A DNA stretch of 64,000 nucleotides from a bacterium (GTDB lineage: Bacteria > Zixibacteria > MSB-5A5 > WJJR01). The stretch spans positions 1 through 64,000 of the forward strand of contig JAKAKI010000079.1 in the NCBI GenBank assembly GCA_021813505.1, in the 5' to 3' direction. The position numbers and the translations under genes were made by a program. Positions 1 through 64,000 of this stretch are shown here, piece after piece. Under the pieces are notes generated by a model. The model ran no database searches. It had not been told where the DNA came from and saw only the letters and a list, made by a program, of their open reading frames with translations. The number at the start of each line of letters is the position of its first letter. Position 1 is the first letter of the stretch.

Positions 1-2627
1 ATTCGTTCTTCCATCCGCTTGCGGTCCTCACCAGCTTCTTCGAGTTTGCGCGCCGTCTCATTGGGTGTTTCATCAGGCTTCTTGTCCCGAATGGCGCTGA
101 TCGCCGCCCGCGCCGCCCGCTGCTCGGAGGGCTGTGGGCTTTGCTGCGCCACCCGTTCCAATGCCGGAATCGCCGCGTCGATCCCAAGCGCACCGAGCGC
201 GTTCATCACCGGCTGGCGAAAGTTCTTGTTACGGTCACCGAGATACTTCTCCAGTGCCACCCGGTAACGGTCCAGCTTCGTTTTGTCCTTCTCGAATTCC
301 GCCAGTGAGCTGACCAGTCCCACAGCGGCACCACGCACCGGCGTGGGATGACCGGGCGTGGCGTAACGGAGTCCCAAATCGATCAGCGTGGGGTCCTTGC
401 TGCGTCCCAGGGCGGTAAATGCGTCGCTCGCAATCGTGTGTTTCTCGGATGGCTGATCGAGTGCCCACCGGGCCAGAGATTCAGCACGCTGGGGATCGGC
501 CATCGATGCCGCATCAACCGCGGAACCGCGCAACGGCGCTGGAGCATTCGAACGCGCGATCGCCTCGAGTCTGGCGAACGCGCGCTGGTTGTTGTCGAAC
601 TTCCCAATCGCGTAAATGATGCTGTTGCGGGTGGACAGATCGGGATCGTCGAGCCCGAGCAAGAGCGAATCCAGCGCTTCCTCTCCACCCAGCTTCGCCA
701 GCGCGTCCGCCGCCGTGCGGCGCACGGCCGGTTGCCGATCGCGGCGCAACGCCGCGGTGAGCGCCGCCAGGCTCCCCGCCGACTTCTCGTGCTTTCCCAA
801 TCTCTCGACCGCGCGCAGTCTGGCCAGCACGCGCTGGGGATCTCTGGACTGGGCGATCAGGACCGTCGTGGAGGGATCATAATCGATGTCCGCGAGCAGC
901 CATCCTTCGGGATCGATCAGGATATACGTTGGCGGATTCGAAACCGGAATGAACAGTGTGTTGTCGAGCTTGTCGATTCTCACCGTGTAATGCTCGCGCC
1001 CCGGCGCCGTCACACATTCAATCGCCAATGGAATGTCGAACACCGGTGTCACCGCGTCGACCTTCTGCGTCTGCTTGACGTCGATGCGCAACAACCGCGT
1101 CTCACTATCAAATGATGTCTGAACCTTGAGTTGGGGATGTCCACCGTGATAAATCCACTGGTCGAAGAATCCGTCGAAGTCCCGGCCGGATACTGTCTCC
1201 AGTGCCCGCTTGAAATCCTCTGTTTCCACCGGGCGCGCCGCATTGTCCGTCACATAGCGATGAATCGCCGCCCACCAAATCGAATCTCCCAACATCCCGC
1301 GGATCATGTGCAACACGGCCCCGCCTCGGCTGTACGCATAGCCGTCGAACAGCCGTCCCGGATCACTGTACTGATGTTGGACGGTCGAGCGCCGGTAGCC
1401 ACGGGATGCCCCCATCCCGCCCTCCTGCGTGCCGTTCACGCTGATCAGGAATCGGTCGTGCCCCCAGCGATGCTCGTCCCATAGATCCCCAAAGTAAGTC
1501 GCAAACCCCTCATTCAGCCAATTGTGCGCCCAATCGCGGCACGTCAGCAAATCGCCGAACCACTGATGCGCCAGTTCGTGCGCGATCAGCCCGTTCGACC
1601 GATCACGGTAATAGTCGTGCGCCTCCGCACCGTGGAGGGTGCGCTCGGCCTCGATGGTCATCGAGGCGTTCTCCATTCCGCCGTAGGTGAAGTCGGTCAC
1701 GAACACCTGCGCGTATTTCTCGAATGGAAACGGCACGCCGATTTTCTGCGCGAAGAATTCGATCATTCCCGGAGTCTCACCCGCCGATCGTTTGAGCTTC
1801 TCCCCTTCGCCTTTGCGGGAGTAGTAGGTGACGGGGAGACCATCGATCGTCTTCTCCGTGAGTGAATCAAAGGCTCCCACCGCCACGGCGATCAGGTAAT
1901 TGCTGATCGGAACCTCTTCGACCCAATTGAAAGTGCGCGATCCATCCGGATGCTCATCGAGCCGCACCATGGCGCCGTTCGAAATCACCACGTTCGGACG
2001 CGGCGTCGTCACGGAAATGGCGGCCGTCGCCTTGTCATCCGGATAGTCGTAGCCGGGGAACCAATACCGGTTATCCTCCTCCTCCCCCTGCGACCAGATC
2101 ATCGGCATCTTCTCCGGGTCTTCCTTCACAGAGGGAATGAAATACAGCCCCATCTCCGGCTCACCGTGGTAGTAGATCTGAATCCAGGTTGTTTCCGGAG
2201 GACTCACGGGTTTCGCAAACGCGACTTCCAGGCCATGACCGGGGTCGATGAACGTCAGACTTGCACCCATGGCGTCTTTGATGCTGTCGATGGTCAACCG
2301 CTCCGAATCCAGTCGCAGCCGTTCCAATCGCGGGAGAATCGGCGTGAATGTCAGCGTGACCGACCCGGCAACCCGCACAATCAAGGGATCAAGCTGGACG
2401 TCGATCCGTGTATCGATCACATCAATCTGCCGGTCGCGTCCCCAATGCCACCCCGCCGAATCCGCCGCCCAGCGCGAATCGGCCACGTCCGCGTGAGCAG
2501 AGAACCACAGCCCAAGACACATGAACACGACGAACACGCCATAAACAGAAGGACTAAGCAACCGGCTCTTGCCCGAGAGTTTCTGCGATCTCCGATTGAG
2601 GCTGCGCACGACGCCAAAGTGGTACAT
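1..2627 (-). CDS. M1-family metallopeptidase (aminopeptidase N-like), C-terminus runs off the left edge
   Basis: Reverse strand encodes ...NGLIAHELAHQWFGDLLTCRDWAHNW... (HExxH zinc motif); start read as MYHFGVVRSLNRRSQK... at 2627 with a signal-like hydrophobic stretch. Absent from the ORF track because no stop lies in the window. Confidence 0.9.
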   Translation of the reverse strand, partial: MYHFGVVRSLNRRSQKLSGKSRLLSPSVYGVFVVFMCLGLWFSAHADVADSRWAADSAGWHWGRDRQIDVIDTRIDVQLDPLIVRVAGSVTLTFTPILPRLERLRLDSERLTIDSIKDAMGASLTFIDPGHGLEVAFAKPVSPPETTWIQIYYHGEPEMGLYFIPSVKEDPEKMPMIWSQGEEEDNRYWFPGYDYPDDKATAAISVTTPRPNVVISNGAMVRLDEHPDGSRTFNWVEEVPISNYLIAVAVGAFDSLTEKTIDGLPVTYYSRKGEGEKLKRSAGETPGMIEFFAQKIGVPFPFEKYAQVFVTDFTYGGMENASMTIEAERTLHGAEAHDYYRDRSNGLIAHELAHQWFGDLLTCRDWAHNWLNEGFATYFGDLWDEHRWGHDRFLISVNGTQEGGMGASRGYRRSTVQHQYSDPGRLFDGYAYSRGGAVLHMIRGMLGDSIWWAAIHRYVTDNAARPVETEDFKRALETVSGRDFDGFFDQWIYHGGHPQLKVQTSFDSETRLLRIDVKQTQKVDAVTPVFDIPLAIECVTAPGREHYTVRIDKLDNTLFIPVSNPPTYILIDPEGWLLADIDYDPSTTVLIAQSRDPQRVLARLRAVERLGKHEKSAGSLAALTAALRRDRQPAVRRTAADALAKLGGEEALDSLLLGLDDPDLSTRNSIIYAIGKFDNNQRAFARLEAIARSNAPAPLRGSAVDAASMADPQRAESLARWALDQPSEKHTIASDAFTALGRSKDPTLIDLGLRYATPGHPTPVRGAAVGLVSSLAEFEKDKTKLDRYRVALEKYLGDRNKNFRQPVMNALGALGIDAAIPALERVAQQSPQPSEQRAARAAISAIRDKKPDETPNETARKLEEAGEDRKRMEER

Positions 2628-2664
2628 CGAACCTCCCCATCAAGGGTGCACTCCGATCCAACCC

Positions 2665-3957
2665 CTATTCATGTTGATGAACCCGGGGCAAGTGATTCAC
2701 CGCCGTCAGCCGTCGCTTCCTCAGCCGAAAGCTAAAATGCCTGAACCCTGCTAACGCCAGCGGGAGAAGCAGAAGGTAAGCCGGTAGAAGATATCTTGAT
2801 TCTGTGTGCACCGGGAAAAGAAGTACCGCCGTGTACGCGGCATAAAGCACCATGATAAGGCCAGCCGCAGAGTGTTCGTGCCAGGACCTAACCGCGCCCA
2901 GGACAACGAGAACATAGAACGCGAGCATCAGAATTCGACCAGTGAAGAACAGTGGTGGGTTATCGTCCCTTGCCCCCTTTGTACCGGGGATGAAGCTCCA
3001 TACAAAGAACGCCTGTCTGGCGCAGCGCCACAGGTAGATTCCCTTGTCCGTTTCCAGGTTTCGCAGAGCCATTTGCCGATAGCGCTCGTTGGGACCCCAG
3101 TTGAACTCGAATTCACCCGCCATCGCCTCCTGAAAGGGCTGGGAGTTTATGATCGCCTCCCGCCCATGCAGCATATGTTGCTCCCACAGAGTGGAATCCG
3201 TCATGTAGTATAAGGGGCCCCAATTCGCCACCATTGGAACAAAACGGCCGAAATCCCTCTCATTACGCACCAGCCAGGGCGCCGTGGCCAGAATACTGAT
3301 CGCCGCGACCGCAATGACATGACGCCAACGCACGCCGTGAAACAGAAACGGCAGCAATAACAGCGCCAGCGGCCAGAAGAAGTTTACCGGTCGCACGTAC
3401 GACGACATTCCCAGAAGCAACCCGCTGACTACGCACAACATCATTCGCTTCGTCTCAAGCATCCGGACCAACGCCAGCAGACCACCTGAGAGCAGCAAGA
3501 GGAAGAGCGGCTCGGCCAGCATCAACCTGGCGAGATCACGCAAGGGGTCCGCAAGGACCAAGAGTCCTAGCAATCCGAGTGACCATGACGCCCCGAGAAA
3601 CCTCCTGCTGATGGTTGCTACGATGAGATATGTACTGAAGAGCAACAGCAGTTGCACGTAGATGAATCCATCCAGACCTCCCGTGAGCTTCTCATAGCCT
3701 GCGATAAGCCACGGGAAACCCGGCGGCTTCCCGGCCACCGGGTTCACACCATCATATGTGAAACGGCCGTGTGCCAGCAGATTCTCGCCTAATCGAATGT
3801 ACTCAGCGCCATCGTAGCCCACTCCAGGGCTGCTGGCGAGAACTCCAGCGACCATATGCACCGCAAGTAGACAGACGACCACGACGATGCCCCATGGGGG
3901 CTGTCGTCCGGATCGCCGGCCGTCACCGATGGATGCACTCGCCGAATGGGATGTCAT
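2665..3957 (-). CDS. Multi-pass membrane glycosyltransferase (GT39/ArnT-like)
   Basis: ORF 2665..4044; Met at 3957 preferred; YDGAEYIRLGENLLAHGRFTYDG near the N-terminus plus many TM segments. Confidence 0.75.
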   Translation of the reverse strand: MTSHSASASIGDGRRSGRQPPWGIVVVVCLLAVHMVAGVLASSPGVGYDGAEYIRLGENLLAHGRFTYDGVNPVAGKPPGFPWLIAGYEKLTGGLDGFIYVQLLLLFSTYLIVATISRRFLGASWSLGLLGLLVLADPLRDLARLMLAEPLFLLLLSGGLLALVRMLETKRMMLCVVSGLLLGMSSYVRPVNFFWPLALLLLPFLFHGVRWRHVIAVAAISILATAPWLVRNERDFGRFVPMVANWGPLYYMTDSTLWEQHMLHGREAIINSQPFQEAMAGEFEFNWGPNERYRQMALRNLETDKGIYLWRCARQAFFVWSFIPGTKGARDDNPPLFFTGRILMLAFYVLVVLGAVRSWHEHSAAGLIMVLYAAYTAVLLFPVHTESRYLLPAYLLLLPLALAGFRHFSFRLRKRRLTAVNHLPRVHQHE

Positions 3958-3967
3958 GAACAGGAAT

Positions 3968-5407
3968 TCAACTGCGTCCCCTCGAATTGGGGATGATGGT
4001 CGCGGGAGATCCGGGCAGAACCACCGGCCCGCGTGCCGCTGCACTCACCAGCACACCCATGCAGATAACCGCCAGGATTCCCGACAGCGAATAGAAGGTG
4101 TGCGGCCCGAGAAAGAACCCGATGATGATCGTACAAACTGGAAACCACGTGAGGAAGATTCCTCGCGCCACCTCGGGCGTCACCGCGCGGCGCAATGCAC
4201 TGTACCCAAGTTCCCAAAACCGCGCAAACAGCAGGAATAACGCGGCAATTCCCGCCATACCGGTTCCGGCTAGATAATTGATAAAATCGTTATGGGCTCC
4301 CATCGTCCTGGTGGAGACGGCGAGCGGATCCAAATGCCAGCTGGCAAGAAACAGGTCCCAACGTGCGACTTGTCCCAGGCCGATCCCCAAGACTGGGGAT
4401 TGTAAGAACATCTCCAATCCTGTCTTCCAAAGGTAGAATCGCATCGCAACAGTGCCGGATCGTCCCTCGACGGCCTGGTAGATCCGTGAGGCCGGCGCAG
4501 TGAAGACCGTGAGTGCCCCCGAGAGAAGAATAATCCCAACCACCGCCAGAATAGCTGTCGTGGCCACGGCCCGCCCCTTGATTCCCGACTGGTGATTGCG
4601 CCGGCTCCAATACCAACAGATCGCCACAAGCAGGGAGATGGCCAGGACAACTTGTATCATCGGCGTTCGGCTTTGGGTACAGATCAAGGCAGTCAGATTC
4701 AGGAGGAAGAGCAGAAGCCATCCAAGAGTCGGCAAACTGCGGCGGCAGAAGATCACCTCGATCGCGCACTGGACAATCACTACCGCGAGGAACATCTCAA
4801 AAAACGGACCAGGTGGGCCAAAGACACGTGCACCGCCTCCGATCCAGATGAACTCAATAATGTTGCGCACCGAGTTCGCCGAGGTCAGTACCAAAATCAG
4901 GCGCATAATACGCATTGGGTCGTCAAGTTTGATGCAGCCGGGTATCGCTACCAGAAGCAGGAACAGCTGAACGTGCCGCAGCCAGTTTTTCAGCCCGAAC
5001 TCCAAGTCGTACGCTGCCAGCAGTGACAGCGCTAGCACTGCTGCCACAAGGAACAACCGGGCATTCACGCGCGACTGCACAATCGGCGATTCGCCTCTGG
5101 CGATTCGATGCGCCATGCTGCCCGTGATCACCAGAAAGCAAAGGATGTCAGCGGGATAGACACCAACCAGTCCTGGAAGGGAATAGCGCAAATACATGGC
5201 GATCACAAGCAGGTAAACACCAGCACGAGGTGCCAAGAGCGGAACGGCGGCGGCCATCGCCAAAACAGGCAGTGTGATCCAAGCCCAGCCGTACAAGACT
5301 GCGCCAAGCGCCGAGGCCAGTTGAACCGCACCGACCAACAAGAGCCATCGCGTTCGGCTGATTGCACCAACCCCCAAAGGCAAACGTACGGCGAGTTCAG
5401 ATGCCAT
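3968..5407 (-). CDS. O-antigen ligase/polymerase (Wzy/WaaL-like) membrane protein
   Basis: Many TM helices; ...CTQSRTPMIQVVLAISLLVA... and ...GIGLGQVARWD...GAHNDFINYLAGTGMAG... typical of the O-antigen ligase family. Confidence 0.8.
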   Translation of the reverse strand: MASELAVRLPLGVGAISRTRWLLLVGAVQLASALGAVLYGWAWITLPVLAMAAAVPLLAPRAGVYLLVIAMYLRYSLPGLVGVYPADILCFLVITGSMAHRIARGESPIVQSRVNARLFLVAAVLALSLLAAYDLEFGLKNWLRHVQLFLLLVAIPGCIKLDDPMRIMRLILVLTSANSVRNIIEFIWIGGGARVFGPPGPFFEMFLAVVIVQCAIEVIFCRRSLPTLGWLLLFLLNLTALICTQSRTPMIQVVLAISLLVAICWYWSRRNHQSGIKGRAVATTAILAVVGIILLSGALTVFTAPASRIYQAVEGRSGTVAMRFYLWKTGLEMFLQSPVLGIGLGQVARWDLFLASWHLDPLAVSTRTMGAHNDFINYLAGTGMAGIAALFLLFARFWELGYSALRRAVTPEVARGIFLTWFPVCTIIIGFFLGPHTFYSLSGILAVICMGVLVSAAARGPVVLPGSPATIIPNSRGRS

Positions 5408-5480
5408 TATTGGTATCCGTTCGCTCCGATTCCAACAGATCTGCCGGGAAAACGCACCCGGCAATGCCTCGCCACAACCC

Positions 5481-6473
5481 TCATCCCCCCACCGCGATCA
5501 TTGCCGGACGGCCCAGAAAATCGGGATCGTCCAGACGATGCCCGGCAGGTTTGCCCGACCAGTACATACTGAGTGCCTGCAGAATCGCTTCGTCATCGGC
5601 GCCGGTGCGAAGCAGACTCCGCAAATCCATGAGTGTTTCGGCGAACAGGCACCGCGCCACCCGCCCATCGGCCGTGACGCGAATCCGGTCACACAGTGAG
5701 CAGAACTTGTGCGTCATCGTGGAGATGAACCCGACTCTCCCCGGCAACCCATCCACCGCCCACAGCCGCGCCGGCGCCGATGGATCGCTGGCCTGAATCG
5801 GAACCAGCGTCCGGGCGATACGCGCCCGGATCTCCGCCTCGGAAACCAGCAGATTGCGCGCGTAAATCACGTCGGCCGTCGGCATGAACTCAATGAACCG
5901 GACATCAACTTTGGGGTTGGCGCAAATCTCCACAAATGCAGGAATTTCATCATCGTTGATCCCGCGCATGACCACCACATTGATCTTGACCCGTTTGATT
6001 CCAGGATGTGCTAACGATGCCGCAACGGCAGCTTGGACCCGATCAAGACCGCGGCAATGGGTAATCTGAACGAATCGTGACTCCTGCAGCGTGTCGCAAC
6101 TGATGTTGACGCTCGTCAGCCCCGCGTCGATCAAGCAATCCAGATTTTGCTCCAGCAAATACGCGTTCGTGGAAACGGCGATTTCCTCGATGCCCTCGAT
6201 CTGTCGCACCGCGTTCATCAACTGCGGTAACCCCGGCCTGAGCAGCGGTTCCCCGCCCGTGAATCTCACTTTGCGCACCCCAAGGCGTGTCAGCACGCCA
6301 ACCACCCGGAGGATGTCCTCGTCCGTCAGCGCCGACGCCGCCGCCATGTGCGGCGTGGCCGCCTCCGGGGCGCAATACAAACAGCGAAAATTGCACTGCC
6401 CGGTCACCGACAAACGCAGATACCGAGGCCGGCGCCCGAATCCATCGACACAATCGACGGCTGCAGAACTCAT
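5481..6473 (-). CDS. moaA: GTP 3',8-cyclase (radical SAM)
   Basis: LRLSVTGQCNFRCLYC radical-SAM motif; C-terminal FCSLCDRIRVTADGRVARC cluster; terminal GG. Confidence 0.93.
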   Translation of the reverse strand: MSSAAVDCVDGFGRRPRYLRLSVTGQCNFRCLYCAPEAATPHMAAASALTDEDILRVVGVLTRLGVRKVRFTGGEPLLRPGLPQLMNAVRQIEGIEEIAVSTNAYLLEQNLDCLIDAGLTSVNISCDTLQESRFVQITHCRGLDRVQAAVAASLAHPGIKRVKINVVVMRGINDDEIPAFVEICANPKVDVRFIEFMPTADVIYARNLLVSEAEIRARIARTLVPIQASDPSAPARLWAVDGLPGRVGFISTMTHKFCSLCDRIRVTADGRVARCLFAETLMDLRSLLRTGADDEAILQALSMYWSGKPAGHRLDDPDFLGRPAMIAVGG

Positions 6474-6742
6474 GTCGCGCTGTCCCACCGTGACAACTTC
6501 ACACGGTCATTCTACGATGATTCACATCTGAATATCAACAGGAACGGTAGGCTTTGGGAGCACTGATCCCGGCCGGATGACTCGGGAGGATTTTGTAGGG
6601 GCGCCGCTATGTTGTGGGCGCCCGCGGGGGCGGTGGGCAATGCAAAGGCATCGCACACGGAATTCGGACCGCCACATAGGGCGGCCCCTACGGGGGGGCG
6701 CTCCCGGAAGTGAGGAACGGCAGGCATGCGCCCCTGTTCTCG

Positions 6743-9016
6743 CTACTGCCGGACAATCTCCAATGGCGCAAACCGAACCATCAGAGTCGTCGCAAACCCG
6801 CTGTTAAACTGCACATCGCAGGTCATCCCGTCACCGGAGCCATGCACCTCAACCACCTCGCCCTCGCCGAACTGAGCGTGGCGGATGATCGTCCCCGCCT
6901 GAACCACATGGACCAGCGAGACATCCTGCCGCCGGGAGGTTGAACCGGTGCGGACCACCGTGCGCGGACCCTTTACTGTTTGCGGAAGATTGGGACGCCA
7001 CGTCCGCGCCGGCGCATCGTACCCGAGATTCCCCGGCTCCAGATCGCCGAAAGAGACATGATTCTCGACTTCCAGATACTCTCGCGGAATTTCCTCGATA
7101 AATCGCGACTTCAACGACGCGGTCGGGCCAAAACGCATTCGCATGCGCGCATATGTCAGGAAGAGCCGCTCCTTTGCCCGCGTCGCCCCGACATAGAACA
7201 GCCGCCGCTCCTCTTCCAGCCCCTCGCGCGTCTCCATCGACCGCGACAGCGGGAACAGGCCTTCTTCCAGCCCGGTGATGAACACAACCGGGAACTCGAG
7301 GCCCTTGGCCGCATGCAGCGTCATCAGCGTAACCGCCTCCTGCCGATTCTCGTACTGATCGATGTCCGTCACCAATGCCGCCTGCTCGAGAAATCCCGAC
7401 AGCGACGGCGCTTCCACAGTCATCTCATACTCGGCGAGCGCCGCCGCCAACTCATCAAGATTCTCCATCCGTGAATCGATGGTGATCGGGTCATCCCCTT
7501 CCCACGAACTCTTGAGATTGACCTTCTCCACAATGTAATGGCACCAATCCGCCAGATTCATCGACGCCCGCGCGGTGATAATCTCATTCATGAGATTGGC
7601 AAAACGCTTGACTGCCTCGGCAGTCCGCGCTCCGGCAACAGCGGTGACCGCCTTGGTATCGGCGAGAAACTCAATCCATGTGCGTCCATCGGCGCGCCGG
7701 GCCGCTTCGAGTTTCTCCTGCGACGTGTCGCCGATCCCCCGGCGCGGCTTGTTGATGATCCGCCGCCAGGCCGCCACGTCACGGCCGTTGATCGTCAGGT
7801 GCATGTACGCAAGGGCATCTTTGATTTCTGCCCGCTGATAAAACTTTGTCCCGCCAACCAGCACATACGGCGTGTTGTTGCGGCGGCAGGCATCTTCCAG
7901 CGGCCGCGACTGTGCATTGGTGCGGTATAACACCACACAATCGGCGCCGGCAAATCCCGCCGATTGGCACAGATGCCGGATTCTGCCGATGACCATCTCG
8001 GCTTCCGTACGGTCGTCAGGCGCCATCACGAGCGTGATCTGCTCGCCGGGAGATTTCTCCGTCCAAAGCTTCTTCGGATGCCGATTGATGTTGGACGACA
8101 CCACTGCGTGCGCCGCATCGAGGATATTGGGACGCGAACGGTAGTTCTGCTCCAGCCGCACGACCACGGCCTCGGGATACGCCTTTTCGAATTCGAGGAT
8201 GTTTTTGATGTCGGCGCCCCGCCAGGCGTAGATCGACTGATCGTCATCGCCGACGACACAGAGATTGCGCTGCGGCTCCGCCAGCAGACGGATCAACCGG
8301 ACCTGCGCCAGGTTCGTGTCCTGATACTCATCGACCAGCACATACCCGAACCGCTCCTGCCAACGAAGGAGCAGCGCGGGATTCTCCTCCAGCGTCCGCA
8401 CGGTGCGGAGGATCAGATCATCGAAATCAACCGCCCCGGCATCCCGCAGACGTGTCTGATAGATCCCGTAGATCTCCGCGATCTTCCGCAGGAAATCATC
8501 GTGCGCGATATTCGCAAATTCCCTCGGTTCGAGAAGCTGATCCTTGGCGTCGGAAATCTTCGATTTGACCACGCCGGGCGTGTACGTCCGAGCGGGAAGA
8601 TTCAGCTCCGTCAGGACACGTTTCAGGACCCCCTGCGAATCGTCCTCATCGTAGATCGAAAAATCCTTCGGCAGGTCCGCCGCCTGATGCTCAAAGCGCA
8701 GGAATTTTGCCGCGAACGAATGAAAGGTCGACACCCATACCGACTCCGCCGCCGGGCCGACCAGTTCCCGCACCCGCAATTTCATCTCCCCGGCCGCCTT
8801 GTTCGTGAATGTCACCGCCAGAATCTCGCGAGGATGCACGCCGTTCGCCAAAAGCCATGCAATCCGGTACGTGATCACGCGTGTCTTCCCCGACCCGGCC
8901 CCCGCGAGAATCAAAAGCGGCCCGCCGCCATGCGTGACCGCGTCACGCTGCGGCGAATTCAAATCGTCGAGCATGCGATTGGCGTCGGTTGTCGGAAATG
9001 TCTCAGTTGTCATCAC
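6743..9016 (-). CDS. pcrA: UvrD/PcrA-type superfamily 1 DNA helicase
   Basis: LNSPQRDAVTHGGGPLLILAGAGSGKTRVITYRIAWLL; DEYQDTN; C-terminal Tudor-like tail GTIIRHAQFGEGEVVEV. Confidence 0.95.
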   Translation of the reverse strand: MMTTETFPTTDANRMLDDLNSPQRDAVTHGGGPLLILAGAGSGKTRVITYRIAWLLANGVHPREILAVTFTNKAAGEMKLRVRELVGPAAESVWVSTFHSFAAKFLRFEHQAADLPKDFSIYDEDDSQGVLKRVLTELNLPARTYTPGVVKSKISDAKDQLLEPREFANIAHDDFLRKIAEIYGIYQTRLRDAGAVDFDDLILRTVRTLEENPALLLRWQERFGYVLVDEYQDTNLAQVRLIRLLAEPQRNLCVVGDDDQSIYAWRGADIKNILEFEKAYPEAVVVRLEQNYRSRPNILDAAHAVVSSNINRHPKKLWTEKSPGEQITLVMAPDDRTEAEMVIGRIRHLCQSAGFAGADCVVLYRTNAQSRPLEDACRRNNTPYVLVGGTKFYQRAEIKDALAYMHLTINGRDVAAWRRIINKPRRGIGDTSQEKLEAARRADGRTWIEFLADTKAVTAVAGARTAEAVKRFANLMNEIITARASMNLADWCHYIVEKVNLKSSWEGDDPITIDSRMENLDELAAALAEYEMTVEAPSLSGFLEQAALVTDIDQYENRQEAVTLMTLHAAKGLEFPVVFITGLEEGLFPLSRSMETREGLEEERRLFYVGATRAKERLFLTYARMRMRFGPTASLKSRFIEEIPREYLEVENHVSFGDLEPGNLGYDAPARTWRPNLPQTVKGPRTVVRTGSTSRRQDVSLVHVVQAGTIIRHAQFGEGEVVEVHGSGDGMTCDVQFNSGFATTLMVRFAPLEIVRQ

Positions 9017-9250
9017 CAGTTGTCCTGTCTTTTATAAGATACGTCCCATCTCATCGGAACGGCGCGGCAACATAGAACGCAATCGGCGACAAATCAACCA
9101 AGGTTGGCACAAGATTTCTGCCCTGGATGGTCATCCCCGCTCTGTTGAGTGTGTTGGGACATCAATCCATGAGCCGTGTCCTCCGTGGACAGGAGATCTG
9201 TCATGATACTCTTTGACCCTCCCCTCATCCGCGCCCTATCCTTCCCGGTG

Positions 9251-10093
9251 ATGAGAAAGCGCGCGATCATCCGCAGGTTGCCATGCGTTGCCGTCTTCGC
9301 GGCTCTTTTGCTGGATTCGAACCTCGCATTAGCCGACGAGACTACTTGGAACCGCATCGCCAATGGCCTCGAAATCGGGCGATTCAAAGTCCAGCAAAGC
9401 ACAGTCGCCGGCGATTCGACCGTGGTCGTTCTGCGCATCGATCCCAGCCGCTGGGAGATGAAGCTTCTGTCGATCAGCCAGACCGGTGAACAAGCCGGAC
9501 GCAGCGCCAGAGAATGGTCTGAGAAACACAATCTCGCAGCGGTTACCAACGCCGGCATGTTCCAACAGGACCATCGCGCGCACGTCGGATACATGAAATC
9601 CGGCGCCCACATCAACAGTGCCGGGCGAAACAGCTACAAATCCGCCGCCGCGTTCGGGCCGTTGCGCCCCGGCCTCCCGCCGTTTCGGATCTTTGACCTC
9701 GATGTCGACCGGCTCGATTCTGTAATCGCCCAGTATGCGAATGTGGTTCAGAATCTCCGCATGGTCAGCCGGGCGCGTGAGAACAAGTGGGTCGCCAAAG
9801 CGGACGAATGGAGCGAGGCCGCGCTGGGCGAGGACAAACAGGGGCGGGCTCTCTTCATCTTTTGCCGTTCCCCCTACACGGTCCATGATCTAAATGATAT
9901 TCTCCTGTCGCTGCCGATTGATCTCGTCTGCGCCCAACATCTCGAGGGCGGCCCCGAGGCCCAGCTCTACCTGCGCTGGGGAAAAACCGAACTCGAACTC
10001 ACCGGCAGTTACGAATCCGCCTTCAGTCCCGATGATCTTAACCAGGTCGGCTGGCCGGTGCCGAATGTCATCGGCATCGCGCCAAAGAAGTAA
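9251..10093 (+). CDS. Phosphodiester glycosidase family (NAGPA/DUF2233-like) secreted protein
   Basis: Signal peptide; NAAVTNAGMFQQDHRAHVGYMKSG...; PYTVHDLNDILLSLPIDLVCAQHLEGGPEAQLYL. Confidence 0.8.
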   Translation: MRKRAIIRRLPCVAVFAALLLDSNLALADETTWNRIANGLEIGRFKVQQSTVAGDSTVVVLRIDPSRWEMKLLSISQTGEQAGRSAREWSEKHNLAAVTNAGMFQQDHRAHVGYMKSGAHINSAGRNSYKSAAAFGPLRPGLPPFRIFDLDVDRLDSVIAQYANVVQNLRMVSRARENKWVAKADEWSEAALGEDKQGRALFIFCRSPYTVHDLNDILLSLPIDLVCAQHLEGGPEAQLYLRWGKTELELTGSYESAFSPDDLNQVGWPVPNVIGIAPKK

Positions 10094-10104
10094 GGCCGCG
10101 CTCC

Positions 10105-10989
10105 TTGCTTCGAACCTCCCCCAGATCGACCAGCGCCATGGCGCATGCCGGCCTCTTCTACGCCGCCGCGATCTGGGGTTCCACATTCTTTCTGGTCAAG
10201 CAGGCCATCGGTGGTGTTCACCCGATCACCCTCATCGCCTATCGTTTTGTGATTGCCGCCTTGATCATGCTGGTGTTCTTGCTGGTGACACGGCGCCCGC
10301 TGCTCCGCGAATTGGGCCGGGGATTCATCCTCGGATTGGTTATCTGGGTGGAATACGTCGCCCAGACTGTCGGGCTGACCATGACCACGGCGGCCAATTC
10401 CGGGTTTATCACCGGCCTGTTTGTGGTCTTCATTCCGGTCTTTCTCGCCGTCTTCTTCCGCTCGAATCCGCCGCGTCTGGAGTGGCTGGCGGCGCTGGTC
10501 GCCATTGCCGGACTCTGGGTGCTCACCGGCGGCCTCAAGCAGATGAACTCCGGCGACGCGCTGACGCTCATCGCCGCCGTCCTGTATGCGCTCCACGTCC
10601 TGCTCACCGATCGTTTCATGAAACGCGGCGCTGACCCCATCGCCCTGACGTTTCAGCAGTTCGCAATCGTAGGACTGTTGAGTCTGCTGACGATGGCCAT
10701 CTTTCGCATCCCGACGTCTGTGCAAACATCGGGAACCACCTGGGCAATCGTCTTCCTCGCCTTGTTCCCCACCCTCTCGGCCTACCTCATCCAGGTCTAC
10801 GCCCAGCGGATTATCTCGCCGGTCCGCGTCTCGCTCATCTTCGCGTTCGAGCCAGTGTTCGGCGGAATCTTCGCCTGGACGCTCGGCGGCGAAACAGTCT
10901 ACCTCTCCAGTGCAGTGGGAGGATTCCTCATCTTCCTGGCACTGGTCATCTCCGGGTTCTCGACCCCCGCGGAGAAGCACACACAATGA
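10105..10989 (+). CDS. EamA/DMT-family permease
   Basis: Ten-TM pattern; YAAAIWGSTFFLVKQAIGGVHPITLIAYRFVIAALIM. Confidence 0.9.
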   Translation: MLRTSPRSTSAMAHAGLFYAAAIWGSTFFLVKQAIGGVHPITLIAYRFVIAALIMLVFLLVTRRPLLRELGRGFILGLVIWVEYVAQTVGLTMTTAANSGFITGLFVVFIPVFLAVFFRSNPPRLEWLAALVAIAGLWVLTGGLKQMNSGDALTLIAAVLYALHVLLTDRFMKRGADPIALTFQQFAIVGLLSLLTMAIFRIPTSVQTSGTTWAIVFLALFPTLSAYLIQVYAQRIISPVRVSLIFAFEPVFGGIFAWTLGGETVYLSSAVGGFLIFLALVISGFSTPAEKHTQ

Positions 10990-11094
10990 CCTCGTCGACC
11001 CAATCGGGGAGAGGCCCCTTGTTTGTGAGTTGACTCGTAGGGTCACGTAGTAATTTACGAAACCTCCCACGACACAATTCACGGAACATCCCCC

Positions 11095-11145
11095 GATGTC
11101 ATTCCCGCGAAAACGGGAATCCAGTCCCGCCCTCATACACTGGGG
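11095..11145. repeat. Dispersed palindromic intergenic repeat (cattcccgcgaaaacgggaatccagtcc type)
   Basis: cattcccgcgaaaacgggaatccagtcccgccctc; related copy at 11548-11582 (gtcgttcccgcaaaccgggaatccagtcctgccctc). Confidence 0.75.
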
Positions 11146-11214
11146 TCTCACCTTGGCGGGAATAACGCCGATGGAGAATCGACGGGCATAGGCGCCTGCG
11201 GCCCCACCCGAAGG

Positions 11215-11350
11215 GGTGTTGAAAAACCCCGATCTATGAAGTCGAACACCTGATTATTCGGGTGCCACGGACAAGGAAGACCGAGCGGCTCTTCTGCTCG
11301 GTCTTCCTTGTCCGTGTCTTTCTTCTGTCTGCGAGAAGAAGACACGAACA
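11215..11350 (+). repeat. MITE-like element family 1, copy A (right side degraded)
   Basis: ggggtgttgaaaaacccc...gaagtcgaacacctgattattcgggtgccacggacaaggaagaccgagcggctcttctgctcggtcttccttgtccgtgtctttcttctg. Confidence 0.8.
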
Positions 11351-11667
11351 ACTTCGAGATCCTCGCTCTGATTCGATAACGACCAGACCTTACGTAGCAA
11401 TCCCACCCTTCAGGCGGGGACCATGAGGCAGAATCGAAATTCAAGATCTGAGAGGCGGCAACTGGGAGGACAATCCGCCGCGGCTGACTGCCGAGCCATC
11501 CGGCCGCGCGAAAGAGGCTCGGCGGGAGCCCCGCCCTCCCGCCACCGTCGTTCCCGCAAACCGGGAATCCAGTCCTGCCCTCTTTTGTGCAGGATTGCAA
11601 TACAATCCAGCCGATTTCCTGGGTTATTGCCTTTTGCCGTGAACCCGGTTTTCAATTATGCTTCATG

Positions 11668-13261
11668 TGTGAGTCGGGTATCGGACGAGTCGCCTGCACT
11701 CGGTCCAAACAGCACTGGGGCGGAGGCTCCCAAGTTGCGATGGAGTGATTTCGCCCCTGCCGCGATCATCGCAGTACTAACCCTCGCCCTCCACCTCCAC
11801 ACAAATCTTTGGGCCGGATACGGCTTCTTCCGCGATGAACTCTACTACATGGTCTGCAGCGACAACCCGGCTTTCGGATATGTCGATCAGCCGCCGCTCT
11901 CGATCCTCATCCTGACCGGATTGCGGCCGATCCTGGGTGACTCGCTCTTTGCGATTCGGCTGCTTCCGGCCCTCCTGCATGCGCTGACCGTGCTCATGAC
12001 AGGGTTGCTCGCCTTGGAATTCGGCGCTCGCCGTTTGGCTGTCGTGCTGGCCACTGTCGCGGCCGCCCTGTCGCCGATCTTCCTCGTCGCCGGAACATTC
12101 TATTCCATGAATGTCATCGAAGTTGTCGTGTGGACTACCGCGGCCTGGATGATGGCGCGCATTCTGAGAGTTCCCCGCCCGCGCCGCTGGCTGTTACTCG
12201 GCCTGCTACTGGGGTTCGGATTGGAAAACAAGATTAGCTCCGGATGGCTCTTGGCCGGGCTCTTCTTTGGGCTGTTGCTCACACAGCATCGCCGTCTGTT
12301 GCGGTCAATCTGGCCCTGGGCAGCCGGTGGTGTGGCGATCATCCTGTTCGCACCATTCGTGATCTGGAACGCGCTGAATAATTGGCCCCACCTGGAGTTC
12401 ATGCGCAATGCAGCCGGGCTCAAGTACTCAAGCCAGACACCGCTGACCTTTCTGGTCGGCCAGTTGATCATCAACAATCCCATCGCCGTTCCCTTGTGGC
12501 TGGCCGGACTTTTCTGGCTTTTGTTCGCAAAACGAGCCGCCCTTTTTCGCCCGTTGGCGTTCGTGTATCTGATCCCTCTGCTCATCCTGATTGTCAACTG
12601 GCACAGCAAGCCGGAGTATCTGGCGGCATCATATGGAATACTGTTCGCCGCCGGGGCGGTTGCTGTCGAGTCATGGAACCTGCCCCGCGTTTGGAACTGG
12701 CTCAAGCCGGTATATCTCACCGCCATACTCGCGACAGGGCTGATGCTGTCGCCGCTGGCACTGCCGGTGTTGCCGGTGGAGAGTTACATCCGTTACGCAA
12801 ACGCATTGGGGATGCAGCCGATGACCGCCGAGGGAAAACGTCTCGCGCAGCTCCCGCAGTTCTATGCCGACATGTTCGGCTGGGAAGAGAAAGCCAGGGC
12901 CGTCGCGTCTGTCTTTCGCGCCTTGCCAGATTCCGACAAAGTGGACTGCGCGGTGATCGCGGAAAACTATGGCCGATGCGCCGCGATGGATGTCTTCGGC
13001 CGTCGTCTTGGGCTGCCACCCGCTATCGGACTGCACAACAACTACTGGCTTTGGGGACCACGCGGTCACACCGGCAGGACCGTGATCGTTCTCGGCGGAA
13101 ACCAGGCGGACCTCGAAACTCGTTTCGAGCGCGTTGAATCAGCCGGCGTGGTGACTTGCCAGTACTGCATGCCGTACGAGGACAGCCTCGCCATTCTGGT
13201 CTGCCACACGGTGAAAACACCACTGGCCGAATTGTGGCCGCGCCTCAAGCACTACGAATGA
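11668..13261 (+). CDS. GT39-family membrane glycosyltransferase
   Basis: Multi-TM; FFRDELYYMVCSDNPAFGYVDQPPLSILIL; the track ORF from 11423 runs through a repeat, so a later start (for example GTG near 11668) is preferred. Confidence 0.8.
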
Positions 13262-13298
13262 GCCGCATGGCCTGCGAGCACGTTTCCCGAACGCCAAA

Positions 13299-14267
13299 AT
13301 GCTGCAGCGCACCGACCCAACGATCAAGTGGCTCCTCGCAGCCGGGAATCCCTCCGTCCGCTATTTCACTCTGACAGAGCTCTTCGATGTCCCGATCCAC
13401 GCACTCGAGGTGGCGAAGACTCTACGCGCCATCGAAGACAGTATACAGATTCGCACCCTGCTGGCCGGGCAGAGACCCGATGGTGGTTTCGGTCCGCGTC
13501 CGTATCAGAAGTGGCACGGCGCTCACTGGCGGCTCGTCTCTCTGGTGGAACTGGGCGTCCCTGCAGGATTTCCCCCCGCCATTGCCGCAACCGGTCATCT
13601 GTTATCCTGGCTTGAAAGCGGCGTGCACTACCTGGTACCGAAGAAGATCAAACGCCTGTGGCGGTGCCACGCATCAATCCCGGGGAATGCACTCGCCGTC
13701 TGCTGTCGGCTGGGATTGGCGAAAGACTCGCGTGTGAAGCGGCTGGCTGTCCTTCTCCTTGAAACACAGTGGCCCGATGGCGGCTGGAACTGCGACCCGA
13801 GTCCGGCGGCGCATCATTCATCGTTCCACGAAAGTCTGTCACCGTTGTGGGGACTTGCAGAGTATTGGCGCGCTACTCGCAACCCGGACGCTCGAATCGC
13901 CGCCCACGGGGCAGCGGAACTCTTCCTTCGTCACCACTTGTTCCTGTCCGATCGCACTGGCCGGATCATGGATAGACGCTGGCTTGTCCCCCATTATCCC
14001 CCCTACTGGCATTACGATATCTTTCAGGCGCTCCTCGTTCTCTCCCGCTTCGGCCCGCTGTCTGACCCGCGTGTGAGCCCCGCACTCGATGTGGTTGAGC
14101 AAAAGCGGAGGCCTGACGGTCGCTGGAACTCTGGTCAGCGTTACTGGCGGCCGGCTCGCGAGAAATCCACCAAACCCGTCGAGGTTCTCGACTGGGGGCG
14201 AAGAGGCCCGAACAAAATGGTGACACTTAACGCACTACGCATCCTGAAAGCCGCGGGCAGATTGTAG
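13299..14267 (+). CDS. Squalene-cyclase/prenyltransferase-repeat-like (alpha-toroid) protein
   Basis: PTIKWLLAAGNPSVRYFTLTELFDVP; repeated QRPDGGFG / QWPDGGWNCD / RRPDGRWNSG motifs. Confidence 0.7.
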   Translation: MLQRTDPTIKWLLAAGNPSVRYFTLTELFDVPIHALEVAKTLRAIEDSIQIRTLLAGQRPDGGFGPRPYQKWHGAHWRLVSLVELGVPAGFPPAIAATGHLLSWLESGVHYLVPKKIKRLWRCHASIPGNALAVCCRLGLAKDSRVKRLAVLLLETQWPDGGWNCDPSPAAHHSSFHESLSPLWGLAEYWRATRNPDARIAAHGAAELFLRHHLFLSDRTGRIMDRRWLVPHYPPYWHYDIFQALLVLSRFGPLSDPRVSPALDVVEQKRRPDGRWNSGQRYWRPAREKSTKPVEVLDWGRRGPNKMVTLNALRILKAAGRL

Positions 14268-14285
14268 GCGCTAAACGGAGTCTCT

Positions 14286-15641
14286 CTAAGTCCCGCGTAT
14301 CGAAGCGGGAACGGCATTCTCCTCCGCGTCAGTCTCCGCGCGCAACGCCCGCGCCTGGGTCCGCCAGGACGGAAGCTGCCAGTAGAAAATACCCGCACCG
14401 ACTAGACAGGCCACACCGCCAACACCCACCGTCCCCGGCGCACCGAGACGGTCGGCAAGCAATCCCGCCAACAGCGCCCCGAACGGCGCCATACCCATGA
14501 ACATCATCGAGTAGACCGCCATCACCCGGCCACGCAAGCGGTCCGGCACGAGCGTCTGGATCAGCGTGTTCGTCGACGCCATCTGCGTCATCATCCCGAA
14601 TCCCACCGGAACCAACAGCGCCGCCGACAGCCAGAACATCCGCGAGAATGAAAACGCAATCAGGCTGATTCCGAATCCCCCCGCAGCCAACGGTACCCAG
14701 CGGCTCAGTCCGCGCAATTCCCGCCGTGCCGCGAGCCGTACCGCGCCGAGCAGCGCCCCAGCCCCGGCCGCACTCATCAGGATTCCCAACCCGCGCGAGC
14801 CACCGAGCAGAATCTGGTCGGCGAAGATGGGCATCAAAACCGCGTATGGCATCCCGGTCAGACTAACCAAGCCCAAAAGAAGAAGGAGCGCCCGGATTGG
14901 ACTGGTGGTCCCCACGTATCGAAAGCTCTCCGCATAATGGTCCAAGGTCGACCCCGGACGGAGATCCGGCCGGCGCGGTGTCAGTTTCATCAGTAACAGA
15001 CCGGTGATCACGGCCAGGTAGCTGACGGCATTGGCGAAGAAACACCATCCCTCGCCGATCACCGCCACCAAAATCCCCGCCACTGCCGGTCCAAGAACCC
15101 GCGCGCTGTTGAACATGGACGAATTCAGCGCGATGGCATTCATGAGATCGTCCTTGCCGACCATTTCGACCAGGAACGCCTGCCGGGCGGGAATATCAAA
15201 TGCGTTGACAATCCCCAGACACGTCGCGAGCACATACACATGCCACACTTGAACCGAGCCAGACAACGTCAAAACGGTCAGAATCGATGCCAGCAACATC
15301 GCCGAGACCTGGGTACCGACGATGATCCGATGCCGGTTGAACCGGTCGGCCACTGTACCACCCACCGCCGCAAACAGAAAGACCGGAATCTGACCACAGA
15401 ACCCCACAAGCCCCAGTTGCGCCGCCGACCCGGTCAGCCGGTACACCAGCCACGCCTGCGCCAACGATTGCATCCAGGTCCCGATCAGCGAAATCAACTG
15501 CCCACCGAAAAACAGTTGGAAATTCCGATGCCGCAACGCGCGCATCGCGTCCGGCAGCTTGAGTCTGGTTCGGTCCCCCGGCGGGGTTGGTATGGCGGTT
15601 TCGGTCGGGGTCACGTTCTGGCCGTCAGGTATCAAGGTCAC
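14286..15641 (-). CDS. MFS transporter (EntS-like)
   Basis: NFQLFFGGQLISLIGTWMQSLAQAWLVYRLTGSAAQLG...GGTVADRFNRHRI. Confidence 0.92.
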   Translation of the reverse strand: MTLIPDGQNVTPTETAIPTPPGDRTRLKLPDAMRALRHRNFQLFFGGQLISLIGTWMQSLAQAWLVYRLTGSAAQLGLVGFCGQIPVFLFAAVGGTVADRFNRHRIIVGTQVSAMLLASILTVLTLSGSVQVWHVYVLATCLGIVNAFDIPARQAFLVEMVGKDDLMNAIALNSSMFNSARVLGPAVAGILVAVIGEGWCFFANAVSYLAVITGLLLMKLTPRRPDLRPGSTLDHYAESFRYVGTTSPIRALLLLLGLVSLTGMPYAVLMPIFADQILLGGSRGLGILMSAAGAGALLGAVRLAARRELRGLSRWVPLAAGGFGISLIAFSFSRMFWLSAALLVPVGFGMMTQMASTNTLIQTLVPDRLRGRVMAVYSMMFMGMAPFGALLAGLLADRLGAPGTVGVGGVACLVGAGIFYWQLPSWRTQARALRAETDAEENAVPASIRGT

Positions 15642-15764
15642 TCACAAGCCAATTGTACACTCAGGCGTTCATGGGAATCAAACCGCCAATTGCCAACGGC
15701 AGATTATCTTGCGACAAACCGTGCGAAAAGAGATTTGTGCGAAGAGAGAGTGCGAATTACGGAA

Positions 15765-16934
15765 CTACGCGTACATCTCCACACCGCTGCCGAGCGATGT
15801 AAACACCAGGCCCCGGTAGTAATCCGACAAACGCTTCACTTCCAACTCCGCCGAAAACTCGGTCGACGCGCGTTCGCGCGCCGCAGCCCCAAACCGTGAA
15901 GCCAGATCTTCGGCCAAAAGCAGAATGTTGACCCGCATCGCCAGCGCGTCGGCTTCACCGGGATCGAACAGGTACCCGCTCTCCCCGTGACGGATCAGTT
16001 CCGGGTTGCCGCCGACCGATGTCGCCACAATTGGAAGCCCCGCCGCCATGTACGACAGTAGCGTCTCCGAACAACTCTCCGACATCGACGTCAGCACCGC
16101 AACGTCGGCCGCCTGCAGCCATCGCGGACGCTCTGACTGATCCTCGACCACAATGAGCCGCTCTAACACACCGGACTGCCGCGCCCGATTCCGCAAATGG
16201 GGAATGTCCTCGGTGGAACCGGGAATCAACAGCACGAATCGCGCGTGCGGATAAAGCGGCGCCAGGTGCGCTGCGGCATCAAGAAATGTCGCCGGGTCCT
16301 TCATCCGTTCCAGCGGACTCTCCATGAATACGACCCGTTCCTGCACCGAAAGCCCGAACGCATGCTTGGCATCCGCAATCGTTTGCGGCGTCCGGACACA
16401 CAGACCAGTGCAATCGGTGCCGCCGGGGATGACATCCACACGGTCGCGCCGCACTCGTTCCTGCCGCACGAGCCGGGCTGCGGCCGCCGATGAGGTCGCG
16501 ACAAATCGTGCCGGAACGTCATTGGTTTTTCGCAATGCAATCAGGTGATCCGAGTTCAGGGTGTGCCCCAAATCACGCACCCCAGCCATGCGGACTTTGA
16601 TCCCGGCCGAGCGCGCAACGGGTAATCCCAAAATTCGCGCATTCAAATCGTACGCACAGGCCAGATCAAATCGCCCGCCACCTGCCGACCGCGCCAGCCG
16701 CGCCCGACCCAAAAGGTCCCAGGCAACGCCCGAACGAGAAACACCGGCGGCCTCGAGCCGGCATGGAATCGACAGACGATCAAAGTTATCCGCGATGTCA
16801 TGAATCGCCACCACGACCGGGTCAAACAGAGCCCGATCCAGCCGCGTGATCACCCGGCTCAGATGCGCCAGCGTCTCCCGGCCGGGATCATCCAGTCGGT
16901 CAACCAAATACAGAAGTCTAAGGCGTTCACGCAT
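15765..16934 (-). CDS. GT4-family glycosyltransferase
   Basis: C-terminal ...SESCSETLLSYMAAGLPIVATSVGGNPELIRHGESGYLFDPGEADAL. Confidence 0.9.
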   Translation of the reverse strand: MRERLRLLYLVDRLDDPGRETLAHLSRVITRLDRALFDPVVVAIHDIADNFDRLSIPCRLEAAGVSRSGVAWDLLGRARLARSAGGGRFDLACAYDLNARILGLPVARSAGIKVRMAGVRDLGHTLNSDHLIALRKTNDVPARFVATSSAAAARLVRQERVRRDRVDVIPGGTDCTGLCVRTPQTIADAKHAFGLSVQERVVFMESPLERMKDPATFLDAAAHLAPLYPHARFVLLIPGSTEDIPHLRNRARQSGVLERLIVVEDQSERPRWLQAADVAVLTSMSESCSETLLSYMAAGLPIVATSVGGNPELIRHGESGYLFDPGEADALAMRVNILLLAEDLASRFGAAARERASTEFSAELEVKRLSDYYRGLVFTSLGSGVEMYA

Positions 16935-17108
16935 AACGAACTGAGGCGCCCGCGACGGCCACACCGATGGAGTCCAACTGATCGCCGGGTCCGCAGGCTC
17001 CTCTACGCATTATCGACGTTTGAGGAGATTCCCTATAAAATGAAGGGGGACCGGGCCTACGGATGAAAGCTCCTTGCCCGGCTCCCCAAAATCGGATAAC
17101 TTCCCCCC

Positions 17109-17199
17109 GGAGAGATGTCCGAGTGGCTTAAGGAGCACGCCTGGAGAGCGTGTAGGCGCTAAAACCGCCTCCCGGGTTCAAATCCCGGTCTCTCCGCCA
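17109..17199 (+). tRNA. tRNA-Ser(GGA), CCA encoded
   Basis: GGAGAGA/TCTCTCC acceptor, CACGC-ctGGAga-GCGTG anticodon arm, long variable arm, GGGTTCAAATCCC T-arm, ends GCCA. Confidence 0.96.
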
Positions 17200-17919
17200 T
17201 TTCCAATACAATGCCTATGGTCCCGGCTCCCCGCATCACGCGCGGCGCGAGTGCGTATTCTTGACCATTTCCGGGAGCGTGAGGCAGCCGCACTCTTGTT
17301 TGACCGGCTCAGAGATCGAGAAAGTCTCTTGACCAAATGCCCGATTCGGATTATATTTTTAGTAATGAGTCTGGTGTGGAGCAAACCCCATCACCATCTG
17401 CACAGAGAGTAGCCGCCTATCAAGCACAGCTAAACAGCTTCAGTTCGTTCGTCCAAAATTGAACTGGGAAACACCTGGACTATCAGCCACTTGTTGTTCG
17501 GGATGCTTTGTGTCGGAACTTTTCGGGTCAGGATCGTACACGCCACTCCAGCACCATGCGCGCTTACTGCGGCGCATGCACTCTCCGGGGCGGCCGCGAA
17601 CAGCACAAATGGACACGATGCTTCGGTGACAGATTCATGACAAATCGCCAACGCAATCAAAACACTCACATTTACGCGCCGCAGACGGCGAAATCGGAAA
17701 TCTCTTTCATGATGTTGCCAACTGCCGCTCGTTGTCACACCATCCATCGCCGCAGGGCAATTCTGGTGCGCTTCAGCCATGCAGCCCTTGAATTGAAGAC
17801 CCGAAATGTACCAAAGTACTCGGGAACAATTCATTATTGCATCAAGTTTTAGCAGCCGACAGGCTTTCTTTGTCGATAACAGAACATGGAATTCAATTGC
17901 ACAACCGGAAGGAGTCGAA

Positions 17920-20157
17920 ATGTCCGTCAGAAGAACATTTCTGATTCACATTTGGGGGCGGGCATCAACAGTTCTGATCTTGTCCATCTTCGCCAATGTC
18001 CTTCTCACGCAGCCGGCAGCGGCCGCCTGGGTCGGCGTCGGTCCGCAAAACAAAGTCGTTGATGCCGTTGCCGTCGCACCCGACAACGCGATGGTGCGAT
18101 TCGCCGGCGCATTCGGCTGGGGCATCTTCAAGTCCACCAACGGCGGCGTTAACTGGTCGGCCATGCCGAACACCGGCTTGACCAACACATACGTTCGTGC
18201 GGTTCTGGCTCTAAGTTCCACAAGCGTCTTCGCCGGCACCAACGACGGCGTCCACCACTCGATTGATGGCGGATCCTCATGGACCCTGGTACTGCCGACG
18301 CTCTTTTCCGTGCGCTCCCTGGCGTATGACCCGCTGTCTGGAAGACTGTACGCCGGCACGTATGGTGACGATCTCTATTACTCCACAACAGGCGGGGGAG
18401 CCGGTACCTGGACCAAGTCGATTGTCCTCGACGACACCTCAGCGGTCGTCATGCATCACATCCGCAGTGTCGCCGTCTACGGCCGGGATTCTGTCTATGC
18501 CGGCGGATCGATCTCCGATGTGAGCAGCGGTGGGGCGCTCTTCGTCAGCCGCAATGGCGGTGTCGGGTGGTCGCAAGTGCAGCGCGGCAAGGGTATTCGT
18601 GGCTCCGTCGCCGGCATCGCGATCAGCCCCAACAATCCCGACTCAAGTCTGATCCTCGGCATTGTCAAACTCGGCGTGTACAAGAGCACCGACGGCGGCA
18701 TCTCCTGGCTCGGCATCGATGGTGCGACCACCGTTCATCCCATCGGGGATACCAATATCAGTTGTGTCGCGTTCACGCCCGCATACCGCATTGCGGCCGG
18801 TGACTCGACCGGCGGTTTCTACCGCCGGGCATTGGGTGACACAACCCAGGGTTGGTGGCCGTCTGCTGGTGTTCCACTCATGCCCGCTTATCCGACCAGT
18901 ATCTGGTCCAATGCCGCGGGCGTGGAATTGATGATCGGGACCGATGGCAAAGGAGTCTATCGTTCCACCGACAGCGGTGCCACGTTCTCCGTCAGCAACT
19001 CCGGCATGCTGGGCACGGCCGTGCGGCAGATTCTCATCGCGAATGGCGGCCGCATCGTTGTCGCGACCGGGTTCGGCGATAAGATCTGGTACACCGACAA
19101 CGGCGGTACGATATGGACTCAGGCAACGGTGCCGACCAGCAACTCGATCGACGACCTGGCAGCCACTTCCGTACCAGGCACTCTGTATGCCGGTTCGTAC
19201 GCCGCCGGCGTCCTCAAATCGACCGACAACGGCCAGATATGGGTGAACACTGACACATCCGTTATCAACAAATATGTTCGCGCTGTCGGGGTTGCCCCCG
19301 GTTCGGCCACTGTGGTCTACGCCGGTACTGCCAATGGCGTCTTCAAGACAATCAACGGCGGGGCGAATTGGGTGAGCACGAATGGTGTCTACATTCCCGT
19401 CTCGACGGCTGTCCACTCACTCGCCGTGTCCCCATTTGCCGCAAACACGGTGCTGGCCGGAACGGACTCATCGTACTTGTACCGTACCATCGATGGTGGC
19501 GCCACCTGGAGCCAAGTGGCGACGGCCGCCGGATTTCATGCGAACGACAGGTTCATTCGCACGGTTGATTTCGATCCCGCCACCTCCGGACGCGTCTACG
19601 CGGGCAGCGACAGCGGCCACGTCTACATGTCCAGCGACAATGGCGCCACGTGGACGTACCTGGCCACACTCGCCACCGTCAATTCGGTTCGTCAGATCCG
19701 AGTCGATCCCGCCCAGCCAGGCCATCTGTTCGCCGCCACGTTCGGCGGCGGCGTCTTCGCCTCGCAGGATGGCGGCGCCACGTGGGGGAATATTTCCGGA
19801 GCGCTTCCCGATTCGCAGTTGTATACACTCACCCTTGACCCCGCCGGACCATCGGCCAATGTCTATCTGGGAACGCGAGGGCACGGGCTCTACAAAGGAC
19901 GCTACACTTTTCCGATTGCGGGTTGTAACTGCCCCTTTCCAGGCGACCTCAACGGCGATCTTGCGATTGACGTGTTTGACGTGATCGGGGCCATCGCAGT
20001 CGCATTCAGCGGTGATCCCGATAGCCAGGATCCTCAGTGCCCGGCAACGCGCGGCGATGCCAATTACGACATGGCAACGGACGTCTTCGATGTGATCTAC
20101 CTGATCGCGGCCGCTTTTAGCGGCGGCGCGTCACCCATCAATCCCTGCGGCCCATAG
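17920..20157 (+). CDS. Secreted BNR/VPS10-type beta-propeller repeat protein with C-terminal dockerin-like EF-hand pair
   Basis: Repeated YxSTDxGxTW / KSTDNGQIW units; C-terminus GDLNGDLAIDVFDVIGAIAVAFSGD...GDANYDMATDVFDVIYLIAAAFSGG; signal peptide after Met at 17920. Confidence 0.85.
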   Translation: MSVRRTFLIHIWGRASTVLILSIFANVLLTQPAAAAWVGVGPQNKVVDAVAVAPDNAMVRFAGAFGWGIFKSTNGGVNWSAMPNTGLTNTYVRAVLALSSTSVFAGTNDGVHHSIDGGSSWTLVLPTLFSVRSLAYDPLSGRLYAGTYGDDLYYSTTGGGAGTWTKSIVLDDTSAVVMHHIRSVAVYGRDSVYAGGSISDVSSGGALFVSRNGGVGWSQVQRGKGIRGSVAGIAISPNNPDSSLILGIVKLGVYKSTDGGISWLGIDGATTVHPIGDTNISCVAFTPAYRIAAGDSTGGFYRRALGDTTQGWWPSAGVPLMPAYPTSIWSNAAGVELMIGTDGKGVYRSTDSGATFSVSNSGMLGTAVRQILIANGGRIVVATGFGDKIWYTDNGGTIWTQATVPTSNSIDDLAATSVPGTLYAGSYAAGVLKSTDNGQIWVNTDTSVINKYVRAVGVAPGSATVVYAGTANGVFKTINGGANWVSTNGVYIPVSTAVHSLAVSPFAANTVLAGTDSSYLYRTIDGGATWSQVATAAGFHANDRFIRTVDFDPATSGRVYAGSDSGHVYMSSDNGATWTYLATLATVNSVRQIRVDPAQPGHLFAATFGGGVFASQDGGATWGNISGALPDSQLYTLTLDPAGPSANVYLGTRGHGLYKGRYTFPIAGCNCPFPGDLNGDLAIDVFDVIGAIAVAFSGDPDSQDPQCPATRGDANYDMATDVFDVIYLIAAAFSGGASPINPCGP

Positions 20158-20213
20158 ACCGCAGCTTCCTTGCGAGAGATCGTGTCTTCGATCAACGATG
20201 GAGTCAACAATTC

Positions 20214-21404
20214 ATGTGGATAATCGGCGGAGAAATTCTCGGACTCGCCGCGCTTCTGGCACTTGAGGCCCGGCGCCACCGGCAGAACCTGGCCGCGATT
20301 CCAATTCGGGTGCACGTCAACGGGACCCGCGGCAAATCATCGGTTACCCGGCTGATCGCCGCGGGATTGCGCGCCGGCGGCCTGCGCACGATCGCCAAGA
20401 CCACCGGCACCAAGCCCCGCTACATCATGGCGGACGGAACCGAGCAGGAGATCATCCGCGCCGGCAAGCCGGGCGTCATCGAGCAGGTTCGCATCATCCG
20501 GCGCGCCCGCGATCAAAACGCCAGCGCTCTCGTCATCGAGTGCATGGCCGTCAAACCGGACTCACAGAAGATCGCCGAGGAAAAACTCGTGCGCTCCACC
20601 GTGGGCGTCATCACCAACGTGCGCGCGGATCACCTCGACGAAATGGGTCCCACCGTCGGCCACGTCGCCGAAGCGCTCGCGAATACGGTGCCGTTTGGCG
20701 GTGTGTTGTTCACCGCCGAACGCGAGAACCTCGAACCACTTTGCCGCCGGGCACAGAAACGCAGCACCGCTGTCATCGTCTCCCGGCACGAGGCAATCAC
20801 CGGCACCATGATGACCGACTTCACCTACTTCGAGCATCGTGAAAACGTCGCGTTGGCGCTCTCCGTGACCTCCTGGTTCGGTGTCGATCCGATGGTGGCC
20901 CTGAGAGGCATGCACAACGCCACGCCCGATCCCGGCGCACTGCGCGTGCATCACATCACCGCATTCGGCACGCCCATCACCTTCGTGAATGCCTTCGCCG
21001 CCAACGATCCGGACAGCTACAAAATCATCTGGGACCGGCTCGAACCGTGGCGGCATGACGGCGCCAAGATGATCGCGCTGATTACCTGCCGCAAGGACCG
21101 CATCTCCCGGGCCGAACAACTGGCCCACCTGATCGTCAACGGTGTCGAAGCGGACCAGTACTTCATCTGCGGCCAGTCGACGCATACGGTGTACCAGGCC
21201 GCCATCGGGATGGGAATGGATCGGACGCGGGTCCACGATTACGGCGGACACGACGCCGCCGCGATTTTTGAATCGGTTTTGGAAGTGGCAAACAAGCACC
21301 CGGTCACAGTTGTCGGTCTCGGCAACATCGTGGGCTTGGGCGAGCAACTGGCCAACTACTTTCAGCACAGAGGAGAGGAAGTTGTATACCGAGGCGTTGC
21401 GTGA
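20214..21404 (+). CDS. pgsB: Poly-gamma-glutamate synthase subunit PgsB/CapB-like (Mur-ligase fold)
   Basis: RVHVNGTRGKSSVTRLIAAGLRAGG P-loop; TKTTGT-like segment; VITNVRADHLDEMGP. Confidence 0.9.
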   Translation: MWIIGGEILGLAALLALEARRHRQNLAAIPIRVHVNGTRGKSSVTRLIAAGLRAGGLRTIAKTTGTKPRYIMADGTEQEIIRAGKPGVIEQVRIIRRARDQNASALVIECMAVKPDSQKIAEEKLVRSTVGVITNVRADHLDEMGPTVGHVAEALANTVPFGGVLFTAERENLEPLCRRAQKRSTAVIVSRHEAITGTMMTDFTYFEHRENVALALSVTSWFGVDPMVALRGMHNATPDPGALRVHHITAFGTPITFVNAFAANDPDSYKIIWDRLEPWRHDGAKMIALITCRKDRISRAEQLAHLIVNGVEADQYFICGQSTHTVYQAAIGMGMDRTRVHDYGGHDAAAIFESVLEVANKHPVTVVGLGNIVGLGEQLANYFQHRGEEVVYRGVA

Positions 21405-21876
21405 TCTGATCATCCACTCGGTGGGGCTGGGGCTGATTATCAGTCTCGGATTCTCCGAGACTCTCGGACTGGCGGCGGGCGGAATGGTCGTGCCCGGATA
21501 TGTGGCGCTGGCGGTTCATGAGCCGGCCCGTGTCTTCGGGACCGTTCTGGTGGCCCTCGCCACATTTGGGATCATCAAATTGATGTCGACTTACATGTTC
21601 ATCTTTGGCCGCCGCCGGGTTGTGCTCACCATTCTGGTGGGGTTCCTGCTGGGCTGGCTGTCGCGCGATTGGATGGTCTTCCACCTCAATAGCAACCAAC
21701 CGCTCGAATTCCAGACCATCGGTCTGATCATCCCCGGCCTCATCGCCAACTGGATGGAGCGACAGGGTGTTGTCTCCACCATCTCCATGATGGTGATCGG
21801 AGCGATTCTGATCCGGCTCCTGCTGATGATTCTCACCGGAGGCGACATTGCGCTCGGACAGGATGTGCTGATATGA
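21382..21876 (+). CDS. pgsC: Poly-gamma-glutamate biosynthesis protein PgsC/CapC-like
   Basis: TTG start overlapping pgsB; GFSETLGLAAGGMVVPGYVAL...; frame within ORF 21142..21876. Confidence 0.88.
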   Translation: MYTEALRDLIIHSVGLGLIISLGFSETLGLAAGGMVVPGYVALAVHEPARVFGTVLVALATFGIIKLMSTYMFIFGRRRVVLTILVGFLLGWLSRDWMVFHLNSNQPLEFQTIGLIIPGLIANWMERQGVVSTISMMVIGAILIRLLLMILTGGDIALGQDVLI

Positions 21877-23006
21877 AATGGCGCCAGGAACCACTCGGAA
21901 AAGGGGCGCTGGTCGGTCTGGCGATCTTCGCCATCTTGATCTTCTATGCCGCGGAGCACACCGCGCGGCCGATTCAGCAGCCACGCTACAAGACCAAGCT
22001 TCGCGCCGCTGAACTTGATCAGCAGGCCCAGCGCGCGATCGCCACCTATCTGCACGAGAAGGGTATCAAGATCGATCCGCGCAACGATCCCTGGGGTACG
22101 GGCCTGATCGGCGAGGAACGCACACCGATCACGTCAGACCGTGGCGTCGCCACCGCCAAAACGCTCGCCACCAATCCCAACTTCGCCGCGGCGTTTGTCG
22201 AATTACTCAATCGCGCCGGGGTCAAAAAAGGCGACGTCGTTGCCGCGGGGATGACCGGCTCGCTGCCCGGATGGGATGTGGCCTTCTTCGCCGCCTGTCA
22301 GGCCATGGAGCTCAAGCCGATATCCATCGTCTCCGTCGGCGCATCCGACTGGGGCGCCACCCGTCCCGACCTCACCTGGCTGGACATGGAAAACATCATT
22401 ACCAAAGCGAATGTCTGGGACGATCGCTCGTTTGCAGCCTCCCTCGGCGGCGGCGGTGACAACGGCCGGGGCATCTCGCCCGCCGGCCGCGACATGATCA
22501 AACAGGCGATTGCCCGCAACAATGTACAACTCATCGAGGACAAATCGCTCGAAGGTATCATCGATCGCCGCATGGTCCTCTACGACTCGCTCGCTGCAAA
22601 CATGGGCCCGATGGCCTGCTATGTGAACATCGGCGGCGGACTCGCCAACATGGGCGGCTCACTCAATGCCAAGCTCATACCTCCGGGAGTCTCGCGGCAC
22701 TTCGCAAAGCGCAATTACCCGGTCCGTGCGGTCATCAATCGCATGGCCGAACGGGGGATCCCCGTCATCAACTTGTCCAACGTCGTCCACATCGCCGATA
22801 TGTACAACCTCCCCGCCGTGGTCGGACCCGAAGCCCCGGCCATCGGCGAAGGCTCACTGTACTTTCGCGATCAGTTCAACACGTCCACCACAATCATCCT
22901 GACGGCCGTCCTGATGGTTGTCGTGTTTGCCGTGATCCGAATCGACCTGCGGCACCTGTTCTTCCGCCGCCGGTCCTCAGTGGCAACGGCACAGGAGCAC
23001 CCATGA
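21873..23006 (+). CDS. pgsW: Poly-gamma-glutamate system protein (PgsW-like)
   Basis: ATGA overlap with pgsC; TPITSDRGVATAKTLATNPNFAAAFVELLNRAGVKKGDVVAAGMTGSLPGWDVAFFAACQAMELKPISIVSVGASDWGATRPDLTWLDME. Confidence 0.8.
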   Translation: MKWRQEPLGKGALVGLAIFAILIFYAAEHTARPIQQPRYKTKLRAAELDQQAQRAIATYLHEKGIKIDPRNDPWGTGLIGEERTPITSDRGVATAKTLATNPNFAAAFVELLNRAGVKKGDVVAAGMTGSLPGWDVAFFAACQAMELKPISIVSVGASDWGATRPDLTWLDMENIITKANVWDDRSFAASLGGGGDNGRGISPAGRDMIKQAIARNNVQLIEDKSLEGIIDRRMVLYDSLAANMGPMACYVNIGGGLANMGGSLNAKLIPPGVSRHFAKRNYPVRAVINRMAERGIPVINLSNVVHIADMYNLPAVVGPEAPAIGEGSLYFRDQFNTSTTIILTAVLMVVVFAVIRIDLRHLFFRRRSSVATAQEHP

Positions 23007-23902
23007 AACTGCTGGCCGGGTCAGCAATTCTCGCAATCGCGGTGCTGGCGGGAGCCGGCAACTCGCGGGGCGACGAACTGCTCGCGCCAATCCGCGGGAG
23101 CATCGTCAATCTATCGATCAATGAAAAGCAGAGCACTTACTACAGACTCCATACTGATTCCACACTCGAAGTGACCGCCGCGGGCCCCGGCTGGCTCAGC
23201 GCCATCGTCCGGCTGATCCTGCCACCCGGCGCCACCGACAGTGCGTCCTACCGCGTCGTCGTGACCGCCGGCGCCGATACGATGAAGCAGTTCAGCGATA
23301 CGGTTGGCACCGCTGATGCGGAATTGGTCGGCTCCAAGGAGCTGCCGACCACCTCCAGAAAATTCTCCTTCCCGATTTCTGAGAAGCTGCGAACCTATAC
23401 GTTTCGCCTGCTGAACAATGGCGGCCGCGACGCCGCCGTGCGATTCCTCGTGCGGCGCCCGTCAGCGCATGCCAAAGAGCAGCCGCTTTACCCGATCGCG
23501 ATGGATCGCTCGCTTACACTGCTCTATCACGAGCGCCGGCTCGAGTTCCACCTGGCCACCGCGCAAAAACCCGTGAAAGTCCGCGTGATCGGACCAGTCA
23601 GATTGCGGATCGTCACCCGCCTGGTCTTCGGACCAACGATGAAGGGCCTGCAGCCCTATGCGCTGGATATGACACTCGACAAGGAGAAGCTCAAAGTGGA
23701 GGAACTCTCTTCCACAAAAGCGGTCTCCAGTGAGTTTGAAGACGAAAAGGAGTGGCTGCCGGGCAAAAGCCGAACCGTCTATGTCGCCATCCCTTCGGGC
23801 GAGCATGATCTGACGATCGCGCCGAAGGCAACCGGCGCCCCCGGCGTGGCCGTGCGATTCACCCTCCCGTCCGAGACGGGAACTTCAGACGAAAGCAATT
23901 GA
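23003..23902 (+). CDS. Conserved-looking periplasmic protein of unknown function, coupled to pgsW
   Basis: ATGA overlap with pgsW; signal peptide MKLLAGSAILAIAVLAGAGNSRGDE. Confidence 0.65.
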   Translation: MKLLAGSAILAIAVLAGAGNSRGDELLAPIRGSIVNLSINEKQSTYYRLHTDSTLEVTAAGPGWLSAIVRLILPPGATDSASYRVVVTAGADTMKQFSDTVGTADAELVGSKELPTTSRKFSFPISEKLRTYTFRLLNNGGRDAAVRFLVRRPSAHAKEQPLYPIAMDRSLTLLYHERRLEFHLATAQKPVKVRVIGPVRLRIVTRLVFGPTMKGLQPYALDMTLDKEKLKVEELSSTKAVSSEFEDEKEWLPGKSRTVYVAIPSGEHDLTIAPKATGAPGVAVRFTLPSETGTSDESN

Positions 23903-23906
23903 CGCC

Positions 23907-25115
23907 GTGCTCTCCGGACGGGTCATCCTCGGTGCCTTTGCGGCCGCTTTCCTTGGTCCGATTGCGTCCGGTCATGCCGCTGGTATGACGCTCGGACCTG
24001 GCCCTCAGGCCGTGCGTGTCCAGTGGGCTGCCGATTCGGCGTTCAGCCAGCGGCAACTCGATGACCCGAAGGCACAGGCACCAGAAGTTCAACCCCGCGT
24101 ACCGAATCCGCTGCCCGCTCCGGTGAAGAAGAAAGCTCGCTCCACCGCCTCGCTCCGTGGGCGGTGGGAATCCGGCCTCTCCGTGCGCGGGTATTACGAC
24201 GACAACATTCTCGATTATTCGCAGCGAGATCTGGATCACTTCAAATCGCGGACGCATCTCAACAAGTTCGCACTGGAAACGACCGACGACTGGGTGAACG
24301 ATCTCGGTGGTGACATCGGCCGCCGCTGGGGCTCCCGATCGCGCCATGAATACCGCGTTCGTCTCTCCGCTGATGTACACTGGTACGCCCGCAACAAAAT
24401 TAAAAATTGGGTCGACTACGCCGCCGAGGGCCGCTGGGCACGTCGCAAGACCACGCTCATCGCCCATCTGGGTTGGACCCCGCATTTTTACGTCCGCGAA
24501 CTTCAGGCACGGAACATTCCTCGTCAGTACCCCGCGTCACCGGCCTACAGGGCCGCCGAGTACCACGCCTGGTCGGCAAATCTGGAATATCGCTTTCAAT
24601 TCGCCCTCCCCTTGGAACATCGCCTCTCTGCGGGTTGGAAGCGGACGAACTACGGCCACGTTTTCGACGAACGCAGCAACTCAACGTACTGGGCAGAGTA
24701 TGGTTGGCAGGTTCCCCTGACGGCGGAGTGGAGCACTTCCTGGAGTTACCGCTTTGCGTCGGTGCTGGCCGACGGAAGGAATCTCCCTGCCAATTCCGTG
24801 GACATCAGCCGCGGTGAACATACGCTGCAAGCCGGCCTGGAGTACGATAGCCCCCACTCGCCGTTTGGGGCCGCACTAGCCGTAGCCTATGAGCGCCAGG
24901 ATTTCACCTCGAGCAAGCCCACCGACTCCGACCATTACGGCCGGCACGATGACGAGGTGCGCATCGTCCCGGAAATTCGGTTGGCCCTATCCGGAGGGTG
25001 GCGATACAAACTGTTCTATCAGTGGACTCACGAGACGTCGAATTCGAAACAGACAGCCGACTTCGGCGCCTTCAGTGACAATCAACTCGGACTGCGAGCG
25101 GCACACACATTCTAG
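23907..25115 (+). CDS. Putative outer-membrane beta-barrel protein
   Basis: Signal peptide; alternating amphipathic strands (RHEYRVRLSADVHWYARNK, YRFQFALPLEHRLSAGWKRTNYGHVF); terminal LGLRAAHTF ending in an aromatic residue. Confidence 0.6.
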   Translation: MLSGRVILGAFAAAFLGPIASGHAAGMTLGPGPQAVRVQWAADSAFSQRQLDDPKAQAPEVQPRVPNPLPAPVKKKARSTASLRGRWESGLSVRGYYDDNILDYSQRDLDHFKSRTHLNKFALETTDDWVNDLGGDIGRRWGSRSRHEYRVRLSADVHWYARNKIKNWVDYAAEGRWARRKTTLIAHLGWTPHFYVRELQARNIPRQYPASPAYRAAEYHAWSANLEYRFQFALPLEHRLSAGWKRTNYGHVFDERSNSTYWAEYGWQVPLTAEWSTSWSYRFASVLADGRNLPANSVDISRGEHTLQAGLEYDSPHSPFGAALAVAYERQDFTSSKPTDSDHYGRHDDEVRIVPEIRLALSGGWRYKLFYQWTHETSNSKQTADFGAFSDNQLGLRAAHTF

Positions 25116-25120
25116 CCATC

Positions 25121-26410
25121 ATGAAACGATCACGATCGATTTGGGCACTTCTGGCGATGCTGTTGTTGGCGGGGTGTGCCGGCCCCATCAAATCCCCGCC
25201 GTCCTCCCAGTTTCCCGCGATGGCGCCCGATGGCTCGCATGTGATTATCGGGTTTACCGATGCATTGTCGGACAAGTTTGGACGCGAGAACGTCGAGGTC
25301 ACCGCTTCTGACGGAACCCGGCTGACGATCGACTCTGTGTTTCTCGATTCCGTGTCGGGGGCGATGCTGGAGATCGAAGTCTCCCCATCCTACGATCTGC
25401 GGACACCGCTTCATGTGAAGGTCTTCGGACTCTGCTTCTTGCGGGGTCCTGCGGTCTCCGAGCAACCGATTGAGGTGACGATCGCTCCCGGCGTGCTCTA
25501 CAGCCGCGATATCGCCCCCTTGCTTGCCGCCCGGTGTTCCGGATGTCATGGCGCATCGAATCCCGGTGGGGGATACCGGACCGATTCGCGTGCGGCGCTG
25601 TATGCGTTCGGCAGCGACTCGCTCGACTTGAATCGCTCCCCGGATCTGATTCCGGGAAACGACCGCTGCCAATTGGCGGTCAAGACGTCATACACCGGCC
25701 GCGAATTCTACCGCGCGAATCTCGAGTTCTTTGAGGCAGAATTGATCCGGCAATGGATTCTCAACGGCGACGCGGCCGATGTCCATCCTGCGGGACTGCC
25801 GCGCTCCATCACCGCACAGGTTCGCAATTTCACCCTCGTTAATGTGGTATTCCCTGCCCAGCCGGACCTGTCCGAAGCTCTCCAACCGTCGAATTATCGC
25901 CTCGTCGATCTCGATGTCTCCGGTCCGCCTTTCACACCGGCCGGTGTCGAGGCCGAATCGCGCGGTGGCACCATTGTTACGCTCCGCTTCCCGCAGCAGA
26001 AAATGTATCACCACTACCAGTTGACAGTCGGCGCGATGCACGACCAGTATGGTATGCTCATGTTCGATTCAGCAACGGCCGGGTATCGGGCACTGTTATC
26101 GTACGCGGTTGACATCGCCCCGCTATTCGCCCGGACCTGCAATAACTGCCACGGGCCGTCGGCCACCGATTCATTGTGCGGCGGGTATCGGACAGACTCA
26201 TACGGCGCCCTCTTCGGCTACGGCTCCGATTCCACGCTCGACACACGCCACCGCAATCTGGAACCCGCCGATTCGATTTGTGCGATCGTCACCAAAACCC
26301 GCCAGATCGAAGGCAAAACCGGCAAGTGCGCCCTGCGAGTCCCGCTATCCCCGATGGAATCACACCAGATCACCGACTGGGTCATCAACTACTACGCACG
26401 AGAGAATTAA
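25121..26410 (+). CDS. Lipoprotein with two CxxCH heme-c domains (planctomycete-cytochrome-like) flanking an Ig-like region
   Basis: Lipobox LLLAGCAG; CSGCHGASNPGGGYRTDSRAALYAFGSDS and CNNCHGPSATDSLCGGYRTDSYGALFGYGSDS. Confidence 0.75.
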   Translation: MKRSRSIWALLAMLLLAGCAGPIKSPPSSQFPAMAPDGSHVIIGFTDALSDKFGRENVEVTASDGTRLTIDSVFLDSVSGAMLEIEVSPSYDLRTPLHVKVFGLCFLRGPAVSEQPIEVTIAPGVLYSRDIAPLLAARCSGCHGASNPGGGYRTDSRAALYAFGSDSLDLNRSPDLIPGNDRCQLAVKTSYTGREFYRANLEFFEAELIRQWILNGDAADVHPAGLPRSITAQVRNFTLVNVVFPAQPDLSEALQPSNYRLVDLDVSGPPFTPAGVEAESRGGTIVTLRFPQQKMYHHYQLTVGAMHDQYGMLMFDSATAGYRALLSYAVDIAPLFARTCNNCHGPSATDSLCGGYRTDSYGALFGYGSDSTLDTRHRNLEPADSICAIVTKTRQIEGKTGKCALRVPLSPMESHQITDWVINYYAREN

Positions 26411-26484
26411 CCGGACTCGTTCTGCCACCTTCATATTCTCAGCGGCATAACAACCGGCATCTTCCAAAGTCACGAAATGGCGAA

Positions 26485-26545
26485 GGATCTGCCGTCCATC
26501 CCCTGATCCAGGGACGGAAACTCCAGATCCTTCGCCCATGACGCC
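26485..26545. repeat. Inverted repeat, gcgaaggatctg ... cagatccttcgc
   Basis: ggcgaaggatctgccgtcc...ggacggaaactccagatccttcgccc. Confidence 0.6.
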
Positions 26546-26649
26546 GGATTCAGTCTGCCTTCCCAGCCATCGCTTATGCCAAGTGAGTCTTCTGGCGGTC
26601 TTTTGTTTCGCTGGCGTTCCTACGACCCGCGCGAATTCCCCTGACGTCG

Positions 26650-28368
26650 TTACGGGCAATTCCCCGGGTACGGGTCGCACGCGCAGGGATTGCAGGGCGG
26701 GTTGCCGCCCTGGAAGGCATAGTCAATCATACGGACAATGTCGAGGACATCGTCAACACCATCGCAATTGATGTCCCCCCGGTCGATGTGGGGACAACCG
26801 GCATCCTGAACCGGCTGCGTTCCTCCGGAGAAGGCGTGGTCGATCAGTGCCACCACGTCCATTACATCAATCGCGTCGTCGTTACCAGTCACGTCTCCAT
26901 GATGCGCACACCCGCTCTGATCCGGACTGGGGTAAACCGGACAGACGTCGCACGCATCACCGATCCCATCACCATCGCCATCCGCCTGGCTCAGGTTGGC
27001 CACCGTGGGACAATTGTCACAGACGTCGCCGATTCCGTCAAGGTCAGTGTCCGTCTGATTGGAATTCGCAATCGACGGGCAATTATCCACCGGGCACGTG
27101 TTGGGAAATCCCGGATCGCCAGATCCATCCCCATCGGTATCGGTGCAGGCATCGCAGACGTCACCACGGCCATCGTGATCGGCATCTTCCTGAAGCGGAT
27201 TGGCGATGTCGGGGCAATTGTCGTTTACGTCCGCAATCCCATCGCCATCGAGATCCAATTGGTCGCCGTCCGGTCCGCCGTAGGCTCCCATATCGTTCCG
27301 GAGCGTCCCCATCGCGGGATACAGCGCCATGCCAGGGGCCCCCGGATCTTCGAGGTCATTGAACGCAGTAGATGGATCGCCGCCATCGATCGCTGGTGAA
27401 CCGGCGTTTAGGTGAAAACTGCTGAAATCGGCAAATGACGGGAGGAGATTGATGTTCCCAGTGCCGGCGTACCCCCCGCTGACATCAGAGTACGTGACAT
27501 TCGCCGTTCCTCCGGACATCGGCTTGATCTGGACCGATGTGTTACTCCAGAGAATCCCGTTGGCAACAACTGCGGTCCCCGCAAACGACACGACGCCCCC
27601 GCTCCCGGCGCCACCACTGACATTGCCATAGACGACGTTGTTATATTGCGTGGTCGCGGGCGTCGCTCCATTCAGCCAGACAGATCCGCCACCGTACGAA
27701 CCCACGGCCCGATTGGCATTGAGAATGTTATTTCTGACAGTGGCGCTTACCGGGAAGTTCAACACGATTCCCGATCCGTACGCCCCGACATTGTCAATGA
27801 ACGTGTTGTACAGGATCCGGGGGCTGCCATCGCCGGCACGGATACCACCACCGCCGTAGCTCGTCACTCCGCCACCGGTGAGATAATTGCTCTGGAACAG
27901 ATTGTGTCGGATTGTCGGTGACGTGTAAGCGCAGAGGATGCCCCCGCCCTCGCGATAATACCCCGCCCCATGCTCATCGTGCCAGACCGTCCCCAGTCCA
28001 TTGGCCAGCGTGAATCCCTGTATGACCGTCCGCGCATCCTCGCCATCGATCACCACAATCACGCTCGCTGTGTCGGGTTTGACCGGTGTGCTGCCGTCGA
28101 TGATTGTACTGGCAATGAACGATGGATCCTTGGCCAGCACATAGTGGCTGGTCAGCACGATCCTCTTGCCGAACATTCGGAGATTCTCGAAGTACGTACC
28201 GGGCGCGACCAGGACTGTGTCTCCGTTGGCAGCCGCATTGATGCCGGCCTGAATCGTCGGCTGATCCGCGGGGACATTAATCGAAGAGGCGTTGGATACT
28301 ACTGCGATGCCGAGAACAAGCAGTCCCAGCATGGCCACGATAGCCAAACCCAATCCGTTCTTCTTCAT
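26650..28368 (-). CDS. Secreted parallel beta-helix protein with thrombospondin type-3 calcium repeats and C-terminal dockerin-like pair
   Basis: [33 protein letters not shown]; repeated DxDGDGIxDxxDNCP; C-terminal [26 protein letters not shown]...[25 protein letters not shown]. Confidence 0.88.
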
Positions 28369-28654
28369 GACAGCTCCTTTGGACACATCGGTCCCGATGT
28401 CGGCGCAGCACCACCCGCGCACCCGGCTGATTGTCGCCGGGAGCAGGAGTGGCAGTACGCGCTCACCTGTTCATGCGGAAGGAATTAATGATCCGATCGG
28501 GCGATCCGGGACAATCGCCCATCGCAACCGGCCTTCCACCTGCCCGCAAGATATCGGGACGATAGAGCGGCGAAATGAATCTGTGTTGAAGTGCAACTTG
28601 CGGGGGATAAGCGGTCGATTTTTGGTGACGAGTGGCGCTCCGATGAAAGCCAAA

Positions 28655-29404
28655 CTATAACGCGCCATCCAGATTCTGACGGTATCGCCGGCTGACCGTC
28701 AGGCGGGTTCCATCGCGCAGCTTGAGCACGTATTCGCCTTTCCCCATCGCGTGCAGTTCCTTGATGCGGCTGATATTCACGATGATATTGCGGTGGACGC
28801 GCCGGAAGGTCCTCTGATCCAGACGTTTCTCCATGCTCTTCATCGTCTGGCGATACAGGTGCGTCTGTCCGCCGGCGTGGATCGTCACGTAGTTCCCCGC
28901 CGATTCGATCCAGTCGATTTCACTGACGGCGACCAGAACCCCCCGTCCCACCGACTTGATCAGGATGCGTTCATCCTTCCGGTTATCCGGCCTGAGATCA
29001 GCCAGTAATGCCTGTATCTGAGCTTGGGTGAGCGCGGCCTGTCCGTGAGCCATGTGCTCCCGCGCCCGTTGCACTGCCCGGTTGAAACGGTCCCGGTCGA
29101 ACGGCTTCAGAATGTAATCGAGTGCGTGCACGTCGAAGGCGCGCACGGCAAACTGATCGAATGCCGTCACGAAGATGATCGCGGGAAGTGTGGTGTCACC
29201 CGCCTGCTGCAGCACACCAAAGCCATCCAGTTCGGGCATCTGAATATCGAGAAAGACCACATCCGGCGCCTGCGTGCGAATCGCTTCGGCCGCCTCTCGG
29301 CCATTCGCGCATTCACCCACTACGGTCACGTCGGGAATGTCCGCCAACAGCGTCCGGATGCGCTTGCGCGCCAGCGGTTCATCGTCGGCGATAAGAACGC
29401 GCAT
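28655..29404 (-). CDS. LytTR-family response regulator (LytR/AlgR-like)
   Basis: MRVLIADDEPLARKRIRTLLADIPDVTVVGEC receiver; C-terminal LytTR with FRRVHRNIIVNISRI. Confidence 0.93.
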   Translation of the reverse strand: MRVLIADDEPLARKRIRTLLADIPDVTVVGECANGREAAEAIRTQAPDVVFLDIQMPELDGFGVLQQAGDTTLPAIIFVTAFDQFAVRAFDVHALDYILKPFDRDRFNRAVQRAREHMAHGQAALTQAQIQALLADLRPDNRKDERILIKSVGRGVLVAVSEIDWIESAGNYVTIHAGGQTHLYRQTMKSMEKRLDQRTFRRVHRNIIVNISRIKELHAMGKGEYVLKLRDGTRLTVSRRYRQNLDGAL

Positions 29405-29412
29405 GGCTCCAG

Positions 29413-30549
29413 CTATTCCTGCACCATCGATGGCGAGAGGCCCGGGGGCCGCAGTGGCAGATGGATCGTGATCGTGAGCCCGCCGGAATCCACGATCGAA
29501 AACCGGCACTGGTCGCCATAGAGCTGTTGCAGCCGCTCGCGGACATTGGCCAGCCCCACGCCGTTGCCGTTGGTGCTCTGCGCCGTCCGGTCCAGCCCTA
29601 CCCCGTCATCAGAGACTTCGAGACGAAGCATCTCCCCTTCACACACAGCGCTAACCCGCACCGTTCCCCCCGCCGCCTTTGGTGTGATCCCGTGGCGGAT
29701 CGCGTTTTCCACCAACGGTTGCAGGATAAGATTGGGAACCTCGACGTCGAGCGCCTGCGGTGACACGTTAATCTCGGTCCGCAACCGGTCCGAAAACCGA
29801 ATCCGCTCCACCTCAAGATACTTCTCCACGAAATCCAGTTCTTCCCGCAACGGAACGGTGTGCCGGCCGTCGGCGCGCAGTGCCAGGCGCAGCAGATCGC
29901 TCAATCGCGAGATCATCCGGTCGGCCGCCTCGACATCCTCACGCATCAATGCCGAGATCGTGTGCAGCGTATTGAACAGAAAGTGCGGCTGAAGCTGTGC
30001 CTTGAGCGCCTGCAATTGCGCCCCGGCCAGACGCGTGCGCAGCTCGGCCGCCAGCAACTCCTCCTGGCGGTGCCGCCGCGCGTAGGCGATGACATACGAT
30101 GCCACCGCGATCAGCGCATACGCCAGCAGGGTCGTGTGAAACCGGTTCCGCAGCATCAGCCAGAACGCATCCGAAACCGTCTCCAGTCCCGGCATGTGGA
30201 CTCCATGCATGTAGTAGTAGTCAATCGACCGATTGGCGCAGGCATAGAGATACACATGGACGAGCGATATCACGCACCCGGCGGCGAGATGAATCACAAG
30301 CGACGAGCGCCACCTCAAACGGTCGAATCGCAGCCGTGAACACAGCTTGAAGATGGCAACGCTGAAAATTCCCCAGAGGTACCACTCGACCAATCCCAGA
30401 AGCAGTGACTCCGACCAGGTGATTGGATCCTTCGCATTCTTGAACAGGATGTACCAACGTGTGGCCCAGAATACGCCCAGGAGCGTCCACCCCAGTACAA
30501 AGAGCGCCCATCGCGGAAATTGACTTTTGATCGCGGGTCGTGGCGTCAT
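29413..30549 (-). CDS. LytS-like sensor histidine kinase (His_kinase + HATPase)
   Basis: LKAQLQPHFLFNTLHTISALMREDVEAADRMISRLSDLLR; NGNGVGLANVRERLQQLYG. Confidence 0.93.
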   Translation of the reverse strand: MTPRPAIKSQFPRWALFVLGWTLLGVFWATRWYILFKNAKDPITWSESLLLGLVEWYLWGIFSVAIFKLCSRLRFDRLRWRSSLVIHLAAGCVISLVHVYLYACANRSIDYYYMHGVHMPGLETVSDAFWLMLRNRFHTTLLAYALIAVASYVIAYARRHRQEELLAAELRTRLAGAQLQALKAQLQPHFLFNTLHTISALMREDVEAADRMISRLSDLLRLALRADGRHTVPLREELDFVEKYLEVERIRFSDRLRTEINVSPQALDVEVPNLILQPLVENAIRHGITPKAAGGTVRVSAVCEGEMLRLEVSDDGVGLDRTAQSTNGNGVGLANVRERLQQLYGDQCRFSIVDSGGLTITIHLPLRPPGLSPSMVQE

Positions 30550-30725
30550 CGCTTAGTACGGTTGATTTCGGTGGCGATCCTGCGAATGTTCATCTACTGA
30601 ACGCCGAATCGGCGTGCATCGCCAAGCCGGTGGTTCGGTGCTCGTTCACCAATCCAACCCAAGATACGGATTCTGCGAAATCTGACAAGCCGCTCACTTC
30701 GAACCGCTGCAACGCCAAACGAGAT

Positions 30726-30761
30726 GGCCGCCGTTCAGATCTTGTGATCCGAACAGCGGCC
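30726..30761 (-). terminator. Candidate hairpin terminator downstream of the two-CW gene
   Basis: ggccgccgttcagatcttgtgatccgaacagcggcc, about 14 bp of stem with two mismatches. Confidence 0.4.
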
Positions 30762-30797
30762 ACTCCATTCCTTGTTTGATGCGCTGTGACTCGGTGG

Positions 30798-31118
30798 TCA
30801 GCGTCCTGCGATCGGCGTCTTCTTCAGCGTCTGATTCGGCTTCAAGAGCAGGAATTGATGCCCTTCCTCCTGCTTGATCCGCTTGAAGACATCACAATTC
30901 ATGCAAGTGAGCTGCTTATCCGCAAACGAGCCCTGAACCTTGCCACCGCAAAAGGTCCCGGCAACAGCCCAGCACAACCGCCCGGCGTTCTTGCCCGAAT
31001 TGTGGCCATTTGAGGTCATATCCGTCGATGCCGGACACACGCCCATCTCGGCAACCTTTACGCCTCCCGGTCCCCGCCCGCAATTCTTGATCTCCCAACA
31101 GTTTGCCTTTTGACCCAT
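30798..31118 (-). CDS. Small cysteine-rich two-CW-type protein
   Basis: MGQKANCWEIKNCGRGPGG...GRLCWAVAGTFCGG...LTCMNCDVFKRIKQEEG. Confidence 0.7.
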   Translation of the reverse strand: MGQKANCWEIKNCGRGPGGVKVAEMGVCPASTDMTSNGHNSGKNAGRLCWAVAGTFCGGKVQGSFADKQLTCMNCDVFKRIKQEEGHQFLLLKPNQTLKKTPIAGR

Positions 31119-31230
31119 ATCCGCCTCTCTTTGCCCCTTTCAGAGAGTATCGGAAAGATGACATTCACCTTTCGGGATTAGGCAATCGTGAAACCACAGT
31201 GGACCGCAAGCTGCAACGGCTTGCACATTC

Positions 31231-31400
31231 GTGTGCCACGGACCACGCACGGGTGCCACGGACCACACACGGGTGCCACGGACAAGGAAGATCGAGCGGC
31301 TTTTTGCTCGATCTTCTTTGTCCGTGTCTTTTTCAATTGTGAGGAAAAGACACGGACAAGCCTTCTCCAAAAGGCCAGAGAAGGCTTTCCCGTGGCACAC
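31231..31400 (+). repeat. MITE-like element family 1, copy B (core only, triplicated gtgccacggac start)
   Basis: gtgccacggaccacgcacgggtgccacggaccacacacgggtgccacggacaaggaagatcgagcggctttttgctcgatcttctttgtccgtgtc...cacggacaagccttctcc. Confidence 0.75.
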
Positions 31401-31426
31401 AACCCTGCCCTGCCGAACGGCAATTA

Positions 31427-31864
31427 TTACGCCTTCACCACAACCACGGCGCAATGCGCGCACCGCGTAGCCTTAATCGGAATAGCCGACAGGCACTCAG
31501 GACAGGTCTTGGTGGCCGGCGGCGCCGCTTCTTCCGGCTTCTTCATCTTGTTCATCGCCTTGATGAGCAGGAAGATCACAAACGCCACGATGACGAAATC
31601 GATCACCGTGTTGATGAATACGCCGTAGTTGATCGTCGGCGCCCCAGCGGCCTGCGCCGCCGCCAGCGACGGATACGGCCCGCCTTTGAGTGTGATGAAC
31701 AGGCTGGAGAAATTCACATTGCCCAGCATCAATCCCAACGGCGGCATCAAAACATCCGCGACAATCGACGACACGATCTTGCCGAAGGCCGCGCCGATAA
31801 TGATACCGACAGCCATGTCCACGACATTGCCCCGCATGGCAAATTTCTTGAACTCCTGCAGCAT
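31427..31864 (-). CDS. mscL: Large-conductance mechanosensitive channel with C-terminal zinc-ribbon-like extension
   Basis: [45 protein letters not shown]-terminal [18 protein letters not shown]. Confidence 0.93.
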
Positions 31865-31984
31865 AAGATCCTCCTCCTGCGAAATGGTCGAATCGATTCA
31901 CTGATTTTCCCTGGTACAATTCAACGCCACTCTGAGCCCCCCACTTTTATCCTGCTCCTCGTTGTCATCCTGACTCCCCTCTAA

Positions 31985-32125
31985 ATGTCATCCTGAGGAG
32001 CGCAGCGACGAAGGATCTGCTGTCCGACCCGCGCGCGGCAGACACCCAACTGCAGATCCTTCGTCGCTTCGTGCCGGACAATACTGAGAGTGCCGCAACG
32101 CCCGCTCCTCAGGATGACATCAAAA
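31985..32125. repeat. Long inverted repeat of the tgtcatcctgaggagcgcagcgacgaaggatct type
   Basis: tgtcatcctgaggagcgcagcgacgaaggatctg ... cagatccttcgtcgcttcgtgcc ... gctcctcaggatgaca. Confidence 0.85.
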
Positions 32126-32151
32126 GCGTGACTCCCACTACAGACGTTGGC

Positions 32152-33039
32152 TCACAACATCTTCCACGTCAGCCCCAGCGCAATCGTCTCTTTGAACCGC
32201 CCACCGCGCGCAATCTCTTTATCATAGAGCCACTGCAGATAGAGCGACACCGCGACGTACTTCGATACCTGCGCCGAGAACATATTCTCCCAGTTGACGT
32301 CAACTGCCTTCCAGTAGTCCTCCTCCGGCGTCCCTTTCGATTCCTTTGACTTCGAATTGAAGATCGCCTTGAACGCCGTAAGTTTGGTTTTCCAGACAAT
32401 GCTCGTCTTGGGGATTTTGTATTTGCCATCGGTGACCCACTCGAACCCGGCGTCATTGCTGGATGTCGAGGTCGTCGCGTACGGCGCCGAATCGCTCACC
32501 GTCCGTTTGATGCGCTGGCGGAGCCCGATACCCGCGCGCGTCAGGAACTCGTCGTCGCCTGCCTTATAAAGCAGCCTCGTTAATCCCATCGATTCGGTCA
32601 GATCGATCGGATTCAAGTACAGCTTCTTGTTCTTATTGCCGGCGTCCTCAAATTGGGTGATCACCCGCACCGCCGCGTACGGTGGCAGGGTCTTCCAATT
32701 CAGGTAACGCAACAGACTCTCGAAATCGATCAGGTCGGTCGATTTGAACGGCTTTTTCCACTGCTTCGAATCGGCGTCCTGGCTGTGGGTCTGGCCGTAC
32801 GCCAGCCGCAGGGTCGAGCGCCAGTTCCACGACGTCGGGAATTGCCGCTCCAATCCCAGATTGCCGTTCGCCACCCAGGTCAGACTTCCGGCATCGCCCC
32901 CCTCCCAATTATCCGAGTAGGTGTTCTGCGACAGATTCAAGATGAAATCCACTGATGGTTTCCAGGCCGGTGAGTCCTGCCCCCAAGCCGACAACGGCAA
33001 CACCAGGACAAACACCACAGCCAGCGCGGCACCTTTCAT
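32152..33039 (-). CDS. DUF3078-like secreted/outer-membrane protein
   Basis: Signal peptide MKGAALAVVFVLVLPLSAWGQ; WKPSVDFILNLSQNTYSDNWEGGDAGSLTWVANGNLGLERQF. Confidence 0.65.
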   Translation of the reverse strand: MKGAALAVVFVLVLPLSAWGQDSPAWKPSVDFILNLSQNTYSDNWEGGDAGSLTWVANGNLGLERQFPTSWNWRSTLRLAYGQTHSQDADSKQWKKPFKSTDLIDFESLLRYLNWKTLPPYAAVRVITQFEDAGNKNKKLYLNPIDLTESMGLTRLLYKAGDDEFLTRAGIGLRQRIKRTVSDSAPYATTSTSSNDAGFEWVTDGKYKIPKTSIVWKTKLTAFKAIFNSKSKESKGTPEEDYWKAVDVNWENMFSAQVSKYVAVSLYLQWLYDKEIARGGRFKETIALGLTWKML

Positions 33040-33218
33040 CGATACCTCCCTCCCCAAGCCGATCATGCTCCGGAGCAACCCCCAAATGTTGAAATTCGCT
33101 GCCCCATGGTATGCGATTGCCCCAAATCCGTCAACTCCCACCTCCGCCGGTAGCATGCGCATCCTGCCAGTCAGTAGGGTGGGCTCCGCCCACCTCGCAC
33201 AATGGCACGGCAGCCACG

Positions 33219-33538
33219 GGGGTGTTGTGATACCGCGTGTACTACGGCACGCGCCGAAGCGAGGCCGAGATTGCTTCGTCGCTCCCTCCGCCTGCGGCGG
33301 AGACGTTCCTCGCAATGACTTCGGCGAAATCCGAAATCGGGTCCGACCAATCCAAACCCCACCGCGGCCGCATGTTTCTCCCTTGACCCGGTGAACTCTA
33401 AGAAATAACAGCTTTGCCTTTGCATTGCGGTGACATGTGAGATGTCGTTGCGAGGCGCGGCTCTTTGCGCCGAAGCAACCTCCCCCTTACACAACAGCCA
33501 CCGCTTTTCAGAGGACTTCTTCAACACGCCCATCCGGC
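33219..33538. repeat. MITE-like element family 2, divergent copy
   Basis: gggggtgttgtgat... left; gttgcttcgtcgctccctccgcctgcggcggagacgttcctcgcaatgac ... gagatgtcgttgcgaggcgcggctctttgcgccgaagcaacctcccccttacacaac ... gacttcttcaacacgccc right. Confidence 0.7.
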
Positions 33539-33614
33539 CCCCATGCGCCCCCCCATAAAAAGACGCCCCACCAAACCCGCGGGGCGTCCATACCAATTAC
33601 CGATGCCTATGATG

Positions 33615-34625
33615 TCAAACTTCAACCAACGCCGCACCAACCTGCTCTGACACGACCTGCGGTTCGGCATTCGATTCGTCACTGGTGACCGCCGGCACAT
33701 CCGCGCCGACCAGGAAACCCGCACACCGCCGGATGTCGGTTTCGCTCATCAGATATTGCACCACCCGGTCGATGCCCACGCCGAATCCATAATGCTCGCC
33801 GATGACTGGACCATGCTGTTCCATGTGTTCCAGATAATCCGCAAACTGCGCCAGCCCGAGTCCTCGTTTCTGCAAGGTCGCGTACATTCCGGATCGTTGC
33901 AGACGGTGTTTCAATACCTCTGATTGGTGAATGCGCACCGCGCCGCCCAGCGACTCACCCGCAATCGGCAGCAGCAGATCGCACGATTGCACCGTGGGAC
34001 GGTCGCCGTTGCGCGATGGCGAGGGCTTCATGTTGAAGAACTTCTCCAATGTCGGGCGCGGTCCCGTCAGCGGCTGCGGATCGGGATGATGCGTGAGCAG
34101 CACCGGGCCATCCTGGCACAGCGCCATCTCTTGCGCATGTGAGAAATCCTCGCCCCAGTGCTGCGCACCCAGGCCGAGGAACTCCAGCGCTTCCGCATAG
34201 GAGAGCAACTGCAGCCGTGTGGCGATCGGCGACGCCCCCCATTCCTGCGACACGTCATCGATGGCGCCGAACAGCGACTTGATCATGCTGACCAGATCAG
34301 CGAACCCGCCGCGCCCTTCGACTTCGAAGAGCGTGAACTCACGCAGATGGCGATGATCGATCTCCGCTTCGGCGCGTCCCGATGATCCCATCGTGAACGC
34401 CCGCGCGGTCTGCGCCAGCGCCATCTCGAGATAAAGCTGCCCGGTCTGCGCGAAGAAGAACTCGCCGGGAACACTGCCGCTTTGCACCGCCCACAGCGTA
34501 TCGACATTCTCGCACGCGCCGGTGGCGGTGACAATGCGTGGCGTGGGCACGAACCGGACATCATTCGCCTCGGCCCAACGCCACAGAGACTTGAGCACAC
34601 TATCGTAGATCTGAAGCTTGTTCAT
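33615..34625 (-). CDS. Class II aminoacyl-tRNA-synthetase core protein, AsnRS-like without an N-terminal anticodon-binding domain
   Basis: ENVDTLWAVQSGSVPGEFFFAQTGQLYLEMALAQTARAFTMGSSGRAE...HRHLREFTLFEVEG...; motif 3 GFGVGIDRVVQYLM; start Met at 34625. Confidence 0.8.
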   Translation of the reverse strand: MNKLQIYDSVLKSLWRWAEANDVRFVPTPRIVTATGACENVDTLWAVQSGSVPGEFFFAQTGQLYLEMALAQTARAFTMGSSGRAEAEIDHRHLREFTLFEVEGRGGFADLVSMIKSLFGAIDDVSQEWGASPIATRLQLLSYAEALEFLGLGAQHWGEDFSHAQEMALCQDGPVLLTHHPDPQPLTGPRPTLEKFFNMKPSPSRNGDRPTVQSCDLLLPIAGESLGGAVRIHQSEVLKHRLQRSGMYATLQKRGLGLAQFADYLEHMEQHGPVIGEHYGFGVGIDRVVQYLMSETDIRRCAGFLVGADVPAVTSDESNAEPQVVSEQVGAALVEV

Positions 34626-34789
34626 GGAAACCTCCCGCTGCAAAGCCCCCGGCGTCTCAGCACCAAGGGACGGGTTGATGGTTGAGGACCGCGAATCGCA
34701 GCCCCTATCGGGGGGATAGAAACACTTCCAAGCGTCGGGAGTCAAGGTGATTTCGGACATCAAGTTTGATCGTTCAAGAGTGTTGGACC

Positions 34790-35195
34790 AGGGTGCCCCA
34801 CAGCTTGCTGTGGGTTCTTCCTGATTCACGGACAGTTGACTACAGCCAGGGTGCCCCACAGCTTGCCGTGGGATCTTCCTGTTTCACAGACAGTTGACGA
34901 CAGCCGAGTCAGTTCCAATCGGGACACTAAGATGCCAGGGTGCCAGGGTGCCCCACAGCTTGCTGTGGGATCTTACTGTTTCACAGACAGTTGACGACAC
35001 CGAGTCAGTTCCAATCGGGACACCAAGATGCCAGGGTGTCTGGGTGCCCCACGGCTTGCCGTGGGATCTTACTGTTTCACAGACAGTTGACGACAGCCGA
35101 GTCAGTTCCAATCGGGACACCAAGATGCCAGGGTGTCTGGGTGCCCCACGGCTTGCCGTGGGATCTTCCTGTTTCACAGACAGTTCACGACAGTG
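34790..35195 (+). repeat. Tandem REP array, five palindromes, roughly 95-nt unit in the last four
   Basis: Repeated gggtgccccacagcttgctgtgggatcttcctgtttcacagacagttgacgacagccgagtcagttccaatcgggacaccaagatgccagggtg. Confidence 0.93.
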
Positions 35196-35377
35196 GAGTA
35201 CTGACGAAGTGATTGACAAGGTGAAGATGTCCAGCAAGATTTCAATAAGGGTTTGGTAGGTGACGAAGTTGCGGCACCCCGGATAGAGTAGACACACAAG
35301 TCGAATCCAATGAATTGTACTAATTCATCGGTACCACACCGCTTGCGGTGGGTAAGACGGAATCTACGGCAGGTACC

Positions 35378-35875
35378 GTGACGCGACTCCACCACCATGA
35401 CAACCTCGGAACCGCACGGTTCATCACCTTCAGTTGCTTCCTGCGCGCGCCCAGCCTGACTCTCCCCAACGCGATGCCGATTCTGGCGCGTGAATTTGAC
35501 CGTGTGAGGCAGACTCACGGATTTCTCGTTCTCGGATACGTATTCATGCCCGAGCATGTTCATCTGGTGATTCTCCCATCGGAAGGGACCCGATTGGGGC
35601 GCGTGATCGGTGAGATCAAGTCGCGCTCCGCCCGCGCATTCTTCGCCACAATTCCCGCAGGCCCCAGGGACGCGACGAGAGTATTCTGGCAACGTCGCTG
35701 TTATGACCACAACTGCCGCACAACTGAGACGGTGTTGGAGAAGATCCGCTACTGCCACAACAATCCCGTGAAGCGCGGTCTCGTCACCGATCCGTCAGAA
35801 TGGACATGGTCGAGTTACAATGCCTATTTGGGGAAGACTGACGTGCCGGTCACGGTGGACATGATTCCACTGTAG
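35378..35875 (+). CDS. REP-associated tyrosine transposase (RAYT, Y1 transposase family)
   Basis: GYVFMPEHVHLVILPSEG (HxH), IRYCHNNPVKRGLVTDPSEWTWSSYNAYLG; flanked by REP palindromes. Confidence 0.9.
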   Translation: MTRLHHHDNLGTARFITFSCFLRAPSLTLPNAMPILAREFDRVRQTHGFLVLGYVFMPEHVHLVILPSEGTRLGRVIGEIKSRSARAFFATIPAGPRDATRVFWQRRCYDHNCRTTETVLEKIRYCHNNPVKRGLVTDPSEWTWSSYNAYLGKTDVPVTVDMIPL

Positions 35876-35898
35876 TTAGGTATCCGTGAAATTGAGGC

Positions 35899-35975
35899 TT
35901 CCCACGGCAAGCCGTGGGGCACCCAGTCAGACGAAATTCCCGGCAAAAAGGTGCCCCACCGCCTGCGCCGTGTAA
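35899..35975. repeat. REP palindromes downstream of the RAYT gene, in opposite orientations
   Basis: cttcccacggcaagccgtggggcaccc and ggtgccccaccgcctgcgccgtgtaagacgg. Confidence 0.8.
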
Positions 35976-36076
35976 GACGGAACTCCTGGTACGCACCCTA
36001 ACCCGACACCACCTCAACGCCAACCCCGGACCAAATCACTTCGTCGATCGGTTGTCTGTAAGGACCTGCGGAGCTT

Positions 36077-36769
36077 TTGAAAATGCCGAACATCACGCTT
36101 GAAAGAGCTCTCCAGTCGCTGAAGCTGGCGGCCGTGCTGGATGTCGGCTGCGGCTGTGGTGGCCATTCCACGCGTACACTGCTTGAGCTTTGTGACCGGG
36201 TCGTTGCGATCGACGTCGCTCCCCGTTTAGCCCGCTGGCACGAAATCGCTCAATCCTCGAAGGCGAGATTCTGTTGCATGGACGCCCTGGCCCTGGGCTT
36301 TCCCTGCGATTCTTTTCCACTCGTGGTCGAACCTGCCACCCTGCACCATATCGCCCATTGGCCCGACGCGCTCACAGAGATGCTCCGGGTCTCTTCCGAT
36401 TCCATTCTCCTCCAGGAGCCTGTCGATGATCTTAGGTCCGCAGCCAAGCAGAGAACGTTTGAAGCCCAGGGCCTCTTCCTTTCGCTGCAGGCAGAGGTCG
36501 GCTTCGCCCACTACCGGCACTTGACGCGTGATGCGATCTTCTCCGCACTCGAGGGGCGGGCGGTGATTGCTGAGACACAACTGGAGACCAGTGATGCTCC
36601 GGTCTCTTTCGATGAGTTCTTTGAGTCGTTCGACGTCTTCGCATCCCAGAGTGGCCGGAAGGAATACTGGCTCGACAAGCTTCAGATCATGCGAGCGAAA
36701 TTCGCCGGCGCACCACTGTGTGAAGACGATACCCTGACGATCTGGGCCACCAAACGTACGTCCCGTTGA
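36077..36769 (+). CDS. Class I SAM-dependent methyltransferase
   Basis: LDVGCGCGGHSTRTLLELCDRVVAIDVAPRLAR...ATLHHIAHWPDALTEMLRV. Confidence 0.85.
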   Translation: MKMPNITLERALQSLKLAAVLDVGCGCGGHSTRTLLELCDRVVAIDVAPRLARWHEIAQSSKARFCCMDALALGFPCDSFPLVVEPATLHHIAHWPDALTEMLRVSSDSILLQEPVDDLRSAAKQRTFEAQGLFLSLQAEVGFAHYRHLTRDAIFSALEGRAVIAETQLETSDAPVSFDEFFESFDVFASQSGRKEYWLDKLQIMRAKFAGAPLCEDDTLTIWATKRTSR

Positions 36770-36807
36770 TCACTTTGACCTGCTCGACCAGGGTGCCCCA
36801 CCGCTTG

Positions 36808-37034
36808 GGGGCGTGTTGAAGAACTTGTCCCCAACGTCACGGTAGTTGCGCAGGGGGGAGGTTGCTTCCTCGCTCCCTCCGCCTTCGGCGGAGACGCTCC
36901 TCGCAACGACAACTGTGCCTTTGCATTGCCAACGACATGTGAGATGTCGTTGCGAGGCGCGGCTCTTTGCGCCGAAGCAATCCCCCCCTTACAAAACTCC
37001 CGCCGCTCTTCAGAGGACTTCTTCAACACGCCCC
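36808..37034 (+). mobile_element. MITE-like element family 2, complete copy inserted in a REP palindrome
   Basis: 16-bp terminal inverted repeats GGGGCGTGTTGAAGAA / TTCTTCAACACGCCCC; ttg direct repeats at 36805-36807 and 37035-37037; flanks rejoin to gccccaccgcttgcggtgggtaagacgg. Confidence 0.88.
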
Positions 37035-37086
37035 TTGCGGTGGGTAAGACGGAATTTGCGGTAAGTGCGTTGACGTGACACGACGT

Positions 37087-37488
37087 CTACGACATCGCAT
37101 CACGAGGGTGAAAGGTTTCACGCCCCGGGACGTCTGCTACATGACCTGTCTGTGAAACAGTACCATCCCACGGCAAGCCGTGGGGCACCCAGCGGGGCAC
37201 CACACCACCAGATGACCTCCTGGGGCTTACTCGCTCCCCCGACATATCTGCCGCATGCACCTTGTGCACCGACGCCGCCACCGGCCCCTTGACGCCATCG
37301 ATCAGCCGGAACCGTACACGATCGCCGGAGACCAGCGTGCGCGGACCCAGATCCTTGATCGCCGCACGATTCACATAGACGTCGATTGCGCCATCACGCG
37401 CGATCAAACCCTTGCCAACCACATTGTCGTACGACCGCACCGTACCCTCAGCCATCACCGCTACCTTCTGCATAGATTTTCCGTCCAT
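37087..37488 (-). CDS. Cold-shock-domain protein with a repeat-derived C-terminal tail
   Basis: AEGTVRSYDNVVGKGLIARDGAIDVYVNRAAIKDLGPRTLVSGDRVRFRLIDGVKGPVAASVHKV. Confidence 0.75.
   Translation of the reverse strand: MDGKSMQKVAVMAEGTVRSYDNVVGKGLIARDGAIDVYVNRAAIKDLGPRTLVSGDRVRFRLIDGVKGPVAASVHKVHAADMSGERVSPRRSSGGVVPRWVPHGLPWDGTVSQTGHVADVPGRETFHPRDAMS
37143..37194 (-). repeat. REP unit, inverted relative to the array, inside the 3' end of the cold-shock gene
   Basis: cctgtctgtgaaacagtaccatcccacggcaagccgtggggcacccag. Confidence 0.85.
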
Positions 37489-37562
37489 CATACACATCCT
37501 CTCATGGCGGGGACAAAGCGGCGTCCCCCGTCCGTTGACCACATTGGCTGACCAGTCGTGCC

Positions 37563-37883
37563 CTAAAGCTTGCGTACCGACGCGGCGCGCAGTCCTTTGG
37601 GTCCCTCGGTCAATTCGAACGACACACGATCACCGGGGATGAGGTACTGTCCTTCCTCGCCGAGGATCGCTTCCTGATGCACGAAAACGTCCTTGCCCAT
37701 GCCTTCCTGCGCGATGAAGCCAAAACGCCGGCCACGATCGAACGACTTGACCCTGCCGATCACGGCCGCGGGGCTCAATGGCGTGGTTGCCTCCACTGGA
37801 TTCGTCAAAGTGGGTTCCGCCACCGGATTGGCCTGGGTGGTTTCCTCCGCCGTATCCATCGTATTTCCGTTGGTTCCTTCCAT
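37563..37883 (-). CDS. Cold-shock-domain protein with an acidic/Thr-rich N-terminal extension
   Basis: VIGRVKSFDRGRRFGFIAQEGMGKDVFVHQEAILGEEGQYLIPGDRVSFELTEGPKGLRAASV (RNP1/RNP2 motifs). Confidence 0.88.
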   Translation of the reverse strand: MEGTNGNTMDTAEETTQANPVAEPTLTNPVEATTPLSPAAVIGRVKSFDRGRRFGFIAQEGMGKDVFVHQEAILGEEGQYLIPGDRVSFELTEGPKGLRAASVRKL

Positions 37884-38365
37884 GGTGCACATCCTTTGTT
37901 ACTGGGAATGTAACGGCACTCCCAGTCCGTTGGCCCGGACGGCCTTTGAAACCTATGTGGCTTTCCAGTGAGTGCCGCGCCGTGGGTAGCCGCCCGGCCA
38001 GTCAGTGTGAAGTCTAAGGCTTCGACTTGGAACACGCGTTAAACGGGCTCAATTGCCGGAATATCGACTTTATCTCCAAATCAAAGCCAAGTGCAGTGTG
38101 CGTATGCTGTTCCGCCCAACGCGAACGACCATCCATTCATGAGCCGTGAATCACATTTACGACTCAGAGCGTAACTACGCGTAAAGGCGTATTGCATACG
38201 CCCCGCCACGCGAACCGGATATTCCCCGGAACTCCCTGTCAGGGAATAGATTGGTTGCCGTTTTCACGGCTGTCCGAAGATAAATCCGGCCCCGGCGCCG
38301 TTTGCGCCGTATAAAGAGTTTGGGCACAGCAAGTAAGCCATTTTGAAGATCGATAGGAGATCGGA

Positions 38366-38779
38366 ATGAAGATCTACGTAGGAAACCTTGAACCAAATGT
38401 CAGCGGATCAGACCTTCACGCCACCTTCGGTGCTTACGGCGAGGTCGCCTCGGCCAAAATCAGCACCGACAACTGGTCGGGCGTCTCGCGCGGTTTCGGT
38501 TTTGTCGAAATGGCCGTCCAAAGCCAGGGCGAGGCCGCCATCACAGCACTCAACAAAAAGAAACCGGGTTGGCAGGTGATGCCGGTTCATGAGGGACAGC
38601 AGTCGTTGCGACTCCACCGCAAAGCCACCGCAAAACAGGCGCTCTCAGGAGCAACCCCGTCAGGCGACGCACCGCGACGCAGCGCCTTTGCCAAGGCCGA
38701 GCCGGCCAAGAAACAGGCTGCGGCTCCTGCAGTGCCGATGCCGTCGCTGTCTCGGAAGAAGACCAGCGCCGCGCATTAA
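38366..38779 (+). CDS. RRM-domain RNA-binding protein
   Basis: MKIYVGNLEPNVSGSDLHATFGAYGEVASAKI...SRGFGFVEMA; basic, Ala/Ser/Lys-rich C-terminal tail. Confidence 0.92.
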   Translation: MKIYVGNLEPNVSGSDLHATFGAYGEVASAKISTDNWSGVSRGFGFVEMAVQSQGEAAITALNKKKPGWQVMPVHEGQQSLRLHRKATAKQALSGATPSGDAPRRSAFAKAEPAKKQAAAPAVPMPSLSRKKTSAAH

Positions 38780-38813
38780 GTGCGAATCGAACGACCTTAA
38801 CCGTCTTGAATTC

Positions 38814-38848
38814 GGCAGGCCGGACACGCAGTCCGGCCTGCCTGTTTT
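38814..38848 (+). terminator. Rho-independent terminator of the RRM gene
   Basis: ggcaggccggacacgcagtccggcctgcctgtttt. Confidence 0.8.
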
Positions 38849-38880
38849 AATCTGGCTTGACGCCGAAAGCCTGAGTATTC

Positions 38881-39056
38881 GGGTGCCACGGACAAGGAAG
38901 GCCGAGCGGCTTTTCTGCTCGGCCTTCCTTGTCCGTGTCTTTCTTCTGTTTGCGAGAAGAAGACACGGACAAGCAGATTCTCCAAAGAGCCGGAGAATCT
39001 GCTTGTCCGTGGCACCCCTTTGGTGAACATGGTTTCTCAACAGACCCCTACGCGCG
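38881..39056 (+). repeat. MITE-like element family 1, copy C (left end missing)
   Basis: gggtgccacggacaaggaaggccgagcggcttttctgctcggccttccttgtccgtgtc...cacggacaagcagattctccaaagagccggagaatctgcttgtccgtggcacc...ggtttctcaacagacccc. Confidence 0.88.
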
Positions 39057-39162
39057 GGGACACCACCGCCCCGCGTTTTCAATCTCGATCGCAACCCAGA
39101 AACTAGAGTGCCCCAGCCACAACTGCGGCTGGGGCCTCCAATGCGCGGGCTGAACGAATCCT

Positions 39163-39942
39163 TTACAGCGGCGACACCGTCAGCGTATCCCGCGCACTCA
39201 CTACTGCCGCCGACACTGCGCCGGTGATTTCTGGTGTATCAACTGTCAGTGGAAATGATGTCACAGGAATCCCGTAGTTGGCTCCGGGCCGGACCACAAA
39301 CGTTGGCGCGTAGGCCACCACATGGATGTAATACACATCCGGCACAATCTGGTTATTCTGCGGGTTGTTGAAAGCCGTGGGCGTAAACGTCTGCGACCGC
39401 GTCGATCCCGCCACGACTGCCTGTCCGGGGGCGGCCGATCCGTGCCCGCGCGGCATGATGGCGGCGATGTACCCAGCCGCGCCGGCCGATCCGGTCCACT
39501 CGATGCGCGGATTCGCCTTGTTGGGCTGCCACTGATGTGTATTGGGTATCAGGTTCGAAATCCCAAAACTGTCGGGCATGACCACCGACGTCTGGTACTT
39601 GAACGCTTTGGATGTATCAATCGCCTTGATGGCAACCGTGTGTGCGAACAGCCATTTTTTCTTCGCATAAGTTGTATCGACCCTGCCCGTCGCGCCAACC
39701 CGGATCGTATCCGCGTCCACCAGCACGAATCCGCCGGCAAACGCCGAGTCGTTGCGCAAAAATTCCAGCGACAGGTAATCCGACTGGGTATCGAGATTCT
39801 TCTCCAGAAGAATGCTGAATGAATACGACGCACTCTTCGGCCGGTTCAACGATCCGCCGCTGCAACCGGCAATAACCAAAAGCCCCAGAATCGCCAGCCC
39901 CACGACCATACGACGCGCCCAAACTCTATTGCTCTCTGACAT
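39163..39942 (-). CDS. Lipoprotein of unknown function
   Basis: Signal peptide and lipobox LAILGLLVIAGCSGGSLNRP. Confidence 0.65.
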   Translation of the reverse strand: MSESNRVWARRMVVGLAILGLLVIAGCSGGSLNRPKSASYSFSILLEKNLDTQSDYLSLEFLRNDSAFAGGFVLVDADTIRVGATGRVDTTYAKKKWLFAHTVAIKAIDTSKAFKYQTSVVMPDSFGISNLIPNTHQWQPNKANPRIEWTGSAGAAGYIAAIMPRGHGSAAPGQAVVAGSTRSQTFTPTAFNNPQNNQIVPDVYYIHVVAYAPTFVVRPGANYGIPVTSFPLTVDTPEITGAVSAAVVSARDTLTVSPL

Positions 39943-40089
39943 TTTCGACTCCGTTTCTATACGCCCTTGTTACTGTATCGGCGCATCGCGCACGGGGTTT
40001 CAGACAATTCTACACGCGTAACCCCCGCTCATCGCCCTCCAACCCACTGTTTGGCAATCCCTTAAATCTCCCGGCCCACCCCTGGTGGG

Positions 40090-40310
40090 CGTGTTGAGGA
40101 AGCCCTCCGAAAGGTGGCGGCAGTTGTGTAAGGGAGAGGTTGCTTCGGCGCAAAAAGCCGCGCCTCGCAACGACATCACACTGGTCGTTGGCAACGCAAA
40201 GGCACAGTTGTCGTTGCGAGGAGCGTCTCCGCCGAAGGCGGAAGGAGCGACGAAGCAACCTCCCCCTTACACAACTGCCACGATCTTGAGGACAAGGTTT
40301 TGAACAGACT
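40090..40310. repeat. MITE-like element family 2, copy with imperfect ends
   Basis: gggcgtgttgaggaagccctccg...ggcagttgtgtaagggagaggttgcttcggcgcaaaaagccgcgcctcgcaacgac...gtcgttgcgaggagcgtctccgccgaaggcgg...gaagcaacctcccccttacacaactgcc...ttttgaacagactc. Confidence 0.75.
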
Positions 40311-40409
40311 CTTGGTAGCATGGGGATCCTGCCCATGCCCCGGTTCTTGGGCAGGAGCGCCACCCGGTGCGTATATTGATCTGGGGCAATAAGACCGAGA
40401 GACTCGTTT

Positions 40410-41090
40410 ATGGGAATACTGGCGTGGATCATGATCGTGGTCTTGGGATTGCTGATCCTCCTTTTGGCCGCGCCGATACGCCTCCGCCTTCGTTGGAACG
40501 GCGAACAGAAAACCTTCTCCATTCACTATCTGGTTGTCGCCTTCGAGTTGGACTTCGCCCATCAATGCCGCCGCATTTGCCTGATGTCGTGGGTCGTTTC
40601 TGCCAAACCGTGGTCGGCACCCGAACCTCACCGAGACGACCCGAAGGGCAATGGCTCGCCGAAGCGGTCCACTCCCTTGGGCAAACGAACGCCTTCCCGA
40701 TCGTTGAAGAAGCTCAATCTCCTGTGGAGATCACGATCCAGTCTGCGCCGTGCGCTGCTGGTCATTGTTCGCCTGGCCGCCCGTCTCGTACGGTCATGGC
40801 ATCTTGAACGCGGTGATATCAGAATCACGGCAGGGCTCGGCGACCCGGCACGGACCGGCGTCGCCACTGGCTGCTTTTATTCACTTTTGCCAATCCTTCG
40901 CAACCACATCCCCGGCTTGCACATCGGCTGGCAGCCGTGCTTCGACCGCGCGGTTTGGGAGGTCGAGGCGCATATTGTTCTGCGGGCATTACCGGGGCGG
41001 TTGGTGTATCATGGAATACAGGCGGTCGCGTCATGGCCATGGCGCGAACTGAGACGCTTGAGAGCCAATCTGGCCGGTTTAGGGAGGTAA
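40410..41090 (+). CDS. DUF2953 (YtfI-like) membrane-anchored protein
   Basis: MGILAWIMIVVLGLLILLLAAPIRLRLRWNGEQKTFSIHYLVVAFEL...; ITAGLGDPARTGVATGCFYSLLPIL...; gene order with the next ORF. Confidence 0.7.
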   Translation: MGILAWIMIVVLGLLILLLAAPIRLRLRWNGEQKTFSIHYLVVAFELDFAHQCRRICLMSWVVSAKPWSAPEPHRDDPKGNGSPKRSTPLGKRTPSRSLKKLNLLWRSRSSLRRALLVIVRLAARLVRSWHLERGDIRITAGLGDPARTGVATGCFYSLLPILRNHIPGLHIGWQPCFDRAVWEVEAHIVLRALPGRLVYHGIQAVASWPWRELRRLRANLAGLGR

Positions 41091-41091
41091 C

Positions 41092-41475
41092 ATGCCGAAC
41101 AATCTTATGGAGGTCCTGCAGGTGATCGTCGGGGAGTTGAAACAGATGGCCCGCTCGGAAACCGTGATCGGCCAACCAGTCACCGCCGGCGACCGGACAA
41201 TCATTCCCCTCACTCGCATCTCTGTCGGCTTCGGCGCGGGCGGCGGCGAGGGCGAACACCCGGAGAAAGGCGCCCGTTTCGGCGGCGGCGGTGGCGGCGG
41301 TGCGGTGATTGAGCCGGTTGGCTTCCTCATCCTCGACCACGACAAAGTCTCGATTCTCACCGCTCGCGACCGGACCACTTTCGACAAGATCATCGACGCC
41401 ACACCCGACGTGCTGGCGGCGATCAAGGACTTTACGAAGAAGACGCCGGATGCGAAGTCCGGTCAAAGTACATAG
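41092..41475 (+). CDS. ytfJ: GerW/YtfJ family protein
   Basis: ETVIGQPVTAGDRTIIPLTRISVGFGAGGGEGE...FGGGGGGGAVIEPVGFLIL. Confidence 0.85.
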   Translation: MPNNLMEVLQVIVGELKQMARSETVIGQPVTAGDRTIIPLTRISVGFGAGGGEGEHPEKGARFGGGGGGGAVIEPVGFLILDHDKVSILTARDRTTFDKIIDATPDVLAAIKDFTKKTPDAKSGQST

Positions 41476-41535
41476 CCGTTGCCGTCCCCCCGATTCCGGG
41501 TGGTCCAACGGCAGCCACATTCTGGAGGCAATCTC

Positions 41536-42627
41536 ATGTTCCTGAAGCTCGCGTTGTTCCTCTTCTGGCCCATTTTGCAAGGTGCTCCCCCGCAGCAGTA
41601 TATCGAGCTGAGCAAGTTCTGGAAGGCAGCCTCGGTCATCGAAACTGGCATGACCCGTCCGCTCGCCGTCATCACCTGCCCCAGCAAAGACTCAGTCTCG
41701 GATGGCTGGCTCATCGCCGCCGATTCGTCGGGGAAACTGGCCGAATACTTTTCTGACGGCAACAGTTGGACCGCCAAGCGTTCCTTCACCGCCGGCACAC
41801 CGCTTTTGTGTATCTGCGCCGCGGCGCCGAAACCCGATATGGAATTCCATCTCTACGGTGGAACAAAGACCGGGCAGATTATCGAGGTATCGCGGGGAGT
41901 GATGGGCTGGTCCAAACATGAGATCGTGCAACTGCCCGGCCCCATCAAAACCATCTTCGCCACCGAAGCCGGCGGGGGCGGCATTCCGTCCGTCTTGTTT
42001 GTCATCGATGGCAACGGCAAGATCTATCAACTGATCCCGCCGGATAATGCGACTGACCCTGCGGCCCGCTGGACCACCCTCGCGTTCACCGATGTTCCCG
42101 GTGGCGCCTCTCTGATTGTCGCCCACCGCTACGGCCAGAAATTGTGGGCGGCCGCGGCCGGCACCAAAGGCGACATCTACCGCTATACCCGCGACTCGCT
42201 CGGCATCTGGCACACTGATCCATGGGCCAAAATGGCGGCGGGTCCCAAATACTTCGCTGCCGCCGTTGATCCGAGCCTCAGAGACATCGCGGTGTACTAC
42301 GCAGGAAACGATGGCCTCTTTCGCTTCCTGTTTCTCGGATACACCGAGGACAAAAAGGCCCGCGTCCCCGTTGCCGACGGCGCATCCAACATCCTCGGCG
42401 GCGGCACGCAACGGCGCTTCAACGAGTTCTTCGGCATCAGCAACAACGAATTCTGCATGTTTGAATTCAATTTCGACGACAAGGCCTGGCACAAGGTTCC
42501 GATCGACAAAATCGAGCCACCGGTCGTTTCCACCAATTTCGGCTTCGGCTTGAATGATCTCGTCGCCCAGATGTACGTCATGGGCGCCAACGGCAAAATT
42601 CATCAATTCGTGCGGTACAAGAACTGA
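41536..42627 (+). CDS. Secreted beta-propeller-like protein of unknown function
   Basis: Signal peptide MFLKLALFLFWPILQGAPPQQ; repeated blade-like segments (DGNGKIYQLIPPD, GTKGDIYRYTRDSLGIWHTDPW, GANGKIHQFVRYKN). Confidence 0.6.
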   Translation: MFLKLALFLFWPILQGAPPQQYIELSKFWKAASVIETGMTRPLAVITCPSKDSVSDGWLIAADSSGKLAEYFSDGNSWTAKRSFTAGTPLLCICAAAPKPDMEFHLYGGTKTGQIIEVSRGVMGWSKHEIVQLPGPIKTIFATEAGGGGIPSVLFVIDGNGKIYQLIPPDNATDPAARWTTLAFTDVPGGASLIVAHRYGQKLWAAAAGTKGDIYRYTRDSLGIWHTDPWAKMAAGPKYFAAAVDPSLRDIAVYYAGNDGLFRFLFLGYTEDKKARVPVADGASNILGGGTQRRFNEFFGISNNEFCMFEFNFDDKAWHKVPIDKIEPPVVSTNFGFGLNDLVAQMYVMGANGKIHQFVRYKN

Positions 42628-42728
42628 CCAAGTCTGCGCTATGCCTAAAATGTGAACTTCAAGCCACGCACCACGGTGCGGAGTTTACTCGTAAGTGCAG
42701 TTTCGGTCATGGTTTACATGAATGGCCG

Positions 42729-43505
42729 CTATCCTGCGAGTGCCTTAGAAAGGTAATCTGCGATTCGATCTCTGTTAGCAGTCAGGCTTGAGTACTGTTT
42801 GTCACATACATCGCTGAATCGTGCGAGCACCTTTCGATTAATCTCTTCTTGATTCTCGAAAACCCCGACGGTGCGAAAAGTGAGACTCCATTTCTCGAAC
42901 TGATGGAGAGAAATCGTCGCATCACGCACCTTGTCATCATTCGAGAGCGCGAACGCGAACAGTGGCCTAGCACTCCCATTGATGCGACAGTCAACAAGAT
43001 ATTTCCCCTCTGGATCTTTTTGAGGATGGTTCCACTCAAATACCCTTCGATCTGCAGGAACGTGTTCATCCATGAATGCTTGAAAGTCCTCCAGGAACGT
43101 GGAACGGACTTGCTCCCTAGACAGATAATTAACATCGCTAATCTTAAGAATAGCCTGAATAAAACTGTAGAGTGCATCTCCGTATCGGTCATTCCTCACC
43201 TGGGAAATCAATTCGCCCTGCCTATCATCCACCCCGAAAGCACTTAGCGCATTTGAAATGATCTTCTGTCGACTTCCACGATGAAGGTCTTTCTCGTCGA
43301 CGTCATAAGTAAGGTGCATGAAGGTGTGCCCTTCATCAGACAACAACCAATGATCCGCCTCCCGCTTTAGCACGATCGCCAAATGGTCGCCATCCTCAAG
43401 GAGGAAGGGGGTCATTACACGGTATCGATTCACACCTTCTGCAATCAACCGCAATCGATCATTGACGGTCTTTCGAAACTCCTTCTCAATTGACTCTGGG
43501 GCCAT
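42729..43505 (-). CDS. DUF1828/DUF1829-type protein
   Basis: [51 protein letters not shown]...; lower GC than the neighbours. Confidence 0.7.
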
Positions 43506-43520
43506 GGAGCACCTCTATAT

Positions 43521-43991
43521 TTAGAACATCTCAAACTGGGATCGACCCGGAACTTCGAAACCGCAGTCTTGGAGAAGGCAATCAAGTGCTCCCGGGAGAT
43601 CGGCATAACGATCCGAAGGTGAAGCGAACGCGTCCTCGCGCAATCCCGAATCCTGGTACCGCTCAGTCGCGGTATGCACATGGAAATCATCCATCCTCAC
43701 ACCTTCCAACCGATTCGTGTGTTCATGGCTACCGTTGTATCTCCGAAGCCGGAAGAACTGGTTTGATCCCGGAACGCGATACGCTAGGATGACAGAGAAG
43801 TTGAGTGGATTCGCATCACTTTGTCTCAACAATATACGGAATTCACTCCCTGATTCCCCGATTACATCCAGTTCCCGCTCTTTGTGCCCTCGCTTTGCCT
43901 TGAGTGATAGGCGCTGTCGAAAGTCCGCCGGCAAAATCTTGCGTTCTCGCAGAAGCTTTTCGATTTCATCGTCGGTCAATCGGACAACCAT
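43521..43991 (-). CDS. Uncharacterised protein, operonic partner of the DUF1828-type gene
   Basis: 156-aa ORF ending 15 nt upstream of 43505 on the same strand; RRYNGSHEHTNRLEGVRMDDFHVHTATERYQDSGLREDAFA. Confidence 0.7.
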   Translation of the reverse strand: MVVRLTDDEIEKLLRERKILPADFRQRLSLKAKRGHKERELDVIGESGSEFRILLRQSDANPLNFSVILAYRVPGSNQFFRLRRYNGSHEHTNRLEGVRMDDFHVHTATERYQDSGLREDAFASPSDRYADLPGALDCLLQDCGFEVPGRSQFEMF

Positions 43992-44145
43992 ATCGCGTTG
44001 CCGGACGGGTCACGCCCAACGTGACTATTCTACAATCATGGACCACCAATCCGCAAGGAGCGTTTCCCTAAACTGACTGTAGGAGCCACCACTCACAGGC
44101 GCCCATATTCCAAATCTGTTCAACCAGTTACGGGTGAACGCGCCC

Positions 44146-45165
44146 TCAGATGACATATTTCGCAGTCTCAACAGATCGGTGCGATTGTTTCCATTGGATC
44201 ACGTTGCGCAATCCATCACCCAACGCGACCGTCGCCTGCCACTGGAGCAATCGGCGCGCCTCCGATGGATCACAGAGCAAACGGTCGACTTCCGAGGCCG
44301 CCGGCCTGACCCGTTTGTCTTCGGTCTGGATGCGAAGCGTCTTGCCGAGCAGCTCCCCGACGTTCGCGACCACATCGCGAATTGACGTCTCGACTCCCGA
44401 GCCAAGCTGCAATTCGATTCCCGGCGGCAACTGAGGCGCCACCGCCGCTTCGATAAACCCCTGCACGGTGTCGGTCACGTAGACAAAGTCGCGCGTCGGA
44501 TGCACCACCCCCAGGCGAACCACGTCCCCTGCCAGGGCCTGGCCAACTATAGTGGGAATGACTGCCCGCGGCGTCTGGCGAGGTCCGTAAGTGTTGAACG
44601 GACGGACAATCACCACCGGCAGATCAAAGGACCGCGCGTACGACTCCGCCAGCGCGTCGGCGCCGATCTTTGATGCCGCATACGGCGACTGCCCGCAACG
44701 CGGATGTGCCAGCGTAATCGGAATAGTCTGGGCACTCCCGTACACCTCCGACGTCGACGTCTGCAGCAGCCGTTTGACCCCGGCTTCGCGGCATGCATTG
44801 AGCACATGGAGCGTCCCGACGATATTCGTCTGGACATAGTCTGTCGGGTTCTGGTACGAAAATGGAATCGCAATCAGGGCGCCGAGGTGAAAGACGATCT
44901 CACTCCCTTTCACTGCCGTACGAACCGCCTCAGGATCCTTCAGGTCACCCCGGACAATCTCGACTTTCGCCAGAGCTTCGGCCGGCAACTCGCCCAAGTG
45001 TCCCAGCCGATTCTGCGAATCGTAACGCAGCAACGCGCGCACTTTGGCGCCGGACGCAACGAGCTTCTCCACCAGATGCGAGCCAATGAATCCGGCCGCC
45101 CCTGTCACCAGAACCGGAACTCCATCGAGTGATCTCATAGTTATTCCATCGGCCGTTTTCGCCAT
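44146..45165 (-). CDS. NAD-dependent epimerase/dehydratase (extended SDR, nucleotide-sugar type)
   Basis: PVLVTGAAGFIGSHLVEKLVASGAKVRALLRYDSQNRLGHLG...TSTSEVYGSAQ...SPYAASKIGADALAESYARSF. Confidence 0.9.
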   Translation of the reverse strand: MAKTADGITMRSLDGVPVLVTGAAGFIGSHLVEKLVASGAKVRALLRYDSQNRLGHLGELPAEALAKVEIVRGDLKDPEAVRTAVKGSEIVFHLGALIAIPFSYQNPTDYVQTNIVGTLHVLNACREAGVKRLLQTSTSEVYGSAQTIPITLAHPRCGQSPYAASKIGADALAESYARSFDLPVVIVRPFNTYGPRQTPRAVIPTIVGQALAGDVVRLGVVHPTRDFVYVTDTVQGFIEAAVAPQLPPGIELQLGSGVETSIRDVVANVGELLGKTLRIQTEDKRVRPAASEVDRLLCDPSEARRLLQWQATVALGDGLRNVIQWKQSHRSVETAKYVI

Positions 45166-45175
45166 TTGGTGCAGA

Positions 45176-45808
45176 TCACTCCAGACCCACACCCCATCGG
45201 CCACGAAAGGCCATCGCCGCCACCGGATTCCTTGCACGCGGCGCCTGATCGCGCTGGAGGATATCCGGGGGAATCTCCGTCTCCGGCAGCATGTACCCCA
45301 GCGCCATCATGGCCATCGGGTCAAAATCCTCCGGGATTCCAAAATACGCCCGCGCCTTGTCTGAATCATATCCACCCATCTGGTGAATCCATAGCCCCAG
45401 CGCCGTGGCCTGCAGCGCCATGCTGATACTCGCGGCGCCAGTGTCATGTCCGGCATGACGGTTCGGCTTGCCGTTCCGTGTGTACGTGAGCTTTGCGACC
45501 GAAAGCATCAGTACCGGCGCCGCCTTCGCCCAGGCATTCCCGGACGAAAGACAATCGTGCGCTTTGGCCAGCACTTCCGGTTTGGACTGATCAAAGATCA
45601 GGTAACGCCACGGTTGTTCATTGGAGCTCGAGGGCGCCCACCGCCCGGCCTCCAATATCGACATCAAGTCCTCGCGGGACACGGGCCGCGATGCATCGTA
45701 ACCACGCGGCGACCATCGCCGGGCAATCACGTCCGCGATGGGATGATCCGCAGGTGCTCTCTTCTCCATCCGGTTCAACTCCTCGTGATTCATGGGTGGT
45801 AAGCTCAT
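45176..45808 (-). CDS. Nitroreductase family protein
   Basis: ADVIARRWSPRGYDASRPVSREDLMSILEAGRWAPSSSNEQPWRYLIFD. Confidence 0.92.
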   Translation of the reverse strand: MSLPPMNHEELNRMEKRAPADHPIADVIARRWSPRGYDASRPVSREDLMSILEAGRWAPSSSNEQPWRYLIFDQSKPEVLAKAHDCLSSGNAWAKAAPVLMLSVAKLTYTRNGKPNRHAGHDTGAASISMALQATALGLWIHQMGGYDSDKARAYFGIPEDFDPMAMMALGYMLPETEIPPDILQRDQAPRARNPVAAMAFRGRWGVGLE

Positions 45809-45824
45809 TCATCCAGCGGCAGCA

Positions 45825-45905
45825 GCCGGGAGGGCGAGGCTCCTGCCGAGCCTCTTGTCCGCGCGGGAGCGTGGCTCGGCAGGAACCTCGCCCTCCGCAG
45901 TAGTC
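45825..45905. repeat. Palindromic repeat gggagggcgaggctcctgccgagcc ... ggctcggcaggaacctcgccctcc
   Basis: Inverted arms visible; related sequence at 11503-11542 (cgaaagaggctcggcgggagccccgccctccc). Confidence 0.8.
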
Positions 45906-47049
45906 AACCTACCCTCATCATGCGGTCAAGTGGAACGAATCGCGCAATCACCGTTCCTCCCACCATCGCGATCAAATAACCATACGGCACAAAGGCGGCG
46001 ATGACACCAACGACCAGTGCCAGGAACAGATCGGCCTTGGACGACGCCACTGACCGCACAAATGACATAAGCGCCACACCTTCAAACAACAGGACAACGC
46101 CCAAAATCGGCAACGGAAAGATCTTGAGCACCTCATCGAAACACCCGCTGAAGAACAACCCGATCGCAAGATACATGCTGCCATAGATCACGACCGAGCC
46201 GCCGGTCCGGGCGCCGAATGCGTAATGCCCCGCCAGCCCACCCGCCCCATGGCAAACCGGCACACCGCTCGCCCAAGGTGCAATCAGGTTCATGATCGAG
46301 TAGGTGAAGCCAATCTTGCGCACACTCACGGACGACTGCGGAAACAGATCCTTGATGGTCGTGTGAGTCGCCACAACCGAGTTGGCGATCGACAGGCCCA
46401 GTTGCGGCAGCGCCAGAACCAGCAACCCCTGCCAGATGTCCGGCATCGTCGGCGTCCACCAATGTGGATGCGACAAGCCAACGCCATCGGCGAGTCGTCC
46501 AATGTCCAGCCGGAACACCGCGGCATAGGCAATTCCCAATCCAATGACCAGCAACGCCGGAGGAAACTTGCGATTGCCCAAAAGCAAGAGCACAATGACA
46601 AACCCCATACCTGCCAGAATCCATCCCGGCATCCCCTGTGACGGCACGTAGTCCTTCAACGCCAGGGTGCACAGCGCCATCCCCAATCCCAGTTGCACAC
46701 CGCGCACGACACTTTCCGGTATCACCCGCGCCACCCACTGCAACAGTCCCGACAGCGAGAGCACCAGCATGATGGCACCAATGGCCAGTCCCGCGCCGTA
46801 CATCACTCCACCCGGCAGCTTCTGCGCGATCATGATCACCGCGACTGCTTTCAGCGGCTGCACCGGCACCGGCAGGCCATAGAGAATTCCCCCCGTCAGA
46901 ATCTGGAGAACGCCATAGGTGATAAACACGCTGGCGCTGTCCAGGCCACAGGACAGAATCATTCCCACCAACAGCGGCAGATCGGTGCCGATATCTCCAA
47001 ATGCCCCGGAGAATTCGTTGCGATCAAACCGAATTCGATTCCCTGGCAT
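45904..47049 (-). CDS. Putative sulfate/molybdate transporter (MOT1-like)
   Basis: RFDRNEFSGAFGDIGTDLPLLVGMIL...GLPVPVQPLKAVAVIMIAQ...GVPVCHGAGGLAGHYAFGARTGGS; start at 47049, not at the ORF start 47592. Confidence 0.88.
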   Translation of the reverse strand: MPGNRIRFDRNEFSGAFGDIGTDLPLLVGMILSCGLDSASVFITYGVLQILTGGILYGLPVPVQPLKAVAVIMIAQKLPGGVMYGAGLAIGAIMLVLSLSGLLQWVARVIPESVVRGVQLGLGMALCTLALKDYVPSQGMPGWILAGMGFVIVLLLLGNRKFPPALLVIGLGIAYAAVFRLDIGRLADGVGLSHPHWWTPTMPDIWQGLLVLALPQLGLSIANSVVATHTTIKDLFPQSSVSVRKIGFTYSIMNLIAPWASGVPVCHGAGGLAGHYAFGARTGGSVVIYGSMYLAIGLFFSGCFDEVLKIFPLPILGVVLLFEGVALMSFVRSVASSKADLFLALVVGVIAAFVPYGYLIAMVGGTVIARFVPLDRMMRVG

Positions 47050-47081
47050 GGCCACTCGATGAGCAGCAGGCTCCAGCCGCT

Positions 47082-47666
47082 CTAGCCTTTGGTGTTCCAA
47101 TGTGGCCGAAACGGCCGCAGACGTTCCAGTTCCCGTTTCAGGTATCGATGGTAAAGCCCGATCATCCCCCAGGCAATTCCGCCGCCGATGATCCAGCCCG
47201 CCAGAATGTCCAAGGGGTAATGCACCCCGATATAGATTCGCGAGTACGAGAGCAGAATCGAGTACGCAATCAAAACCCAAAGCCAGCGCCGGTACAGTAA
47301 TCCCAGCAGAATCGCCACCGCCATGCTGGATGTCGCATGCCCGGATGGAAACGACAACGTGTTCCCGCAGCCGGTGATCGCGCGCAATCCCTCGACGACA
47401 TGGCAGGGACGTACCCGTCCGATCAATGGCTTCAACACACTCGAGGCCAATTGATCGGTGATCGCCACCGTGATGACCAGGAGCAAAACCGCCGTCCGCC
47501 CTTTCCCTCCACCCAAAAAGACGAGTGCGCCCAGTCCCGCTGCTATCGGAATGCGGTAGTACTTCAAGTTGGTAACAATCGGCATCAACCAATCGAAGAA
47601 GTTATTCGCCACCCCGACGTTGAGTTTCAAAAGCAACCAGGTATCAACACTCAGCAAGAAATCCAT
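47082..47666 (-). CDS. PAP2-family phosphatase
   Basis: KPLIGRVRPC, SFPSGHATSS, YSRIYIGVHYPLDILAG. Confidence 0.92.
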   Translation of the reverse strand: MDFLLSVDTWLLLKLNVGVANNFFDWLMPIVTNLKYYRIPIAAGLGALVFLGGGKGRTAVLLLVITVAITDQLASSVLKPLIGRVRPCHVVEGLRAITGCGNTLSFPSGHATSSMAVAILLGLLYRRWLWVLIAYSILLSYSRIYIGVHYPLDILAGWIIGGGIAWGMIGLYHRYLKRELERLRPFRPHWNTKG

Positions 47667-47687
47667 CTACCACCCAACCAAATTCCG

Positions 47688-47760
47688 TAGGGGCGGCCCT
47701 ACGTGGCCGCCCGCCTTTGTGCGCGCGAACCGGGCGCCCACACAGGGGCGCCTCTACCAC
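47688..47760. repeat. gtaggggcg-type palindromic repeat
   Basis: gtaggggcggccctacgtggccgcccgcctttgtgcgcgcgaaccgggcgcccacacaggggcgcctctac; related copy at 6595-6700. Confidence 0.7.
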
Positions 47761-47801
47761 CCTCGAGATCGCGGACAAGGGGCTTTTAGCCCCTTGCGCA
47801 T

Positions 47802-48446
47802 TCACACAATCACCATCTCACCCATCGTAAGATCAATTCCCGTCCGCGCCAACTCCTGCAACCGCCTCTGGAGTTCCCCGACCTGCGACACCGGCACCCG
47901 GACCGTGCCGTGCCCGCGGGCATCGTACGTCCCCGGCTGAAGATGCAATCCGAATTCATCCAGCGCACGAAAAAGCGGACCGGTTCGCTCATGATCAAAG
48001 TCAATCGCCACCACCTGGGCCACGGTGCGCTCGACCAGCGCCGCCTCGCCAATGACCGCGGCCGCCACATCTGCATACGCACGCGCCAGCCCGCCGGTGC
48101 CCAGCTTGGTGCCGCCAACATACCGGGTGACAACACATACGGCGTTTTCGAGCCCCGCATGCCTCAGCGCATCGGCAATCGGCCGCCCCGCCGTCCCCGA
48201 CGGCTCCCCCGCATCAGAGAATCGTTCGAGCAATGCCCCCGGACGACCCACTCGATACGCCCAGCAATGATGCGTGGCGTCCGGATACCGCCGCTGACGT
48301 TCGTTCAACACCGCCTCGGCGTCCTGCTCCGTTGCCGCGTACGCCACCCAGGCGATGAACTTCGAACCCAGAACGAGCATCGACGTCCCGCAGGGCTCAG
48401 TAAGCGCGTGGAATGAATCAGAATTGTGGTCGGGATCGTGTGTCAT
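47802..48446 (-). CDS. yigZ: YigZ/IMPACT family protein
   Basis: HHCWAYRVG...RFSDAGEPSGTAGRPIADALRHAGLENAVCVVTRYVGGTKLGTGGLARAYADVA. Confidence 0.93.
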   Translation of the reverse strand: MTHDPDHNSDSFHALTEPCGTSMLVLGSKFIAWVAYAATEQDAEAVLNERQRRYPDATHHCWAYRVGRPGALLERFSDAGEPSGTAGRPIADALRHAGLENAVCVVTRYVGGTKLGTGGLARAYADVAAAVIGEAALVERTVAQVVAIDFDHERTGPLFRALDEFGLHLQPGTYDARGHGTVRVPVSQVGELQRRLQELARTGIDLTMGEMVIV

Positions 48447-48555
48447 GGGCGGCCGGTTGCCCTAAAAAGTCCGTCAAGCCGCCGAGGAAGTCAACGGGTG
48501 CGTTTTCTCGTTGCTTCGAACTGCCCCGCCCGTTTCCCTTGCAACAGAGGACAGC

Positions 48556-49221
48556 ATGTTCATCGGGCATTTCGGCGTGGCCCTCGCGGCCAAAAAACTC
48601 ACTCCCTCAGTCCGGCTGGGGACCCTGCTTCTGGCCGCCCAGTTCCTCGACTTCCTCTGGCCGATTCTGCTGGTAACCGGGCTCGAAAAAGTTGCGATCG
48701 TGCCGGGAATCACGGTCGTGAACCCGTTGGACTTTACGTCGTATCCCATCAGCCACAGCCTGTTGGCGGTCGTCGCCTGGGCGTTGTTATTCGGCCTGGG
48801 GTACTACATGTGGCACCGCTCACCCAAATGTTCGTTCGTGCTGGGCGTGCTGGTGGTCAGCCATTGGGTACTGGACCTGATTGTCCATCGCCCCGATCTG
48901 CCCATCATGCCGAACAATCCCGCCCGATATGGACTGGGACTCTGGAATTCCCTTTCGGCCACAGTCGCCATCGAGGGTGCGCTCTTCGTTTTGGGAATCG
49001 GTCTCTACCTCAGCGCCACGCGCACGCGTGATCGAATCGGAAATTGGGCGCTCTGGTTATTCATCATCGTCTTGGGTGGCCTTTACGCTGCCAACTTGTT
49101 TGGCCCACCACCGCCCGACACCAAAATCATCGGCTGGGCCGCGCTGGCCCTCTGGCTCTTCGTCCCCTGGGCCTATTGGATCGACCGGCACCGGCGGGCT
49201 CTGGGTGATTCGTCCCGGTGA
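48556..49221 (+). CDS. Multi-pass membrane protein of unknown function
   Basis: MFIGHFGVALAAKKLTPSVRLGTLLLAAQFLDFLWPILL...; His-containing TM segments. Confidence 0.7.
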   Translation: MFIGHFGVALAAKKLTPSVRLGTLLLAAQFLDFLWPILLVTGLEKVAIVPGITVVNPLDFTSYPISHSLLAVVAWALLFGLGYYMWHRSPKCSFVLGVLVVSHWVLDLIVHRPDLPIMPNNPARYGLGLWNSLSATVAIEGALFVLGIGLYLSATRTRDRIGNWALWLFIIVLGGLYAANLFGPPPPDTKIIGWAALALWLFVPWAYWIDRHRRALGDSSR

Positions 49222-49365
49222 GAGGAGAATCGATCTACTCGCAGGTCAGGACCCGAATCTCAACCGAATTCCTCCTTTCCCATTCCCCGCCTGTGCCCTA
49301 ATCTTGCCCCATTGGCGAGGGATACAAACAACCCCAGCCACGATACTTGACCCAAGGAGCCGTCC

Positions 49366-49836
49366 ATGTCTGCCTATAACGCCATCATCAATGCACTCGA
49401 ATTGAATCCGTCGATTATCGCCGATATGGCCCAGGAATTCCCCATCGAGCGCCGCAACATGCGTCCGGCTCCCGGCAAATGGTCGGCCCTGGAGCATATC
49501 GCTCACCTGGCCCGCGTTGGGCCGTTCATGAATGTGCGCTTGAAGAACATGCTCGAACACCCCGGCGACCCGATTGTCCCCTATTTACCGGATAGCGACT
49601 CGCCCGGCTCGCTCGCTGACGCCGACTGGGACGAGGCACTGAGACAGTACCAATGGGAACGCGCGGCGTTGGTGGGCACTCTCCGGGATGTGAGCCTGCT
49701 CATCTGGGAACGCGAAGCCAAACATCCGGAGTATCGCACCTACTCCATCCGCATCATGGCGCGCCATCTCGCGCTCCACGATCTATCGCACGGCTCCCGC
49801 ATCGAGGACCTGCTGCTGGCAACATCCCGCTCCTGA
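49366..49836 (+). CDS. DinB-family protein
   Basis: GKWSALEHIAHLARVGPFMNVRLKNM...YSIRIMARHLALHDLSHGSRIEDLL. Confidence 0.8.
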   Translation: MSAYNAIINALELNPSIIADMAQEFPIERRNMRPAPGKWSALEHIAHLARVGPFMNVRLKNMLEHPGDPIVPYLPDSDSPGSLADADWDEALRQYQWERAALVGTLRDVSLLIWEREAKHPEYRTYSIRIMARHLALHDLSHGSRIEDLLLATSRS

Positions 49837-49971
49837 ATTCTACGCGTTGATAAGTATGTGGCGCGGCCGCCCTCGGCCGCGTTCACCACGAAGCGGTGAA
49901 TCTCAGTGAAGCGACCAGACGACGACGCAAACCCTCCGCGTCCACTGCGTCCACTACGTCCACTTCGTCCA

Positions 49972-50979
49972 CTAGGTCCACATCGCCCGCTGCGCGTCCC
50001 GCACCACTCGCAACAGCCAGACAAGAGTCGCAATTCCCAAAAGCAGCACTACGACAAACATCGCAAACGCACCCCACTGCGGACGAACAGCCACGGTTGC
50101 AGAATCATAATCCCCGGCGAGCATGATCAACCGGTACGATTCGCGCTGAATCACCAGCCCTGTCAGCGCGGCCACAGTAGCTAATGCCGCCGGCCACCGC
50201 GCCAGTCCGATCCGGCGAAACAGTCCGATGATCCCGGCCGCCAGCGACAGAAATCCGGCGCCGAGAATCAGAATCCATCCCGCCATTCCCCAGTCCCCGA
50301 TGGCGAATTGGGATGATGACGCCCAGCCCAGCGCCAGCACACCGCCGGCAATCGACGCGATGGCGGCCCCCGTCGGTGTCTTGCGGTCATTCCGCCATGA
50401 ATGCCCCAGCCACATCACCCACGCCCCCGAGGCGATGGCCGCCGCGCCTCCATAGCCGACCAGCCTCTGTCCCACCTTCGAGTGGCGCACCGCCTGCGTC
50501 CATGGCGCTGACGACAGCGATTGGAGATAATTCCACGAATAAGTAAACCCGATGGCGATCACACAAAGAATCGTCAGAAGAACAAACACCTTGCCCGCAC
50601 CTGACGGCCCGCCGCTCTTCTCCCAGCGCCAGCGCCACAGGTAGAGCGAGTAGAAGCCAACCAGCAGATACCCGACAATCGCCAGCCACGGAAACCCGAT
50701 CGAGATCGACGACGAGTAGAAGTACTTGCCGTAGAGAACCTGGACAAACAGGAGCGGCGCGACGCCGGCGGTGATCGTCGTTGAGAACGCCAGCACCCCA
50801 GCCCGATGCAACGGTTCGACCGCGTAGAGGTCCTTCTTTCCCCACTCCGCTCCGACCCGCGCCCACAACGCCGCAACCAGAAGACCCAGAAATAGCATGT
50901 GGACAACGAATGTCAGTCCAAAGAGTCCGAGCGCCAGTGCCGGCGGCACGGGGAGTGCCATCAAATCATTGGGGTTCAT
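49972..50979 (-). CDS. Membrane subunit paired with the CydA-like heme-c oxidase
   Basis: Eight or more TM helices; overlaps the upstream CydA-like gene by 4 nt (ATGA). Confidence 0.65.
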   Translation of the reverse strand: MNPNDLMALPVPPALALGLFGLTFVVHMLFLGLLVAALWARVGAEWGKKDLYAVEPLHRAGVLAFSTTITAGVAPLLFVQVLYGKYFYSSSISIGFPWLAIVGYLLVGFYSLYLWRWRWEKSGGPSGAGKVFVLLTILCVIAIGFTYSWNYLQSLSSAPWTQAVRHSKVGQRLVGYGGAAAIASGAWVMWLGHSWRNDRKTPTGAAIASIAGGVLALGWASSSQFAIGDWGMAGWILILGAGFLSLAAGIIGLFRRIGLARWPAALATVAALTGLVIQRESYRLIMLAGDYDSATVAVRPQWGAFAMFVVVLLLGIATLVWLLRVVRDAQRAMWT

Positions 50980-52310
50980 TGCCCACCCCCTTTGGATTCA
51001 GACTTCGCGGCCCCGGCCTGCCAATTCGCCGTCCGCAAAGTCGACAGATACGCGACCAGATCGTTCAGGTCGGACTCGCTTCCCGCGAATGGCGGCATGA
51101 ATCCCTTCAGCCGGTTTAATCGCCGCGTGTTGAACTTGATCATCTCCGCATCCCACGTGGCAATCAACGGGCGAATCGCATTGTAACCGTCCACCGCGTG
51201 GCACCGCTGGCACTCCACCTGGTAAATGACTCTCCCTCGCTCTTCCGGCGTCGCCGCCAGATGATCGAATTCGTGCGCCACCACCGGCTTGGCCTCGAAG
51301 AATCCTGACTGATTTATCTTGTCCACCTCGTCCACTTTGAGTCCATTCGCATACATGTAATCATAGATAATGAACGGTTTGCGGATCCCCTCACGCACAT
51401 ACTCCATCGATGCCGTCGCCACAAAGGCAATCGCCGCCAGAAGCAGCGCGGTCTCCAGATTGATGTAACGCCGATTCTTGATCAGTCCGAAATAGGCGTA
51501 CAATCCCACCAGCGTCGACGCGAGGATCCCAAATCCGAAAAACATCGTCATCGCCACCGCGCCGCCGAGCGCCAATTGGCTGGCCTTGTGGGGAGCGACG
51601 GCGAAATACCACACCGACAACGGAATCATCAGCGCCAGCGGCACCAGAAAGACGGAACCGGCCTCGATGATGTGACGTCCCTTCTCGCGATCCAATGAGC
51701 GATCCAGATTCGCCACCACCGCCACGAAGATCCCCGCCAGTGCCAGCGCCGAAACTGTCCGCAAGAACAACGATGGCCAGAAAGTCGGATTGAGCCATGC
51801 GTCCCAGAACGATCCCGTGGCCAGCCAGTCCCCCGGAGTCAGCATGAACGTGAGAATCCCGTTGATGACGAACAACGACATCCACGCTGAGACCGCGTAC
51901 ACGATTCCGACCCGCACGTGCGTTTTCGGCGACATCCGGTCCCAGTAGAAATAGTAGACGTACCCCGACGTGATCTCGACAATGAAAAACACCCACTCGG
52001 TCGCCCACGCCCACACGAACTGGCGGATCAGAACCGTGATCGCTTCCGGCGAAGCAATCGCAATCACAAACCAGATCCCGACTCCGGTCACCGCACCGGC
52101 GACAAACGAGAACAGAATCAGGAACCGGGAGTACTTGTGCAGGAAATCGCCCAGAACCCGGTCGTTCGTTCGGATCGCCCGCGCCTCGAGCCACGGAATC
52201 GCGATGCCGCCGCCCACCGCGAAGTGCGCGATCAGCACATGCACGATCGCAATCACCGCCACCAGCGACGACAGCCCCATCGGCCCCGGATCAAAAATCG
52301 GAAAGTTCAT
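50976..52310 (-). CDS. Cytochrome bd (CydA)-like oxidase subunit with C-terminal monoheme cytochrome c domain
   Basis: VIAIVHVLIAHFAVGGGIAIPWLEARAIRTND...WAWATEWVFFIVEITSGYVYYFYWDRM; C-terminal GRVIYQVECQRCHAVDGYN...GFMPPFAGSESDLNDLVAYLSTLR. Confidence 0.8.
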   Translation of the reverse strand: MNFPIFDPGPMGLSSLVAVIAIVHVLIAHFAVGGGIAIPWLEARAIRTNDRVLGDFLHKYSRFLILFSFVAGAVTGVGIWFVIAIASPEAITVLIRQFVWAWATEWVFFIVEITSGYVYYFYWDRMSPKTHVRVGIVYAVSAWMSLFVINGILTFMLTPGDWLATGSFWDAWLNPTFWPSLFLRTVSALALAGIFVAVVANLDRSLDREKGRHIIEAGSVFLVPLALMIPLSVWYFAVAPHKASQLALGGAVAMTMFFGFGILASTLVGLYAYFGLIKNRRYINLETALLLAAIAFVATASMEYVREGIRKPFIIYDYMYANGLKVDEVDKINQSGFFEAKPVVAHEFDHLAATPEERGRVIYQVECQRCHAVDGYNAIRPLIATWDAEMIKFNTRRLNRLKGFMPPFAGSESDLNDLVAYLSTLRTANWQAGAAKSESKGGGQ

Positions 52311-52491
52311 CGATCATCACCCCCAACCCCACAATATCGCCAACCCCACGAAACGGCAACCCCTCAATTCTGACATCAATTGTCAAAAACACGGTGAGGC
52401 CGGACACTGGTACCATGGGCATCCTGCCCATGGCCCTTACGCAACACGATCCCCTTGGCTACGAAATACCAAACTCTCACTTCCGCGCGAA

Positions 52492-52675
52492 GCCGCCCTC
52501 ACCCCCGCCCCCAGAGGGAGAGGGGAGACATCTTCCGCGAGCACAACTCGTACGCTTCACGGGAGCAAACTCCTTTCCCTCGGGAGAGGGGAGAAAATCT
52601 CCCCGTTATCACAAATCACTCACCTCACGGCAGCCTGTCCCCTCTCCCTCTGGGAGAGGGTTGGGGTGAGGGCTT
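52492..52675. repeat. Inverted repeat of ccctcaccc...agagggagagggga type
   Basis: ccctcacccccgcccccagagggagaggggag ... cccctctccctctgggagagggttggggtgaggg. Confidence 0.8.
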
Positions 52676-52767
52676 CTTCGCGGCAGGCCACCCTCCCCAT
52701 CCGGCGCGGAACTGCCTTGACTGAAACGATTCCCACCGTTTGATACTCCCTTTGGAGGAGCATCCGA

Positions 52768-53958
52768 ATGACCAGATACATCGGCAATCCCGAATTCCAG
52801 CACGGCGAAATCCCCGCGGTCGGCATTCTCCTGGCCAACATGGGCACCCCCGACGCACCGACAACCTCCGCGCTGCGCCGTTACCTTGGAGAATTCCTCT
52901 GGGACCCGCGCGTCGTCGAGCTTCCCCGCCCGCTGTGGTGGCTGATCCTCAATGGCATCATCCTCAACACCCGCCCGCGCCACTCAGCCGCGGCATACCA
53001 GAGAGTTTGGACGAAAGACGGATCGCCGCTTCTGATCTACACACGGCGCCAGGCCGCCGCGTTGGAATCCAGTCTGCGGTCCCGGATCGGAAACCCCTTG
53101 CATATCGCTGTCGGGATGCGTTACGGCAACCCTTCGATTCGTTCAGCGTTGGATGAACTGCGCTCCAAGGGCTGCCGCCGGCTCCTGGTTCTCCCGATGT
53201 ATCCCCAGTACGCCGGCCCCACGACCGCCTCAACCTTCGATGCCGTCTTCGAGGTTCTCGAAAGCTGGCGCTGGGTGCCGGAAGTACGCACGATCGCGAG
53301 TTATCACGACGCCCCGAATTACATCAACGCGCTCGCCAATTCAATCCGAGAAGTCTGGAACAACAAGCTGACGGATCCACGCGCTACCGACGAATCGCAC
53401 ATCGGTAGGCCGGACACTCCTGTCCGGCCTTCTTCCGAAGCTCCGCAGAAACTCCTCTTCTCATTTCACGGTATCCCCAAAGCGACGCTCCTCGCCGGCG
53501 ACCCGTATCACTGCCAGTGCCACAAGACAGCCAGGCTGGTGGCTGAGTCGCTCCAGTTGCCAGAGGATCGCTGGATGGTGGCATTCCAATCGCGCTTCGG
53601 TCGCGCCGAATGGCTGCAGCCGTACACCGACGTGACACTCCGCCAGTGGGGCAAAGACGGCGTCAAATCAGTCGACGTGGTCTGCCCCGGTTTCTCCTCC
53701 GACTGCCTGGAGACCATCGAGGAAATCGGTGTTGAGAACCGCGATAACTTCCTGCATAGTGGCGGCCAGCAATTCCGCTACATCCCCGCCCTCAACGACC
53801 GCCCCGACCACATCGACACCCTCACGAAACTCGCTGAGCGCCATCTCCAGGGCTGGACCGTTCCCAAATCCGAATGGAACGAATCCGCGGCAAAGCAGGC
53901 GTCCGACGCGTCTCGCCAACGCGCGGACCAGATGAAGCATCGGGTGTACGGCGGGTGA
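52768..53958 (+). CDS. hemH: Ferrochelatase
   Basis: GILLANMGTPDAPTTSALRRYLGEFLWDPRVVELPRPLWW; KLLFSFHGIPKATLLAGDPYHCQCHKTARLVAESL; CPGFSSDCLETIEEI. Confidence 0.96.
   Translation: MTRYIGNPEFQHGEIPAVGILLANMGTPDAPTTSALRRYLGEFLWDPRVVELPRPLWWLILNGIILNTRPRHSAAAYQRVWTKDGSPLLIYTRRQAAALESSLRSRIGNPLHIAVGMRYGNPSIRSALDELRSKGCRRLLVLPMYPQYAGPTTASTFDAVFEVLESWRWVPEVRTIASYHDAPNYINALANSIREVWNNKLTDPRATDESHIGRPDTPVRPSSEAPQKLLFSFHGIPKATLLAGDPYHCQCHKTARLVAESLQLPEDRWMVAFQSRFGRAEWLQPYTDVTLRQWGKDGVKSVDVVCPGFSSDCLETIEEIGVENRDNFLHSGGQQFRYIPALNDRPDHIDTLTKLAERHLQGWTVPKSEWNESAAKQASDASRQRADQMKHRVYGG
53406..53431. repeat. Palindrome inside hemH (taggccggacactcctgtccggcctt)
   Basis: 10-bp arms AGGCCGGACA/TGTCCGGCCT, in-frame in hemH. 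Confidence 0.85.
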
Positions 53959-54032
53959 TTCACGCTTCGACCGCTTTGAAACTCACGTATAAGATTTCGC
54001 GAATCACCCGCCCCACGCTCTGAGGACTGCAT

Positions 54033-54815
54033 ATGCCTTTAGATAATCGAACCGCATCGAGCCAGAGCCTCAAGCTCTACCGCGAACTGGCGGACTGGTA
54101 TCCACTGCTGACGCCGGTGGCCGACTATGCCGAAGAGGCTGCTTTTTACCGGAGTTTGTTCGAGGCCCACTGTCGCCGGCCGCCTCGGACCCTGCTCGAC
54201 CTCGGCTCCGGCGGCGGCCACAATGCCGCCTACCTGAAGGCGACATTGGCCTGTACCCTCGTCGACTTGGAACCGGCCATGCTTGCGTTAAGCCGCCGCC
54301 TCAATCCGGAATGCGAGCACATTCAAGGCGACATGCGTTCGATCCGGCTTGGGCGCCTCTTTGATTGCGTTTTCTTGCACGACGCGGTCAGCTATATGAC
54401 CTCGCGCACCGATCTTGTCCGCGCCATCGCCACGGCCTTCGAGCACACCGCCCCTGGCGGAGTCGCGATGTTCCAGCCGGATTTCGTCTCGGAGACTTTC
54501 AAGTCCAGTACCGAGACCGGCGGCAGCGAGGATAATTGCCGCGCCCTGCGCTATATCGAATGGCGATGGATTCCCGACTCGAGAACCGACACTTATGTGA
54601 CCGACATGGCGTATCTACTGAGACACGAGAACGGCGTCGTCGAGGTGCACCACGACCGCCACTATATGGGGCTGTTCCCGAGAGCAGTCTGGCTGGAGTT
54701 GATCGCAGCCGCCGGCTTCGAGCCGCTCGCAGTTCCCTTCAAACACAGTTCGCTCAGTAACACCGGACACGAGATCTTCCTCGGTCTGCGGCCTGCCACC
54801 AATGCGAACAAGTGA
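54033..54815 (+). CDS. Class I SAM-dependent methyltransferase
   Basis: RTLLDLGSGGGHNAAYLKATLACTLVDLEPAMLALSRRLNPECEHIQGDMRSIRLGRLFDCVFLHDAV. Confidence 0.9.
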   Translation: MPLDNRTASSQSLKLYRELADWYPLLTPVADYAEEAAFYRSLFEAHCRRPPRTLLDLGSGGGHNAAYLKATLACTLVDLEPAMLALSRRLNPECEHIQGDMRSIRLGRLFDCVFLHDAVSYMTSRTDLVRAIATAFEHTAPGGVAMFQPDFVSETFKSSTETGGSEDNCRALRYIEWRWIPDSRTDTYVTDMAYLLRHENGVVEVHHDRHYMGLFPRAVWLELIAAAGFEPLAVPFKHSSLSNTGHEIFLGLRPATNANK

Positions 54816-54900
54816 CGTGAGCAGCCGGCCGCGTGCCGGGTGCGCGATGCGAACACCTCTCTGCACGCGAGCCAGCGCCGGCCGCGTGGCCGCGATCTCC

Positions 54901-55116
54901 GGGGTCTGTTGAAAAACCAGTTTCCCAGCAAGGTGCCACGGACAAGCAGATTCTCCGGCTCTTTGGAGAATCTGCTTGTCCGTGTCTTTTTCCCAAGAAT
55001 AGAAGAAAGCCACGGACAAGGAAGACCGAGCAGAAGAGCCGCTCGGTCTTCCTTGTCCGTGGCACCGGAATAAACAGGTCTTCGACTTGATCGATGCTTG
55101 TTTTTCAACAATCCCC
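54901..55116 (+). mobile_element. MITE-like element family 1, complete copy D
   Basis: Terminal inverted repeats GGGGTCTGTTGAAAAACcAG / CTTGTTTTTCAACAATCCCC; tcc direct repeats at 54898-54900 and 55117-55119; two long hairpins inside; inserted in a palindrome matching 57440-57495. Confidence 0.88.
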
Positions 55117-55277
55117 TCCGATCTCGGGAGGCGGGCCGACTTTGCCCGTTCGGAAAACACGTGATACCCGACCCATACACAACCCCCAGACGTGATTGTC
55201 TTCCCGTTGTGAATAGGCGGGAGTCGGAGTAGATTAATGTGGCATCGAGCGGACAGCTGTCCGTGGCAGGGAGGTGG

Positions 55278-55673
55278 ACCTTGACTCGCAGTCTGTGGTT
55301 AGTGCCAATAATTCTATTGTTGCTTGTCGGATGCGTTTCCACGCAGTCATCATTGCTTGATCCTAAGTATGAGCCGGTTGAGCCGGAGCATGTCCGCGTC
55401 TTCACTACAGAGAGTGAACTCGAGGATTTGGATTATGTCCGAATAGCCTGCATTGAAGCGACCGGATCGACTGGCTGGACATCTCAGACAGGCATGATTG
55501 AAGCCATGCGAAAGAAAGCTGGCCAACTCGGTGGGAACGGCGTCCTGCTCCCGCAGATCATGGAGCCCAGCGCCGGAGCAAAAATCGCGGGTGCGATCTT
55601 CGGAACAGGCAGCGAACGCAAAGGGAATGCAATTGCCGTCCGCGTATTTGGCAAGAAGCAGCCGAAACAGTAA
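55278..55673 (+). CDS. Small lipoprotein of unknown function
   Basis: Lipobox IILLLLVGCVSTQSS; the ORF track starts at 55239 and the exact start is uncertain. Confidence 0.65.
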   Translation, partial: TLTRSLWLVPIILLLLVGCVSTQSSLLDPKYEPVEPEHVRVFTTESELEDLDYVRIACIEATGSTGWTSQTGMIEAMRKKAGQLGGNGVLLPQIMEPSAGAKIAGAIFGTGSERKGNAIAVRVFGKKQPKQ

Positions 55674-55765
55674 TCCGCGGGATGCGGTAGAGAGCTGCCT
55701 TAAACGCGCTACTGCGGTATCCGCTCGCCAGACCGCAGTTCAAGATCCGGCCCTCACCCCTAATA

Positions 55766-56734
55766 CTATAGCTCCCGAAACTCGCACTTGAGCACAACGT
55801 CCTTGTACGGCTGTCCATCGACCAGCACGAACGGATGAATGAAGTAATTCACGGTCGTTGAATCGGCATCACCGTTCAGACGTATATCCCGCCCTGTGGT
55901 GAACGCCACCCGGTCGGGACCCAGCGCGCCAAAGAAGTAATCCGCCTTCTCCGGATGCTTGATCGCCTCCGACGCATCCACCGGGATCCACCCTTCGCCG
56001 TCGAGGTAGAGATCCACCCAGCAGTGATACCCGTTGATCCCGCCGGTCTTGAGCGTATCCGGAACAGGGAAGCCCATCGTGAACCGCGACGGAATTCCCA
56101 GCGACCGCGCCATCCCGATCAACAGTGAATGGATGTCGGTGCAGTTTCCCCGCCGCTCGTTGCACGCAAAGATGGCATCACCCCGCCCCCACCCGGTCGC
56201 GCTCTTGTCGTACTTCATCGTCGCTACGACGTGATCGTACAGTGCGCGTGCCCGCGTCCGATTTCCCTGGAGATGCCCGGCGACGGTGTCAGCCTCTCTG
56301 GCAATCGCCCCATCGATCGGCACCAGAGAATCCGGCTGCAAATACCGTTTCCGCAGAGCGTCGGTCTCAGCCAGCGTCGCGCGAAGCGGCCCCGATTCGT
56401 TGCGGCGAACACGAAACGTCAGACTGACGGGAAGACTGTCCGGCAGCGAGGGGGTGACATCCAGATAATAGGCCCGATTCCCGTACAGCGGGTCCGTGAT
56501 CTGTTTATACTGGTAGGGGCTGAGGACTTTCATTTGTGACACCGACTGCCGGTCATCATCCTGCGGGGCGGGAATCCAAAGCTCGAGACGCTTCGCCGCT
56601 TTGGGAATATGCTGGACATTGACCCGGTAGGTGAACTCATAGGTCTTGAATGCCGGGCGCTCCGCCCCACCGGCAGACCAGAATAAGGTAGATCCGATCA
56701 CAGCGAGCATTGCCTGTTGTAGAAATCGTCTCAT
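55766..56734 (-). CDS. Secreted transglutaminase-like domain protein
   Basis: ERRGNCTDIHSLLIGMARSLGIPSRFTMGFPVPD...GYHCWVDLYLDGEGWIPVDASEA. Confidence 0.9.
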   Translation of the reverse strand: MRRFLQQAMLAVIGSTLFWSAGGAERPAFKTYEFTYRVNVQHIPKAAKRLELWIPAPQDDDRQSVSQMKVLSPYQYKQITDPLYGNRAYYLDVTPSLPDSLPVSLTFRVRRNESGPLRATLAETDALRKRYLQPDSLVPIDGAIAREADTVAGHLQGNRTRARALYDHVVATMKYDKSATGWGRGDAIFACNERRGNCTDIHSLLIGMARSLGIPSRFTMGFPVPDTLKTGGINGYHCWVDLYLDGEGWIPVDASEAIKHPEKADYFFGALGPDRVAFTTGRDIRLNGDADSTTVNYFIHPFVLVDGQPYKDVVLKCEFREL

Positions 56735-56817
56735 TCGATGGCTCCCGACCGCCCGGCCGCGTCTGCCGGTTCCTGACGCGACGCTGGAGTGCGTTTGCGA
56801 CTCCGCCGTCTGTGCGT

Positions 56818-57294
56818 CTACTTCCCTGTCACCGGCTGCTTCTTCCAGATTCCGTCCTCTTCCTTCCAGTTGTAGCGCGGATTGCCGTTGACCTTGTGAA
56901 CGGCGACCTCAGTTGTCTCCAGATGCCGGCCATTGGACTTCATAAAGATATCGAGATCGTAGACGGTCGTATCCGTGCTGTTGAAATCGGCACAGGCGAA
57001 ATACACGCCGCCGCCCAGAGACGCCAGCTTGTCTTCATGCACCTTTGACAGCTTGAGCTGCAAGACCTTCTTGCTCTCGGAATCAAAAACCAGAAAGTAC
57101 CCGCCTTTGAGCTTCGCGTCCTTGGCAACATAATCTTGAATCGCCTGAGACAGCGCGGCCATCGTAATCGCAGGCGTTTCCATTTTTGCCTTCGTCGGAT
57201 GCTCGGGATGCTCCTGTGCGCGCGCTCCCGTCCCCAAAGCCAGACTCAGACCAATGGCGGCCAACGTGATGCGAAGTGACAATCTCTCCCTCAT
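56818..57294 (-). CDS. Secreted protein of unknown function
   Basis: Signal peptide; MAALSQAIQDYVAKDAKLKGGYFLVFDSESKKVLQLKLSKVHEDKLASLGGGVYFACADF. Confidence 0.65.
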   Translation of the reverse strand: MRERLSLRITLAAIGLSLALGTGARAQEHPEHPTKAKMETPAITMAALSQAIQDYVAKDAKLKGGYFLVFDSESKKVLQLKLSKVHEDKLASLGGGVYFACADFNSTDTTVYDLDIFMKSNGRHLETTEVAVHKVNGNPRYNWKEEDGIWKKQPVTGK

Positions 57295-57437
57295 GGCAAT
57301 CTTCCTTCCTGAAGATGGTTAAAGAACTCTTCCTGCTCCTTCTGAACGGGAATTTCAGAATCACTGCTGCCCGTCGCCGGGCACGATATTCCAAACCAAT
57401 TTAGTCCGCATTTGTTCCCGGCCCATTCACTGCCGGC

Positions 57438-57590
57438 GCCGGGCCAGCGCCCCGCGCGTGGCCGCGATCTCTGATCGCGGGAGGCCGGAGGCCGACATCC
57501 AGCCGTGCCCGAACATCCGCTCTCGCCAAACCGCGAGACCACAATCGCCCTTCGGCCGACCGCGATCAGAGATCGCGGCCACTCCCGCCT
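57438..57590. repeat. Palindromic repeat gtggccgcgatctctgatcgcgg ... ccgcgatcagagatcgcggccac
   Basis: Inverted arms at 57459-57481 and 57560-57584; empty-site counterpart for the element at 54901. Confidence 0.85.
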
Positions 57591-57742
57591 ATAAGCGGAG
57601 AAGATACAAGTTGATTCGGTGTGTGGTAGGTAGGGCACAATCAGGCGGCACTTGTACAATTCAGGATTGATGCGAGGAAAACAAGATCACGAACAGGGTG
57701 TGTGGATAACGCGCGCATTAAGGTCCTTATGCGGCGCGGTTG

Positions 57743-58399
57743 TCACTCGCGCCTCTCTTGATCTTCAAGTTTGCCTGCGTTCTTATCGCCTCCTTCAAAC
57801 ACCAGGCAAGCGCCCGCGAGAAAGCCACAGACTGTTGCAATCACACCATTCATGTTGAGAAGTCTCTCCACGACGCCCCTCTTGATAGGATCCGCGATCT
57901 CTTTCGACTTCACTCGTGCCTCTTGCTTTAATTCAGTGAATCTGGCTCCAAGGGGTTGGCCAAGGCGGTCAACATCAGCATCTCCGACTTCCTTTTCCAG
58001 TTCGTGTGCGCACTGATTCCTGAGTTTGTTCAAGTTCTTAAGAACTGTGATGATCTGATCCGGAATCTCATTAAGAGCGTCAACTACGGCCAGCTTTTGG
58101 GCAAAGGACAAATGCCCAGTCTCGATGAGCCGGTCTCCTCGTGAAAGCCGCAAGGAGATGATTCGCTCCAAACGACCCTCTGCGTAGAGGTGCCCTTTGA
58201 GAAGCAACAATGTCAAGTCCGTGCCGGGCCTAAGAACTGCCTCCATCTTCGCTATGCTGGATTCGATCGTCGCCTCATCAAGCTTCACTCGAATATCCTT
58301 CCTGACAGTCGAGCTATTCTCGCTGCAAGGGGGGGCAGCGTAAGATGCTCGTTGGATGTTGCCCAGAGTCAATCTCCGTGGGTCGGCATTGTGTCCCAC
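57743..58399 (-). CDS. Possible HEPN-like protein with C-terminal hydrophobic segment
   Basis: VLKNLNKLRNQCAHELEKEVGD (RNx3H motif); MNGVIATVCGFLAGACLVFEGG near the C-terminus. Confidence 0.55.
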   Translation of the reverse strand: MGHNADPRRLTLGNIQRASYAAPPCSENSSTVRKDIRVKLDEATIESSIAKMEAVLRPGTDLTLLLLKGHLYAEGRLERIISLRLSRGDRLIETGHLSFAQKLAVVDALNEIPDQIITVLKNLNKLRNQCAHELEKEVGDADVDRLGQPLGARFTELKQEARVKSKEIADPIKRGVVERLLNMNGVIATVCGFLAGACLVFEGGDKNAGKLEDQERRE

Positions 58400-58490
58400 T
58401 GATGAAGAAACTGGACTACTGGGCCCCCTCCGTCAAGGGGAACTTTGTCATCCAATCTCAGCGGTGAATCAAACGAGTGGTTGATCGTCG

Positions 58491-59714
58491 CTACCGGTCA
58501 ACCTCGCCCAGCACGATATCATACGACGCCACCGTCGCCACGACGTCGGCGATCAGCATCGGCTTCTTCGCATGCTGGACAACCGCATTGAGCGATGAGA
58601 TTGCGGTAAAACACGGAGAACGCGCCTTGCAGCGCAGAGGAACATCAGAACCATCGGAAATGACGTAGTACCCAAGTTCACCGCGCGGTGATTCGGTACG
58701 GGCGTAGACATCGCCTTTCGGTGGACGCGCCTTGCGGGGGATCGTCTCGTGAACATCCCCCTCTGGCAGCCCCTCGAGTGCCTGCCGGCAGATCTTCACC
58801 GATTCGGCCATCTCTTCAATCCGCACCCAGTATCGATCCCAGCACGATCCGATCGGCCCGAAGCGGCCTTTGCCCAACGCCACGTTCCATTTGAAACGGT
58901 CGTAGATCGAATACGGATCATCACGGCGCAAATCCCAATCGACGCCCGAGCCGCGCAGATTCGGACCGGTCACTCCATACGAGATCGCGACCTCCGGCGG
59001 CAGAATGCCGACATTCGCGGTTCGCGTAATGAAGATGTGGTTGTAACTCAGAAGGTCATTGAAATCATTGATCTTCGGCTCGAAGTAGTCGAGGAACTCG
59101 CGCGTCTTCGCGACCCAGCCCTCGGGCAAGTCGCGCGCCAGACCGCCAACCCAAATGTAGTTGTAAAGCAGCCGGGCGCCGGTCAGCCACTCGAACAAAT
59201 CGAGAATCATCTCCCGGTCACGAAACGCCCAGAGAAACGGCGTGAACGCACCCATATCAAGGCCGTACGTTCCAAACGCCACAAGGTGGCTGGCAATCCG
59301 CTGCAGTTCGCAGATGATCACGCGGATGTACTCGACGCGCTCGGGAACCTTGATCCCCATCAGCCGTTCGACCGCCACCGCGAAACTCATGTTCTGGCTG
59401 AGTCCTGCCAGATAGTCCATCCGGTCGGTGTACGGCACAATCCCGGCGTACGGAAGATTCTCCGCGTGCTTCTCAAAACAGCGATGCAGGTACCCGATGT
59501 GCGGACGGATGCTCAGCACCACCTCGCCGTCCATGGTCAATTCCAGCCGCAACACGCCGTGCGTCGACGGATGCTGCGGGCCCATGTTGACCTTGTAGGT
59601 TTCGGTGAGATACGCACCCGAGTATTTCTCGGGCGGGGCGGGGATATTGATCAGAAGATCGTCGTCCTCGATCTCGTACCGTGGCGGAGCCTGTAGGGCA
59701 AAGACATCGGGCAT
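58491..59714 (-). CDS. nuoD: NADH-quinone oxidoreductase subunit D
   Basis: VNMGPQHPSTHGVLRLELTMDGEVV...HIGYLHRCFEKHAENLPYAGIVPYTDRMDYLAGLSQN. Confidence 0.96.
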   Translation of the reverse strand: MPDVFALQAPPRYEIEDDDLLINIPAPPEKYSGAYLTETYKVNMGPQHPSTHGVLRLELTMDGEVVLSIRPHIGYLHRCFEKHAENLPYAGIVPYTDRMDYLAGLSQNMSFAVAVERLMGIKVPERVEYIRVIICELQRIASHLVAFGTYGLDMGAFTPFLWAFRDREMILDLFEWLTGARLLYNYIWVGGLARDLPEGWVAKTREFLDYFEPKINDFNDLLSYNHIFITRTANVGILPPEVAISYGVTGPNLRGSGVDWDLRRDDPYSIYDRFKWNVALGKGRFGPIGSCWDRYWVRIEEMAESVKICRQALEGLPEGDVHETIPRKARPPKGDVYARTESPRGELGYYVISDGSDVPLRCKARSPCFTAISSLNAVVQHAKKPMLIADVVATVASYDIVLGEVDR

Positions 59715-59743
59715 TGTTCAGTCCTGTTTGAGAAGCGTCATCA

Positions 59744-60310
59744 TCAACTGGGAACAGCCGGAGCCGGCGGCATCGGCTGGAAATGGCGCCGTGCATCGAG
59801 CTTGAACTGCCGGCGGTCACGCAACCGCTGGTCGCCGATTACATACACGTAAACCCAATTCACTTTCTTCGTCGCCTCGATCTGCGGAACGGGCCACCCC
59901 TTGGATCCCAGCGAATACTGTCCACTGGCCATGTTCTCGAAATCATAGACAATCAGCCCCAGTCCGGTCGAGTCGGCGACAATCACGCGCAGATTCATGG
60001 GGCGATTCAACCGGATGTACATAAACTCTTCATAGTCCGCCGCTGGCGTCTTCATTCCCTCGCGATCCGATTTGGACTCAATCACGATTGCCGTGTCGAC
60101 ATTAAACGGCCGCAGTGTCGAGTAATTGGGCGCCAGCCGTGCAAAATCCGCATCACTGCGGTACAGATATCCGTAATTGTGGTCGAACAACTCCGCGGAC
60201 GCCTGGTCCGCTGTCCTGTGCCCGCTGCCGCCGCCGGAACACCCGGCAACAGCCAGCAATCCCGCCAGCAGGACCGCTGAAAAAAGACACCACTTCGAGG
60301 TTGTGTTCAT
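59744..60310 (-). CDS. Lipoprotein of unknown function inside the nuo cluster
   Basis: Lipobox LLAVAGCSGGGSG; same strand between nuoD and the NuoI-like gene. Confidence 0.7.
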   Translation of the reverse strand: MNTTSKWCLFSAVLLAGLLAVAGCSGGGSGHRTADQASAELFDHNYGYLYRSDADFARLAPNYSTLRPFNVDTAIVIESKSDREGMKTPAADYEEFMYIRLNRPMNLRVIVADSTGLGLIVYDFENMASGQYSLGSKGWPVPQIEATKKVNWVYVYVIGDQRLRDRRQFKLDARRHFQPMPPAPAVPS

Positions 60311-60346
60311 TGCCGAATTTGCTCCCAATCTCCGCAGGTGGAAAGT

Positions 60347-60853
60347 CTAAGCATGTATCCCGATTGTGGTCGTTTTCCCCCCGACAGACTCCCGGACCCG
60401 CGCCGCGTCCGCTTCCGGATAAGTCGCATAGTGATGAATCAAATTGTCCCGGTTGTACACCGAGTTTTCGTAGTCCGGCGTCATCTTGAGGCACTCGGTC
60501 GGACAGGGATCGACACACAAGGCGCAGAAACAGCACTTGGCGAAATCAATGTCGAATCGCAACACGTGCAGTTTCTTCTTCTGGCCGTTGGATGTCTCGC
60601 CCAGATCCTCTTCTTTGCCGGCCTTCGCGGTTTCAATCGCGATACAGTCGACCGGGCACGCCCGCGCACATTGCAGACAGCCGATGCAGTCCTCGATGAT
60701 GTTGAACAGCCTTCCCTTGGCCCCCTTCGGCAGATCCCACGTCTCGTCGGGATACTGCATCGTGTTGGGCTTCTTGAAAAGATGTTCAAAGGTCACCCGC
60801 AGTCCCACGAGCAGGGACCAGAATCCGGTGACTTGCCGTCCGACGTTTCCCAT
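60347..60853 (-). CDS. nuoI: NuoI-like 2x[4Fe-4S] subunit, paralog 1
   Basis: CIGCLQCARACPVDCI and CCFCALCVDPCPTECL. Confidence 0.93.
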   Translation of the reverse strand: MGNVGRQVTGFWSLLVGLRVTFEHLFKKPNTMQYPDETWDLPKGAKGRLFNIIEDCIGCLQCARACPVDCIAIETAKAGKEEDLGETSNGQKKKLHVLRFDIDFAKCCFCALCVDPCPTECLKMTPDYENSVYNRDNLIHHYATYPEADAARVRESVGGKTTTIGIHA

Positions 60854-60881
60854 TGCCTGCCTTTCAAACTCGAAATCGAAC

Positions 60882-61457
60882 CTACATTCCTTCCAGGTCC
60901 GGCTCCTGCCGTTGCGGGGGATCCACCCGCAAATCCGGCGTGTCCTTTGATACCCAGTGGCCGCGGTCGGGATTCATCCCTTCTGCATATGGAACCCTCA
61001 GGCCGCGATACGTCTCCTGGACCACATAGTCCTTACGGAGCGGCCAGCCCTCCCAGTCATCCGGGCACAGAATCCGCCGCAGATCATGATGGCCGTCAAA
61101 GACAATCCCCATCATGTCGTACGCCTCCCGCTCGTGCCAGTCGGCGGTCCCGAATACGGTCGAAACCGTTGGGGCATGCGGATTCTCGCGATCAGAGAAT
61201 TCAATCCTGAGCGTGAGCTTGTGGTTATGCTTGATCGAGTGCAGATTGTACACTACCTGCAGCTTGTCTTTGAGGTCAACCGCCGACAAACACATCAGCG
61301 AAGTCAGGTCGATGCCCGGCTCATCTCTCAACCAGTTGCACACTTCGGCAATCGACTGCGCCTCGACCGTGCAACTCGGATCAACACCTTCGGCCAGCTC
61401 ACCGATCCGCTCACCAAAACGGGCTTTCAGCCTGGCGTGGATTTCTTGCGTCGTCAT
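60882..61457 (-). CDS. nuoC: NADH-quinone oxidoreductase subunit C
   Basis: ADWHEREAYDMMGIVFDGHHDLRRILCPDDWEGWPLRKDYV. Confidence 0.95.
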   Translation of the reverse strand: MTTQEIHARLKARFGERIGELAEGVDPSCTVEAQSIAEVCNWLRDEPGIDLTSLMCLSAVDLKDKLQVVYNLHSIKHNHKLTLRIEFSDRENPHAPTVSTVFGTADWHEREAYDMMGIVFDGHHDLRRILCPDDWEGWPLRKDYVVQETYRGLRVPYAEGMNPDRGHWVSKDTPDLRVDPPQRQEPDLEGM

Positions 61458-61468
61458 TTCGCTTCCGC

Positions 61469-62107
61469 CTACGCCGCCATCACCGGTGCCAGTTTCTTGC
61501 CCAACATCTCTTCCCGCTTGATCTTCTCCTGAATCATCATCAGGCCTTCCAGCAACGCTTCCGGACGCGGAGGACAGCCGGCCACATACACGTCAACCGG
61601 CACAATCTGATCGACACCTTTGAGCACATGATAGCCATGCTTCCAGTACGGTCCGCCGCACGTGGCACAGGAACCCATCGAGAGCACATATTTCGGCTCC
61701 GGCATCTGCTCATAGAGCTTCTTGACCCGCAATGCCATCTTCATCGTCACCGTGCCGGCCACGATCATCAGATCCGATTGCCGCGGCGACGCCCGCATCA
61801 CACCCATCCCAAACCGGTCGATGTCAAACCGCCCGGCGGCGGTGGCCATCATCTCGATCGCACAACAGGCCAGCCCGAACGACATCGGCCAAACCGACGA
61901 CTGCCGCGCCCAGGACAAAACCTTGTCCACCGAGGTGATGATCACGTTGTTGCCGTGACGCCCTTCCAAGGGCAGCGTCTGCTCGGCTTTCTCCCGAATC
62001 TTGATTTCCGTCTGGGTCTTGCTCATTGATTTTCCTTCTGGACTGGCAAATGGCGCGGTGCTCGCGAGGAGGCCTGGCTGCCATCCGAACATCGGGCCCA
62101 AGCTCAC
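61469..62107 (-). CDS. nuoB: NADH-quinone oxidoreductase subunit B
   Basis: [55 protein letters not shown]...[14 protein letters not shown]. Confidence 0.96.
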
Positions 62108-62110
62108 ATG

Positions 62111-62695
62111 CTATTGTACCAGTTGCTGTTGCAAGAAGTCAACGGGTTTGTCCCCGCGCTCAGATTTCGGTGGCAAAGAAAGAAGTGTATCGATATTCAA
62201 CACCATACCTTCACGCGACAAGGCGCCAATCTCGGTGATGCCTGTATCCATCCGAATCGCGTCCTCCGGGCAGGCTTCTACGCAGAAACCACAGAAGACG
62301 CACCGTCCAATGTCGATATCAAATGACTTTGGCCGCTTTTCGATATTCGGGTCATCCACTTCCTCGGCAACAATTTTGATACAGAACGCCGGGCACACTG
62401 TCTCGCACATCATACAAGCCACACAGCGCGGGGTGCCATCCGGACGCTTGGCCAGACGATGCAATGTTCGCAGTCGCGGCGATTGCGGACGCCTGACTTC
62501 GGGATACTGATAAGTCGCCGCCCCTGGTAGTGCCGACTTGACCCCAAACAGTCGCAGCGTATGCCGCCAGAGATTCACAAAGAAATGCCGCGCCGTCAAG
62601 ACCAGCCCGCGCCAGACCTCCGGCAGATAGATCCGTTCCCAAAACGTCAGCACCCGCCGCCGTTCCGAAACATTGATGACGCGCACCGTTCCCAT
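62111..62695 (-). CDS. nuoI: NuoI-like 2x[4Fe-4S] subunit, paralog 2
   Basis: CVACMMCETVCPAFCI and CVFCGFCVEACPEDAI. Confidence 0.92.
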   Translation of the reverse strand: MGTVRVINVSERRRVLTFWERIYLPEVWRGLVLTARHFFVNLWRHTLRLFGVKSALPGAATYQYPEVRRPQSPRLRTLHRLAKRPDGTPRCVACMMCETVCPAFCIKIVAEEVDDPNIEKRPKSFDIDIGRCVFCGFCVEACPEDAIRMDTGITEIGALSREGMVLNIDTLLSLPPKSERGDKPVDFLQQQLVQ

Positions 62696-62700
62696 TGCAG

Positions 62701-63792
62701 CTACCGTCCAATCCACAAGACGATGATCGCCGTCACCAGTGCATTCGCCAGCGAAAGAGGCAGCAGAATCTTCCAGCCCAGATTCATCAACTGATCAAAG
62801 CGGAATCGCGGCAGCGTCCACCGGATCAGCATCTGCAGCCAGCAGAAGAACGAAACCTTCAGCACAAACGAAATGACCCGCAACGATTCCACCAGCCAGG
62901 TGTTCATGTCAATGGTTGAACCCCACGGGAACACGAAGCCGCCGTCACCCAGATACGGAACCTGCCAGCCACCGAAGAAGAACGTCGTCACCATCGACGC
63001 AACCAGGATTTGCTCGATGAAATCCGCGAACATGAACATTCCGAACTTCATCGAAGAGTATTCCAGGAAGAAACCGATGATCTCCGACTCGCCCTCCGGG
63101 ATGTCGAACGGAATTCGCTTCGTCTCGGCAATTGCCGCCGTCATGAACAGGAGGAACCCCAGCGGCTGGAGGAACACACCCCACATCGGCAGGAACCCGA
63201 AGAGCAGTCCCCCCTGCGCCCGCACAATCTCCTGCAACGACAGCGTCTGGAAGATCATGATGACACCGACCAGCGTCAGCCCGAACGTGATCTCGTAAGA
63301 AATCATCTGCGCGGTCGCGCGAACCCCGCCAAGCAGCGAGTAATTGTTGTTCGAAGACCAGCCGGCCAGCACAACTCCATAGACGGCCACCGACATCATC
63401 GCGAAGATGAACAGGATGCCGACGTTCACATCGGCCACCTGCAGGCCGATCGATTGGCCCGCGATCACAATCGAACTGCCGAACGGAATCACGGCAAACG
63501 ACAGGAGCGCAAAGAAGATCGAAAGCACCGGCGCCAGCGCATGGATGAACTTGTGCGGCGTGTCCGGAACAAAATCCTCCTTGGTGAACATCTTCACCGC
63601 ATCGGCGATGATGTGGAAGAGCCCCCACACCCGGAATCCGAGAATCGAGGCCCGATTGGCGCCGATCCGGTCCTGCATCACAGCCGACTGTTTGCGTTCC
63701 ACCCACGTGAGCAATCCACCCAGACTGAGCGCGAACATGACGATGAAGATCGTCTTGCCGACCGCTGCTCCGATTTCCATTCCTGCGCTCAT
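62701..63792 (-). CDS. nuoH: NADH-quinone oxidoreductase subunit H
   Basis: TWVERKQSAVMQDRIGANRASILG...ETKRIPFDIPEGESEIIGFFLEYSSMKFGMFMFADF. Confidence 0.96.
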   Translation of the reverse strand: MSAGMEIGAAVGKTIFIVMFALSLGGLLTWVERKQSAVMQDRIGANRASILGFRVWGLFHIIADAVKMFTKEDFVPDTPHKFIHALAPVLSIFFALLSFAVIPFGSSIVIAGQSIGLQVADVNVGILFIFAMMSVAVYGVVLAGWSSNNNYSLLGGVRATAQMISYEITFGLTLVGVIMIFQTLSLQEIVRAQGGLLFGFLPMWGVFLQPLGFLLFMTAAIAETKRIPFDIPEGESEIIGFFLEYSSMKFGMFMFADFIEQILVASMVTTFFFGGWQVPYLGDGGFVFPWGSTIDMNTWLVESLRVISFVLKVSFFCWLQMLIRWTLPRFRFDQLMNLGWKILLPLSLANALVTAIIVLWIGR

Positions 63793-63803
63793 TCGATCCA
63801 ATC

Positions 63804-64000
63804 CTACGCCGTGGCCGTGGCCGCACTGCGCCGCGATGGATTCACACCGGCGTCACCGATCTTGCTATACGTCAGTCCTGAGAAATACTCGACATTCCCC
63901 GCCAATTCCGCAAAGCAGCTCTCCGGCAGCCGCGGCGCCGCCTTCAGCTCCCAGCGATTCGCCAGGTCAACCAGCATCTCCAGGAGTGGGCGCGACTGTC
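63804..64000 (-). CDS. C-terminal fragment of the next upstream nuo gene (possibly NuoG), truncated by the window edge
   Basis: Reverse strand reads QSRPLLEMLVDLANRWELKAAPRLPESCFAELAGNVEYFSGLTYSKIGDAGVNPSRRSAATATA*. Confidence 0.55.
   Translation of the reverse strand, partial: QSRPLLEMLVDLANRWELKAAPRLPESCFAELAGNVEYFSGLTYSKIGDAGVNPSRRSAATATA

Follow-up and report, generated by a model that had tools for sequence, protein, structure and literature searches.

A MITE family, probably derived from IS1182, at the dyads of REP palindromes with target duplications of 4 or 5 bp

The length of a target duplication is usually taken as a constant of the transposase and is used as such in classifying insertion sequences, a scheme in which the IS1182 family is awkward. 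Members of this family target hairpins. One of them, IS1272, deletes its stem-loop and makes no target duplication; in the scheme of Wan et al. 2017, duplication of the loop alone is 'pathway c', which is drawn as hypothetical only (PMC5678879, PMC4923244). Other members behave differently on plasmids of Rhizobium, Vibrio, Providencia and Enterococcus, where the element was seen to lie between two entire copies of a terminator-like hairpin (loci L260, L261, L266 and L269), which suggests duplication of the whole hairpin; three further plasmid elements (L257, L258 and L259) are inserted where no hairpin is obvious and have a duplication of 5 bp. REP palindromes are targeted by IS1397, ISKpn1, IS621, ISPpu9/10 and ISRm22; the REP-targeting families given by Tobes and Pareja are IS3, IS110, IS4, IS256 and IS5, with IS1182 unlisted (PMC1525189).

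The MITE family described here resembles IS1272 and TnSha1 of staphylococci in its probable transposase family (NF033551) and in targeting inverted repeats or hairpins without a sequence consensus. Unlike IS1272, which removes part or all of the stem-loop, it keeps both arms and duplicates 4 to 5 bp at the dyad. It shares a transposase family, as far as this can be inferred, and a hairpin target with the plasmid elements, which carry the whole stem-loop on both sides whereas the MITEs duplicate its tip only. Like IS1397 and the other REP-targeting elements it inserts into REP palindromes, but it strikes several unrelated REP types in one genome. Loop-centred insertion with tip duplication is a new variant among the hairpin-targeting IS1182 members, and no report of a parity-dependent duplication was found in the literature searched, most subscription papers lying outside it.

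The element in the window and its empty paralogue

The window is the whole stretch of DNA analysed, 64,000 nucleotides from a draft Zixibacteria genome. The element, its split target and a paralogous target without an insertion are placed in it as follows.

54901..55116, plus strand: MITE, 216 bp in the frame of the original prediction, shortening to 214 bp (54902-55115) when the outermost G/C is assigned to the target
54901..54917, plus strand: left terminal inverted repeat GGGGTCTGTTGAAAAAC, matching the ends of an IS1182-family IS in genome G003
55100..55116, minus strand: right terminal inverted repeat, GGGGATTGTTGAAAAAC as read on this strand
54935..54986, or 54937..54984, plus strand: internal perfect hairpin 1, 20-bp stem CACGGACAAGCAGATTCTCC, paired changes, conserved in 37 core copies
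55008..55064, or 55009..55063, plus strand: internal perfect hairpin 2, 23-bp stem GCCACGGACAAGGAAGACCGAGC, paired changes, conserved in 37 core copies
54886..54900, plus strand: left arm of the split REP palindrome (GTGGCCGCGATCTCC)
55117..55128, plus strand: right arm of the split REP palindrome (TCCGATCTCGGG)
57458..57480, plus strand: empty paralogous REP GTGGCCGCGATCTCTGATCGCGG
57560..57582, minus strand: inverted twin REP of the same type, forming a pair with the preceding one

The MITE sits within the palindrome GTGGCCGCGATC-TCC-GATC, and the original prediction had correctly placed TCC on both of its sides (54898-54900 and 55117-55119). Rejoining the flanks gives GTGGCCGCGATCTCCGATCTCGGGAGGC, and the empty site that had been noticed downstream is indeed present, reading GTGGCCGCGATCTCTGATCGCGGGAGGC at 57458-57485. 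The homology of the flanking palindrome persists on formal alignment: against 57430-57510 the rejoined flanks score 84, with a maximum of 57 among 300 shuffles of the flanks. The alignment is gapless at the insertion point, and some 12 bases downstream of the palindrome it opens a single gap of 3 bases; the absence of a length gap, as first claimed, is thus true of the palindrome alone. Folded as single-stranded DNA, the empty REP forms a clear hairpin (-9.5 kcal/mol, z -3.8) and the decayed copy at the window site forms none that is clear. When 1.5 kb around the element was used as a query for an orthologous empty site in genome G001 of the same genus, the element was matched and the flanking genes were not.

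The two internal hairpins belong to a core of 135 bp (GGGTGCCACGGACAAG...CTTGTCCGTGGCACCC), of which the genome stretches fetched hold 37 near-full copies, 8 of them with no recognisable terminal repeat. Examples of the core without such repeats are seen at 31272-31398 of the window and at loci L033, L034 and L037-L040. In the stems, 94.6% of cells are still paired, two-sided (compensatory) changes occur in 11 of 43 pairs, and conservation is higher than in the linkers (95% vs. 83%). Function, hairpin-templated repair or past mobility may each account for this pairing. A search of Rfam with the hairpins gave sub-threshold, chance-like microRNA matches only.

Genome-wide copies and target palindromes

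The terminal repeat has 112 matches with at most 3 mismatches in the 3.89-Mb genome, compared to 9 for a reversed control, and the 216-bp element has about 41 relatives by DNA similarity. When the repeats are paired, some 50 complete elements emerge. They fall into classes of about 133, 154, 211-222 and 227 bp, differ in their interiors and have in common the inverted repeat GGG(C/T)(C/G)TGTTGAAAAAC, also written GGGG(C/T)(C/G)TGTTGAAAAAC; the ends of the family include GGGGCGTGTTGAAAAAC. These are MITEs by size (131-251 bp), multiple copies, inverted repeats and heterogeneous interiors too short to encode a transposase. The window holds further copies, together with a gene for a REP-associated tyrosine transposase (RAYT).

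36808..37034, plus strand: second MITE of the family, 227-bp class, splitting the even palindrome CCCACCGC-TT-GCGGTGGG
40086..40312, plus strand: third MITE of the 227-bp class, more decayed
38864..39048, minus strand: copy of the 216 class with one recognisable terminal repeat
35348..35875, plus strand: RAYT gene, 103 bits on NF047646

The element at 54901-55116 had been taken for a second, unrelated MITE family, the first presumably being the MITE at 36808-37034, which has a 3-bp repeat and likewise splits a palindrome. This distinction falls away, as the two have the same inverted repeat and insertion rule and differ in their interiors alone.

Palindromes with at least 8 of 10 stem matches host 21 of the 49 complete elements in this genome, compared to 1.65% of random positions; all site statistics were computed on fetched stretches of genome, and the genomes are draft MAGs. 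The palindromes that host MITEs are unrelated in sequence. The one at the window site is not private to it but is a REP, with seven copies placed around the RAYT gene of contig C16, a gene that scores 89.6 bits on NF047646 against a cut-off of 80. Its 5' GTGG is a variant of the GTAG tag (PMC3733652). Another target type, CCCAC(A/G)GC-TT-GC(T/C)GTGGG, is the REP of the window's own RAYT, for which seven near-perfect copies of the form CCCAC(A/G/C)GC-TT-GC(T/C/G)GTGGG lie between 34797 and 35918; several of those on its 5' side are spaced about 97 bp apart. A third RAYT, that of C62, has palindromes of the CCCTGACC-NNN-GGTCAGGG type at its flanks. The link to a RAYT is weaker for palindromes of the CCCAGG type, since the gene they accompany on C67 is an ordinary IS200-type transposase. 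As other palindromes struck flank two more RAYTs, the feature shared by the targets is dyad symmetry and not sequence. The arrangement resembles REP/RAYT systems (NF047646) in having REPs of the kind that is split here beside a RAYT gene; the RAYT, a tyrosine HUH enzyme, accounts for the palindromes but not for a MITE with inverted repeats of the DDE type.

One insertion is genic. An IS1380-type transposase gene on C5, with near-identical copies on C47 and C69, is interrupted by a MITE, and the uninterrupted homologues (C26, C69) run in frame with a length that corresponds exactly to the loss of the MITE and one duplication. The C47 copy of this MITE carries a 10-bp tandem duplication inside the MITE.

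Duplication length and centring on the dyad

At the window site the duplication adopted here has five bases.

54897..54901, plus strand: left copy of the target duplication CTCCG, of which the TCC of the original prediction is the centre
55116..55120, plus strand: right copy of the target duplication CTCCG

The prediction of a short duplication holds, its fixed length of 3 bp does not: in the frame that fits all sites it is 5 bp, and the genome-wide data make CTCCG the better reading. The duplication is equally writable as CTCCG because the element ends are runs of G/C and the stem closes with a C:G pair. Across the family, the repeat can have G, A, C or T as its outermost base, followed by three that are mostly GGG; at exactly duplicated sites the outermost base matches the target. 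We counted it as target-derived and dropped a first frame, with four Gs and a 3-bp duplication, because sites with an outer A, C or T then lose their duplications.

Exact duplications are present at 36 of 83 distinct sites, 21 of 4 bp and 15 of 5 bp, with 3 sites showing a shorter one and none a longer one. Mismatched pairing of flanks, used as a control, gave 1.2% for 4 bp and 0.65% for 5 bp, or about 2% together (binomial 7e-40 for the excess). The remaining 44 sites lack an exact duplication and about a third of sites lack a strong palindrome, for which we assume decay and recombination.

A dyad with at least 7 of 9 stem matches was found at 26 of the 36 exact-duplication sites, and in 19 of the 36, of which 12 have 4 bp and 7 have 5 bp, it falls exactly on the midpoint of the duplicated bases, compared to 0.47% of control positions. 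The placing of the insertion at the palindrome centre, first made for the window site, is thus borne out there and more widely. Parity was assessed by comparing offset 0 with an offset of half a base (19 vs. 2 sites), Fisher-type tests having been set aside because centring and parity are not independent. At centred sites, even dyads give 4 bp and odd dyads 5 bp, as in these examples.

CCACAG-CTTG-CTGTGG: 4 bp
CCCCGCGC-TTTA-GCGCGGGG: 4 bp
GCGAT-CTCCG-ATC: 5 bp (window site)
CCCGCAG-CAGAG-CTGCGGG: 5 bp

The 133-bp class has 4-bp duplications at 6 sites and 5-bp duplications at 7, and the 216 and 227 classes also give both. Since one MITE class yields both lengths, it is the target and not the element that sets the length of the duplication.

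The centred 5-bp cases are all of the form CNNNG, which leaves room for a duplication fixed at 4 bp to which variation at the G/C-run ends occasionally adds a G or C. Such an explanation would fit the exact duplications with a non-G outer base, which are of 4 bp at 13 of 13 sites, and one odd palindrome (C64:63503) does show 4 bp. However, within the 133-bp class the total inserted length is one base greater at odd than at even dyads (C35 vs. C24), and duplications of both lengths are centred on dyads; we consider a fixed length unlikely. Sequence-specific targeting of one REP family in the manner of IS1397 or ISKpn1, with the palindrome incidental, would explain why a single REP type holds the insertions at C31:54901, C64:3528, C82:138322, C89:34496, C27:4871 and C82:89021. 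It is largely refuted, and we hold it to be rather less probable than a fixed length, because the dyads that are split belong to no fewer than four unrelated palindromes (GATC-TCT-GATC, CACAGC-TT-GCTGTG, CTGACC-NNN-GGTCAG and CAGGNC-GAA-GNCCTG) and a further site lies inside the IS1380-type gene.

The sites would not be independent if the MITE and its split REP were one composite unit (REP-MITE-REP) mobilised by a RAYT. Around a RAYT, REPs of the window type do come as inverted pairs whose members lie some 100-150 bp from each other, and at C82:138307-138835 both half-pairs have MITEs. Yet the flanks are independent from site to site, one REP type houses different MITE classes (133, 139, 150, 216 and 227 bp) and a single MITE class is found in different REP types, making a composite unit very improbable. 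Hardly any weight falls on the idea that there is no target preference at all and that MITEs persist in REP-rich intergenic DNA because genic insertions are purged: by inspection, and uncounted, most copies appear intergenic, as are the REPs, but purifying selection cannot bring about centring on dyads to the half-base (19 of 36 seen vs. 0.47% expected), and the idea is refuted by this centring.

Source transposase and proposed mechanism

The explanation we consider likely is that the MITE is a non-autonomous IS1182 derivative inserted in trans at a REP dyad, with target symmetry setting the length of the duplication. Its ends are those of a 1412-bp IS in G003, a genome of the same family (contig C1, 2-1413), whose transposase of 443 aa scores 366 bits on the NCBIfam model NF033551 IS1182 (cut-off 270) and has DUF772 and DDE_Tnp_1_6 domains. 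Among 133 genomes examined from the phylum Zixiibacteriota, 16 carry related IS copies, G001 of the same genus being one of them; a scan of a contig database gave only two relevant loci, both from Candidatus Zixiibacteriota NC_groundwater_1895. In these other genomes, the full-length IS copies whose flanks could be scored, 9 in number, all have at least 6 of 10 stem matches and 4 of the 9 at least 8 of 10; MITEs there are sited in palindromes as they are here. A search of the present genome (a draft, 97% complete) gave no close match to an autonomous IS1182 copy, and the transposase is accordingly known from relatives alone. An autonomous copy in the same genome is not a strict requirement for a MITE. 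Judging from the shared ends, the MITE is very probably moved in trans by a transposase of the IS1182 family encoded in related genomes.

Two other candidate sources were considered. IS1380-type transposases (C5, C26, C51 and C69) lie near some MITEs and were rejected because a MITE is inserted in one such gene. The other, an IS5/IS1182-like gene on C47, has TIR-like ends AGGTTGCTGAAAA that differ from those of the MITE, and we set it aside for that reason.

In the mechanism we propose, an IS1182-type transposase acting in trans would recognise the GGG(C/T)(C/G)TGTTGAAAAAC ends and insert the MITE at the dyad of a REP palindrome, cutting the two strands on opposite sides of it at a fixed distance, some 2 to 2.5 bp away. 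Gap repair would then copy the tip of the palindrome, 4 bp at an even dyad and 5 bp at an odd one, CTCCG in the case of the window site. The target would be recognised by its symmetry and not its sequence, possibly as an inverted repeat in the duplex or in the form of a cruciform presenting two hairpin tips, and REPs of several RAYT families would for this reason be usable as landing sites. We lean slightly towards a broader statement, namely that there is a DDE lineage in which fixed-distance cuts from a hairpin or cruciform tip let the target set the length of the duplication, and for which the REPs of unrelated RAYT families are generic landing sites.

One family of elements thus has two duplication lengths that track the symmetry of the target, which lets structure-directed cutting by a DDE transposase be tested on natural sites and suggests one logic behind hairpin deletion (IS1272), duplication of the whole hairpin (the plasmid IS1182 elements) and duplication of its tip (the MITEs). 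A single transposon family is also seen here to exploit REPs made by several RAYTs.

Some sites depart from the pattern, and many others are decayed. The loop is present as an inverted and not a direct repeat at C89:34496 (TCT...AGA), and the loops on the two sides are unlike at C27:4871 (TCC...GAA). Recombination between two MITEs in one inverted REP pair may have given rise to such loops. Both members of the pair at C82:138307-138835 (L137) appear to be occupied by 133-bp MITEs. Elsewhere on that contig, a 227-bp MITE (C82:109205-109431, L136) lies between the arms of a perfect inverted repeat that extends over 36 bp or more, the result either of fold-back duplication or of an artefact in the assembly.
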